Assembly: GCA_026874595.1 (NCBI GenBank)
Contig: CM049319.1
Coordinates: forward strand, 38,323,473 to 38,387,472
Reading direction: 5' to 3'
Length of the DNA: 64,000 nucleotides
From: Sipunculus nudus
Lineage: Eukaryota; Annelida; Sipuncula; Golfingiida; Sipunculidae
The translations under genes and the position numbers were made by a program. This document shows positions 1-64,000 of this stretch, piece after piece. The notes under the pieces are model-generated. The model was not told the DNA's origin, made no database searches, and was given only the letters and a program-made list of their open reading frames with translations. Every line of letters begins with the position of its first letter. Positions within the stretch are counted from its first letter, which is position 1.

Positions 1-1985
1 TACACATGTAACATGTATGAGTACAATGCAAGTAGTGGCTATGTGCACAGATGCATGTAACTCAAAAACAATTGTATGAGGCGTCACAAGTCTTATATAC
101 AATGAAACTATCTGAGATGCATGGAGATGCATAATTTCAGGCTGATATGTCAAATCAATCCGGAGAAATAAGCAGGAGCATACACTGTACAAAAAATATT
201 GTAGGTGGTGCCCCCAGTCTTGCATAAAAAAAAGCTATCTTAGATGTATAGACGAACAATTTCAGGCTGATATATCAAATCCCCTCTTTGATACAAGCAG
301 CTACATTCACTGTGCAAAAATCATTGTACTTGGTGACACCAGCGCTGTGTACAAGATAGGCCTCAAAATGTATGGACATGCTAAAATTTCATGCAGATAC
401 ATCAAAATTCTCTTGAGTCAGGTGCACTGGGCCAACCAAGCTCAGCTGAGATGGGCAGTTGCCCCAAGTCAAGCAAAGCTAATTGCCAGCTGCAGCTACT
501 GCACTCAGTGAACTCTCGACCTGTACCTGGTTTTACACTGAGTGATCTCTTGACCTGTTGCAAAATCTAATACAGTTGGCAGTCTGCCAAAGCTATAAAT
601 TTATCAAGCTGAAACCAGGTCTATTGCCAAATCTTAGTTGGCAGTCTGCCAAGCAGTTTAAAGATACAGACAAAATTTTGGAATGTTGCCAAATATGTTT
701 ATACACACTGAAAGACTTTGGCTACAATGCTTTTTTCAAGCTGCATATTCATAAGATCCTTTCATCAAAATATTTTGAATAATAACAGATGCCTAATGAA
801 AGCATAATCAAAATGCAGATATATTTTAATCATATACTTATCTTACAGATAAGCTGGATATATAACCAATGATTATGTTGCCTGTACAGCTCTGCTTATA
901 TAACCAAAGAGTCTAGTTTGTTAATAAAATAAAACTTCTAGCTTTGTTTACTGAAGTATCTCATAGTCATTGTTAAAGGTCAGATAATTCTGCCAAAAAT
1001 GATTTTAGTAAACTTGAACAAAGGCTAAAAATCATTTAATTCATTGTTACAGAAGTTGAAAGAATAGTTTTGCAGATGACAATTGCAGCCCTCAGTTTGA
1101 AATAATCTTACTAATGGCCACAAGACCAACTTCGGCTTTCTATTACTCTACCAAAAATCAATGAACCAAATCTATATTTATACAGGTGAAAAAAACCTAT
1201 CCTAGGATAACTTTTGTGAAAAAATAAACCATTCAGCTGGAAAGTTTCATTATAAAACATTTTTAAGCTAAAAGAGGCTAAAATTACAAGTATTTGCCCA
1301 TTAAAACAAGTCGCTGTTGTTGGCGCCACAAAAACCTCAATTTCAAACATGAGTCATGTGACCAATATTTGCACAAAACTTGAATCTCGTTTCACAGATT
1401 GTGATGTTAGTATGCTTATTTGGCCAAATGACTCAGTTCAAATTTCTGTAACTCAGCCAAAATTCTTTGAACCCAAACCATTTGAACAATCTTGAGAAAG
1501 CTCGTTTCTGGGAACATTTCTTTGAAACATTGAACAATTTGGCAACTGATTTTGGAGAAAAAGATTTTCAAAGTTTTTAAAGCCTTTTCCCTGTAAATAT
1601 AAGTTGATGCAGATAGCGGTACAAAAAGCTCAATCCCACAACATTTAATATGTGACTGATTTTTGTGTGAAATTTGGGGATGTTAGCAGGTTGATGTACT
1701 GATGACTGATGGTTGATACAGGTGGCGCCACCAATACCTCAATTTGAAATATGACTCATATGACCAACATTTGCATAAAACTTGGTGATGAAAGCTCCAG
1801 CCATTTCTGATATTGTAATTATAGTATGCATTTTTCGCAAATTGACTAAGTTCAGTTGCATGTAACTCAGCCAAAAATCACCAAACTGGTAGCATTTGAA
1901 CAAGCTTGACCCATTGCCCACCTTGTTTTCACTGGAAAATTTGATGATTTGGCGTAGTCAGCCAGACAGACAAAAAGAGGTGATC
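1..1985. repeat. Dispersed repeat, copy A (about 2 kb)
   Basis: Shares long ordered blocks with copies at about 7985-9545 and 23870-25740. The blocks are 'ATTTCAGGCTGATATATC', 'CACTGTGCAAAAATCATTGTA', a GGTGGCGCCACC-like site, a run near 540-640 ('CAGTCTGCCAAAGCTATAAA'), and a second half (1100-1960) with 'CTCATGTGACCAACATTTGC' and 'AACTCAGCCAAAA'. It may hide SBF intron 5; no exon is recognisable. Confidence 0.75.
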
Positions 1986-2070
1986 AGATAACCTTTACCA
2001 ACTACACTCATGATGAGTATGCACAGTAATTGTGAGCTAGAGGTATTATATATGAAAATAAACTTCTTAC

Positions 2071-2187
2071 CAAGCTGCTGGAAGAGTTTGGCCACAGATG
2101 TCTGTGTTGTGGGTACAGTTGACCACAAAGGTGGCTGTAACGCCTGTCTGTCACCCGCTCCTATTGAAAAACGCACCTGGGGACCAC
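2071..2187 (-). CDS. Sbf: SBF exon 5 (cDENN)
   Basis: 117-bp exon with acceptor TTTACAG and donor GTAAGA. It encodes [20 protein letters not shown] then [19 protein letters not shown] plus one base of Gly. The GAGDRQ...Q.PL...P.....V..LF.QLG pattern is diagnostic for SBF1/2. The entry phase complements the single base left by exon 4. The next exon should be left of coordinate 1. Confidence 0.93.
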
Positions 2188-5100
2188 CTGTAAATAAAAA
2201 TAATGAAGTCATCCAATTCAATCATCTTTATCTGCAAAACAAACAACTTACATTGCCATCACAATAATCCCAGTAAAATCATTACTTCTGTACAGATATT
2301 TTGTACTCTGATAGAATTACAGTTTTGCTTAAGTAATACTGTCATTGTCAAAGTAACATCATCACCACCAAGTGAATTATTCATTCTGTGGTTCACTTAC
2401 TTAGTGGGGTGATTTATAACAATCACACCCTTATCAAATTTCCCGCTACAACAACACATTTTTATTACAATACACTTTTCAAAAGGCCAACAAAGTCAAG
2501 AAAAACAAGTGATCACCATGATCAGGTCTGGTGGACCAGTAATTTAGACCAGTCATCACTGCTAATGATATGTGTGATCACCATGATCAGGTCTAGTGGT
2601 TCAGTCATTAGGCATGACACTACTAATGGAATGTGTGATCACCATGATCAGGTCTGGTGGACTAATCATTAGGCATGACAATGCAAATGAAATGTGTGCT
2701 CACATTTATCAGGTCTGGTGGTTCAGTCATTAAGCATGACAGTGCTAGTGAAATGTGTGATCACCATGATCAGGCTGGTGGCTGTGCCAGCCTCATGCAA
2801 CTCTTCAGGTCTCAGGTCACATGAACCATTGAAATGCTTAATTTGACATAATATGTTATAAATTAAATATAAAAGAATACTGTTACCTGGAGGTGGCACT
2901 TGTATACACCCAAGTATATTGCCAACAAGTGTTTCCAGCTGAACTTGCATATTTTCTATGTACACAGTATAAAATAGTCCCAAACATGTCTGCAAATATA
3001 TAAAAGAAACCATCACAATGTACACAATATAAATGTCCCAAACATGTCTGCAAATGTATTAAACATGCCATCACAACAGCATCTCAACATAAATCTTTAG
3101 AAGTAAATTATGAAAAATCCTTACTGCCTAATACAGATATCAAACAAAGAGTGAAATGTGATCAGATTGAAATGTTATGTCATTCACACCTAATTCACAG
3201 TTATACACTTCCACTGTGAACACAGTCTTACACAACCTCCATCTGTTCGTCTGCCATGGGTTAAAATCAACCATATCTAAGCAGTGGTTTGACTTATCTC
3301 CCTTAAATTTTACAAGTGTACAATTCTTGGATAGATTTCCCTTTTATATGACTGGTGGCGCAACCAGCTATCACGTTTTAACTGCAGACATCCATGCTTA
3401 TATCCCAGGACTAGTTTGAAGTATTAGCTCTAAAATTTATATGTGTATACATCTAACATAGCTCTTTATCATAAAAAAAACTTGTGGCACCACCTGCAAC
3501 TAATTTTGCATGGTATCAATCTGTTTGTTTGTCTAGGGTAAAATTCACTCATATCTTGAGAGTGGTTTAACTTATCCACCAGAAATGTTTGCATGTGTAC
3601 ATATGTCTTATAGATTTTTCACTGCATTGGCAGCTGAGGCCATGTTTAAACATGTTAACACGGCAGACATCCATGTTAATATCTCAGAACTGGTTTGACT
3701 TAATGGCCTGAAATTTTATGAGTATAGACCTTACGTAGCTCAACAGCTTAAATAAATTTGGTGACCCAAACTACAAAAATTTTTGCATAGTGTCAATCTG
3801 TTCAATTGCCTAGGGTAAAATCACTCATATCACTGCAATGGTTTGACTTATCCACCTGAAATTTTGCACATGTATACATTTTGGATAACTTTCTAGTTAA
3901 AATGACAGGTGGCACAACCTGCAATCATTTTAACGTGGCAGAAATTCATACTATTATGCAACACGTCTCACTCTATTTCCCCTTATCACAATCCATGCCT
4001 CACTTCAGCCATACAACTCTGATTTCTGTGGATACACATAGTCGCTTATTGACCACCTTTATTCTAGCTACAAAACCTTCTTACTCTGCAGCCATGAATA
4101 CATGACTCTAATCCGCTGATCTTAGTAATGACCCTAGTCATATTGAAAACTCCACTGGGAGGGCCATCCATTCTACTGCAATTATATGTCTGCACAGTGC
4201 AGGAAACGTTACTTTTAGGTTAAGAGTGAAGAAGTAAACAAAAGAATACAGGTGAATGTATAAACCAAGGTATAAATCTCAATAAACAGCCATATGTTAG
4301 CAAAAGGAATAATGCTGCTGCTTACTCTGAATGTGTCCAGGTATTTTAGCCTGGACACCAGTGCCAGACTCTTTGGTGCGTAGAGTTGTGAGTGTGGTAC
4401 TATATCCGATTCCTCCTCATCCCCATCCTCATCGTCATGGTTACTTGGTGAGAGGGAGACAGGCTCATGAAAAGTCAAACAAGCACAGTAGTGCCTGTTT
4501 GCATCTATGTCTGTCAGGACTGAGACAAAATATGTGGGTGGCTGCTTCACCTTTGAGAGCTGCCATCCTGATGGCTGGCAAAACTGAAAATGACAAATAA
4601 ACATTCAGTCTGTACCACTGAATCTCATGGATATAAACCAAGATTACTTTGTATATGAGTATATACACTTAACATCCTTGAATAATGCAGCTAAGCAAAC
4701 TGCCATTAATTTTTTATAATCAAATGCAAAATATTTATTGAGAAGCCTTGAAAATGACAATTATTTAGCTTTTAGAAAGGGTTAGGCCTTCCTAGACTGC
4801 ATGGAGTTGATCACTGTGACCAAACTCTAAGCCCCAGGGATTAATCAAACTAAGTCTGCTGTTTCAGCTGGATAGAGGGCCAGACAGGAGCACAGCAGAC
4901 ACAGACTGATATAGTTCAGCATGACTCGGATGACAAATCAAAGGCAGAACTAAATGTCATATAAAAGTGGAAAAGCCATATAATAGTGATCCCAGCTGAC
5001 ATATGTTCTCACTGAAATCAAAATCAACTGGAATGGCTTTGTTTTTGCAGGCAGATAAACACATATAAGGTTCCCTCCTAATCAGTGATCTTAGAATATG

Positions 5101-8100
5101 AAGGGTAAAAATATGCACAAAATTATTAAGGTGTTTGGGAAAACATATAAATCTAAAACTGTGACCTTGAAGATCAAGGTGAAGGTCACCAATTTCTATG
5201 AGAATATGATGAATAATACTTGTTTTAAACAAGAATAAAAGATATACAGTATTTAAAAATTATGTGGGTCACAATAAATCTAGAATACTGCAGATATGAC
5301 CTTGATCAAGCTCAGTGGATGGACCACTGGTAAGGAAAATCCTTATTCTTCTTGAATACATTCTATTTTCCATTAGTTCACATTAATCTACACACTACTG
5401 ACATGTATTAATTATTAGCCTTGTTTTATACTGTAACATGGATAACAAAATTATGAAGCTGCCATTGTGGGATGACTTTCATTTTCATAAAAAACTATGA
5501 GCCTTTGCCCGCTGCATCACTGATGCTGTTATCCACATATTATCACCCATGATTACCCCTGCCCAGCAATGGCTCAGGTGTCTTTAGCAAAGACAGCTTC
5601 ACACATGTTACCATGCTTCTGGATGTCCATACAAAAATTAATTGTGTTAACTTAAGATTGTTCCAATGATTATATTAAAGATTCCAGATAAATTCAAGGA
5701 GAAACTAACTTAATTGACAAAACACATACCTAAGAATTACGCGTTAGCTCACACTTGGGATCTCCATAAACTAATGAAGTCATGCTGATGAGTTTCATGC
5801 TGTATCAATTAGCACCAGGCTTATCAGCGGCAACTCTGTGCCTTTGACCAGCATGTTTTTTTCCTAAACCAGCAACATTCCACAGGGCAAGACCCTGAGA
5901 TGTATTTCCACTTATATAACCTCCTTATTTAGCTATATGAGGGTGGCAATGGTCTCCTACAGGCTGGCATACTGACTTGACATTTACTATTATGCAGTAA
6001 TACATTATGGAGCTAGGAGATATAGTTACATACTTTGACTGTGATAACATACCATTTCAATGCCCATGTGAATTGACAGTCATCCCAGCCTTTACTTCTG
6101 TGAGACAGATTTTGTTATAAACTTTGACTGTGATAAAATACCATTTCAATGCCCTTGTAAATGGACAGTCATCCAAGTCTTTAATTCTGAGAGATGGATT
6201 TTGTTATAAACTTTGACTACGACAACATACCATTTCAATGCCCATGTGAATAAACAGTTATCCAAGTCTTTACTTCTGTGAGACAGATTTTGTTATAAAC
6301 TTTGACTGTGATTACGTACCATTTCAATGCCCATGTGAATGGAAAGTTATCCCAGTCTTTTCTTCTGTGAAACAGATTTTGTTATATACTTAAACTGTGA
6401 TAACAAACCATTTCAATGCCCATGTGAACGGACAGTCATCAAAGTCTTTACTTCTGTGAGACAGATTTTGTTATAAACTTTGACTGTGCAAACATACCAT
6501 TTTAATGCCCATGTGAATGGACAGTCATCCCAGTCTTTACTTCTGTGAGACAGATTTTGTTATATACTTTGACTGTGATTATGTACCATTTCAATGCCCA
6601 TGTGAATGAACATGCATCCCAGTCTTTACTTCTTTGAGACAGATTTTGTTATATACTTTGACTGTGATTATGTACCATTTCAATGCCCATGTGAATGAAC
6701 ATGCATCCCAGTCTTTACTTCTTTGAGACAGATTTTGTTATATACTTTGACTGTGATTATGTACCATTTCAATGCCCATGTGAATGAACATGCATCCCAG
6801 TCTTTACTTCTGTGAGACAGATTTTGTTATATACTATGACAGTGAAAACATACCATTTCAATGCCCATGGTAAAGGGACAGTCATCCCAGTCTTTCTCTG
6901 GGAATCTCTGCAGGATGTAGCCACCACTCTTCCCACTGCCTGTAACACACAAAGATCCACAAGTACACATATCGTATATCTTGATCTCATGCCTGTGCAT
7001 TTTTTTTATTTCAGACCCTTCTTTCACCTGGCTATTTTAAAAACAAGCAGGCTTCTATTTAAGGCCATCATTTATAAATCCAGGGGCCCTTGGATCAAGT
7101 CTCACAGGTGAATTATGGAAAATTGTAGCAAATGCAAAATATACTATATTTTACATATATTATATTATTTGAAAAGCTGAGAGGAAATAGCATTGCTAAC
7201 TGGTGATAATCAAATATTAAATACATATTCATCCAACAATACTGTGCACTTTAAGGACTATATCTTAGATACAGGAGTCAATCATGATCAAATATTTCTA
7301 GAAGTATCATCATTTCAGCTATGTAACAGTAATATGTGCATAAATAACCATGGAAATGTATGAACATAAGTCAATTATAGAATAAGGAAGGAGGTGGGGA
7401 TTAGCTAAGTATAATAATACAAATTTAATTTATTCACTGAAATAGAATTCTGTAAAAAAAATTTTTTTTAATCCATTTTCAAATTAGCATTAACGATATC
7501 TGATAAGTATATACTGTACTGTGTAAAACATGAAAGCTGTGCCTGAGAGTTATACGACAGGATACATTTGACCAAAAAAATGTGTCAATGTTATTATTAA
7601 GCCTGGATGATGACAGTCAGAGAGAGACAAAGTGAGAGAGAGAAAGAGAGAATAAGAGAGAAAGAGAGACAGAGAGAGAGAGAAAGAGAGAGCCTGGGGG
7701 AGCATTCAACAGTGCTTTTAGGAAAAAAGTTGTAACAGAGATGGACAGACAGAGCTGATCCAATTTTGCTGAGGCAAGAATATATGTTTCAATAAGATCC
7801 TAATTTTTAGCTTGGCTGACTGAAAGTCATCTTAACTAATATAAGAACTATAATAATAAGAACTATAATAATAACTTTGTCTGTCATCCGTCTGTCTGTT
7901 AAAAGGGCACAAATCATAACTGCTGGACCTTGAAACTTCTAACTGAAAACTCATAAAGGTTTCTAAATAATCTCCTTGGAAACCTGAAATTTATTGATTT
8001 ACAGGCCTAATGCAATGGGTTATACATCAGGTATAATGCTTCCATGCTGGACCATACATTTTTAGTACATGTGTGATGTGTATTATAAGTACAATGCAAT

Positions 8101-11100
8101 CACTGAACAATTTGAAACTGAGTACTTGCACCAGTTACACAAAAATCACTGCTGAAATACTGGCCAGCACAGTTACACACTACACAAAAATGAATGTAGG
8201 TGGCACCACCAGTCCTGTGTACAAGAAAGTCATCAAAGATGTGTCGACATGTATAATTTTAGGCTGATATGTCAGACTTAATTACTCCTGAGGGATAAGC
8301 AGGAGCATGCAGTACAAAATTTAATTTATTGTAGGTGGCACCACCTGTCTTGCATATGACAAAATTATCTGCCCAATTTCAGACTGATATATCAAATCCC
8401 TCCTGAAATATAAGCAGGGCTGTACACTATGCATTGTTGTAGATAGCACCACCAGTCTTGTATATGAGGAAGCTATGCCATATGTTTAAATTTATATGCA
8501 CAATTTCAGGCTCATATATCATATCCCTTCTGAGAATAAGCACATACATACTCTGTGCAATCATTGTAGGTGGCGACACCAGTCTTGTTTATGAGAAAGC
8601 CATCAAAGATGCATAGACGCTGGACAGGTCAAAATATCTGGCCAATACATCAAATGTCTCTTGAGTCAGGTGCACTGGACTGACCATGTTAAATGAGAAA
8701 GGCAGTTGCCCCTAGTGAACTAGAACAAATTGCTAGCTGCAGCTACTACACTTAGTAAACTTGACCTGTACCCGGATGCACTGTGTAAACTTTTGACCTG
8801 TTGCATAATCTGATACAATTGGCTGTCTGCCAAAGCCATAAATAGATCCAAGCCTTTGACCTGTGGCCAAAATCTAAAATAGTTGTCAGTATTCCAAGCT
8901 ATTTTTAGATACAGACACAATCTGGCCTGTTGGTAAATCTGTTTACTTATATTAAAAAGAGTTTTGCAGAAGAAGAGTATTGCAGCCCTCAGTTTGAAAT
9001 AAGCTTACTAATTAATGGTCACATGACTAAATTCAGCTTTCTAGGACTCTACCAAAAATCAAAGAACGCATTCTATTCTTATACAATTGAAAGAACCCTA
9101 CCCTAAGATAATTCTTGTGAAAAATTTGAATGATTTAAAGAGACTAAATTTATGAGGGTTTTTGTCTGTCTTTGAGAGAGCTCATCTCTAGGTTCATTAA
9201 TGTGAAATATTTAACAATTAGCTGAATGATTTCAGAGAAGATTTTCAAAGGGTTTTTAGCTTTCCCCCATAAAATGTAAGTTAATGCAGGCAGTGCCACA
9301 ATAAGCTCAATCCCACATTTCATACGTGACAGATTTTTGCATGAAATTTGGAGTTGCTAGCTCCTGCTATTCCTGAGAAATTATGGGTTAATGTACTGAT
9401 GACCAATGACCCTCATACAGACAAAGTTGATGCAGATGGTGGCACCAATACCTCAATTTCATAAAGGAGTCATGTGATTAACATTTGCATAAAATTTGAT
9501 GATGATAGCTCCAGCTGTTTCTGATATTGTTATTTTAATATCCTTTTTGGCTGTATTTGCAAGATAGAAGGTCTGGGATGAATAGCTTTGTTTAAAATCC
9601 ATCCATAATCTTTATAAAGATGTGGTTCCTGTGACCTTAGCCTCATGACCCCAAATCAATAGGGTTTTTCATTGAGGGACCATATAAATATGAGTCAAGT
9701 TTGAAATCCAGATGTCAATCAAAACTGGAGATATCATAAGAGGTGTATGATTTTACCAAATATGGAAATATTCAAGGTCAAAGCCACTCTAATGGCAGAG
9801 ATCATGACCCAAATTCAAACTGACCTCATCCAATAACCCATATCTATACATGTATGAGCATAATATAAAAAAAGTCTGTCCTAAGTTTTTTACTTAAAAA
9901 CGCTCACATTACTGTCAAGTGGCAATGATAGGGGTATTAAAAGGCGCTAAAGCAAGAAAAGTATAATAGATGGCGCCACTAGTTTCTGGTATATGACAAG
10001 GCTATCCAAGATCTTGGTTTACTTGATTTTTGGACCAATCAATTGCAAGCTTTCTTGAGATATTTAAGTTTTTTGGGGAATTTTCACTAGAAATGGACCT
10101 ATTCAAGGTCAAAGACACTTTATTTTTTAAGATTATGACCTCATTTTAAAAAGACTTTATCCTCTCACCCATATCTATACACATGTAAAGTTTGATGAAG
10201 AACTGTGAAATATTTTTGAGTTATCCCGCTCACAAGATTTTACCAAGGCAGTGGTGGGACCATGCTCAAACAATAGTATCATCTGACTTTGTCTGCGGTT
10301 ACAAATAGGCTTCTTTAACAGTCATCCTCCTAAGAAGCACCCTGTGTTGTTGAAATTAACAAAGCAGGAATTCCAAGCATGTGTTTTATTTCAATAATGT
10401 CTGCAGTTCTGACAGTGTCACCAGCAGTTGTGCTGTGTGGGACTTACACAGCAACCCATGCTAAGTGCCGACTTCAACACCCTACAAATGTTTCCAATCA
10501 TTAACCTAACAGCTCTCACTGTTTTCAGCACTAGGACACTTTCTCATAACTTTACTATTTACTACAATCATGGATAGTAGTCTGCTTGATAAATGTAGAA
10601 TATTGTTAGCATGGAGGTAAGTATATGTATATTATACCAAATAATGATCGTTATGGGAAAACTTTAATTCTACCTCTCCTGCTAAAAAAATTGAATACTT
10701 TTATAGTGCACTGTATGGTTTACAGTTCATTCAGGTATCATACAAACTTTATAGAATATGTTTACTTTAACAGAGAATTTACTACTCATGACTTGAGTGT
10801 TCACGGTAACATGGCATGGCAACTCCTCCCATAGAATCACTAGTCCAGACTTTTTCTTTCATTGTCTCATTAATTGATATCACATTAATTTATCACAAAG
10901 CATTATCCTACAGTGGCTACACTGTATACAATCAGAGCAATTTCAATGACTAAGTAAGCCAGAAAATATAAGTTAACCCTCTCCCCTCCCATGCAAACTT
11001 GTAAGATTTCAGCTGAATAACTCCTGTGTAAACTTAGGCTTCATTGGGTATTCCATAAACAAAATTGTTAATGACTTTTTAACAGCATAATTGTGGTTTT

Positions 11101-14100
11101 AAGTTCTTTTCCCTAACCCACTTACTGAAAGATAAACAGTTACAAATCTGGAATACAAATTAACATTTCCAGCTTAATCCTCAACTAAGAAAATATAATC
11201 ACTATTCCCCTGAAACCCCCATACTTGTACACACAGACATACCTAGCAAACTTTTGCACGGTACCTAATTCAAAGAAATAAACTACATGCCAGGGATCAT
11301 GTACCTGGACCATAGCTCATAAATTTAGGTCACAAGGACCCAATTTCAAAATCTGCAAATAATGTTACAACCCTGAAAAGTGGATTTGAAAAGAATCAAT
11401 CTACAATAAAACCTGGATAAATATGTGGTAAATGTATCTGATGATATATCACTAAATTTGTGTGAGCCAGAAATGATTCCCTCATTCATTTAGCACGCAT
11501 TCTTTCATTTATTCAACTAGTGTCTCATAGGCATAAATGCTAAGCTAAATTTGAAACATTTCTAAGCCCTGACTGATGCAAGGTAACTGCATGTTCAGGT
11601 AATGCAAACTGTACACCCTCCTACAAAGTGTACACCCTTACCCAAACAGTCTTCACCCTCACTCAAACACAAAGTGTACACCCTCACTCAAACACAAAGT
11701 GTACACCCTTACACAAACACAAAGTGTACACCCTAACACAAACACAAAGTGTACACCCTTACACAAACACAAAGTGTACACCCTAACACAAAAACAAAGT
11801 GTACACCCTAACACAAACACAAAGTGTACACCTTTACACAAACACAAAGTGTACACCCTAACACAAACACAAAGTGTACACCCTAACACAAACACAAAGT
11901 GTACACCCTTACACAAACACAAAGTGTACACCCTAACACAAACACAAAGTGTACACCCTTACACAAACACAAAGTGTACATCCTCATGCAATCACAAAGT
12001 GTACACAAGAGTACAGGTAGAAGAATGTGCCTTGAAACAAAGGTAACATCCCCACACCCTCACCCAAACACAGCTGCTGTGAGTTAGGGCAGGGCTGTAA
12101 GTAGGTGTTAGTTGATGGGGTATGACAGCCTACCCCACTGCAGCAGTAAACATGACCCCATTCAGTTACTGTGTCACAGCTATTTTACAAAGTCCATCTG
12201 CTGTTCTCTATCTGACATTTGCTCTGTGGCAGCCTCCTATTGCTGGCCTCAATTTTAGGTCAGTCACAAGTGTATGGAAGCTCCTGGAGTCTGTTCAAGC
12301 TCAGGCTTCCTTTACTGACTGATTGTTCTGTGGCCATCACATAACATGTGAAAGAATTCAACAGCAAAAATATTTCTGGTTTGCACTTGACCTTTGTGTA
12401 CTTGGCTTCAAGATGCTGGTATTTCTACAACCAGACTACCTGCTCTCTGATGAAGGACAGATGTAATTCCTTATTTGGGACAAATAACTTTATTATACAT
12501 ATAAATTATATACATTACACATTGAGCTAAAACAGCATGTATAACAGAGGCTCAATTAAACATACCATGATGGCATATATTATACAATATTCCCTAACAA
12601 AAGTCACAGCTTGCATACACCTGATGTGAATTTGTTGCATGTAATGTAGAAATCCTATGTGATCATTTCTTTCAGCAATGGCAATATTAAACAAGAGCCC
12701 ATGCAAGGTCCAAATGCTCCCCCAAGAATATTTTGAATAGTCATAACAAGAAAGTCATTCAAATTCATGTGCAGTAAACTCCAAGGAAATCAATAAATTC
12801 ATGACTGATGAGCATGTTTTTCATATTCTTTTTTAAGAACTACCCATAAGGCCATTCAATTGTAGGAATTTCATCAGAAAAGAACATCAGAACGTCACGG
12901 CCCTCACAGCCAGCAGGCTCCATGTGGTGAACATACCAGTATGCAATCAAATAAATAAACAACCAGGGCCTATTATCTTGATTGTCTGCACAAACTTTCA
13001 GCAGAAGAGTCAGCAGGGGAAGATTGAAATACAGAGTAAGCTCAAATAAATACTTTGCAATATGAACATAACTCTGACGTTAAAGGAACTGTAGTAATAT
13101 TCTACTTAAATTTTAACAAGAGCACTGCAAACATGCATTATATCCCCGTTGTGTATCTGATGACCTCTGACCTCATTAAATATGCATGAATTTTGATAAG
13201 AAGGCAATTCAGGTGAAAAACTCTATTGGTAAATATGTATATTGAATTTCATGAAAATCCATAGCATTTTTGGTAAGTCATCAAGGAGCTTCCAAAGTTT
13301 AGTGACAGCTGACCTCATTAAATATGCATGGATTTTGCTGGAAATCGAACTTAGACAAGATATTTTATAATTGACATTTCTGATGAGTTTTATCAAAATC
13401 CTTCATATTCTTCATAAGTTATCGAGGTGATACAACCTTATTAAATATGTATGGATGTTGCCCATTATCAACTCAGGCAAGATGCGCTGTTGGTTAGTAG
13501 TTATGGTGAGATTCGTGAAAATCCACCAAAGCCCTGGTAAGTTATCACTGCGCCAGTTAAAGTTAACAGACAGACAGACGGACGGACAGTGGGTATACCA
13601 TAATACTCCTGTCATACGACTGGCATATAAAAATGAAATTGAAAGTCGTACCACCAGTTTCACACAAATTCAAGTAGTCAAAGATCGATTTGCAGAGCAA
13701 ATTTCAAGAAAATCCATGAATTTATGATTGAGCAATTAATTTTACCCGAAAAGGACAGATTGTAGTGAAATTTCACAACTGTTGTTGCCAGCTTTGCAGG
13801 GTTGGTTGGGTAATTTTTTGATCTTTGCATGCTGACATGCATAATTTATTGAGGAGTGAGGTACACGGTATACAACTTTATTTCTTATTATAAAAAGCTA
13901 AATATTTGTACATAAACACCCAGTCAGAAACATCTGATTTAAAACCATGCTTTTACCTAAAAACTCAAAGAACATTGGTCACTTTGACCTAATATCAGGA
14001 TTGCAAGAAGATAGGACCAGGACCTATCTGGATATCAAATTTAAACTTTCAGGTGGAATGAAGTATTAATTTGTGTAGTGTTAACAGAAGGACGGCAGGC

Positions 14101-17100
14101 CAGATGTGCAAATGTAGGGTCCTATGGATGAGTATAGTTTAGCATGATTGACCAGGCTAACCAGTGATACAGGTTATTAGTGAGGTGTATGGTCCTGTTA
14201 TGTCTTGTTACTGCCTGTCATCACAACCTGCTGACCCATCATAACACAGCTGTCACTTTCACTCAGGTAACAACTACATGTCCAGTATTCCCTCTTGTAC
14301 TTATATGGCTCATTGATATCAAAGTGCTGGTTCAACAATCAAGCACTGTTCAAGCAAACACAGCACTTCCTACACGCAAACACATTACTTCCTAGAAATA
14401 CCAAGCAGCTGTTCTAGCCTATCACCGTGGCAACAGTCCGGCCAGGCACTTGTAGACATTTTTTTCTGGGTTTCCAGGCCCTGGCCCTATTGTTAGCCTG
14501 ATATATACCTGCCCTCCCTGAGTGACTGGCAGTGCCTGCAGCCAGCTGTGTAAGAGCGAGCCCTGGAAGGAGTAGGCCATTGGGTGGGGTGTACCTGCTG
14601 GTCTCACATTCCACAGCCCCAGTCTCACTGAAGCGTGAGCAACCACAAACACAACTGTGTCTTCCTCTGTTCCTACTGTTATGTACACACAGATGATGTC
14701 CAACACCACCCGCTGTCTGTTTACTAACATTAATCTTCAAATACAGTGGTAACATTCTGGTTTTCACAGTTTCATAACCACAAATTCTCATTTAACCTTA
14801 TCCCAATAAGAAATAAATGTAAAACCTAGAGAACAACAGAGGCTTTTGGCTATTCCTGGCATTTTAAATGTTCCAAACACAAACTTTATAGTTTAGGACA
14901 CAGCACATACTTCATACATCACCAGCACATATAACTTGGACCAGCTGACAAGCATGGAAAGCTTTAGATCCTTAACCAAAACAAGGGACCCATGGGTCAC
15001 GGCGCTCAGCTGATCGTGATTGGACTATAAATGTTTCTCCACTGTGATACTATATCGAGTCGATAAAGCTTATGAATATCATGTACATGTTGGGCTATTA
15101 TAAAGGAATGTAATGTAATATGTGAGTAAATGATAAATGAAATTACCTGACTGATGGATTAATAGAGTCAAATAAAGTGGTTTATTTTTTATTTATTTAG
15201 GAGGGGTTGAAAATTGTGATATATTTGAGCAAATATGAATGCAATGACAGCAGTAATAAGCAGTAGTAGAATGATGAAAAGGCTATTTGTTGAAGGATCT
15301 AAAGTGTATGGTAGTCTGCAAGCGTTCCATTTGACAGATATGATGTTATGATTAACTGTGCTGATGAAGTGATTTATGAATATGTGACTGTATGACACAA
15401 TATCTCTTTAGTCTTGACAAGGTACATTATTGTGATGCCCACTATGTCTACATATTACACAATATTGACATAATTTCTGGCATGTACATAGGTACCTATG
15501 GACGAATAGTTATACAAAATATTAAAGTATGAATATATCTGATTCATCTTGTTCTTGCTTACTGAGGCTAACTTTTGGATGGGGTTCGGAGAAGGGAAAA
15601 GTGAGGGCAGCACGAAGCTGGATGTAGAAATATTCTATTGTAATGTTTTTCATTTATATAAGAATATGAAAAGCTAAGAGGAAAGGGGCCCTCCTACTTG
15701 GTTATAGTAAAGTTCTAAATATATGATTGCAAACTTATACTCTGACAAGACTGTCATGAAGAAAAACAGGAAAAGTTTTGAGATACTGTGTTGCATACGA
15801 AAATTTACAGATGGACAGGCAAGTGGACAGAATGGACTAATACATTTATTTCACTTTCAAGAGAATAATGCATTTAAGTTTATATATAATCCTATTTTTT
15901 TAAGCAGATCCACTTTTTCCATTAAGAAGTTTTTATCTGAATCATTTTTTTTAATTACAGGTTTATAAATTTTTAATTAAAAAACCTGAAAATATAAGTT
16001 AAAATATTAGAATTGTTGCAAAAGTTGCAATCATTATATATACAGAGTAAAAATCATTGGGTCATATTATGCATACACATATATTTTATTATTTTTAAAT
16101 CATAAATGTTTAAACTGATTTTAAAAGAAAATAATGCCACAACATGGCATTTCTAAAAAAATAATTCTTGAATCACTATTAAAAAGTTTTGCACATTGGA
16201 GTTTTCAGGACATGCTTAATTTTATTCACCAAAATAAAATAAAAGTAAATTTGATAAAATAAAACATCTTTTCAAATAAAGTATACACACTGTTGGTTGA
16301 ATGAGGGACAAACAATATCATTGTGCTAATTTTATCCCAGTTTTAATTAATTACTGGAATTAATAGTCAATTTCACACCTGGTGAAGTTTTTACTCTTCT
16401 GAAGTAAGGAATTACTTATCTCATGAACATCCACACTTTCACAGCAATACACCACTTTGTGGACACAATTAAATGTACACTTTAATCATTGTAACCCTGG
16501 TGGTTCAATACAAAATCTAAAATGTAGCATGTCCAAGAATAAAATAAAATACAGAAAAATTATAACATTCATCTAGTTTATGCACCAGCTGGGGGGGATG
16601 AGTGCAGGGCAGAGGGGAAGCCTGCTAGTAGTGGCCAAGCTGGGCCAAGGTAAGCTGCCTGGGGTGGGTTACATAATGCAAGTGAAGGCTGTACTACTAG
16701 GTGGGCTAGATGTAAACAACACTTGACATGGTGTATGAAAACATGAATAAAAGCTATTCATTCCAATCAATTTCTTTTGAAAGTTCAGATTTTAAAAGAT
16801 TAAATCCTTATGCATATATGCTGGGAAAATTAAATCAACAGTGCCAAAGTTGTACAAAATTTAAGGTATTGATTTTTTATTTATGCTAATAACTTGAAAA
16901 ATTTGCAAAATTCAGATCTAATTTTGGGTAAACAATTGAATCTTGATTAAATAAAGTTATATTCCTGAAAAAAAGTCACTAGGATCAGCAATTCTCATGT
17001 TAGGTGAGTAAATATATTTCCTGATTTTTTAAAAAATTGCATTATGTTTTGGCCCATAACTTCAAAATAATACCCAATACTGACCTAATTTTTGGTATGT

Positions 17101-20100
17101 TCATAGAAAATGTATAAAAGAATGTGAATACTAAATACGATCAAAAACAGATCAGTGGTTTTGATATTAGGCAGCCTTGAAGTGTAAGGCCAAAAAAAAA
17201 TAAGGCATGGTTCTCAGGCACTTTTTATCGGAAATCAGTGCGGGCGGGCGGTATTTTATTTTTGACCTTTTTTTTGGATGTTTCGATAAAAATGTCATAT
17301 AATCAGGAAAAAGCATGAAAACAACAATTTTTTTGCTAAACACTACATAAATTGTATTATTTATCTTCTTGAAAGATAAAAATCAAAATAAAAATTTTTG
17401 ATGCGGGGGGTTAAAATTGACGCGGGCGGTGCCTGAGAACCATACCTTTTATTTTTTTTGGCCTAACAATGGCTTTTTTTATGGAAAACAGAGTTTTTTT
17501 TCCTTAATATCTCGAAGGAACCAAGTCCTAATGACCCAATTTTTGGTATGGTAGGAGATTTTGGGGACATCTAAAATTATGTCAACAGCCTGGGGAGCAT
17601 AGAGATGTTCACTGAATGACCTACAGTCATCAAAGTGGACTGCTTGACAATGTAAGGGAATACAACAAGAGCCTCCAAAAAAATTCAATAACTAGCCTAA
17701 TTTTGCAGCTTTTATTTTCAATTTTCAGATTTTAACAGATTAAATCCTTATGTATACATGGTGTGAATGTATACATTGTGTTAAATCCACAGTACTTACA
17801 GGAAAAAAACGTGCCATGGCCAAAGTTGGGCAAAATTTAAGGTACCAATTTTATATTTTTGCCAATATTTAAAAAAAATTAACAGATTTTGATCTAATTT
17901 TTGGTATACAATTAAATTTTCATTAATTAAAGTTGTATTACTGGAAAAAAGTCCCTACCTTTAACACTTTTGGTCTAAAGTGACCAAATATCTTCCTGAT
18001 TTTTTTACAAAGTCCATTATGTTTGGGCCCATAACTTTTTTAAATTATATAATACTGACTTAATATCTGGCATGTACATAGGAACTATATAGAGGAATAT
18101 TTATGGTAAATATGAAGAAAACCAGATGAGTGGTTTTGATATTAGGCAGTCCTGAAGTGTGAAAATAGATTTCTAATAAAAAATTGAGGTTTTTCCTTAA
18201 TATCTCAAAGGAACGAAGTCCTATTGACCCAATTTTTGGCATGGTAGGAGATTATGGGGACATCTAACTGTATGCCAAAATTCAGATTCGTAGGTCTAAC
18301 GTTGTCGAAACGTGCCAGTCTTACGGACGGACATCCAAACCGACAGACAGACAGACGGCAAACGGACAGACAGACGGACGGACGACGGACAATGGACCAT
18401 GACTATAGCTCAGATGACTTATAGTCAGCTGAGCTAAAAATCAAATCAAAATTGATTATCATACTTTGCATTTGTACCTGTGTTTGTGAAAAATGAAAAT
18501 GTAACACTTGAAAGAATTTGTTTCTCAACATTTTAAATGGCAAACAAAAACAATAGATGAACTAATATGGATTTATTTTTTGTCTGGTTTATACACTGGT
18601 AGGATATTACCGTAAAATCTCCACTTAAAACCGCGGTTTAATCAAGAAATTCAAAATCTTTAAATCAGGTTGATTTCCTAAAAGCACTGTGCGGTTAATA
18701 CTAGAAGGGTTTCCTGAATATCTTCCTGACAGACATCGTTTTTGGGCCGGCAAGTGGGCGATAATATTGCAACTTTCGAAGGCCGTTCTTAGCAGCAGTC
18801 TCGCATGCATGGGAGCCGTGTGTAAATGTATTATTAACGATTATTTGTTATTTATAAATTAAATATTGCTGATTAGTTTTCGTGTGATATATAACTTGTT
18901 ATAAAATCTTGGTAATTGTCACCAAATAATACGTTTACAACAACCTAACTGCATTAAATGCGGCGGTATCCAGGACCTGGATACCGCCACATAAAAAGGT
19001 TCAGAGTAAACTGGCGAACTTCAAACCCTTGTCGGAAAAAAATCGTGTAAAATCAAATAGTGCGTTTATGACAAGGAAACTTTAAGTAATCTAAGGGAGA
19101 TATAGAACTTTAATTGAATGACCAAGAAATTCAGCTAAATATTATGTTTTAGTAAGTAAACAAGACTCACTTTTAAAACTTTGTAACCCTTGCGCTTGAA
19201 ACTGTCTCAGAATCTGAAACAATGAACTGCGTGACCTTTGCTCCCTGAGCCAACACGGCCCGTTACCACTGGTTACACAGGCGGCTGCCGGCCGGCCGTG
19301 GCTGGGGAAAGACCCAGAGCAGACATCGTTCCCCGTGTATCACCGTTTATTAGGATAATACATATTCTTCTAATCAACATTTAAAGTGGACAAACACTGT
19401 CTAATTGGTATGTTATATGTGTATTTGATAAGAAAATATCTTTATTTCTTAACGAATACGACTTTTTCCGACGAAATATATGAATTTAATTGTCATGTGG
19501 AATGTCTCCAGTTTCGTCAAATCATCTTCTAGGGCTCTGGCACAGCGTAGCGTAGTAAGAGAGGACGGTCGCTAGGGCTAACAACAACCCTGCTGTAACA
19601 CACAGCGGCCCACTTCGTTGGGCATGGTCAAGCAAAATTGAAATAAAAGCCTACTTTAAACCCATTTGCAGCATTATTTAGCAATGATTATTTGTTTAAA
19701 ACGTTAAATGAATAAAAAGCTGACATCGTAAGGAGTCTCACAATGGCAGACGATCGTTTTAAAATCAAGTTTGAGTGCCGCCATGTGCTGAAACGCCCCG
19801 GTATTCTGCTAAGAATATTTTGAACGGCTGTACGCGGTGGGTGGTAAACAGAACAGCCACCTATTTCATCCCAGCGTGCTTTGCACGAAAACTGCCTTGA
19901 CAAAATGGCTCCACGCACGGAAACTTTCTTCAGGAAAAAAACTTGCTTACCACGACTGGCCACTTTAATTTTACCTTAAAATCACTCGTTATCGAGCGTC
20001 TGGTTTCCTATACGTGCGTATCTCGACAAGGTAACTTCAGTTACTTTGATATTTTGTTAAGTTGACCAGCAATGTTTTCAAACGCGCCAGCAAATTGTGG

Positions 20101-23100
20101 CATGGAGCGATGTCAACGTATGATGTGACAATGATAATACCAAAGTAACCGGTATGAAAATGATTTGAATCTTCATAGTAATTCCAGAAAATGAAATTTT
20201 CATCAAAAGTTAAGATTTCAAAATATTATTTTTAGAATTAAAATATACAGTGACTTGAAATGGATCAGCAGAATATTTTTTTCCAAAATATAATGACAAA
20301 TCAGTAGCAAACAAAAATACGACACAGAATATAAAATCTGTATAAACAGGCGGAGGTTCACCGGCCCTTATGTCTTCCCAAACTTCATGCTTGAGTGACC
20401 ATGCAAAGTGTTACGATGTGTTTAAATAAAATGCCCAAGGAATTTTAAAGTGGACAGGAATGGCCGAGTCGCAACCTACGCGTGTTCATTTCTAGATGAC
20501 AGCTTGATTGTGTCTTTTGTCAAATCATTCCCTAGCAAAAGTTGGTGCGTGTTCAAAGGGGGGTTCTTATTATTTGAGCCCCTCGCGATGTCTCACCTGG
20601 AATTTCGGCAAAGTCTGGGTGCGGTTTTAATTGGAAGTGCGGTTTTCAGTGGAGATTTTACGGTACTGCCATCTGGAGGTCCACAGAACCCTGAAAACTG
20701 ATGCTACTCCTGAGATGAATGTAAGAATACAAACAAGAAATGTGTTACAACAAAACTAATTCACACTCAAGAAAGTGTTGCATAAACATTAACTAGAATA
20801 TCAGCAGAAGCTGACAAAAGCCCTCAGCCAAAAGAACAGTGTTTAGAGGTGGTAACAGTGAAAAGTACTAAATATCTGTTCTCTCATGGATGTATATCTG
20901 TACATGTCTCAGTTATAAATTTAAAATGGAGAGGTATGTACCATGACTCAAAACAATCCATCAAATGCTTCCTGAAAATACGCTTCTAAGTTTTATTCTA
21001 TTGTAAGCTCTGTGACCTTGAAAAGCAGGTCAAGGTCACCCATCTTTGAACTTGACCGAGATTTTGTTGATATGCATCTTCACCAAAGAAATAAAATTCC
21101 TATTGTGAATCCTTTTAGAGATATCCTGCTCACAATGCCAAAATTGAAAAATCCAAGAAAAATTCATTAAAAATCAGAAATTGCAGGTGGCGCCCCCAAA
21201 CATGTGCAGCAGTTACAGACCATCAGTCCCTATGATCATAGTAAGTATTGTAAAAATCCACCCAATGGTTCCTGAGAAATAAGCTTCTAAATGTTTTTTC
21301 TATAATCAGCTCTGTGACCTTGCAAAGCAGGTCAAGGTCACCCATCTTCAAACTTGACCGAGATTTTGTCAATATACATCTTCACAGAAAAAATAAAACT
21401 CCTACGGTGAAACCTTTAAGAGATATCCCGCTCACAAGCCCAAAGTTGAAAAATCCGATAAAAATTCATTAAAAATCAGAAATTGTAGGTGGCGCCACCA
21501 AACTTGTTTAGCAGGTACAGATTATCAGTCCCAATAATCATAGTAAGTTTTGTGAAAATCCACCAAATGGTTCCTGAGTAATAGGCATCTTAGTGTTTTT
21601 CTATAATCAGCTCTAAAATGTAGAAAAATGGGTCAAGGTCACCAATCTTCGAACTTGACCGAGATTTTGTCGATATACATCTTTACCGAGGAAATAAAAT
21701 TCTGACGGTGAATCCTTTTCAAGATATCCCGCTCACAAGGTAAAAGTTAACGGACGCCGGACGGACAGACGGAAGGACGGACGGACAGCTTGGGCTGAGG
21801 GCTAAAAATAACTAATTCACTATCAAGCATAACACAAAATATTACAACTCAGAAATGGTATTAATGCACCTTCTGAAATGGTATGATGGAATCTGCGGCG
21901 GCATCTGCCACCTTTTTACAACAGAAATACCAATACTGATGACAGGGCCGATGAACTTAAAATAATGTAAAAAATCTAAACTCCAGGGACAGCCTCTGTC
22001 CATGAAAACTGAGCAATGAAATGAACTTGAACGTGGAGCCATCCAATCTGCCCTGTTAACCAAATTGATTTTACACCTGAAACATGATAGCTATTTCCTG
22101 TTTGGTGCATTTCATTTGGTTCCAACTTAAAAATCTTAGAAGAGCATCATGGCCAATGTAACAGACCACAGCAAGTAAAACTTTCCTCCATGGCTGTGAT
22201 TATTCTCCATGTCTTTATAACAGTAGGTTAACCATGGTTATAAATAATCTGTATACATTGTACTGGGGGAGTATACTTCAGCCTTTATTTGGCTTATTCA
22301 TAACAGCAACAAACCAGGTTTTATTGATGGTCAGGTGGTTATAGTATCCTATTTTAAGCTTAGCTAACTGTAAATCCAACTGTGCTATAGATATCATCCT
22401 ATGTACAATTAGCTTCCTAAATTTACATTAATCAGATTTAATTCAACAGAATGCCAGACAATCCACTCCAAGGTCAGCCACTTTTTATAAAGCTGAGCCA
22501 GGCATGGAGCCCCGACTGATTCAGGCAAAAGTAAACATGCCCAGACTGTTTACAAAGAATGAAATCAAAGACATCATATTTTTGTAAATGTAAAAATAAT
22601 GTAACACTAAATGTGTGCCTAGCTGCTTGTGATAGATGTATTATTATCTCCAAACAAAAGGTCAAACTGTACTGGCTGCAGCTACCCCACATTAAGATCA
22701 AACGCCACACATGTTGGGACTGAACCTCATCTATTAGCTCACACAATGCATCATAACATATCCCCATGTCTCACACAGGCTTTTAATTTATATCCTACCA
22801 AAGTCTGTTTTGTCCAATTCCTGACAGAATTTTATTCTGAATTTGGGATAATATTATGCAAAATGGTTTGTATATAAATTCACTGGCATTATATTATTTC
22901 AAAAATATCTTTCACAATAAATTATATTTCACAGAAGCATAATCAAAACTACTGACTTACAGAACAAGAATTTTTGTTTAAACTAAGCCACAGTATGGGT
23001 GATGGGAAGGCAGTTTGTTTGCCTCTAGCTGGTAAAACCACACTTATGCCGAGAATGGAGAGAGAATAAACAAAACATTAACACTGTTGTCATGTTTTGA

Positions 23101-26100
23101 CAAAGGACAAATCTGTGACAGCCTTGTTAGTGTTATCTTCTGGCAAAACTAACAAGAATTTAGGCCAAGGAAACAACAAACTGTGAATATGTTTTGAATA
23201 CAGCATTTCTACATATTTGCATGGGTTTCTAATTTGAGGAATATAAACCTTAGTGTTATAATTTGAGTCCTGATTATTTGGTTTACTTCACCAATATTTA
23301 TAAAGCACCAATATACACAATAACAGTGGTTCTGACACAATACACAAAATATATGTTCACTTACAAAATATGCAATTAATACAAAGTAGATAATGGTTCA
23401 CATGGTTCTTTATAAAACAAATGAGCGGACTGAGAACAGTCTAATGTTAATAATACCAACATACACTGCACAATAAAAAACAAATGATAAGGCCAAAAAA
23501 ATTAATTATATGTTTCTAACACACCCCCCTGTGTCGAAAGTTTTTATTGCCAAAGTGTCAGGTGGTGTTCTGGTAATGTCATTGATCACTACTGAAAAAA
23601 ATAAAATCTGCGAGTCCCGCGTTTGTCAATTTCCCTCCTAATGATACTTGGACCATTTTACCCATGAAAATACTTCAATAAACAGAAAGTTTCCCTAAAA
23701 TTTTTGACCAGTTTGACCTTACCATCGTTTTCTTATGATTATTATATATCATATTTCCGTCTTTGTGAACTATTTTCTTTAGTGGCCACAACGCGTCCCT
23801 AGTGTTCCTAGCTAAAGAGGTGTAAATATCATCAGTTTCTGCAAAAACCTAGGCTAATCTTTAAATTACACGGCCTAAAGGCCTAATGCGAACCTGTACA
23901 TTGGTTTATACACCAGGAATAATGCTTCAATGCTGGGCAATCACTTTTAAAGTACGCCTACATGTCTTGTAAGTTGTATATGATGAAGGTATCAGAGATG
24001 TATACATATGCCCAATTTCAGGCTGATATCCCCTCCAGAGAAAAAAGCAGGGTTATAAACTGTGCAATAATTATTGTAGGGGGTGCCACCAGTCTTGTAC
24101 GTGACAAACCTTTATGATATGTATAAATATGCCCAATTTCAGGCTGATACATCTAATTCCTCTGGGGGAAAAAGCAGGCACATACACTGTGCAAAGTCAT
24201 TGTAGGTGGAGACACCTGTCTTGTGAACAAGAACGCCATCAAAGACACATAGACAGGTCAAAATATCAGGCCAATACATCAAAATTCTTTATGAGTTTGA
24301 TGCACTGGGCTGACCAGGTAGTTGAACCAAGTGAACTAAATTGCTTCTTGACCTGCACCTGGCTAGACTGAATGAATGTTTGACCTGTACCTGGCTGCAC
24401 TGAGTGAACTCTTGACCTGTTGCATAATCTGACACAGTTGGCAGTTTGCCAAAGCTATAAATAGATCCAGACTGACCTTTGGTGCCAAATCTGATACAGT
24501 GGGCAGTCTGACAAAGCTATAAATAGATTGCAGCTACTGCGCTGAGTAACTTCTTGACCTATCCCTGGCTGCACTGAGTGAACTCTTGACTGGTTGCCTA
24601 ATCTGATACAGTTGCCAGTCTGCCAAAGCTTTATATAGATCCAGGCTGACCTTTGGCCTGTTGCCAAATCTGAAATAGTTGGCAGTCTGCCATGCTATTT
24701 AACTTGAAATCTAAATGTCTAGTGGCAGGATGTAATGGATGCCGATAACCTGGTGCCAGGCTAAATGTAACTGCTTCCCACAGCTAACATATATGGTAAA
24801 ATGACTCAATTAAATCTCCATAATTCAGCTAAAAATCATTCATGTGGAAGCATTAAAGACAATTATTATATGAATTATTGTGGGGATTATTCTTGTAAAA
24901 TATTAAACAAATTGGCTTCAGTGGCGTCAGTCGAAAAACATTTTGCAGGTTTACAGATTCCTGTAACTCAGCCAAAAAGTTGAACAAACTTGAATTATCA
25001 ACATCTGATGATAATTATTGTGTGAGATTTAAGAATTTGCCCCAGTGGTTTTTGTTGAGAAGATCTTTGTTGCCTCTGAGTTAAAATGGGCTGTTATGCC
25101 ATATGACTAAATACAATTCAGCTTCCTATAACTTGGCCAAAAGTCAGTGAACTGAGACCATATGAACAAAATTCAGAAAGCACTACCCTAGGATCATTTC
25201 TGTGCTATATTAAACAATTTGGCCATATGATTCCAGAGGAGAAGTTCTTTGTAGCCTTCAGTATGATACAGGCACTGATGACCCTCGTACAAAAAAGGCC
25301 GATGCAGGTTGCGCCACCAATACATCAATTTCAGATAGGACTCATGTGACCAACATTGGCATAAAATTTGGTGATGATAGCTCCAGCCGTTTCTGAGATC
25401 GAAAGTTTATTATGCTTTTTTGGACAGATGACGAAGTTTAACTTCCTGTAACTCGACTAAAAATCACAGAACTGGAACCATTCGAACAAATTTGAGAAAG
25501 ATTGTTTCTGGGATTATTTCTATTAAATATTGGACAATTTGTCTGAACAGTTTCAGAGAAGAAGATTTTTAATTTTTTTTAGCTTTTTCCATGTAAAATC
25601 TAAGAAAATGCAGTTAGCCAAAAAATAAGCAAAATCCAATCGAGTTTTTTAGATGACTATTTTTTTGCATAAAATTTGGTGATGCTAACTCCTGCCATTT
25701 TCAAGATAGTATGGGTTAAGTACAGACAATGGCTGACAGCCGATTTACTACGCCACACCATCGCATAAGGTTTGCTAAAACTTAGAATGGGTCTCATTTT
25801 TGTTTGATAGTTTTCAAATGTAAAATTTTGTCCAACGGAAGGATATATTTGCATGCTTTCACTTTTTTCATTCTTTGTGACAGTTTGGCTAGAATAAACA
25901 TCGCCAGAGATTGTGTATTAAAATAACTTCCAGTATTCTTATTTTGCAATTAAATATGCAAAATCAACAAAGATTGCATCAGATTTAAAGAAATTTCTAA
26001 TATTTTTCTTTATTTAACTATATCAGATCTTGTTTTTACTGCGCATGACCATCATGCATTTAGATGGGGAATCCATGTTATGATTGTCAGGGGGGACCCG

Positions 26101-29100
26101 ATTCACTGCCAGATATTGACACCCGTAGTCCTATCTAATCTTGTTTGTTGTTAATTTTGCAAGTTAAAGAAATAAAAATGTCACATATTTATAGGTTCCT
26201 TTAAAACTTTTGACTAATTTGATGTATTCATTGTTTATTATCTTATATTTTAACCATTAGTTGTCATTTCAGTGCCAGTGCATGGGAATATCAATATTGT
26301 ATGCTATTTTCTATAAAAAAAATAAAAAGCCGCCCACCCACCCGCCCATATCATTTTCCCCAGAAAAGTGCTAGAAAAACATAATTAATTTTTTTGCCTA
26401 AAGCTAAGAAAGTTAAAAAAGAAGATATTCTCTAATAAAAGTTAAAAATATCTCAGTCAAATGCTTGTTCAGACAGGTATGTCTTAAAACTCTTAAAAAT
26501 CTACTGAGCATGGATTTAAAGGTAGATTGTTCCACAAATTAGGTTAAACTGTCTGTCACCAATTTTTAGTTAGTTTGTTGGCTTTATAAGAAGGAGTTTA
26601 TAAATCTGTTAACCTTTAGATTCCTAACTGGGATTTTTTAGAAAACAACTGTCTACCTAACTTGTGATATCTCTTTCAAATTTATTTTGTTAGCTACTAC
26701 AAATTAGCTTTATAAATGAAGTATATGTGATGATTTATGTGATGAGGAATTAAATTTATACTACATGTACCCGTAGAAATCCATTAGTTCTATGAAGTAA
26801 ATAAATTTGTAATAAGCTGGTAGGGACTGAATGTCACATATTTTTAGTCTCGTTTTTGTGCAAGGCCTTTATTCATGTGGTTCACTTACACTATATAGAG
26901 ATTACTTACAAGTGCTAGAATTATCTAGGAAACCACCTCCCCTATAAAAAGTCAGCAAAGAATGGCAACAAATAACACAAAAAAAATATATTTTGGAAAA
27001 AAACCATAGGCACATACAGGGTCTATAAATTATGAGTGAGAATGTTTTTGCCGATAAAAAACAAGACTACCATATGTTCATTACTTGAGTGATTACAATA
27101 TAATAGACATAAAGATCGTATGGAAGCCATCTATAATGAAAATAATTTGAAGAAATTATATGACTACAGCAAAGTGAACGTAAAGAATTGAAGCTGAGAG
27201 GACATCACAAAGCACAATGTTTTTAGTTGTCAGTTGAGGGTAGTCTTGATAACAGACACAAATATGTTGATGTCGGTGAAGGCTCTTGCATGTAAAAATG
27301 CAATGTACAGCTGCCACTGTGAAGAGACAGGCTCAGGTGTAATGACAACATTATTAAATATTTGTCCTGAGCTCTGTTGATTGACCTGAAATATGCAGGT
27401 ATGGTTGGAAACTGACAATGCCCCTGATAAAAGGCAAGTTAACATCTTTCGGCGAAAGTCGTTTGCAAAGAAATAACTGGTTCGAAGCGTTGTCTCTAAA
27501 AATATTAACATAAAAAGTTAGGTACAGATTGCTGAAAATTTGTAGAGGGTTAGGGTAAAACCTTATAAACATGCCATTTAATTTTGGAGGTAACAGAATC
27601 ACCATACTACAATTTATTCTAATATTCCATTATGACAAAGGACAATTCCTTTGTCCCCTTGTACTAAAAGCCGCCAGAACGTATTCATTTGTGCTGCTAC
27701 TCGCCAGGTGAACCCGTATCACTGAAGCTTGACAATGTACATACATGAAACGGCACCATGGACATGGAATTTTCAAAGTCATAGCAATACTGATAATCTG
27801 CTAATCATTTTTGAGGAAAATATATGTAAACTTGTACTTCATACATTAAGAAGAGTCTGGCTTTGAAGGTGATCTAAAGCATAATTTTGCTGCATTGTTT
27901 GCAGAAAATAGGTCACTGTGACTTAATTTTGGGTTCCAAAAGAGTTTTGGTTACCAAATCCTCCCTGAATTTTTAGTTAGAAATTTTTATGTCTAGAGGT
28001 TACAATTTGTATCCTGCTAATGGATTTCTGACAGTTGGAAAACGGTCAAAGACCCATTACTTTAGCTCATCATGACTGAAAGTCAGATGAGATCAAATTC
28101 ACCTTGGCCTAATCCGAGTTACTGTAACAACATAGAGACTGTCAAAGGAGTGATTACCATGAACAATCACTATAAATGAATAAAATCTACAGCCATGTTA
28201 TTTTTGTCAAGTTAATTACAGGTACATGGGGGAGGGTAAAAAAAATTTTTAAAAATTTTTAATATCCGAAGTAGAGAGGACATTTTGAGGCATCTTTCAC
28301 AGAAAATATGAAGATTTTCTGTTCCTCAACTACTATTCACTTAAATGTTTTTGCATAGGGTAGTTAAACTGTAGAGGGAGGGGGGGGGGGGGGGGGGTTT
28401 CACATACATGTGGCCGGCTATAATATTTCTTCAAAATTTGGATACTAAATCTAACTTATCCCCCTCTGGATCCGCCACTGCTTTGTATAGGTATCTTTCC
28501 TCCTGTAGGGGTATGTACATACCTGGAACCATCTGTTGAATGAATATATTCCTGTTTTGTCAATACACTGTTTTCATTGAGAAATGTCAAAAATTTGTTT
28601 CCTCTCAGGTTCATTCTTCATTTCCCAGGCTTAATGAAATGGTGTTTACAAACCTTTGCCAAAATAAAGTTTTTTTTCTGCAATCGACAGCTGTACATTA
28701 CGCACTGCTGGAACAGTCTCAGTAAGATTTTTAACCACATTGTTATGCAAATGTAGAGGACATAATATTTGGGTCGCGTTTGGGAAGGACTGTTTTATAG
28801 CTTTTCGAAAAACCTTTTCATCATCCCAGCCGATTATGATATTCTGGACTTCAGGGAATATGCTGTCAGTAAGATTGGCAGACAAGTTGTAAAGAGACAT
28901 ATATGCTAAGATATAAGGATTTTCCATGGAGAAACACAGGGTCTATTATAATTGGATATCCTCCTTTTCAGGTTTAGTGAACACCCAAATGTTTCAATGG
29001 AAGTCAGACAATGTGAACATTTTTATCTAAGGAAGGCTGAAAAGTTTGTGGGAAAAACTGGAAGTAAGATCTTAAACAGTTGTGTAACAGTTTATTATTT

Positions 29101-29325
29101 TATTATTTTCTCATATTTGATATCTATATGTGCTGTATTTATTCAATATATAACTTGGCCTCATCACTGTGGCTCTGTGTCCTGTCACCGTTGTTTAAAT
29201 CAATACTATAAGATATATTTGTGGATCTTTTATTTTACACCAAAAAAATAACCTTGTCTGTTCTATTAATACTAATTTCTGTCTTGGGCTGAAATTATTT
29301 TCACAGCTGATATATATACATATAT

Positions 29326-29366
<41 letters not shown>

Positions 29367-30303
29367 TATATACATGTATATAAGTAATCCAGAATACCAT
29401 TCCTGTTCCTTGGATGCACTTCTGGTTTGATAAGCCTTGTTAAGTGGAGTGTGTGCTTAGCTCTATGTCAGGGCAATTGGTTTCTCAGACAGTGGGTCAG
29501 GTTTCCTGGTCATTTTGGGTATGCCTCGACAAAGTTTGCACAACAGTTACTGGGACAAGCTGTCAACCAAGCGGTGAAATCTAAAATTAAAGTATTGTAT
29601 TGATATCATTTACTGTCATATTTGACACTGGTATTTTCTGTATCAGGATATAAGTCAATCAATTCAATTAGTATATTTGCTGTCATTCGAAAAGTAGCTC
29701 AGCAGTCAGGTTTGTAGCTCGTTGCTTGTTCAGTGTTGCTTTGCGAAAAGATAGACCGCACACACTAGTCTATGTTACAATTTTGCAAATACTGCAACAG
29801 ATTTACACACTGGTTTTCATAATTGAAAATCAAATAATTAATAATTTTTTCAAGGTTGGCTTAAATGCCCCTGATAATGATATCATATTTGCTTTCTGAC
29901 AGTGGATTCCAGTTATGGGTTTCCACAACAACAAACGGCCCAACCCACCACACAACGTCTGGTCTGGTTCACAACTTCCTATCACTAATTACCCATATTT
30001 ATACCAGGTTTACCGTTGGATCAACATCTACAAGTAAGATCCGAGGTCTATTATGTTTTGGAGAGCTTTGAGCATCTGACAGATGTGCAAGCGGAGGCTG
30101 GCTGGAATCACTCAATCGGTCTATGATTCCCATCCCCCCCCCCCCCCCCCCCCCCCCTTCCCTTAAAAACAAACCTGTAGAAAAATATTTCCCGCTTCGA
30201 CGGGGGTATCATGAGTTTTCGGCAAAATACTGAATAAAGGGAACTTACGGTCCTTTTCATGATCGTATCCGACGACCAGAAAATAGTCCGCTAAGCGAGA
30301 CAT
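2071..30303 (-). CDS. Sbf: SBF1/SBF2 (MTMR5/MTMR13)-like DENN-domain protein, N-terminal part, exons 1-5 (3' end outside window)
   Basis: SET-binding factors are myotubularin-family pseudophosphatases. They have an N-terminal tripartite DENN module (Rab GEF activity), GRAM, inactive phosphatase and C-terminal PH domains, and act in endosomal and autophagic membrane traffic in complex with active myotubularins. Five minus-strand exons join in frame: start Met-Ser-Arg-Leu-Ala-Asp-Tyr-Phe, then [15 protein letters not shown], then FCQPSGWQL...RHYCACLTF...[14 protein letters not shown], then [12 protein letters not shown], then [14 protein letters not shown]...LFQQLG. Order and spacing match the uDENN and early cDENN of vertebrate SBF1/2. 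The phases agree at every junction: 55+86+258+103+117 bp, about 206 codons. Protostomes usually have one SBF gene, so SBF1 versus SBF2 is not resolved. Intron 1 is 23.3 kb and full of mobile elements. No exon 6 (the region after LFQQLG) is visible at 1-2070, so it should lie left of the window. Confidence 0.92.
2188..2886. repeat. SBF intron 4 with a ~61-bp tandem repeat (about 2508-2782, 5 units)
   Basis: The unit contains 'GATCACCATGATCAGGTCTG' and starts near 2511, 2576, 2637, 2697 and 2757. The rest of the intron shows nothing recognisable. Confidence 0.8.
2887..2989 (-). CDS. Sbf: SBF exon 4 (cDENN)
   Basis: 103-bp exon with acceptor TTTGCAG and donor GTAACA. It encodes [19 protein letters not shown] then [15 protein letters not shown] plus one base. 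It aligns with the LGLIYxIxVE...xxIGNLL segment of SBF1/2. A second copy of the acceptor and first part of this exon lies about 60 bp upstream in gene sense (3015-3075). Confidence 0.9.
3015..3085 (-). repeat. Partial duplicate of SBF exon 4 with its acceptor
   Basis: The plus-strand block 'CCCAAACATGTCTGCAAAT' and its flanks repeat here and at 2979-2998. On the minus strand this recreates a TTTGCAG acceptor and the first codons TCLGxxY, which then break off. It is an incomplete exon copy, not a plausible functional exon. Confidence 0.7.
3190..4110. repeat. SBF intron 3: three diverged ~270-300-bp repeat units
   Basis: Units start near 3230, 3515 and 3780. Each carries 'GTCTAGGGTAAAATC'-like, 'GTGGTTTGACTTATC' and 'GACTGGTGGCGCAACC'-like motifs in the same order. 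The pattern resembles the tandem cores of pearl-like elements. No coding content. Confidence 0.7.
4326..4583 (-). CDS. Sbf: SBF exon 3 (uDENN, acidic loop, start of cDENN)
   Basis: 258-bp (86-codon) phase-0 exon with acceptor TTTTCAG and donor GTAAGC. It begins [19 protein letters not shown] and contains [17 protein letters not shown]. It then has an acidic run ([13 protein letters not shown], about residues 100-112) in the variable loop, and ends [21 protein letters not shown]. The order matches the SBF1/2 uDENN to cDENN boundary, where vertebrate proteins also carry a loop of variable acidity. Confidence 0.94.
4584..6014. other. SBF intron 2, distal part: little recognisable
   Basis: Apart from a short block near 5155-5190 related to the AGGTCA-rich core of the pearl-like element at 20.9-21.8 kb, no gene, RNA or repeat could be recognised. 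Confidence 0.5.
6015..6853. repeat. 89-bp tandem array of degraded SBF exon 2 donor halves (about 9-10 units)
   Basis: The unit contains, on the plus strand, 'ACCATTTCAATGCCCATG' then 'CATCCCAGTCTTTACTTC' then 'GAGACAGATTTTGTTATA'. 'GAGACAGAT' recurs near 6101, 6190, 6279, 6368, 6457, 6545, 6634, 6723 and 6811. On the minus strand each unit matches exon 2 from GACTGGGATGACTGTC to ATGGGCATTGAAATG followed by a GT donor, so the array was copied from the exon and its intron start. One-base deletions break the frame. Three adjacent units (about 6545-6810) are almost identical, indicating recent expansion. Confidence 0.9.
6854..6939 (-). CDS. Sbf: SBF exon 2 (uDENN)
   Basis: 86-bp exon with acceptor TTACAG and donor GTATGT. 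It encodes [19 protein letters not shown] followed by CPFTMGIEM. The RFPEKDW core is a hallmark of SBF proteins. Entry phase 1, exit phase 0. Its donor-side half is the parent of the 89-bp tandem array that begins in the adjoining intron (6015-6853). Confidence 0.93.
7616..7692. repeat. GA-rich microsatellite
   Basis: Imperfect (GA)n with AGAGAAAG interruptions. It lies in SBF intron 1. Confidence 0.95.
7803..7990. mobile_element. Degenerate pearl-like element end
   Basis: Begins with a decayed form of the AGCTCAGCTGACTgtaa... hairpin seen intact at 37807, followed by GTCTGTCATCCGTCTGTCTG and 'GGGCACAAATC'. This is the same module order as the element at 37.8-38.8 kb. Confidence 0.55.
7985..9545. 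repeat. Dispersed repeat, copy B
   Basis: Begins 'GGCCTAATGCAATGGG...ATAATGCTTCCATGCTGG' and carries four GGTGGCACCACC-like sites at about 110-130-bp spacing. It continues through the 'GTCTGCCAAAGCCATAAATA' block to the 'CATTTGCATAAAATTTG' block, in the same order as copies A and C. Confidence 0.75.
9546..11610. other. SBF intron 1 segment with a diverged ~330-bp duplication
   Basis: 'TATTCAAGGTCAAAG' and 'CCCATATCTATACA' recur about 325 bp apart (around 9770/10095 and 9838/10168), suggesting two core units of a pearl-like element at about 9640-10260. From 10300 to 11610 no gene or repeat was recognised. Confidence 0.5.
11611..12005. repeat. 25-bp minisatellite (about 15-16 units)
   Basis: The unit is 'CACAAACACAAAGTGTACAC' plus CCTAA/CCTTA; 'GTACACCCT' recurs every 25 bp (11701, 11726, 11751...). 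Because 25 is not a multiple of three and the unit lacks stops in most frames, long spurious ORFs appear on both strands. Confidence 0.97.
12006..13116. other. SBF intron 1: no recognisable feature
   Basis: Only 'AACAAGAGCCCATGCAAGGT' near 12692, which resembles the left end of the pearl-like element at 13117. No coding signal. Confidence 0.45.
13117..13640. mobile_element. Pearl-like non-autonomous element
   Basis: Starts AACAAGAGCACTGCAAAC. It contains about three core units of 123-143 bp, seen as 'TGACCTCATTAAATATGCAT' near 13168 and 13311 and a diverged copy at 13434, then a GACAGACAGACGGACGGAC microsatellite (about 13567-13588). Core repeats followed by an ACGG-type microsatellite is the known layout of bivalve pearl elements, usually regarded as Helitron-like. 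Confidence 0.65.
13641..16779. other. SBF intron 1: no gene recognised
   Basis: Moderately GC-richer patch at 14400-14760, otherwise AT-rich. 'ACAAGGGACCCATGGGTCACG' near 14982 looks like the edge of another interspersed repeat. Open frames at 14414-14791 (minus) lack homology or a convincing splice context. Confidence 0.4.
16780..18440 (+). mobile_element. Pearl-like element: two ~900-bp core units, GACGGACA microsatellite, terminal hairpin
   Basis: Two diverged core units start near 16790 and 17720 ('GATTAAATCCTTATG'). They share 'GGCCCATAACTT', 'ATCAGTGGTTTTGATATTAG' and 'GACCCAATTTTTGG' in order. The first is interrupted by the MITE at 17188-17463. The end carries (GACA/GACGGAC)n at about 18325-18390 and a near-palindromic 29-bp hairpin at 18407-18435. 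That hairpin matches the reverse complement of 37807-37835 at 28 of 29 positions. Confidence 0.7.
17188..17463. mobile_element. PIF/Harbinger-like MITE, copy 1 (276 bp, TSD TAA)
   Basis: Terminal inverted repeats of about 34 bp begin GGCCAAAAAAAA and end in ATGGTTCTCAGGCAC; the right end is the inverse. It is flanked by TAA at 17185-17187 and 17464-17466. A GGGCGGGCGG run lies inside the left TIR. A 3-bp TAA/TTA duplication is typical of PIF/Harbinger. The second core unit of the host element lacks this insert, which confirms the boundaries. Confidence 0.85.
18610..20663. mobile_element. 2.05-kb TIR element flanked by TA
   Basis: 25-bp terminal inverted repeats at 18610-18634 (CCGTAAAATCTCCACTTAAA...) and 20639-20663 differ at one position. 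Both are flanked by TA (18608-18609, 20664-20665), as expected for Tc1/mariner-type insertion. The interior is less AT-rich and CpG-bearing, with a 27-bp palindrome. No transposase is visible, so it would be non-autonomous, or two solo ends could have been juxtaposed. Confidence 0.6.
18962..18988. repeat. Perfect 27-bp palindrome (13-bp arms, 1-base centre)
   Basis: GGCGGTATCCAGG, A, CCTGGATACCGCC. It lies within the 2.05-kb TIR element. Confidence 0.95.
20815..21806 (+). mobile_element. Pearl-like element with three ~300-bp cores
   Basis: The ends carry inverted AGCCCTCAGCC (20819-20829) and GGCTGAGGGCT (21793-21803). Three core units of about 300 bp start near 20930, 21231 and 21531. They share 'GGTTCCTGAG', 'AGGTCAAGGTCACC', 'CTTGACCGAGATTTTGT', 'GATATCCCGCTCACAA' and GGTGGCGCCACC. 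The third is cut short and followed by an (ACGG)n-type microsatellite (about 21752-21788). 'AACTAATTCAC' occurs on both flanks (20754-20764, 21810-21820) and may be a target duplication. Confidence 0.8.
21821..23869. other. SBF intron 1: nothing recognised
   Basis: No exon, RNA or repeat recognised. Short open frames at 21842-22877 show no conserved motif. Confidence 0.4.
23870..25740. repeat. Dispersed repeat, copy C
   Basis: Begins 'GGCCTAATGCGAACC...ATAATGCTTCAATGCTGG'. It shows the same ordered blocks as copies A and B, including an internal duplication of the 'CAGTCTGCCAAAGCT' block (about 24440-24640) and 'TGCGCCACCAATACATCAAT' near 25310. Confidence 0.75.
25741..28645. other. SBF intron 1: AT-rich, a MITE fragment and a G-run element end
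   Basis: 26310-26397 matches the GC-rich end of the 17188/31395 MITE family (GCCGCCCACCCACCCGCCC ... AACATAATTAATTTTTTTGCC). 28063-28095 carries a decayed pearl-type hairpin (AGCTCATCATGACTGaaaGT...). 28380-28397 is an 18-base G run, followed at about 28449 by CCCCCTCTGGATCCGCC, an end of the GGATCCGCC family. No gene seen. Confidence 0.55.
28646..28965 (-). pseudogene. MULE-type transposase remnant
   Basis: Minus-strand frames give [11 protein letters not shown], then after a frameshift [20 protein letters not shown] and [19 protein letters not shown]. The 'IGxDxExxxxxAxxxxFPxAxxLxCxxHxxxN' layout matches the central region of MULE-like transposases found in invertebrate genomes (acidic residue in the D-x-E segment, then the C-x-x-H motif). 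The reading frame is broken upstream and ends soon after, so it is a dead fragment inside SBF intron 1. Confidence 0.6.
28972..29063 (+). other. Exon-like segment, unidentified
   Basis: A 92-bp open segment lies between a CTCCTTTTCAG acceptor and a GTAAGA donor on the plus strand, antisense inside SBF intron 1. One frame reads [20 protein letters not shown] then [10 protein letters not shown]. No family recognised. It could be an exon of a nested gene, part of the adjacent mobile element, or chance. Confidence 0.25.
29331..29361. repeat. (TA)n microsatellite
   Basis: Uninterrupted TA dinucleotides within a longer TATATACAT-rich stretch. Confidence 0.95.
29903..30033 (+). other. Exon-like segment, unidentified
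   Basis: A 131-bp segment is bounded by CTTTCTGACAG and GTAAGA on the plus strand. The frame starting at its first base is fully open: [20 protein letters not shown] then [20 protein letters not shown] then NIYK. It has a coding-like composition but no recognised family. It ends about 215 bp from SBF exon 1, antisense to it. A different frame is also open, so reality and phase are uncertain. Confidence 0.3.
30134..30157. repeat. Poly-C tract (24 bases)
   Basis: Uninterrupted C run in SBF intron 1, close to exon 1. Confidence 0.97.
30249..30303 (-). CDS. Sbf: SBF exon 1 (coding part, start codon)
   Basis: Minus-strand ATG at 30303-30301 opens [18 protein letters not shown] and ends with one base (c) before a GTAAGT donor (intron bases at 30248-30243). 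That base joins the first two of exon 2 to give Arg19, continuing [13 protein letters not shown]. The peptide corresponds to the conserved SBF amino terminus (M-x-R-L-A-D-Y-F). The exon is short and 23.3 kb from exon 2, so ordinary gene finders would miss it. A 24-base C run (30134-30157) lies about 90 bp into the intron. Confidence 0.88.
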
Positions 30304-30344
30304 AGTCTGCTGGACCTCCATTAACTTTCCTTAGCCTTCATCGC

Positions 30345-30366
30345 TCACTTCATGGTCGCCATGTTG
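30345..30366 (-). promoter_or_regulatory. TISU/YY1-like element containing a 5-codon upstream ORF in the SBF 5' leader
   Basis: Minus-strand 30366-30355 reads CAACATGGCGAC, matching 11 of 12 positions of the TISU consensus SAASATGGCGGC, an element that binds YY1 and directs initiation on very short leaders. Its ATG (30362) opens M-A-T-M-K-stop (30362-30345), ending 41 bases before the main ATG. An NRF1-like TGCGCA lies about 10 bp further upstream. Function is inferred from sequence alone. Confidence 0.5.
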
Positions 30367-30971
30367 GTCCTGCGCACAGTGTTGCGTGATGTGACAGAAC
30401 CCGTACTGACATCTACTGGTGTTTAAATACACTAAATGCTTCAAGGAACAAGATGCTTGGACCAGAGAGCTTGGACCAATAAAATACATTCTGATATATA
30501 TGAATATGTCTGATGTGTTTACTACAAATAGCATAGTAAAGTTACATATATGCAAGTCGTATGCAAGTTTATGCGATCAAATCCTTTACAAAGAAACAAT
30601 TTACAATATAAAAAGTCTGTTTGCATATTTAAATTCCGGTAGGCCTACAAAAAGAACTTAAATTAAAATATGGGTATATGAAAAACTATGTACAACAGAT
30701 AAAAACAAAATACATAGCGCACATATAAAACAAAATAGAATAGAAACATGAATAGAAAAAATTGCACATTGTCTGAAAATCCCGCATTTTTAGAGAACCA
30801 GTTTGGGGTTAGTTATTACTTATTAGCTTCAATATAATGGACAATACCCTTAGTGATTGAATATTTTATAAATAATATGCCTTATCAAATGCTTTGTGAT
30901 GTAAGTATAGTAGGTGGTAGATACATTTCGCACTTCCTCTGATATATGTCACTTAATTGTTTCCTTTATCG

Positions 30972-30974
<3 letters not shown>
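30367..30974. other. SBF upstream region
   Basis: Contains TGCGCACAGTG and TGATGTGACAGAACC close to the TISU-like element, and otherwise AT-rich sequence. A TATA box could not be assigned. No coding signal. Confidence 0.4.

Positions 30975-31049
<75 letters not shown>
30975..31049. repeat. (CT)n microsatellite, about 37 repeats
   Basis: Nearly perfect CT dinucleotide run about 670 bp upstream of the SBF start codon (GA on the SBF strand). Confidence 0.97.
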
Positions 31050-31050
<1 letters not shown>

Positions 31051-31394
31051 GCATGTTTTTACATATCTTCACTTAGCCTAACCCTTTCTGTACTTCCTCT
31101 GTCTATTGTTGTTTACTGGCTTGCTCGGCTGTATTTGACACATTTTAAGAGGGGGTCCGGTATAGGTTTTGTAATGTATTAACCTCAAAGGTTTATGGCA
31201 GGTCTAAATAAGAAAAAGTGTGCAGTTTTTCAGGTTTTGTTTAAAGACATTATTTTAGTTACAAATTTAATTTTTATTCATTAAGTCTGAGTGTAAAAGT
31301 TTCAGTGTGACAGGTTCTTTGCTTTTTAGCTCCCAGAGACTTAGATACGTAATGCTTATGTGTACCTACAAACTGATAAATAAAAATGTGATTA

Positions 31395-31662
31395 GGCAAA
31401 AAAGTATGGTTCTCAGGCAACCCCGCATCGAAAATTTATATTTTTATATTTATCTTTGAAGAAGATAAATATTATAATTTGTGTAGAGTGCTTTTACCTG
31501 TTTAGCAAAAAAAATTATTTCATGCTTTTCCATGATCATATAGCATTTTTAATGAAATACACAAAAAAAAAGAAAAAGAAAATAAAATACCGCCCGCCCG
31601 CACGCCCGCCCGCCCTGATTTCTGAAAAAAAATGCCGGAGAACCATAATTTTCTTTTTGGTC
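31395..31662. mobile_element. PIF/Harbinger-like MITE, copy 2 (268 bp, TSD TTA, opposite orientation)
   Basis: Ends carry TATGGTTCTCAGGCA and its inverse TGCCGGAGAACCATAA. It is flanked by TTA at 31392-31394 and 31663-31665. The GC-rich CCGCCCGCCCGC block is near the right end, so it lies inverted relative to copy 1. The interior is shared with copy 1 (GATAAA..., CATGATCATATAGCATTTTT). Confidence 0.82.
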
Positions 31663-31812
31663 TTACTTCTTTATTTGGGACAACTCGATCTGTCTAAGAC
31701 ACGTTGATGCTCGTACCCTGTCATTACAGACATAATTGCGAGTAATGAACCATGGAATCGCAAATCAATACCGAACAAAAAACTTTAAATGTTATTATAG
31801 TGTTAAATTCTC

Positions 31813-32180
31813 GACCGGCTTGGTCTCGGACTCTGACTTGGACTCGACTGGCTTGGTCTCGGACTCTGACTTGAACTCGACTGCCTTGGTTTTGGACTCT
31901 TATTTGGACTTGACTGGCTTGGTCTCGGACTGTGACTTGGACTCGACTGGCTTGGTCTCGGACTCTGACTTGGACTCGAATGGCTTAGTCTCGGACTCGG
32001 ACTTGGACTCGACTGGCTTGGTCTTGGACTCGGACTTGGACTCGACTGGCTTAGTCTCGGACTCGGACTTGGACTCGACTGGCTTAGTCTCGGACTCGGA
32101 CTTGGACTACCGGCTTGGTCTCGGACTCGGACTTGGACTCGACCGGCTTTGTCTCGAACTCGGAAAGTGTGGACTCGACT
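31813..32180. repeat. 33-bp minisatellite (about 11 units), open in frame as an 11-residue repeat
   Basis: The unit is about GGCTTGGTCTCGGACTC plus GGACTTGGACTCGACT. Since 33 is divisible by three, it reads (GLVSDSDLDST)n on plus and an S/P/R-rich 11-mer on minus, giving overlapping open frames (31736-32182 plus, 31803-32189 minus). There is no splice or expression evidence, and I treat it as a minisatellite. Confidence 0.8.
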
Positions 32181-32714
32181 AAACAACACTGAGTTGGTAA
32201 CTGTACTTTTTAAATTGAAACGCTGCTTTGTAAGCCGGATGAATGTAATACTGCAGGACCCAGTGATAATAAAATAAGGAGGTATAATATGCAGAATGGG
32301 AAGCCCTGAGCAGAGACAGCCCGGCTGGGGAAAGGCCGTACGTCTTAACCTATTAGAATATTCTTTGCCTGCTGATGAGTCTTCAGGTCTAACTATCGTC
32401 TAACTACCTTAGTACCTTATACTTTAAGAACTCACTGTCTGTAGGTCTGGTTATTTTTGTGTGCAGTATACAAGGTTTCATAAAACAGTTTACATTCATC
32501 TATAGTATTGCTTAAGGGTTGGTTATATTTTCCCCACCGGTTTTTATACACGTTACACATTCATTATTTTAATTCATTTTTTTCAAGAGACAAAATATTC
32601 AGTGTTCTTTATACCAAATTCATACCATCTTTGTTTACTTCTAATTATAACACCTCTGGTGAATTATACAATTAATTCAATCTAGTTTTGACTTGGCCCA
32701 AATTTTTTTTCGCA

Positions 32715-32952
32715 TCATCGTCGTACGGGTTTTCGTATGTTAATTTGTTTAGGTACGTTAATTCAGTGGTACGTTAATTTGTTTAGGTACGTTTTATTTA
32801 AGCGGTACGTTTATCTGTTACGTACATTAATTCAGTTGTACGTTAATTTGTTTAGGTATACGTTAATTCAGTGGTTCGTTGATTTGTTTAGGTACGTTAA
32901 TTCAGTGGTACGTTAATTTTTTTAGTATACGTTAATTCAAGGGTACGCTGTT
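32715..32952. repeat. ~35-bp tandem repeat (about 6-7 imperfect units)
   Basis: The unit is about GGTACGTTAATTCAGT plus GGTACGTTAATTTGTTTA, that is, two half-units of about 17 bp each containing TACGTTAATT. Confidence 0.85.
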
Positions 32953-33571
32953 TATCTACTTCTCCCTTTTGTTTCTGGTCCTCCTTTTAGATTATTGTAT
33001 CGTATGTCCTCTCATTCCACGTTAATGGTGTCCAATACAGTATGCTTATTTTTACAGTTGTTATATTTGTCGTTCAATTCAAGTATATAAGTAGTTTGTT
33101 GAATCGGTAAATCTAAAAGATTGCAATTTAAGCTGGTCCTCTATGGAAAAAAAGTTCTTCTGTCAAAGATACTGGAATTATACAATGGTCAGAGAACATT
33201 GCGAGATTCTAACATTAACCATATATCAATCTTGTTATGATTCGATGGGTGTCCTGTGTTTTTATGTATAGGCTGGTGTGTCTGGATTGCGAATTCGCCG
33301 TGCATCAATTAATTAATATTCTTTAATTAATTTTGAAAGTTGCCTACATGGATTTTCTATTTTTTTTTTCTTTTCGCCCTCTAGTTTTATCAATATCTCA
33401 CTTAACAGTTATAGTAAAGTCTCCTTCGACTACAAAGTTGCCTGGTGTGTGAGGAAATATAAAATCGATTAATTAAAATTTTAAAAGTTACTTTATATAC
33501 ATAACATGGTTATATACAGATCAATAAAGAGAAGCTCTTGGCTATGGATGATCTTTCGTTGGGAAATTTCC

Positions 33572-33820
33572 ATTCATTTTGTAAAGTTTGTTTCGTCAGC
33601 ATTTACTTCAGTTAATATGAATCTACCATCTTGGTCTACAGCTGAGTTCATTACTGTTAAATTAATATCCTTTGAATACAATACTTCAATCCCCTTACTA
33701 ATCCCAGTACCACGAGAAAAAATGAAATCTGATCCCCATACCCGTATCCGATTTGCTCATTTTGTGGTTAGCTATGTGTTTCTTGCAAAATGTGATACTT
33801 TGTTTCAGTTGCTCTGACAA
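33572..33820 (-). pseudogene. LINE endonuclease-domain remnant (L1/Tx1-like)
   Basis: The minus strand reads FLQETHS in one frame, then after a stop and frameshift VWGSDFIFSRGTGISKGIEV and LYSKDINLTVMNSAVDQDGR, FILTEVNADETNFT. 'LQETH', 'FSRGT..SKGI.VL' and 'D..GRFIL..V' follow the order of the LINE apurinic-type endonuclease domain. In-frame stops show it is dead. Confidence 0.65.
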
Positions 33821-33974
33821 TTAAAAATCTTATTTCTTTGAATTATCTTGCAAACCTCTAACTTTAAAGGGCTTTAATCAGGAGCAATGTTATGCCTACT
33901 CTTTCACACTTTCAGTTCGGTTTTGCTTTATACAAAAGTTTCGGGGCAAAACCATCCCAGCACACAGTCTAAGA

Positions 33975-34260
33975 ACCTCGTAAACAGCCGTTTAACACCT
34001 TGTTATGGCTCTGCGTCCTGGTAAACACAGTTCGCGTGTGTCTGTTTACCATAACAAGGCCGCGTGACCGGAGGTTTGCTTGTGAGCCGCAACACGCCTT
34101 GGTCCAGCCAGCGGAAACATGTATTACATTTTTTGGCCTAGTCAGTCAGGGCATCTCCTGATTGACACGTGCTGTGGCCCGGCGATGCACGCGCTTTGTT
34201 TATGTTTACACCTGCGATCGCGCCCGGTCCACTGTTATTAACACTCGTTCACAGAAGAAA
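33975..34260. promoter_or_regulatory. CpG-bearing patch with forkhead-like motif cluster
   Basis: GTAAACA at 33980 and 34021, TGTTTAC at 34043 and 34203, plus an adjacent TGTTTAT. Two of them form arms of an imperfect hairpin (33999-34008/34049-34058 and 34020-34027/34043-34050). CpG density is above the surroundings. It could be an intergenic enhancer or a mobile-element end. Confidence 0.3.
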
Positions 34261-36133
34261 GCAAACGCTTTCAGGGCAATATCTTGGCAGTAACAAATTT
34301 ATTTTAAAGGGAAGAAGCTATTTTTCGTGTTAATTCAACATGCTTTATAGGTGATGAGGCCCCTTTCAGGCTATTAATATGAAAATTGAAAGACATTTAT
34401 TATGTAATTATAAAGTAAGGGCGAGACCGTTACGGTGAGGTTAAAGATACAATGATTTACAAAACTTCACTCCGGTCCCAAATGTAATAACCTGGTCACA
34501 TTGAAAAAAGCCATGTTGTTAGCAAAGTTCTGAATATTTTTAAACTGGTAATCAAAGGGAGTTTTGAAATCTTTTCACATCCAATTAACATTTCAAAATT
34601 GCAAAATACTTGGACTAGTATGATTGAATATATAGTATACGGTTTAACTTATATCCGAAGGGCGCTTTGCGAGAGGCAGGGTCTGCTAATATCAAACCAA
34701 TAATCAAGCCAAATATGAAAATTTTTAGTCCAACATTTTTAAACATGCTTTAAACGTGCTTTTTATTTTTTTATTGCAGATTATATATATTTGTGGCAGG
34801 GTTGGGTTTTAGCCGAAACCAGCCATGGCTAAAACAGGCTAAAACTAGGTTTTAACCACTTTTTGACGGCTTTAGTCGGTTAAAACTGTCAAATAACTCA
34901 GAGCCAGCAGAGTGTTTATAATAGACACTGATTGCTAGAAAATACAAAAACAAAGTCAAATTTATTTTAAGTTTACACATAAAAATCATTACACTGATGT
35001 AGAAATGGAATAAACATATTTAAACACTTTAAGTCCATGTTATAAAACAGTAAGATCCAGACGAAAAGCCAAAAGTGATACAATGAAAAACTGATGACGC
35101 ATAAAAAATGAAGAACAATTGTCTATGTTGATTATTCTTATTGACTTGCCAGGAGGGGTTGCGGGCATCCAGTAAGGTACTCCTCGTCGTACAGGAATTT
35201 GACTTAGTTTAATAATGATCAATTTTTCTTTAACACAATCATGAAAATTCCTGTTACTGGTATCCACAGATTTAGGATTTATTTCAATATAAAGCATTGC
35301 ACATGCAGTTTTTTTATGTATTGTAAATTGATCATTCTACATTTCATTAGGTTTGATCCTGTAAATATGATTTTTTATATTTATTCTTTTTGTACAGCTG
35401 ATGTTTCTTACTGAAATTAAACGTGAGGGGTTATATATATGCTTCAATTGCCTTTGCCAAATAATTCCAGTAAAAGTGAAAAACACGTTTCTCACTTTAT
35501 GAAATGGAGGGTTCATCCCAGGAGGATGAATGACAAAACCTAATTCCAGGTCCAAATTTCAGGAACAGGGGTGGGGTGGGGTGGAGTTGTTGCGGGGGTT
35601 TCAGGCCTCAGAATTTGTTTGATACGATAAAAAAAAAAGGTTGCGGCAGCTGAAAATGGGAAACGCGGACCCTCTACATGGAGTCCCGTTAAGTCTGCTT
35701 CTGCTACTTACGAGGTATGCATATTTCTGTTTCTTTCTTCGGGAACAATTTCCTTGCAACGTACATTTAATTAATCTTTCATGTGTTCCACACATCAACC
35801 TAATCTTTATATGTCCAACGATAGAATCCAGTCAAAATTCATCGAACACCTGAATAGCCCCGCGTCACATTCCGCTTCGCAATGTTATAATAATCACTGA
35901 CCAGGTCTTTAAAGTAAACATAGCGGGGTATGAATTTCTTGTACAGTGCCACAAAATAAATGTAAAGAAAAATATTTATACATATCTTATTGAGACAGTA
36001 TCCCACTGAAACCCTATATTTTCTTTTAAGTTTTAGAATAAAAAAAAAAAAAAATAGGCAACATATCCCATCTTAGTTAATATATCTTCCCAACCCCGGT
36101 AAAAAAGCCCGGTTTACCGGCTTTATCAGCTAG
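34261..36133. other. Intergenic: a GGGTTGGG-type repeat end, otherwise nothing
   Basis: At 34796 GGCAGGGTTGGGTTTTAGCC begins a stretch of GGTTAAAAC/GGCTAAAAC subrepeats (to about 34890). CCCAACCCCGG at 36091 is its partial inverse. These may be hAT-like termini, but no matching target duplication was found. No coding signal. Confidence 0.35.
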
Positions 36134-39120
36134 TCATCTTATAATGTAACATTAACTGATAATGTAATAAGAAATTAACCGAAAATATAATACCAACCGA
36201 TGGAGCAATTCAGAATCAACCGATAATGTTACAACATTTACTAACCGATAACGTAATACGAAATTGCCCGATAATGTTACAAAGTTCTCAAACCGTTAAG
36301 GTCAAACAAAATTAACCGGAAATGTAATGACACATTAGAGAAACTTACGAGTCAAAAGAAGAAATTTGAATCCAGACATAACACAATGTGTGAGACCTTC
36401 CGCAAGTTTCAGGGACTAAGCAGCCCATTTTATGCATTATTAGTTAAGTTGACTATAATAGTCGACCAGCCAATACCGTAAAAAATTTTTCGATGGCATG
36501 TTTTATTCAAGGCTGGCAACCGTTTCCAAGGTTTCAGAATCATCCGGTTGCCATTAAGGCATTTGACCTTCAAGGTCATAGTTCAAGGTCAAAATGTCAA
36601 ACGTGGCCAAATTTTATTTTCACCTTTCTTTACAAATAACCTGCAAATTTGATAACTTAATTGAGGTTTTTTTCTTAGCTGTTGATTTTTACTCATTGGA
36701 TATATGATGAATAAGAAGGATATTGAGAAAAAATCCCAATTACTCTTTTAATATTAAGTTTATGTTAAAGACAAGGACACATTTAAGTTTTATTTAGCTT
36801 TAGTAAAGTCCGTGTAAGTCCGTGTAAGGTAGCAAAAAAGAGTTTCTGGACGCTTCTAAATGGTTTGATGTAGTTTTGTTCTTTTTTGCACTTTATCCAC
36901 CCGCGACTTTTGTTTTATATGCATGGAGTTAGCGAACATCAGCAGACGTGACAAGAGAAAATACACCAATTTTGGTATTACTCCGCAAACCTGAGTATTA
37001 ATGAGGTATAACTAAGATAACTGGTGAACTTTAAAATTTTAAACTTCAAAGTAAAAATTGTCAAATGGGGAAAATTATATTATTTTCCAAAAATTAACCC
37101 AAATATAATGTTCTTTCATTTTCGTCATGTATTAAGTGAGTTGTTTGGTTTCACACAAATTTGGAAAAGGAATGCAAAGTCCATATTATTAGTTCAATAT
37201 TTCTTAGCAAATTTACTAAACCTGAACAAGAAGGAACGGTCCAGCAAATTACTTCTTAGAAGTTTCATGGAAGTTTTCGATTTTTAATGGCTCCTAGTAA
37301 ATCCATTATCAGGAAATATATAATAAAATTGAAATTGCCTTCATATTTTACACAAATTTAACGTTTTTGTATCTTATGTAATACCCTAATAAACCAACAG
37401 ACTCATTTGATAAATGCTTAAAAAAGAAAGTACATTGTATTTGGGTTTATTTTTGGAAGATAATATATATTTGCCCCATTTGACCTTTTGACCTTTTGAA
37501 ATTTAACCTTTGAGTTAAAAATATTAAAATTCACCAGTTCCTCATTTTATATATCTTGTAAAATCTCAGTAACCAAGCAACTCAGTTAATACATGATTAA
37601 AATAAAAGTACATTAATTCACCAAAAATGATGTTTTTTTCATCGAACGTTTTATTTTCCAATTGAACGCAAATTTTGGACCACAAAACACTAACATCATT
37701 TTATTATTCTAAGTGCAAAACAAGGAAAGAATTGGTAACTCGAAGAATATAGTTTTTAAATTGCAAAGAGATTTACCAAAAATGATTCACCTAAAATGAT
37801 GTTTTTAGCTCAGCTGACTGTAAGTCATCTGAGCTATAGCGATCACCCTTTGTCCGTCGTCCGTTTGTCCATTTGTCTGTCTGTCTGTCCGTCCGTCTGT
37901 TAACAAGGAACAAATCGTAAAGACTGAACCTAGAATCTTCATTCTTTACACACTAAGAGACCTATGAAAAGTTTCCATTGAAACCAGAAATTAGGTCTCT
38001 GTTACCGATATCCTTCGAGCTATGGAGCCCCAAAGTACCCCCCAGAATAGTAAAAAAATTCATACAAAAACTTCAATATCTCATTAAATACATCACTGAT
38101 GGTCATGATTTTTGGCATACATATTGATCATGAGATGTTTCATCAGTTTCTGCAGCCTGGTGGCGCTACCTGTTTTTTTCGATTCTTTACGAATTGTTTT
38201 CTCTATTTTTGAGACCTTTAAAAATGTGAACATCTGTTAACAGGGCACAAATCGTAAAGACTAGACCTAGAATCTTCATTCCTGTCACAGTGAGAGAACT
38301 ATGAAAAGTCTCTATGGAAACCTGAATTTAGGTCTCTGAAGTATCTGAACAACTAATGCAGAGATCACCATAATTGTTTGCATGGATATTGATCATGGAG
38401 TGTTTCATCAGTTTCTGCAGACTGGGTGCACCATCTCTATTTTTTTTTTCAAATTTTTACGAATTTTTTTCTCTATTTTTGAGACCGTTTAAGATGTGGT
38501 TATCTGTCAACTGGACCTAGAATCTTCATTCTTATCATGCAAGGAGGCCCATGAAAAGTGTCTGTGGAAAATAATGAAAAATTTGATACAAAAGCTGAAG
38601 TATCTGAACAACTAATGCAGAGATCACCATGATTCTTTGCATGTATATTGACCATTAAGTGTTTTTATTAGTTTCTGCAGACTGGTTGAGCCACCTGTAT
38701 TTTTTTTAAGTTTACGCATTTTTTCTCTATTTTTGAAATATATATAAATGCAGACACAATCTTGGCCTGTTGGTTAATCTGTTTGATGCTTCAGTTGAAT
38801 GGGTATATACTACCATTCAGATGATAAAATTTCCTTTTGCGAATCACTTCCCAGTCAGCTGAGCGTCATGACCCACGAGTCACTTGTTTTTAGCTTCTTT
38901 GGACTGGTCAGGCTCGCTAAAGTGTTATTGTATACCGGTTACTTTTGTTTTACATTAACGGTTAGGGACTTTGTTACATTATCGGGTAATTTCATATTAC
39001 GTTATATGTTAACAAATGTTGTAACATTATAGCTTGATTTTGTATTATGTTATAAGTTTGTGCTACATTATCGGTTATTTCTCATTATCATTATCGGTTA
39101 ATGTTACATTATAAGATGAT
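36134..39120. mobile_element. 3-kb structure with ~186-bp inverted arms built of ACCGATAATGT subrepeats
   Basis: Arms 36134-36319 and 38935-39120 are inverted copies at roughly 80% identity by eye. They start ATCTTATAATGTAACATTAA and end in TAACCGG. Each arm holds several CCGATAATGTtACA motifs. The interior carries a pearl-like element (37807-38790) and AT-rich sequence. This looks like a foldback or long-TIR DNA transposon, without a visible transposase. Confidence 0.6.
37807..38790 (-). mobile_element. Pearl-like element (hairpin, GTCC/GTCT microsatellite, three ~300-bp cores)
   Basis: The 29-bp hairpin at 37807-37835 is the inverse of 18407-18435 (28 of 29 bases). Then comes a GTCCGTCGTCCGTTTGTCC... 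stretch, then cores sharing 'CTAGAATCTTCATTC' (about 37930, 38268, 38517) and 'AGTTTCTGCAG' (about 38145, 38410, 38670). The cores differ from those at 16.8-18.4 kb although the ends match. Confidence 0.75.
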
Positions 39121-39246
39121 TATTACATTATCAGTTGTAACAAAGGTTATTAATTGTTGGAAGCTTGCACTTATTTAAAAAGACCATGAATGTTAGACTA
39201 ACTGCGGAGTTTCACCCTGATTAGGCCACTATTGGCTGTTAGCAGC

Positions 39247-39272
39247 GGGGGGGGGGGGGGCGGGGGGGGGGG
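39247..39272. repeat. Poly-G tract with one C
   Basis: Fourteen G, one C, eleven G. Confidence 0.95.
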
Positions 39273-39585
39273 ACTGAAACCATGCAATACTGATATATGG
39301 TGACAAAAGAGGATTATATTCATATTTTATTTGGAAGTTATATTTTTATAAAATATATTGGTAGTTTATAGGGCTAGGACTGTACAGATGGCAAGTTGAG
39401 GTGAGGTCGACGCCTCTATCATTATTTGACAAACATTTTAATGATATATACATTCAAACTTGTTATTTAATTTTGTCGTGATTACATTGCTTAATGTCAA
39501 TATTTAACAATAAATATTCACTCCGTCTTATCGGAGCATTTTGGGTTTAGTGGCGCTTTGCACATAACTCGGTGGAAGTTACTCT

Positions 39586-39724
39586 CTAAACACATTTTCC
39601 CACATTCTCTCTGAACGCATTTTCCCACATTCTCTCTCAACGCATTTCCCACATTCCCTCTCAACGCATTTCCCCCACATTTTCTCTCAAAACATTTTCC
39701 CACATTCTCTCTCAACGCCTTTTA
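39586..39724. repeat. 25-bp minisatellite (about 5-6 units)
   Basis: The unit is CACATTCTCTCTCAACGCAT plus TTTCC, recurring from 39598 to 39720 with small length changes. Confidence 0.9.
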
Positions 39725-39726
39725 CA

Positions 39727-40028
39727 TGATCAGGACAGTCCCTGACATGTCTTTGATGAAAGCCACGCGCTTCAGCTGACAGGCTTCTTTGAACATGCGT
39801 TGTCTTGGTCTATTAAAGTTCTCGTTGATGTAGATGTCTTTTGTATTGCTGGACGTTACAGAGCAGTTTTAAGAGGTGTGAATCGTCTTGGTTTCCCATC
39901 TCTCGTTTGTTGACCCACGAAATGTGATCGGTCGAAGTCTTCTGTTGTAAAGGCTTTGTATAAACATTTTTAACCATGTCAACCATCAGTTTGTCTGTGG
40001 ACCCATCTTCCTGTTTAGACCCTGACAC
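39727..40028 (-). pseudogene. Retrotransposon ORF1-like remnant
   Basis: Minus-strand frames read DRSHFVGQQTRDGKPRRFTP and, after a frameshift, DIYINENFNRPRQRMFKEAC then QLKRVAFIKDMSGTVLIM. 'RxGxxxxDGKPR...' followed by 'IYINExxxxxxxxxxKEAxxLKR' is a layout I associate with nucleic-acid-binding ORF1-type proteins of invertebrate non-LTR elements. A stop codon and frameshifts show it is broken. Confidence 0.5.
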
Positions 40029-40506
40029 TTGATATGCTTATTGACTATGACCTGTTTAATCAATTGCAGAAGACTGGTTGTGTCCTTAATATTTTTTTAA
40101 TATTGACGCATTTTCTCTTCTAATTTTTTGACACAGTCAAATGACAGCAGTCGTGTCAGTTTCTCAGCACCGTAAAAAAATGGTCCAGGTCCGTCCTTCC
40201 TTAGCCTGTTTTCGTATATCTCAAATATTCCTGCATATATGCTTCGGTCCAAGATGGTCTTAAGATAAATGAAGTAATATGAACACGTTAGCCTTCAAAT
40301 TAAATGGCACAGTTCCATGGAACAATGTGAAGTAAAGAAATATGAATTGAATTAAATTAATTTAATTTTAAAATAGTGTTTTTATGACACGTCACATTTG
40401 ATGATTGCAAAATGTTATTATTTTTATGCACGAAGTTTCCATTTATTTGCAAACTTAAATGGTCAACATCACTTTCTCTTCATCATAGTTACATCATTTT
40501 CCAAAT

Positions 40507-40507
<1 letters not shown>

Positions 40508-40561
<54 letters not shown>
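40508..40561. repeat. (TA)n microsatellite
   Basis: About 26 uninterrupted AT repeats. Confidence 0.97.
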
Positions 40562-40565
<4 letters not shown>

Positions 40566-41116
40566 TCTCAACATTGTTCAGAATTAGCATCAAGCAAAGT
40601 CTAATTCTGTTTCATATTTTTGGGAAATGAAAAGAAAGTTACATCATATGTGTACACAGAAAGAGCCAACTAGGCAGTACAACTGTCTACAAAAATTATT
40701 CAATGTTAGTCTTATATTCCATATTTTTCTATCTTTTAATACCATAATCATTTTGGCAAAAGTAAAATAAAATAAAAATTTAACAACCCTGAAGAATAAT
40801 CGGCATTACCGATAATGCTATTTAAGATGATGTTTCTTGATTGAAGGTAGTAATTACACATCATCCGGTTGATATACTTAATTTGTTCACGATTTTTTTT
40901 TTAATTCTTTGAACGCGTTATCCTGTTGAAATGAATTGTAATAAATGAGTAAATAATATGATGTTCAACATAACGAAGCATTTGGAGCCCATACATGGCA
41001 TTGATTAATATTTGATTTTATGATACTGTTAGAATGTTTCTCGACCCCCTTCTTAGGACTTATATGCATAGCAAAATCTTGTCTTCCTTCGTGGGCTATG
41101 CATGCTATCAGTCGCC

Positions 41117-41315
41117 AGAAGCGGATCCAGGGGGGGGGGGGGGGTCCAGGGGGTCCGGACCCCCCCCCCCCCCTTTTTTTCACCCGAAGCAACCTTTTTT
41201 AAGGGGTTTTCGACGTAATTTTGCGGCCTGGACCCCCCCTTTTCCAAACCTGATGACCTTTTTTTTTAGGAATTTCATTAGTCCTCCTGGGTTGGACCCC
41301 CCCCCCTTTTATAAT
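41117..41315. mobile_element. GCGGATCCAGG-family repeat, truncated copy
   Basis: Starts AGCGGATCCAGGGGGG with G and C homopolymers, then TTTGCGGCCTGGACCCCCC and GTCCTCCTGGGTTGGACC. The same order is found at 61976-62251. It produces Gly/Pro-rich spurious frames on both strands. Confidence 0.75.
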
Positions 41316-43442
41316 TATTTTGTCAGTATGTTCAATTAGAGACATGGCTGTGTTGAGATATCATGAATCCCTAACACTCTCTTTGTTCACCAGAATTCTA
41401 ATTTCTAAATGAATAAATCTTTAAAACATACCTTTTCATCTTCATGATCGCTCAATTTCATATAAAAATAATAAAATTCGTTTAAGCAGGGCAATGAACA
41501 TGATCGTGATGTGTTGTAATTAACACATGAAAACAGATGAACTGCATGAAGTTATAATTTCGACCACAAATAATTGCATGTACCTTGACCATCCCTCAAG
41601 GCCACTCAGCCTCACCACAGAGCTGGCACTGGAACTTAAACTGTGCATAAATGTAAAACATATATACATGATAACATACGAATCCACAGGAAGAAATTGT
41701 CTGCACTACTGTGATGATATCTATTTTTATCTTTCACAATATCTATACTTTAAGCTCTGCAGATATCAACAATATTTGCGTTTTTTAGCAATAGAAACAC
41801 GTTGTAACGTTACAGCGTGTATATGAAATATGAAATCATATATGATTAGTACGATAACTGGTGACACGGCAAGAAGTGAACACCTGATCAAGTCAACACA
41901 CATAATGATCGTCTACCATCACACAGCACACGTGCCATCCTACAGACTGTTAAGTCCTCTATCAAATTCAATGACCTGGAACTAAATATGACCAAAAGCC
42001 GGGATGAGGACGCCACACATACAGATGACCCACTGTACCACATCCTTAGACGGAAAAGATTAAAATTAACAGTAAATGGTAGAATTCACTGCATGTATAA
42101 ATCGTCTTAAACGAAAAACGACAGTCCTTCACGGGGATAATCCGTATTCTATAGAAAGATTCAATTGTTGCAATTCTGTCGCAGAAATTTTGACTGATGA
42201 AAATTGAAAAAAGGACAATGACAAAGAATATACGAGCTTAACTTTATGTTTTAGAAAAATAACTTTAGACTCATGTCTTGTTAGAGCATCACGAAAAGCG
42301 AATCACTGATCTCGAATGCTGTCTGAAACTCTTACTTTCGTTCATATTCAAATGCAGTCATACAGCCTTCATTGCATCTATAAAATATGCATATGATAAA
42401 AAATATTTGTTATACCGGGAGGCGGAGACATAATGCGTTCCTCTGGGTTCGTTGGTTTGTGTCTTAGCAACTCAACGGGGGAAAAGGTATTGAGCGGACT
42501 TTTATGAAACTTTGTGGAGGGTTGGTTAACATCCAATAAACAATCCAATGTATTTTGATGGTAATCTGGATCATCAAAATATATTTTTATTCACAGCATC
42601 ATATGCCTTTATGACATAGAGCGATTCTTTGTCCGGGTACGCTCCCGAGGCAGCGGAAATCTTGCGCTTCTAAAGAAGCAACTGATTTTCACGCTGCCAG
42701 CTTTGACCGTTTATGATATATTTAGACACCAGATGGCAGTTCGTTGTCCACTTAAATAAACGTGCGTATGATGTGACAAGCAGCCAGTCAGATGCCAATA
42801 AACAAACACTCGACAGGCATCCTGGCTCTGCCCATTGCTGTGCTTCAAGCGCCGCTTGAAGAGTTTCCGGTCGATTTTAAATTGCTCCCTATGCATTCTC
42901 GCATCATCGACCGATTCGATTATAACATTATAACTGTGTTAGCGTAGCCATGTATCTGTTGTCTGCAGAACTGAAACCAGCCAGCGAGATGTGCACGCAG
43001 CCTTTGTTGTTACGTTTGAATAACAGCTCCCCGGCCGAGCATCCTATGTGCCCAAGGCCCTAAGCAAACCACGTCAGAGGCAGTTCTCTCTGAGCCTGTG
43101 GCCTGTTCAGACGGTTACGCTGGGGGATGAGCTGTCACTCAAAAAGAAATGAATATGATTGGCTCCGTGTATTCCTCGCTTGGCTTTGTCTTCCAGCACA
43201 AGGTCTCATCTGATTGGACAAAAATACAGTGCTCCCCTCTGGTGTTGCAATTCAGGATACGAGGTCATAAAAAACAGCGCCTTAGGATATAGGTAGAATC
43301 CCTATAGGTAAAGCGCTGTGTAAAGAGCGTATTGTCCGGGCAGAAACCTCAGCTAATACTGGCAGCATTTCTTACGTCACTCACCATCACGCGTGTTACT
43401 GAAGCGTGACCCTTAAACCTGCAACAGGAAAATAGATAAGAT
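41316..43442. other. Intergenic with a CpG/CCAAT-bearing patch at about 42600-43400
   Basis: No exon was recognised. 41880-42110 holds a 76-codon open frame without ATG start or known motif. 42430-42590 resembles an interspersed repeat (GGTTCGTTGGTTTGTG...). Two ATTGG boxes (near 43160 and 43211) and higher CpG suggest promoter-like sequence, but no transcript could be assigned. Confidence 0.35.
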
Positions 43443-46400
43443 AACTGTTGGTTATTTTTAATCATGTTTATTAATGTTCAGTGATCTGTTGATTATTTTT
43501 AATCATGTTTATAAATGTTCAGTGATCTGTTGGTTATTTTTAATCATGTTTATTAATGTTCAGTGATTTGTTGGTTATTTTTAATCATGTTTATTAATAT
43601 TCAGTGATCTGTTGGTTATCTTTAATCATGTTTATTAATGTTCAGTGATCTGTTGGTTATTTTTAATCATGTTTATTAATGTTCAGTGATCTATTGGTTA
43701 TTTTTAATCATGTTTATTAATATTCAGTGATCTGTTGGTTATCTTTAATCATGTTTATTAATGTTCAGTGATCTGTTGGTTATTTTTAATCATGTTTATT
43801 AATGTTCAGTGATCTGTTGGTTATTTTTAATCATGTTTATTAATATTCAGTGATCTGTTGGTTATCTTTAATCATGTTTATTAATGTTCAGTGATCTGAT
43901 GGTTATTTTTAATCATGTTTATTAATGTTCAGTGATCTGTTGGTTATTTTTAATCATGTTTATTAATGTTCAGTGATCTGTTGGCTATTTTTAATCATGT
44001 TTATTAATGTTCAGTGATCTGTTGGTTATTTTTAATCATGTTTATTAATGTTCAGTGATCTGTTGGTTATTTTTAATCATGTTTATTAATGTTCAGTGAT
44101 CTGTTGGTTATTTTTAATCATGCTTATTAATATTCAGTGATCTGTTGGTTATCTTTAATCATGTTTATTAATGTTCAGTGATCTGTTGGTTATTTTTAAT
44201 CATGTTTATTAATGTTCAGTGATCTGTTGGTTATTTTTAATCATGTTTATTAATATTCAGTGATCTGTTGGTTATCTTTAATCATGTTTATTAATGTTCA
44301 GTGATCTGTTGGTTATTTTTAATCATGTTTATTAATGTTCAGTGATCTGTTGGTTATTTTTAATCATTTTTATTAATATTCAGTGATCTGTTGGTTATCT
44401 TTAATCATGTTTATTAATGTTCAGTGATCTGTTGGTTATTTTTAATCATTTTTATTAATATTCAGTGATCTATTGGTTTTCTTTAATCATGTTTATTAAT
44501 GTTCAGTGATCTGTTGGTTATTTTTAATCATGTTTATTAATATTCAGTGATCTGTTGGTTATTTTTAATCATGTTTATTAATGTTCAGTGATCTGTTGGT
44601 TATTTTTAATCATGTTTATTAATGTTCAGTGATCTGTTGGTTATTTTTAATCATGTTTATTAATATTCAGTGATCTGTTGGTTATCTTTAATCATGTTTA
44701 TTAATGTTCAGTGATCTGTTGGTTATTTTTAATCATGTTTATTGATATTCAGTGATCTGTTGGTTATCTTTAATCATGTTTATTAATGTTCAGTGATCTG
44801 TTGGTTATCTTTAATCATGTTTATTAATATTCAGTGATCTGTTGGTTATTTTTAATCATGTTCATTAATGTTCAGTGATCTGTTGGTTATTTTTAATCAT
44901 GTTTATTAATATTCAGTGATCTGTTGGTTATCTTAAATCATGTTTATTAATGTTCAGTGATCTGTTGGTTATTTTTAATCATTTTTATTAATGTTCAGTG
45001 ATCTGTTGGTTATTTTTAATCATGTTTTTTAATGTTCAGTGATCTGTTGGTTATCTTTAATCATGTTTATTAATATTCAGTGATCTGTTGGTTATTTTTA
45101 ATCATGTTTATTAATGTTCAGTGGTCTGTTGGTTATTTTTAATCATGTTTATTAATGTTCAGTGATCTGTTGGTTATTTTTAATCATGTTTATTAATGTT
45201 CAGTGATCTGTTGGTTATTTTTAATCATGTTTATTAATGTTCAGTGATCTGTTGGTTATTTTTAATCATGTTTATTAATGTTCAGTGATCTGTTGGTTAT
45301 CTTTAATCATGTTTATTAATGTTCAGTGATCTGTTGGTTATTTTTAATCATGTTTATTAATGTTCAGTGATCTGTTGGTTATTTTTAATCATGTTTATTA
45401 ATATTCAGTGATCTGTTGGTTATCTTTAATCATGTTTATTAATGTTCAGTGATCTGTTGGTTATTTTTAATCATGTTTATTAATATTCAGTGATCTGTTG
45501 GTTATCTTTAATCATGTTTATTAATGTTCAGTGATCTGTTGGTTATTTTTAATCATTTTTATTAATATTCAGTGATCTGTTGGTTATCTTTAATCATGTT
45601 TATTAATGTTCAGTGATCTGTAGGTTATTTTTAAACATTTTTATTAATATTCAGTGATCTGTTGGTTATCTTTAATCATGTTTATTAATGTTCAGTGATC
45701 TGTTGGTTATTTTTAATCATTTTTATTAATATTCAGTGATCTGTTGGTTATCTTTAATCATGTTTATTAATGTTCAGTGATCTGTTGGTTATTTTTAATC
45801 ATGTTTATTAATATTCAGTGATCTGTTGGTTATTTTTAATCATGTTTTATTAATGTTCAGTGATCTGTTGGTTATTTTTAATCATGTTTATCAATGTTCA
45901 GTGATCTGTTGGTTATTTTTAATCATGTTTATTAATATTCAGTGATCTGTTGGTTATTTTTAATCATGTTTATTAATATTCAGTGATCTGTTGGTTATCT
46001 TTAATCATGTTTATTAATGTTCAGTGATCTGTTGGTTATTTTTAATCATTTTTATTAATATTCAGTGATCTATTGGTTTTCTTTAATCATGTTTATTAAT
46101 GTTCAGTGATCTGATGGTTATTTTTAATCATGTTTTTTAATGTTCAGTGATCTGTTGGTTATTTTTAATCATGTTTATTAATGTTCAGTGATCTGTTGGT
46201 TATTTTTAATCATGTTTATTAATGTTCAGTGATCTGTTGGTTATTTTTAATCATGTTTATTAATGTTCAGTGATCTGTTGGTTATTTTTAATCATATTTA
46301 TTAATGTTCAGTGATCTGTTGGTTATTTTTAATCATGTTTATTAATATTGAGTGATCTGTTGGTTATCTTTAATCATGTTTATTAATGTTCAGTGATCTG

Positions 46401-47956
46401 TTGGTTATTTGTAATCATGTTTATTAATGTTCAGTGATCTGTTGGTTATTTTTAATCATGTTTATTAATATTCAGTGATCTGTTGGTTATCTTTAATCAT
46501 GTTTATTAATGTTCAGTGATCTGTTGGTTATTTTTAATCATGTTTATTAATGTTCAGTGATCTGTTGGTTATTTTTAATCATGTTTATTAATATTCAGTG
46601 ATCTGTTGGTTATCTTTAATCATGTTTATTAATGTTCAGTGATCTGATGGTTATTTTTAATCATGTTTATTGATGTTCAGTGATCTGTTGGTTATCTTTA
46701 ATCATGTTTATTAATGTTCAGTGATCTGTTGGCTATTTTTAATCATGTTTATTAATGTTCAGTGATCTGTTGGTTATTTTTGATCATGTTTATTAATGTT
46801 CAGTGATCTGTTGGTTATTTTTAATCATGTTTATTAATGTTCAGTGATCTGTTGGTTATTTTTAATCATGTTTATTAATATTCAGTGATCTGTTGGTTAT
46901 CTTTAATCATGTTTATTAATGTTCAGTGATCTGTTGGTTATTTTTAATCATGTTTATTAATGTTCAGTGATCTGTTGGTTATTTTTAATCATGTTTATTA
47001 ATATTCAGTGATCTGTTGGTTATCTTTAATCATGTTTATTAATGTTCAGTGATCTGTTGGTTATTTTTAATCATGTTTATTAATGTTCAGTGATCTGTTG
47101 GTTATTTTTAATCATTTTTATTAATATTCAGTGATCTGTTGGTTATCTTTAATCATGTTTATTAATGTTCAGTGATCTGTTGGTTATTTTTAATCATTTT
47201 TATTAATATTCAGTGATCTGTTGGTTTTCTTTAATCATGTTTATTAATGTTCAGTGATCTGTTGGTTATTTTTAATCATGTTTATTAATGTTCAGTGATC
47301 TGTTGGTTATCTTTAATCATGTTTATTAATGTTCAGTGATCTGTTGGTTATTTTTAATCATGTTTATTAATGTTCAGTGATCTGTTGGTTATTTTTAATC
47401 ATGTTTATTAATATTCAGTGATCTGTTGGTTATCTTTAATCATGTTTATTAATGTTCAGTGATCTGTTGGTTATTTTTAATCATTTTTATTAATATTCAG
47501 TGATCTGTTGGTTATTTTTAATCATGTTTATTAATGTTCAGTGATCTGTTGGTTATTTTTAATCATGTTTATTAATGCTCAGTGATCTGTTGGTTATTTT
47601 TAATCATGTTTATTAATGTTCAGTGATCTGTTGGTTATTTTTAATCATGTTTATTAATGTTTAGTGATCTGTTGGTTATCTTTAATCATGTTTATTAATG
47701 TTCAGTGATCTGTTGGTTATTTTTAATCATGTTTATTAATGTTCAGTGATCTGTTGGTTATTTTTAATCATGTTTATTAATGTTCAGTGATCTGTTGGTT
47801 ATTTTTAATCATGTTTATTAATGTTCCGTGATCTGTTGGTTATCTTTAATCATGTTTATTAATGTTCCGTGATCTGTTGGTTATCTTTAATCATGTTTAT
47901 TAATGTTCCGTGATCTGTTGGTTATCTTTAATCATGTTTATTAATGTTCAGTGATC
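43443..47956. repeat. 4.5-kb satellite of 41-bp monomers (about 110 copies)
   Basis: The monomer is GGTTATTTTTAATCATGTTT plus ATTAATGTTCAGTGATCTGTT. The array length divided by 41 is almost exactly 110. Two linked variant types alternate: 'AATGTTCAG...GGTTATTTTT' and 'AATATTCAG...GGTTATCTTT'. The second often recurs every third monomer. A terminal subset carries GTTCCGTGATC (about 47823-47930). Not coding. Confidence 0.98.
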
Positions 47957-49563
47957 TTTTTATTATTCATGTATTTACTTCTTCTGTGGGGTGTAAACAG
48001 AGTACTTTCTTTCTCCAGGGGGCCCCACTATCACTGAAGGGTGAGGGCTACATGAGAATCTTCATATAATTGAGCACACAGATGCCACCTGTAATGAAAA
48101 TTGTAAATTACTGTAACTGCAAGTGGCGATAACAGCAGTTGGGTAACTGGACAAAGGGTCAACGGAGTAACAGTATAGGGGTTGTTATAACTTGGGGTAA
48201 AATTATGTTATAGGCCTACATGTATCAGAATCTTACAAAATTATAGGGACCTACAGGTCTACGTGACACTTTGCACATAATAAACATAAACGGCGGAGCT
48301 TTGCAGGCTCCGACTGCATAATCTAGTTTATACAATTGATTTTAATATTGTATTTTTATTAGAAGTGTGTACAGTTTACATAAGTGTTTATCCAGGGCTG
48401 TCTCGTGGGAGTGGCAGAGAACCAGACAAGGGCACGATACATTATAATTAATGTGGTGATACCACTAACAGCCGGTATTGGCGAGGTCACTCCGGCCGGC
48501 CTGATGTGCAGGTTCATGGGCTGTAATAAATAAACAGTCAGCACGTGTACTGCCCGGAGAGAACTCAACAGGTCACATGAATGATATCAGTGGCTATCGA
48601 GAGGAAACTCACCATTCATTTGTTAGATAACTATAGATATATATCAGACCTACAGCTACAGGTCAAGTCTCTAGGCGAATGTTCCATAGCTTACAGCCGG
48701 ATGATTTGCTCTATGGAAGTCAAATTAGTATGAAGTGACTAATATCCAGTCATGTTGAATAAGTAACTGATACTGACTAGTGAACGCTGCAGGCGCGAGT
48801 GCATGCACATGTATATGCTACTCAAAGCCTACAGGGTCTACACCTTAGATCATATCATATGTCATGGTATTGATAGTAATGTTGGGAACACTTTAATACT
48901 GCTTCTATATACGATGAATGAATGATATATTGAATATTGTATAATAGAGTTAAAAATACACGAAGTGGTGTTTATATTAACTGTGGAGCTCCTAAATTGT
49001 ACATGGATAATGTCTATTGATTTTATATTGGCTACTGCAAAATACGGAAGAAAAACATGTGATAATTTAATTCGTATTCATAAACAGCTTATAAGATATA
49101 AATGGCCCAGTAAACTTAACAAAATAAATAATTTGATTTTTCAGTCAATGCTTTGATAGTCCAGTTATGGGATTTAATGAATGTTTTAAATATTCGATGC
49201 AGAAATAACATATTGGATACCACATACATGTATATTAGAACCAATGTGCATGTGTATATTGTTGACTTTGTTAACACGTAATTTAATACCTTTTTACATT
49301 TAATTTGCGGTAGGCAATCTATTTCAAGGACCGAGAAAATTTAGATAAAATTTTTATTTGATATTATGAAAAATCCAAGTAATATACGAAATTGAAATTC
49401 CTTCACAATATTTAAATTTTCTATACATAACATTATTTTATTTATTACATTAACTGCCATCTTCTCATGGAACACATTAACAGTAATTAATGGTTGTAAT
49501 TATTCTAAAAAAATACATAATTTGAAATGACCAGGACATCGTCACGGTACGGTCTGCTTGCAC
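47957..49563. other. Intergenic: nothing recognised
   Basis: Short random frames only; no repeat family recognised. Confidence 0.4.
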
Positions 49564-50436
49564 CCAACATAACTCTAAAAACTGGTTAAAAAGGTTATAA
49601 TGCACAGCATTAAAACCAACATAACTCTAAAACCTGGTTTAAAACATTTAATGCACAGCATTGAAACCAACATAACTCTAAAACCTGGTTTAAATTGTTA
49701 TAATGCACAGCATTGAAACCAATATAACTCTAAAACCTGGTTTAAAACGTTATAATGCACAGCATTGAAACCAACATAACTCTAAACCCTGGTTTAAAAC
49801 GTTATATATATTGCACAGCATTGAAACCAATATAACTCTAAAACCTGGTTTAAATTGTTATAATGCACAGCATTGAAACCAACATAACTCTAAAACCTGG
49901 TTTAAATTGTTATAATGCACAGCATTGAAACCAACATAACTCTAAAACCTGGTTTAAAACATTATATTGCACAACATTGAAACCATCATAACTCTAAAAC
50001 CTGGTTTAAAACATTATAATGCACAACATTGAAACTAACACAACTCTAAAACCTGTTTTAAACATTATGCACAACATTGAAACCAACAAAACTCTAAAAC
50101 CTGGTTTAAAACATTATAATGCACAACATTGAAATAAAAGTAACTCTAAAACCTGGTTTAAAACATTATAATGCACAGCATTGAAATCAACATAACTCTA
50201 AAACCTGGTTTAAAACGTTATAATGCACAGCATTGAAACCATCATAACTCTAAAACCTGGTTTAAAACATTATAATGCACAACATTGAAACCAACATAAC
50301 TCTAACCTGGTTTAAAACGTTATAATGCAGAGCATTAAAACCAACATAACTCTAAAACCTGGTTTAAAACGTTATAATTCACAGCATTGAAACCAACATA
50401 ACTCTAAAAACTTCATGGTTAAAACGTAATAAAGCT
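49564..50436. repeat. 52-bp minisatellite (about 16-17 units)
   Basis: The unit is CCAACATAACTCTAAAACCT plus GGTTTAAAACGTTATAATGC plus ACAGCATTGAAA. It has small deletions and a TATATAT insertion near 49805. Confidence 0.97.
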
Positions 50437-52974
50437 CGGAATTTGTTGTTCATTCTGAGAAGCCAGATGTAATACGTACAATATTCTTCATAATTCCATA
50501 TCCTCAGACAGGCATGTACGCGCGTGGCTTTGGCACAAAGAATCTTTTTGTTTTAAACACAAAACCACATATTCTTTAGTCATAAAAATGTGCAAATCCT
50601 TCTGATAAAATGCTTAAAAACTTTCAATGCCATGAAATAAACAAAGAAATGCTTACCATTTACATAAACCAGAGACTCAAGGCTGAAATATAAATAATAA
50701 TCGAACAGAATAAGATAGATTCATAAGGGCAGACCTGATAATTTATTTGTCTAAATAATAATTGATTTGTTTATGATAATGATCACTTTTTATGACTCTG
50801 TGACTCTATCTGCTTTATTATTATTTTATCAATATACAGTTCACAATCATAGCGCAACACAGCTAAGTGAATTATCGGAAGTCTCGACTTAGGTGATTTG
50901 TTAAGATAATTCAGAATTGCAAGCACTGAAATAATATTACTGTATACTTATCAGCTGCTGTGAGCGACTCCTTCACTCTCTCAGGGCCATATATCAAAAC
51001 ATGTTTATGATTGATGCCTTTCCACAGATATAGGGCACGGACGTTGGAGCACACAGTCCGGTTACCACAGAGTTTTATCAGTGTCTGATAAGGTCCACTT
51101 GGACACCAACCGTCACCGGAACGAGTTCAGATAGGTGTAGTGTACGGTGTGAAGAACACCCCCGGTTATGTTATACCCCTGATATACAAACTGTGCATAA
51201 ACTTTTTTTATTCATTTTTATTAATGATCTGAACTAAACTAAATGCAATATGACGAAATCTCTAGTTTACTAGATGTTAATGTGTCTTTACTAGATGTTT
51301 TGGTTGTAACTAACGTTTTGTATCTGAACTTTGAAATAGTTATGAGAATGTGAATATAAGGTTAATATTTGTGCTTTTGGTTTAAACAATATTTATTGCA
51401 TAGCAATGAGGATATGAAATCAGGGCGCAGCCCTATATCAAGTCCACACCTGTACTTTTCTGCCCCATTAAATACATATAGTCGTAAAGCCTATTATGAG
51501 ACAAAGTTTTAAAAAGTGAGTAAAGTTATCCTTTTATTTTATTATGCCATAAAATATTTAATCATGTTTCAAGTGGTAAATTAAGATATATTCCACTGAC
51601 AATGGACAAATCATTTTTAGATTCTAAAGGTTCACGCTAGATCAACAAAATCGTTATACAAGGATGAATAGTTTCACTCTTTAACGGGGTGATCAGTTTC
51701 CGAGACACCAATAACTTTCCTCTCCAATCTGACATAAATATTGGTTATTTATGAAGTCCATATCTGAATCATACATAACTAAGGCAAGGGCCTGATCACA
51801 CCATAAGTTAATAAGTAACGGGATTTATATGGCGAGCTAGTGTTGGTTACACGGTCCTTTCTACACCTGTCTCTGCCAATCTCACCCTGGACTGACGTTT
51901 TCCTGCAAGAAAAGGTATCGAACATTTATTTTCATTTATTAAATAATAAGCTCATACATACTGCGAACTGTAGGTTGTAATTTCATTTGGTTTTATATCT
52001 AACTACTTGAATGCTGGACATGGAAGTCACTTTCATGTCATCTCACATCACCCACGAATGTTTCATTTTCGCCTGAAACAACTGATGAACATGATTCTAT
52101 AAACCAGTTTATTTTTAGGAATATTTCGTCCATTAAAAAATCAATTGTCAGGAAAAAGATTATTTAATACAAATATGAAGCAACTGAATATAATTCAATT
52201 GGAATAATACCCTATAACAATTTATTTGAGATGACAGCAAAATAGGAAACCCTCAGAAAAAATTATATGAAGTTTTGACTGTGAGAGAGTCTGACTGCAT
52301 AATAGTTATATATAACGTTGACGATTAGAAAGTTTGAATTTGGATTGCGCTTCAAACATTAATAATCACTACAAACTATAATTTAAGATAACGGAAAACT
52401 GTTTACATGTTCCAGTATCACTGATTATACCCAATAATAGTGGGGACCGTATATGTTTAATTTCTACTTTTACCCTAAGTCTATATATTGCTTTTAGGTT
52501 CACTCTGTAGTATACTCCGGTATAAAAATTGCTTTGTTTAAAAAATCAGAAATATCATTTTAACTGATTTGCCACTTGTACACATGGACCTTTAAATTGT
52601 TTTACTTTAAACCTGTATGTATTATACCTGTATATATTGAAACATATACGCATCCTGATACTAGTGATCATGACCTTTATAGAATTACACCATGCTCCTC
52701 ATGATGTTTTTATACGGGTCAGTTTATCACTATTTTGTCGATAAGCCGTTAATGTATCGGGGGTAGCTGACAGATTTAGGTCTCGGTAGGATCATATATT
52801 GTACAACACTCAGTAAAATATATGACCAGTCAAAAACTATATCAAAAGTAATATATTACATGCTAACGTCATAAGATATTTTCTACATTCTGGTGGAAGT
52901 TTTTTTTAAGAAATCATATCCTATATCTTATCCTATCTAAAGCAACCTGATAGGGGTATTTTCTTATATCATAT
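50437..52974. other. Intergenic: AT-rich, nothing recognised
   Basis: No exon, RNA or repeat recognised. Confidence 0.4.
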
Positions 52975-53690
52975 ATTTCTGGCCGTGTTAAACACAAGCT
53001 ACATTTCTTACCGAGTTAAACATACGTTTCTTGGGGTATATTTCTGGCCGTGTTAAACACAAGATACATTTCTTGAGATATATTTCTAGCCGTGTTCAAC
53101 ATATGTTTCTTGTGGTATATTTCTGGCCTTGTTAAACACAAGATACATTTCCTGAGGTATATTTCTGGCCGTGTTCAACATAAGTTTCTTGAGGTATATA
53201 TTTCTGGCCGTGTTAAACATGATATACGTTTCTCGAGGTATATATTTGGTCGTGATAAACGTAAATACGTTAATTGAGGTATATATCTGAATTTATAAAA
53301 CATAAGATACGTTTATTGAGGTATATTTATGGATGTGTAAAACATAAGACACGTTTATTTAGGTATATTTCTGGATGTGTAAAACATAAGATACGTTTAT
53401 TGAGGTATATTTCTGGATGTGTAAAACATAAGATACGTTTATTGAAATATATTTCTCGTGGTGATAAACATAAGATACTAGTATACGTTTATTGAGGTAT
53501 TTTCTAGATGTGTAAAATATAAGATACGTTTATTGGGATATTTTTCTGATCGTTATAAACATAAGATACGTTTATTGAGGTATATTTCTGGATGTGTAAA
53601 ACATAAGATACGTTTATTGAGATATAATTCTGGTCGGAATAAACATAAGATACATTTATTGAGGTATATTTCTGTCCATGCTGAATTAGA
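52975..53690. repeat. 42-bp minisatellite (about 16 units), partly open as a 14-residue repeat
   Basis: The unit is GTAAAACATAAGATACGTTT plus ATTGAGGTATATTTCTGGATGT. Because 42 is divisible by three it reads (YISGCVKHKIRLLR)n over three interrupted stretches. Left units use TTTCTGGCCGTGTTAAACA, right units TTTCTGGATGTGTAAAACA. There is no evidence that it is translated. Confidence 0.95.
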
Positions 53691-55127
53691 TCATTTTCTT
53701 TATATATTTCGAATAATATTTATTAAGTTATTTGATTTCAGTCATATATCCATACTGAACATATTTTACTGGAGGCATTTATCTGTATTTACGGATTAAG
53801 GTAGGAATCAAGGTATTTTTCTCGAGGTATATTCCTTGCTCACAGATTCAGAAATGATCTTGGTTGTATTTGTCTTCTTACTGACCAACATATTTTTACC
53901 AAACATTTTGAGCATTTTAATGGAGATAGCCCCGTGCATATAAGCATAAGCTTCGCAGGGAAATATTATATCAGTAAACATAAATATGACTTGTTTGCCT
54001 CAAGTTTTTTTTAGTCACATTATCCACATGAGTATTGAGTATTCTACAGGTATGAACTATATTATGAATTTGAAGGATGGTATTTTTTTTAACTTTAAGC
54101 ACGGACAGACAAGCATTTGCTGACTTGGAGAGAAGTTTTCGTTTTCTAAAGCAACTTTCATCAACCATGCAGCTTATCCCATAAAAATCAGCATGCATGT
54201 CTCTATCTTGGTTTAATCATGAACCTTTCATCCCAGTATAATGTTTATTGTTATTTTCATATTTTAAACTGCCTTAATAAATTATTATTTTTTTTTATTA
54301 TTTAAGAAGCTGCATTATGTCCGAGCTTCACTGTTTAAAGCATTATACAATTATATTGCGGACTGTAAGTTTATAATGGTATAATGCTCCTGAGCCTGTA
54401 TCCTTATGATTGGCGCAGACAAGAATCATCATGGAAGGTCAAGCATGCTGTGTAACATGCATGTGCGTGTAAGCCCAACGGTAATATCACGCATTTGTTT
54501 CGAGAAGGACATACATGTCATGTATGACCATTGATAATGCTTACATTGGTTGAAAATAATATTGATATTTAAGAACTAAAAGCGTGAATGAAAATAAACA
54601 GTCGATGCCCTGGAATATCCTTATTGTCTACCTAAACACCGTTTGAAGGCGAACTTTCCTCAATTTGAGGAAGGTTAACTTTCATTGAATAACTCATATT
54701 TTGCTGACCCTTCTCAAGATTACGCATTTATAACCTCAGATTTACGTGTATTTACGAATTACCATATTTTGATTGATGGGCCAGCTATGGACAGTACCTT
54801 GGCTACAGATAATGTCATAAACTTTGACCAACCAGGCGAAAGACATGCTGACCCTGCTCATTGCCGTGACGTATATACACCAATATTTACACACAGGCTT
54901 GGTGTCTGATCGTACCCAACAGTTTTTTTTTCCAGATCTCGTTTTGTCATCAGGTCCAATGAGTTTTCACACCTACCCTTCACCTTTATATTTGTAAACA
55001 TCATCTTTTTTTGCCCGGTTGTGTCCGTGTTTTTGTGACATTCCCGTGGGCTTTGTTTGCATTAGGCCAACATGAAATGTATGTGTTAGCACGATATAAG
55101 GCTATTTAAATCAAGTGCGTCTGTGCT
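53691..55127. other. Intergenic: nothing recognised
   Basis: A 74-codon frame at 54685-54909 (non-ATG start) has no recognisable motif. Confidence 0.4.
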
Positions 55128-56012
55128 AATCTAGACAGACTATGGTAATCTCCTGGGTCTATGTTAGCCTACACAGGCTGCGTTGGTCCCGTGTAACTAT
55201 GTTAACCTAGACAGGCTGTGTTGAACCGTATGTCTGTTTTAGCCTTGGCAGGCTGTATTGACCCCGTGTGTCTCTGTTAGCTTAGACAGGCTGTATTGAC
55301 CATGCGTGTCTGTTTTAGCCTTGTCAGGCTGTGTTGAGCCGTGTGTCTGTGTTAGCTTAGACAGGCTGAGTGACCCATGTGTCTCTGTCAGACTAGACAG
55401 GCTGTGATGATCCCGTGTGTCTATGTTAGCTTAGACAGGCTGTATTGACCCGTGTGTCTATGTGAGCCTAGACAGGCTGTGTTGACCCGTGTGTCTCTGT
55501 TAGCCTAGACAGGCTGAGTGACACGTGTGTCTCTGTTAGCTTAGACAGGCTGTATTGAGCATGTGTGTCTATGTGAGCCTAGACCGGCTTGTGTTGACCC
55601 GTGTGACTATGTCAGCGTTGACAGGCTGTGTTCAACCGTGTGTCTGTTTTAGCCTTGTCAGGCTGTGTTGAGCCGTTTGTCTGTGTTAGACTAGACAGGC
55701 TGAATGACCCGTGTGTCTATGTTAGACTAGACAGGCGGTGTTGATCCGTGTGTCTGTGATAGCCTATACAGGCTAAGTGACCCGTGTGTCTCTATTAGTC
55801 TAGACAGGCTGTGTTGATCGTGCGTGTCTCTGATAGCCTAGACAGGCTGAGTGACCCTTGTGTCTCTGTTAGCCTAGACAGGCTGTGTTGACCCGTGGGT
55901 CTCTGTTAGCTTAGCCAGGCTGAGGGACCGTGCGTGTGTCTCTGTAAGCTAAGACAGGCTGTATTGACTCCGTGTGTCTATGTGAGCCTAGACAGGCTGA
56001 GTTAGCCTAGAG
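55128..56012. repeat. 37-bp minisatellite (about 23-24 units)
   Basis: The unit is TGTGTCTCTGTTAGCCTAG plus ACAGGCTGTGTTGACCCG. Units vary (AGCTTAGACAGG, AGCCTTGTCAGG) with small length changes; stops occur in all frames. Confidence 0.96.
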
Positions 56013-57855
56013 GAGACTGCTTGCATCTCACTCCGCCGTATTTGAATATATAAACAAAGTGTATAGCCTGGTCAAATTCAAGTGAAGGCAAAACACGTGT
56101 AATCAATATCAAGCCGTAGCGAGTTATATAAGGAGTAGCCTTATCAAGGATCCGCTATCTAGATGTCAGTAACTGGGGCAAGTTGACTATTTCATCAAGG
56201 TGAACAAGATTATTAGATCTACATGATTTAAATTGATGTACGACTCCGTTTGGTTATATTTACACTTTTATTTTGCTAGGAATCTGGAATCTTTTGAGGT
56301 CATTAATGACTAGCTATGTTTTCATTAATACAAGTTATTTTTTTCCTTTATCAACGGCATACATTAAGACCTTTACTGAGGTTTTTTTTCCACGAAAAAG
56401 ACAATTATTCAGATTTCTTTGCGCAGAAGTTAATCCTATCAAACGTATTGAATCTCCCATTTTTATTTTAGTAATATGCCTTGTCTGTGCTACCAGTCCT
56501 ATGTTACCAGATGAGCGATGTATTATATTATCATGTTTTTATAGGTTAAGTCTAAATTTTTATTTTATATTGTACATATTGTACTTGATTGTTATGAGTT
56601 TACCGGTGAGAGCATGCAAGTGGTGTACACTATATGTACAGGCCCTTGCAACTTATATTATATAACGATAACTGTTTATTTATTTATTTTTTTTATTTAT
56701 TGGAAAATATCGCCAGAATATAGACTAAAGGACGGAGACGTGAATACTCTCAATTTTTTTTTCTCTTAAACATGTCAGGTTGAACCTTTTTGAATTGACC
56801 AGGAGCTATTACTTGATTTCGGAATATTCTGACATGTAGAAATTATAGTTTACATATATTGAATGGGATATCGTAACTTACACGTGCATAGATTTTTCTC
56901 CATTATTTTCAGTAATGCTCAACTTAAAGCGTATATAAGTTTACGACGTCTTGTAGACGTTTGTCTTGCAAAATTTCAATACAATTAGATGCCGTGACAT
57001 TTATGGTTCTCGACGATTTCTGGGGCCACTTCAGTTTTGTTTTGGAAGCACCCACCATCGGTAAAATATTTTTTTTCTGTCAGGATTTTCATGTTAGCCA
57101 AATGACAGTCGCGCAAACATAAAATTCCACACGTAACACCTATACAAAAGAATAATTAAACCTGGAAAGTAACATCCAGATGATGTGATTTTTTATTAAG
57201 ACTGTTGGAATGAGGTTTAAGGTGTTTCACCATCTGTATATTCTACATTTATTGAATGTTAGGTTGTTATTGTCGTGTTCAGACATGTAAGTATCGTGTT
57301 GAAAAAGTCCTCCGGCATACTACTTTACAAAGTACTCTCATTTGCAGGAAATATTAGTAGAAAATTTAACAAATTATATATGCCTGAAAACATTGTAAAG
57401 GGTAAAATCTTACGGTATTCACAACGGATACAGAATTTTATAACAGGGAGTGTGCGCAGACTGGGATGGGAGGAAGGGGGTTTTCCCTTCAGATGGCGTA
57501 GATTGCCTATTTTTCTATTTCATAGCTTAATAGGCCGAAAAATCTGCTCATGATATCAGGAGGGATTTGCAAAATATATGTATGATTTTCTACTCGATCA
57601 TAGTGTTTTCTGATTCAAAAGGTGTATAGCGTTACTCTTCTTTGGGCATGTAAAGGCTGACCCAGTAACTCATCCTTGAAGTTTCACTGTTTAATATGGG
57701 ATGTGGTACTGCAATGCCCATTGTAAGCGGTAAAAGTAATTGGACGTTGAACATCTGTAATAATAGATATACAGTTTTCTGTTATACAATATATTGTTCA
57801 ATCGCGTTAGTCTCGCTACCTTATAAGATATTCCATTTTGTGAGCTTTTCCTGAA

Positions 57856-57856
<1 letters not shown>
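56013..57856. other. Intergenic upstream of SLC28: nothing recognised
   Basis: Frames at 56273-56665 and 57275-57553 start with non-ATG or unsupported codons and show no conserved motif. Confidence 0.4.

Positions 57857-57927
<71 letters not shown>
57857..57927. repeat. (TA)n microsatellite upstream of SLC28
   Basis: About 35 uninterrupted TA repeats ending about 190 bp before the start codon. Confidence 0.97.
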
Positions 57928-57930
<3 letters not shown>

Positions 57931-58065
57931 AATGATATCTAATTAAATCTGATGCTTATTCTTCTAGTTTTGAGCAATCCTAGGATTGTAACACAATGGA
58001 AAGTGTTTTGCTAAATCACCAGAAAACATATAAAACTGAGTGACCGCATGCTTGAATAATTTCAG

Positions 58066-58113
58066 GTTGCCTAGGTATACCCCTCTAGGCTTGGATAAAC
58101 AACAGCCGCCACC
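58066..58113 (+). other. SLC28 5' leader segment after a likely splice acceptor
   Basis: AATAATTTCAG ends at 58065, suggesting a non-coding exon further upstream. The start codon context GCCGCCACCATGA is a textbook-strong Kozak sequence, which supports translation from 58114. Confidence 0.65.
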
Positions 58114-58577
58114 ATGAGCAAGTTCATCCTCCCTCCCGGGGTTAGCAGCACAACTCAAGTTCAGTATGAAAACCACGCCTACGACGGGGATCCAAACATG
58201 GTGCTGAACAGTAAACTCCCCAACGACTACCAGATGCCCACGACCTCCGACCGTGACAGTGTCAGTGTCGAGGATGACGGCAGACCCAAGGGCTGTGTGC
58301 GCAAATTTCAGTCGACAACCGCCAGCTTCTGTCGCAGGAACAGTAGCATTATCTCTAAACTGGTGCTGCTTCTATTGCTGGTGGCTTACACCATCTACTT
58401 GGGGTTCGCCATCAGCCACAGCGTGAGGAACGCCACTGCTCTGATCGTCATTACCGCCATCGTGGTTTTCTTCGTCATTTACTACACCATCCAACATTAC
58501 TTCGGAGATATCATCAACAGCAAATTTCTCTCACCTCTTGGAAACTTTCTAACAAAGGCATGGCCTTACATGAGGTG
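58114..58577 (+). CDS. SLC28A-like: SLC28-like exon 1
   Basis: 154 codons plus two bases of Trp155; donor GTAAGT at 58578. It encodes a hydrophilic N-terminal tail with YENHAYDGDPN and an RKFQSTTASFCRRN basic stretch. TM1 (KLVLLLLLVAYTIYLGFAI) and TM2 (ALIVITAIVVFFVIYYTIQ) follow. Its GC content is clearly above the flanking introns. Confidence 0.93.
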
Positions 58578-61500
58578 GTAAGTTATATCAAATGCTCTAG
58601 ATATTTCAGGGCTTTAACACAGGGTAAGGACATTTTCAAAAGCTAACTTGCGCTGAGGGCGGCCAGGCAGGGTGGATTTGATGCACTCGTAAAAATTAAT
58701 ATCTGTATTCAACCATTGGGATGCATGATTATTTTACAATTTCATGAAAGTAAATCAATTCTTGAATATGTAATTTTATAGTTGGACATTAACAGGGAAA
58801 AATAACTTGATATCTTTAAATGACATACTAATAATACTATAGATCTACTTTAACGGTACACAAATTACTGAGAAATTTTGTTGTTTGCAGGTTTTTGGTG
58901 CCTGCTGTGTTTCTGCTGTTGATCATGTATCTGATTTTCTCGGTGATCGAGGAATTTAGACAACTTCAGTCAATATCCGGTATGGTCGTCATCATCGCCC
59001 TCACGTATCTGTTCTCAAAACACCCAGACAAGGTGGGCTGTCATTTTAACACCTATAAACCCCTCTGTCTTCCTGTTTGGAATTTAATCACCTATCTTAT
59101 ATATAAAACCCATCATTGATAAAATACAATCCTGACGCTGTAGATCATCTGCCAATAAGAAAGATTATATTTAGTTTAATGTTAAGGTATGATTATCGTC
59201 TGAATCTCCCGTATCTAAAATAAATCCTAAAACGAGATTTTAAATTTATCATTGAACGAAATTTCAAAATTTCACATTTAGTGTAGATAGGAACATGATG
59301 GTGGATAAATAAAAAAAAAACATTTCTGAGACATTGTTATGTAGTTATGAATAAATCTTTTAAAAAGCAGAATATTGTTACTAGGGTCTTAAAAATAGTG
59401 TACCTTTTAAACATTAAAATTTTTTAAAATGTTAGAAAATCATGTGATTTTAAGAAGTTAAAAAATCTGTATACTATTATAAAGTTCACTATAACCAGGT
59501 TTAAAATCATGTATACTTTATGGGGTTTCATGTTAATATAAACTACATTTGAACTGGTTTTAGATTTATGGGTTTTAGACAATAATAATCTAAACTAAAT
59601 AAATAAATCACGCATTTGAACAAGAAGTAGCGTGAAGTAAGCCGAACTGTAGTATAATTTATCAAAATACCTACACTTAATATGCTATCGTTGGAAGCAA
59701 TGTTGGTTTAGATTCTTTCTGTTCATGTTTTGAAGTGAATTTTCACATAGTCATCCTTGCGAAATAGGACGTGATAAAAAAGTGAATATAATGAAAAAGT
59801 AAACCAACATGGCAATCACAATTGTAAGGTGTTATAAGTGTGAACATCCCAAATTCATCTTCGGGTTGAGCTCTCTGAGCATCTGTAATTTATGCTAGTG
59901 TTTAACCATCAGAACATCCGTTATTCGTTTTCTTTTAAAGCCATCAGAACATCTGTAATACATGTTCGTGCTGAACCACAGAACATTCGTAATTCGTTTC
60001 CGTGCTTGGCCATCAGAGCATTCGTCTTTCATTGTCGTTTTGAGCCTTAAAACATCCGTAATTGATTTTCGTGCTGAGCCATAAGAAAATCCTTGATTCA
60101 ACAGAGCATCCGTGATTCGTTTCCGTGCTTGGTCATCAGAAGATCGTTTATTTAACAGAAATCCATATTTCATTAACGTGCTCGGCCATCAGAACATCCG
60201 TAATTCGCCGTCGTGTTGAGCTATTAGAACATCCGTGTTTTATTTTCATGTTGAGCCATCAGAACATCCGTAATCATGTTCGTGCTGAACCATCGGAACA
60301 TCCGTTATTCGTCTTCGAGATCAGACATCAGAACATTCGTAATTCATCTTCGTGGTTAACCATCAGAATATCTGTATACATCTTCGTGGTAAGCCATCTG
60401 AGCATCCGTGATTCGTCTTCGTGTTGAGCCATCAGAACATCTGTAATTCATCTTCGTACTTAACCAAGAGATAAACATTTTCGTGCTGATCCATCAGGAA
60501 ATTCTTAATGCAACAGAGCACCCGTATTTCATTATATTGCTTGACCATCAGAACATCCGTAATTCATCTTCGTATGGAGCCATCATAACATCCTTAATTC
60601 ATCTCCGTGTCGAGCCATCAGAAAATTCGTGATTCATCTTTATTGCTTGGCGTGCATCAGAACATTTGTAAATCCTCCTTAGTTCTTTTCTGCCAGACAC
60701 AACCGTGCTTCCTCGTCATGCCTGGACGTCAGTAATTCCGTAATTTATTTCCGTGGCTAACCAGAAATGACGCAGTAACCTTTAACCACCAGAATGTTCA
60801 CACATCACTTGTAAGCATGTATATCACCAAGTAATCCTTGCCCATTGGAACGTATGTAAATCTCCCAGATTTCTCTAACCACCAGAACGTCGGTAAACCA
60901 GTCGTTAATGCCTAATAGCAGGGAAGTATATGTACAATGAAAAGCCTTAAGTTTAACCCTGGAACTTACCTGTTTCCGTCCGTGTGCTGATCAGGTGCGA
61001 TGGAGGCCTGTGGTAGTCGGGTTCACCATGCAATTTGTTATGGGGATTCTGGTTCTCCGGTGGCGGCCTGGATACGAGATCGTCAAGTGGCTGTCTGATC
61101 AGATCACCACCTTCATTGGCTACTCAAACGAGGGCGCCGCGGCTGTGTTCGGGGATCCCTTCATGCTGTTCCATCCGTTTGTCTTCGTGGTGAGTTTAAA
61201 AAAATAAAGTGAAAAAAATGTTATTCATATTTTGGCTTGAACGTATAAACAATAGGTTAAGCAACCTCTTCCTAATCATTTCATTCTTGACTGGGTATAC
61301 ATTAGGAAAACTAAGTATACTGACCCCATTCCAGACCTGTTGACGTGAATAGATGCCTTTGCTTGTGTTCCGAAAATTTGTAAACGGTTTCCTATGGACA
61401 TAATGGCCTGTTTTAGTTTTGCTGTAACCAAAGGCGCTAGAATAGCTATAAGGGTAGATTTCGGTTATCTTTGTTACTTTTCTGGGTCATTTCCATATAA

Positions 61501-63756
61501 CTATAACTGATCTGACATTTTCTTACCGTTTTTCGCCCTATATGTTCCATTTCTTTATTATTTACTTAATTCGGGAGATAGGCAGGCAAGAAGCCCCCGT
61601 TGTTAGGCCCGACAGCCATGGCACATCGGTTTCAGGTTAAATTAAAAGTACATGCGTGTCACCAATTGAAGACTCTAGTAGTAGACATATGAACCACTCA
61701 GAAAGCGCTTTCTCGGTTGCTATGCCATGACTGTCGGACCTAACGACGGGGGCGTCTTGCCTGCCTATTTCAAATATTAAGTAAATAATAAAGAGATGGA
61801 CCATATAGTGTAAAAAAACCCTAGGAAAATGTCAGATAAGTAATAGTTATAAGGAAATGACCCAGGAAAGTTACAAATTCAACTACACTAATAGCAATTC
61901 AAGCGCCTGTACTGTAACTAACAGATTACAATGCTATACCTTTGTTCTGTGTACCGTATATTTATGACTGCAGAAGCGGATCCAGGGGGAGGGTCCAGGA
62001 TATCCGGACCCCCTCCCCCTTTTTCTTATTCCGGATCAACCTTTTTTAAGAATTTCAGACAAAACTTTGCGGCCTAGACCCTCCCCCCTTTTCCGGACCT
62101 TGGGACCTTTCTTTAGGTTGTTCATTAGTCCTCCTGCTTTGGACCCCCCCCCCCCCCTTCCGGACCTTGTGACCTTTCTTTAGGTTGTTCATTAGTCCTC
62201 CTGCTTTGGACCCCCCCCCCCCCTTTTCCTAAATCCTGGATCCGCCGATGGACTTGAGCCTTGACAGTGTGTGTATTAAAACTGAAATATGTGTCTTCCT
62301 TTAGGTAGTCTAGCTACAGAACTAGAATCGTCCGACTCCTTTAGAGATAATGCAATTATGAATCCGAGCAGTGTGGATCTAAATGTGAGAATGTTTCTGT
62401 TTCACAGGGAATGCCTATGCTGATCTATTTCGGGGCTGTGCTGTCCATCCTGTACTATTTCGGTATAACACAACGCATCTCTGCCAAAATGGGCTGGTTC
62501 TTCCAGGCGACGTTAGGTACCACTGCTATTGAGTCACTCAGTGTGTCTGCCAATATCTTTTTAAACGGGGTAAGTCCATTCATAAACTGGTTGTATTCGC
62601 TGTGATGAGTTGTCATTCTGGAGACAGAATGCACAGTATTCCTTCTACCTGAATAATTAAAGACCCACTATTAATATATAGAGCTGTTTTTTTTCTAAAC
62701 TGTATGAACCATCTAACTACTTATAGACTGTACAAGCAAGAGGAAAATTAAATAAACATATCAGTGTGAATTCTAGGACTGTACTTTGAAAATGTCGAGG
62801 ATGACCGTTCTCCTAACGAGGCGCACCTCATTTCGTCAGTGCCCTCTAGAGGGCAGGGTTAAAGTTACTGCCGTGTGATTGGCTGCGTGGTATTCATTGA
62901 TTGACAAGTGGCAGAACAGGACGGGAAGACATCTGTGCTATTGGAGTATGGATCGTTACTTATAGGTGTGTTCCTTTTTTTAGATGGACATCATGCTGAT
63001 GTTCAGACCGTACCTTCACCTTCTGACGAAGTCCGAGTTCCACACATTTCTGGTTGGCAACCATTCAACGGTCGCGGGATTTATCTTTGCTCTGTTCGTT
63101 CTGTTTGGGGTGAGATGACACTTCATGATCTCTGCTTTAACACCTTAACGTATCTGGCAAACCTCTTAACATATAATCTTGATGCACCGTCAATATTAAT
63201 AATTAAAATGCCGTAGACGTGGATTGATTTTCATGATAATTCGTTACTGACATAATAAGAGCTCATTTTTTATATCAGGATATGTATCATGTGACGGTGT
63301 ACTGTTAAATCAAAAGCGTTAGGTCCTGCTATGGTACAATATTTTTTAAGGGGAAGTAAAAATTTATATATGTCAAGTAAAAGCTAGATGTTTCTTGCCA
63401 GACTGGGCAAGTGCTTTTCAAAACTTAACGTCGAACCTTGCCCCACCGTGACCACCTCCGCTTGCTTCGCCAATGTCCGTAAATTTAGCCGGCACTCAAA
63501 TCTGTCTAGCTGTAACCCTCTGTGTGACCATGACAGAGGTTTGTTGTGCACTCTATTATGAAGACCTGTAACAAGTTAAAACTAGCGTCCATGCATATAG
63601 AATGATCATTTAAATTCTATGGTAGGCGCCTCCCGAGCACCTGTTGTCGGCGGCCGTGATGAGCGCTCCTGCCTGCATCGCTATCGCCAAACTCAACTAC
63701 CCAGAGACTCAGGAGTCCAGGCTTAAAACTAAAAAAGATGTCAACTTTGAAAGCGG
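58114..63756 (+). CDS. SLC28A-like: SLC28-family concentrative nucleoside transporter (CNT), N-terminal part, exons 1-6 (3' end outside window)
   Basis: CNTs are plasma-membrane Na+(H+)/nucleoside symporters. Six exons join in phase (464+142+195+162+126+131 bp) into about 406 residues. In order they show a cytosolic tail, TM1 (about 83-101), TM2 (about 108-127), WRPVVVGFTMQFVMGILVLRW, EGAAAVFGDP, GMPMLIYFGAVLSILYYFG, GTTAIESLSVSANIF, FRPYLHLLTKSEFHTF and HLLSAAVMSAPACIAIAKL-NYPET. All are diagnostic of animal CNT1/2/3. The nucleobase-contacting hairpin-1 loop, usually (G/S)QTE(A/S)PLL, reads NGMDIMLM at residues 320-327 with equal length, so this paralogue may have altered substrate or ion use. 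The Glu of AIESLSV is kept. The remaining exons (second hairpin and C-terminus) lie right of the window. Confidence 0.94.
58891..59032 (+). CDS. SLC28A-like: SLC28-like exon 2
   Basis: Acceptor TTGTTTGCAG, donor GTGGGC. It completes Trp155 and reads FLVPAVFLLLIMYLIFSVIE then EFRQLQSISGMVVIIALTYL then FSKHPDK. The SKxPxK edge before the conserved WRPV is typical of CNTs. Confidence 0.92.
59033..60994. repeat. SLC28 intron 2 with a 35-bp minisatellite (about 59840-60680, about 23 units)
   Basis: The unit is CATCAGAACATCCGTAATTC plus ATCTTCGTGTTGAGC, strongly diverged, with frames of SxHQNIRN type on plus and ARKRITD type on minus. The left part of the intron (59033-59839) shows nothing recognisable. 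Confidence 0.9.
60995..61189 (+). CDS. SLC28A-like: SLC28-like exon 3
   Basis: 65 codons, phase 0; acceptor GCTGATCAG, donor GTGAGT. VRWRPVVVGFTMQFVMGILV, LRWRPGYEIVKWLSDQITTF, IGYSNEGAAAVFGDPFMLFH, PFVFV. It corresponds to the CNT TM with W-R-P-V and the FxxYxxxGAxxVFG motif. Confidence 0.95.
61421..61918. repeat. Long inverted repeat (hairpin) in SLC28 intron 3: ~200-bp arms, ~100-bp loop
   Basis: The left arm (61421-61622) and right arm (61722-61918) pair through TTATTTACTTAAT, GGCAGGCAAGA, CCCCCGT, ATGGCA and outward through TAACTATAAC, GGGTCATTTCC and GGCGCT. Identity is roughly 80-85% by eye, highest at the inner ends. This is the structure of a hairpin-type MITE. Confidence 0.85.
61976..62251. 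mobile_element. GCGGATCCAGG-family element with inverted ends
   Basis: Starts GCGGATCCAGGGGGAGG and ends CCTGGATCCGCC, so the termini are inverted repeats. The interior has C homopolymers and a tandem duplication of 'CTTTAGGTTGTTCATTAGTC'. Related copies lie at 41117 (truncated) and 28380-28470 (end only). Confidence 0.75.
62408..62569 (+). CDS. SLC28A-like: SLC28-like exon 4
   Basis: 54 codons, phase 0; acceptor TTTCACAG, donor GTAAGT. GMPMLIYFGAVLSILYYFGI, TQRISAKMGWFFQATLGTTA, IESLSVSANIFLNG. It ends inside hairpin 1 at residue 321. The TxESLSV-xxNIF block is conserved, but the usual V-(G/S) before Q-T-E is L-N-G. Confidence 0.95.
62984..63109 (+). CDS. SLC28A-like: SLC28-like exon 5
   Basis: 42 codons, phase 0; acceptor TTCCTTTTTTTAG, donor GTGAGA. 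It starts MDIMLMFRPYLHLLTKSEFH then TFLVGNHSTVAGFIFALFVL-FG. RPYL..(L/M)TKSE.H and STVAG match CNTs, while the first six residues replace T-E-A-P-L-L. An earlier in-frame acceptor is excluded by a stop codon immediately before the exon. Confidence 0.92.
63626..63756 (+). CDS. SLC28A-like: SLC28-like exon 6
   Basis: 43 codons plus two bases; acceptor CTATGGTAG, donor GTAGGT. APPEHLLSAAVMSAPACIAI, AKLNYPETQESRLKTKKDVN, FESG. It matches the conserved HLL.ASVMSAP..(L/I)A.AKL..PE(T/V)E block and leads into the loop before the ESG/(D/E)A.N.(L/I)EA region encoded downstream. Confidence 0.94.
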
Positions 63757-64000
63757 GTAGGTTTATACTTACTTATTTCAAATACATGTATGTTGTACAC
63801 TACAGAAAACTGTTGCAGTGGTATATCTTTCAATATCAGCCAGACTGTTGATATATCAGTTATTTAACACTCACGTGCAGTAACCAGCATCAACATCATA
63901 GATTACATGTTCTTGTATTTGATTTCGAAAAATATCCTTCACTTGATTCAGAATCTGACGCAACTGGCGTTTTCACTTGATTCTGTTATCACATAGTTAG

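Follow-up and report, generated by a model that had tools for sequence, protein, structure and literature searches.

An SBF gene on the minus strand of the window

The DNA analysed here, called the window throughout, is a stretch of 64,000 nucleotides (C14:38323473-38387472) within a 1.43-Gb genome. Its minus strand carries the 5′ part of a gene in which exons 2-5 encode uDENN and DENN domains (joined exons against Pfam, 3e-22 and 1.4e-13, respectively). A genome search for the SBF2 domain (PF12335), in which the best candidates were scored, returned four matches, all on C14 and 12-16 kb past the left end of the window; two myotubularin-domain matches lie further along C14 on the same strand as the SBF2 matches. 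On the basis of these SBF2 and downstream myotubularin-domain matches, we assigned the gene to SBF (SET-binding factor, MTMR5/13-like). No second SBF gene copy was found among the best candidates of the SBF2 search. The protein encoded by exons 2-5 had no relative in PDB at E 0.01, and Rfam at gathering scores gave no matches in the window.

The coding part of exon 1 (30249..30303; this and all following exons are on the minus strand) ends at the donor C/GTAAGT, where the slash marks the exon-intron border, in a phase compatible with exon 2 and followed by an intron of ~23.3 kb. Exon 2 (6854..6939, 86 nt) ends ...MGIEM in phase 0 at the donor ATG/GTATGT and is in phase with exon 3 (4326..4583, 258 nt), across an intron 2 of 2270 nt. 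Exons 4 (2887..2989, 103 nt) and 5 (2071..2187, 117 nt) follow, and the ten introns measured between exons 1 and 11 range from 489 to ~23,300 nt. We infer from the frame and the domain match that this first donor of exon 2 is the one used. On the plus strand, a 160-amino-acid open frame with a hydrophobic segment (58099-58581) had no Pfam match; it presumably resembles the start of a nucleoside transporter.

An 89-bp array built from the end of exon 2

Intron 2 begins, directly after exon 2, with a tandem array that Tandem Repeats Finder (TRF) placed at 6018-6895 (period 89 bp, 9.9 copies, 89% matches), the high end of which is the end of exon 2 itself. We divided it into nine units on the minus strand (6006..6806, from u1 at 6718-6806 to u9 at 6006-6094), each composed of exon tail, donor and intron start, with the parental copy at the exon preceding u1 and the distal end of u9 departing from the consensus. 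The homology starts at about AAAGACTGGG in exon 2, crosses the donor and extends ~47 nt into the intron; it takes in the last ~42 nt of the exon. When the exon-donor segment was compared with intron 2 by BLAST, nine matches of 77-89 nt were recovered with 82-91% identity and 73-119 bits, and two further matches (9 and 11 nt, <18 bits) were at chance level. The best match in 200 letter-shuffled introns reached 27 bits, compared with 119 bits for the real sequence. The first-pass annotation had described a satellite of about 9-10 units, copied out of the donor-side half of an SBF exon and lying in the adjoining intron, and the alignment bears out each of these points. The units lie head to tail at a constant period, as in a minisatellite.

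Compared with exon 2, every one of the nine units lacks the same single base. Since this 1-bp deletion is common to them all, and the alternative of an insertion into exon 2 would have broken its reading frame, the units most likely descend from a single founder copy. The three units nearest the exon (u1-u3, 6540..6806, minus strand) are almost indistinguishable: u1 and u2 agree at 89/89 positions, u3 differs from them at one (88/89), and all three carry the hexamer GTACAT instead of GTATGT. The remaining pairs share 72-82 of 89 positions, and pairs that include u9 share 65-69. This pattern suggests that the latest expansion was recent and local, adjoining exon 2, as had been proposed from the near-identity of three units. 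The longest unchanged run within the unit (10 columns) was not unusual (P = 0.18).

Splice-like signals within the units

The units carry a series of putative decoy donors between window positions 6052 and 6764 on the minus strand. A GAAATG/GT site had been reported in every unit; the GT is indeed kept in all nine, the full motif is present in eight, and positions +3 to +6 are altered in six. The parental ATG/GTATGT survives in u4, u7 and u9; the changed hexamers are GTACAT in u1-u3, GTTTGT in u5, GTACGT in u6 and GTATTT in u8. The companion claim of a CTCACAG acceptor-like site in each unit did not hold: the motif is exact in u3, u4, u6 and u8 only, takes the forms TTCACAG in u5, CTCTCAG in u7 and CTCAAAG in u1 and u2, and is missing from u9.

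The stretch from acceptor-like motif to next donor is nevertheless 45 nt in 9/9 units, matching the ~45-bp pseudo-exons described earlier. Every one has an in-frame stop in addition to the shared deletion, in keeping with the view that the units are non-coding; the TAA noted before lies at codon 2 in eight units, and the stop comes later in u6. Inclusion of any of the nine would thus bring a premature stop, as expected of a poison exon, with donor hexamers and acceptor-like sites that vary within the array. Use of the first decoy donor would lead to a stop codon starting at intron nucleotide 25. The units do not qualify as duplicated alternative (mutually exclusive) exons, comprising only half an exon with a 1-bp deletion and stops.

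Junction-spanning duplications recur at other exons

A same-strand self-comparison of the SBF gene (16 mapped exons, or 22 partly overlapping rows once Pfam hits were added) revealed four exons with junction-spanning duplications. Besides the nine copies of the exon 2 donor, these are a 58-bp tandem at exon 4 (2958..3076, minus strand) that provides one extra acceptor copy upstream, five 72-bp copies of the exon 11 donor (L011:355-751) and a single copy of the exon 15 donor (L010:6713-6808). Splicing to the extra exon 4 acceptor would lengthen the exon by 58 nt and disrupt the reading frame. The exon 9 donor, with just a 25-nt local match around it, was not counted. Repeats are common in this gene more generally, as 115 of 300 random intronic 150-nt segments matched other sequence on the same strand within 3 kb, a figure that takes in simple repeats. 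Neither exon 4 nor exon 5 matched a 61-bp array at 2509-2781 in a local comparison. Elsewhere in the window, the top-scoring array is a 41-bp tandem at 43445-47957 (110 copies, 95% matches), and further multi-copy arrays lie at 49564-50409 (52 bp), 53022-53674 (42 bp) and 55157-56003 (37 bp).

In other genes, junction-spanning duplications were found at 10 of the 111 exons sampled. Among 23 myotubularin-domain hits there was one acceptor array, on C8, with a 37-bp period and about a dozen copies. The 60 myosin-head hits yielded four donor cases (L044, L055, L066 and L079), including a 36-bp array at L055 with at least 10 decoys, and the 28 UCH hits yielded donor arrays at L105 and L116 and acceptor cases at L100, L108 and L110. 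At L110 (C6:8523022-8523947), the exon head GYVGLVNQAMTCYL and its acceptor occur in three additional copies, 56 bp apart, on the upstream side of the genuine acceptor; the three matches listed are 91.5-96.2% identical. At L105 (C4:55197443-55198452, match on the minus strand), six of eight scored decoys read AAG/GCAAGT instead of AAG/GTAAGT, a pattern suggestive of a single GT-to-GC change that amplification then multiplied. The exon 2 array is therefore not singular; duplications of its class recur within SBF and extend to the myotubularin-, myosin- and UCH-domain genes, affecting about a tenth of the exons sampled in this genome.

Several candidates were set aside. The apparent acceptor-spanning match at UCH L095 proved to be an AT-rich intronic match with a misassigned border, which was reset for the rates below. 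A 35-bp array at C5:30437050 in a myotubularin-domain gene stops short of the acceptor, within the intron, and was excluded, and the duplication at myosin L061 is intronic only. Myosin L080 (35 bp, ~3 nt of exon) is marginal; it is left out of the donor count below, and its one copy is included among the decoys.

Junctions take up duplications at a near-intronic rate

To compare rates, we surveyed 130 exon loci with ±400 nt, consisting of SBF and hits of three Pfam families, the latter sampled regardless of repeats. SBF contributed 19 rows (16 mapped exons and three Pfam hits). The myotubularin sample comprised 23 of 25 PF06602 hits, the other two being on C14 and counted under SBF, and the myosin sample was the first 60 of 75 listed matches. 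For UCH, 55 listed matches were filtered to those of at most 340 nt with at most two stops (39), one longer match was added, and the first 28 were used. SBF exon borders were set by hand; the others were predicted from splice-site weights rather than from transcripts. The donor was unset in 5/130 loci and the acceptor in 1/130.

A local duplication covered the donor junction in 9 of 125 loci (7.2%, 95% interval 3-12%) and the acceptor junction in 5 of 129 (3.9%). By comparison, 8.9% of points in the downstream intron (333/3731), 6.8% of those in the upstream intron and only 0.5% of exon interior points (8/1532) were inside duplications. Bootstrap 95% intervals spanned zero for donor minus downstream intron (-5.6 to +2.1%), acceptor minus upstream intron (-6.8 to +1.0%) and donor minus acceptor (-2.3 to +9.4%), and lay above zero for donor and acceptor minus exon interior (+2.7 to +11.4% and +0.4 to +7.0%, respectively). 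The donor and acceptor intervals are wide and leave room for modest acceptor depletion or donor enrichment. Because SBF had been selected for its array, we also calculated the rates after leaving it out, which gave 6/107 for donors and 4/111 for acceptors. When 124 loci were letter-shuffled to give 372 control sequences, none had a duplication across a junction.

Among 52 decoy donors, 42 retained GT; seven of the ten losses came from the L105 array, six of these being GT to GC. Divergence of decoys from their parents was 8-11% in splice-site columns versus 16-21% in the flanks. We do not read this difference as conservation, as windows centred on the donor can cause it; there may be weak conservation of the splice-site columns.

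Origin and persistence of the arrays

We consider it probable that these observations reflect a genome-wide class that arises by duplication across splice junctions, grows by minisatellite amplification and survives because it is silent to splicing. At SBF, one tandem duplication across the 3′ end of exon 2 and its 5′ splice site would have placed a copy of exon tail and donor just inside the intron. This founder would then have lost 1 bp and grown by minisatellite expansion within the intron into nine units, the three nearest the exon arising last. The copies presumably persist because splicing does not notice them: long flanking introns would favour exon definition, under which the donor nearest the exon's own acceptor would beat identical or weaker copies downstream. 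The relevant passages of Carranza, Shenasa and Hertel (2022, PMC9225289), whose rules come from human sequence, place the switch to exon definition at an intron length of ~250 nt, which all ten measured SBF introns exceed. In the minigenes described there, the upstream of two identical strong donors was used exclusively when introns were long; with both donors weakened, larger exons were skipped and smaller ones kept the upstream preference. Across all human alternative events, the same passages give a ~60% preference for the downstream donor, reversed only at near-equal strengths.

Junction-spanning duplicates that are nearly silent in this way would drift and amplify as other intronic minisatellites do. 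In a gene with introns this long, a donor-spanning duplication is expected not to alter the mRNA; this would account for junctions appearing to be duplicated about as often as introns, with exon bodies nearly free of duplications. The first-pass annotation had suggested an effect on the splicing efficiency of exon 2; the near-intronic rate and the altered donor hexamers in six of nine units point to an array that is close to neutral for splicing, and our sequence analyses of the array and the sampled loci found no evidence of a regulatory role for the duplications.

A regulatory reading would have the array act as a poison-exon rheostat, in which decoy donors and stop-bearing 45-nt pseudo-exons send some SBF transcripts to decay, to a degree set by copy number. 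The uniform length of the pseudo-exons and the stop in all nine fit this idea, as do the parental 9-mer donor in u4, u7 and u9 and the recent expansion of u1-u3. We regard it as distinctly unlikely, however, given that the hexamers at the donors have accumulated changes (5 events over 6 columns, versus 44 over 89 overall) and that u1 and u2, two of the three recently expanded units, read CTCAAAG at the acceptor-like CAG. Because junction-spanning duplications are not commoner than intronic ones, there is also no enrichment in favour of function. The same comparison bears on whether tandem duplication preferentially strikes splice donors as mutational hot spots, through R-loops or replication stalls at exon ends, for instance. 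Donor cases do outnumber acceptor cases (9/125 versus 5/129) and make up three of the four SBF events, but the donor rate of 7.2% is not above the 8.9% of the downstream intron and the donor-acceptor interval spans zero, making such hot spots unlikely.

Duplication outward from the exon also has to be weighed against sources outside it. Local repeats are pervasive (the 115/300 above), and a pre-existing satellite or mobile element could in principle have supplied the exon end, rather than the reverse. We find this scarcely credible and take exon 2 as the older partner because it encodes part of the uDENN domain in phase with its neighbours, SBF2 was found in one gene only among the best candidates scored, and a search of the 1.43-Gb genome that skipped very common words gave no further match to the array. 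The identity of u1 and u2 might instead suggest an assembly artefact of collapsed or falsely repeated reads, but other unit pairs differ at 8-19% of positions (22-27% for those with u9) and cases of the same class, with other periods, occur at unrelated loci, leaving an artefact very improbable.

The generality of the class, rather than the exon 2 array alone, is its main interest. The rates suggest that a splice junction need not bar tandem duplication, donors being hit at close to the intronic rate and exon interiors hardly at all, which is relevant to intron lengthening and to the possible seeding of new splice sites or introns. The loci also form a natural cis series of competing donors and acceptors, from two to more than ten similar sites, that could serve as a test bed for exon-proximal versus intron-proximal choice in an animal genome. 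A bolder proposal, which we think unlikely, is that the splice junctions of this lineage are a standing source of intronic minisatellites (at ~1 exon in 10, some with at least 10 decoy donors) whose copy number varies between individuals and measurably tunes exon recognition or transcript decay.

Relation to known systems

We recognised no report of junction-derived intronic arrays in the open-access literature, which is weak evidence given our narrow search terms. Intronic minisatellites and VNTRs share the traits of the exon 2 array, such as its 89-bp period, ~10 units and near-identical neighbours; the SBF unit differs in being a fragment of the adjacent coding exon with its donor. In human, tandem arrays with splice sites reportedly became introns, to go by the title of Zhuo et al. 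2007 in PNAS. Judged by that title, those arrays carry splice sites like those of SBF, whereas at SBF the repeats form a stretch of decoys that follows an old exon. Tandem duplication is an established source of introns, according to the pertinent parts of three papers (PMC3443670, PMC2891723 and PMC4974935). As described in the portion of the last that concerns potato RdRp, a tandem duplication with splice signals crosses an intron-exon border, as at SBF, but there it produced a new intron and an altered gene structure; at SBF no new intron is evident, and the copies were amplified to many units inside an existing intron. The same architecture appears in the passages of PMC9225289 cited above, namely identical donors in series behind an exon flanked by long introns. 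Those donors were engineered in pairs in minigenes and assayed in transfected cells, whereas the arrays described here are natural and offer from two to more than ten putative donors.
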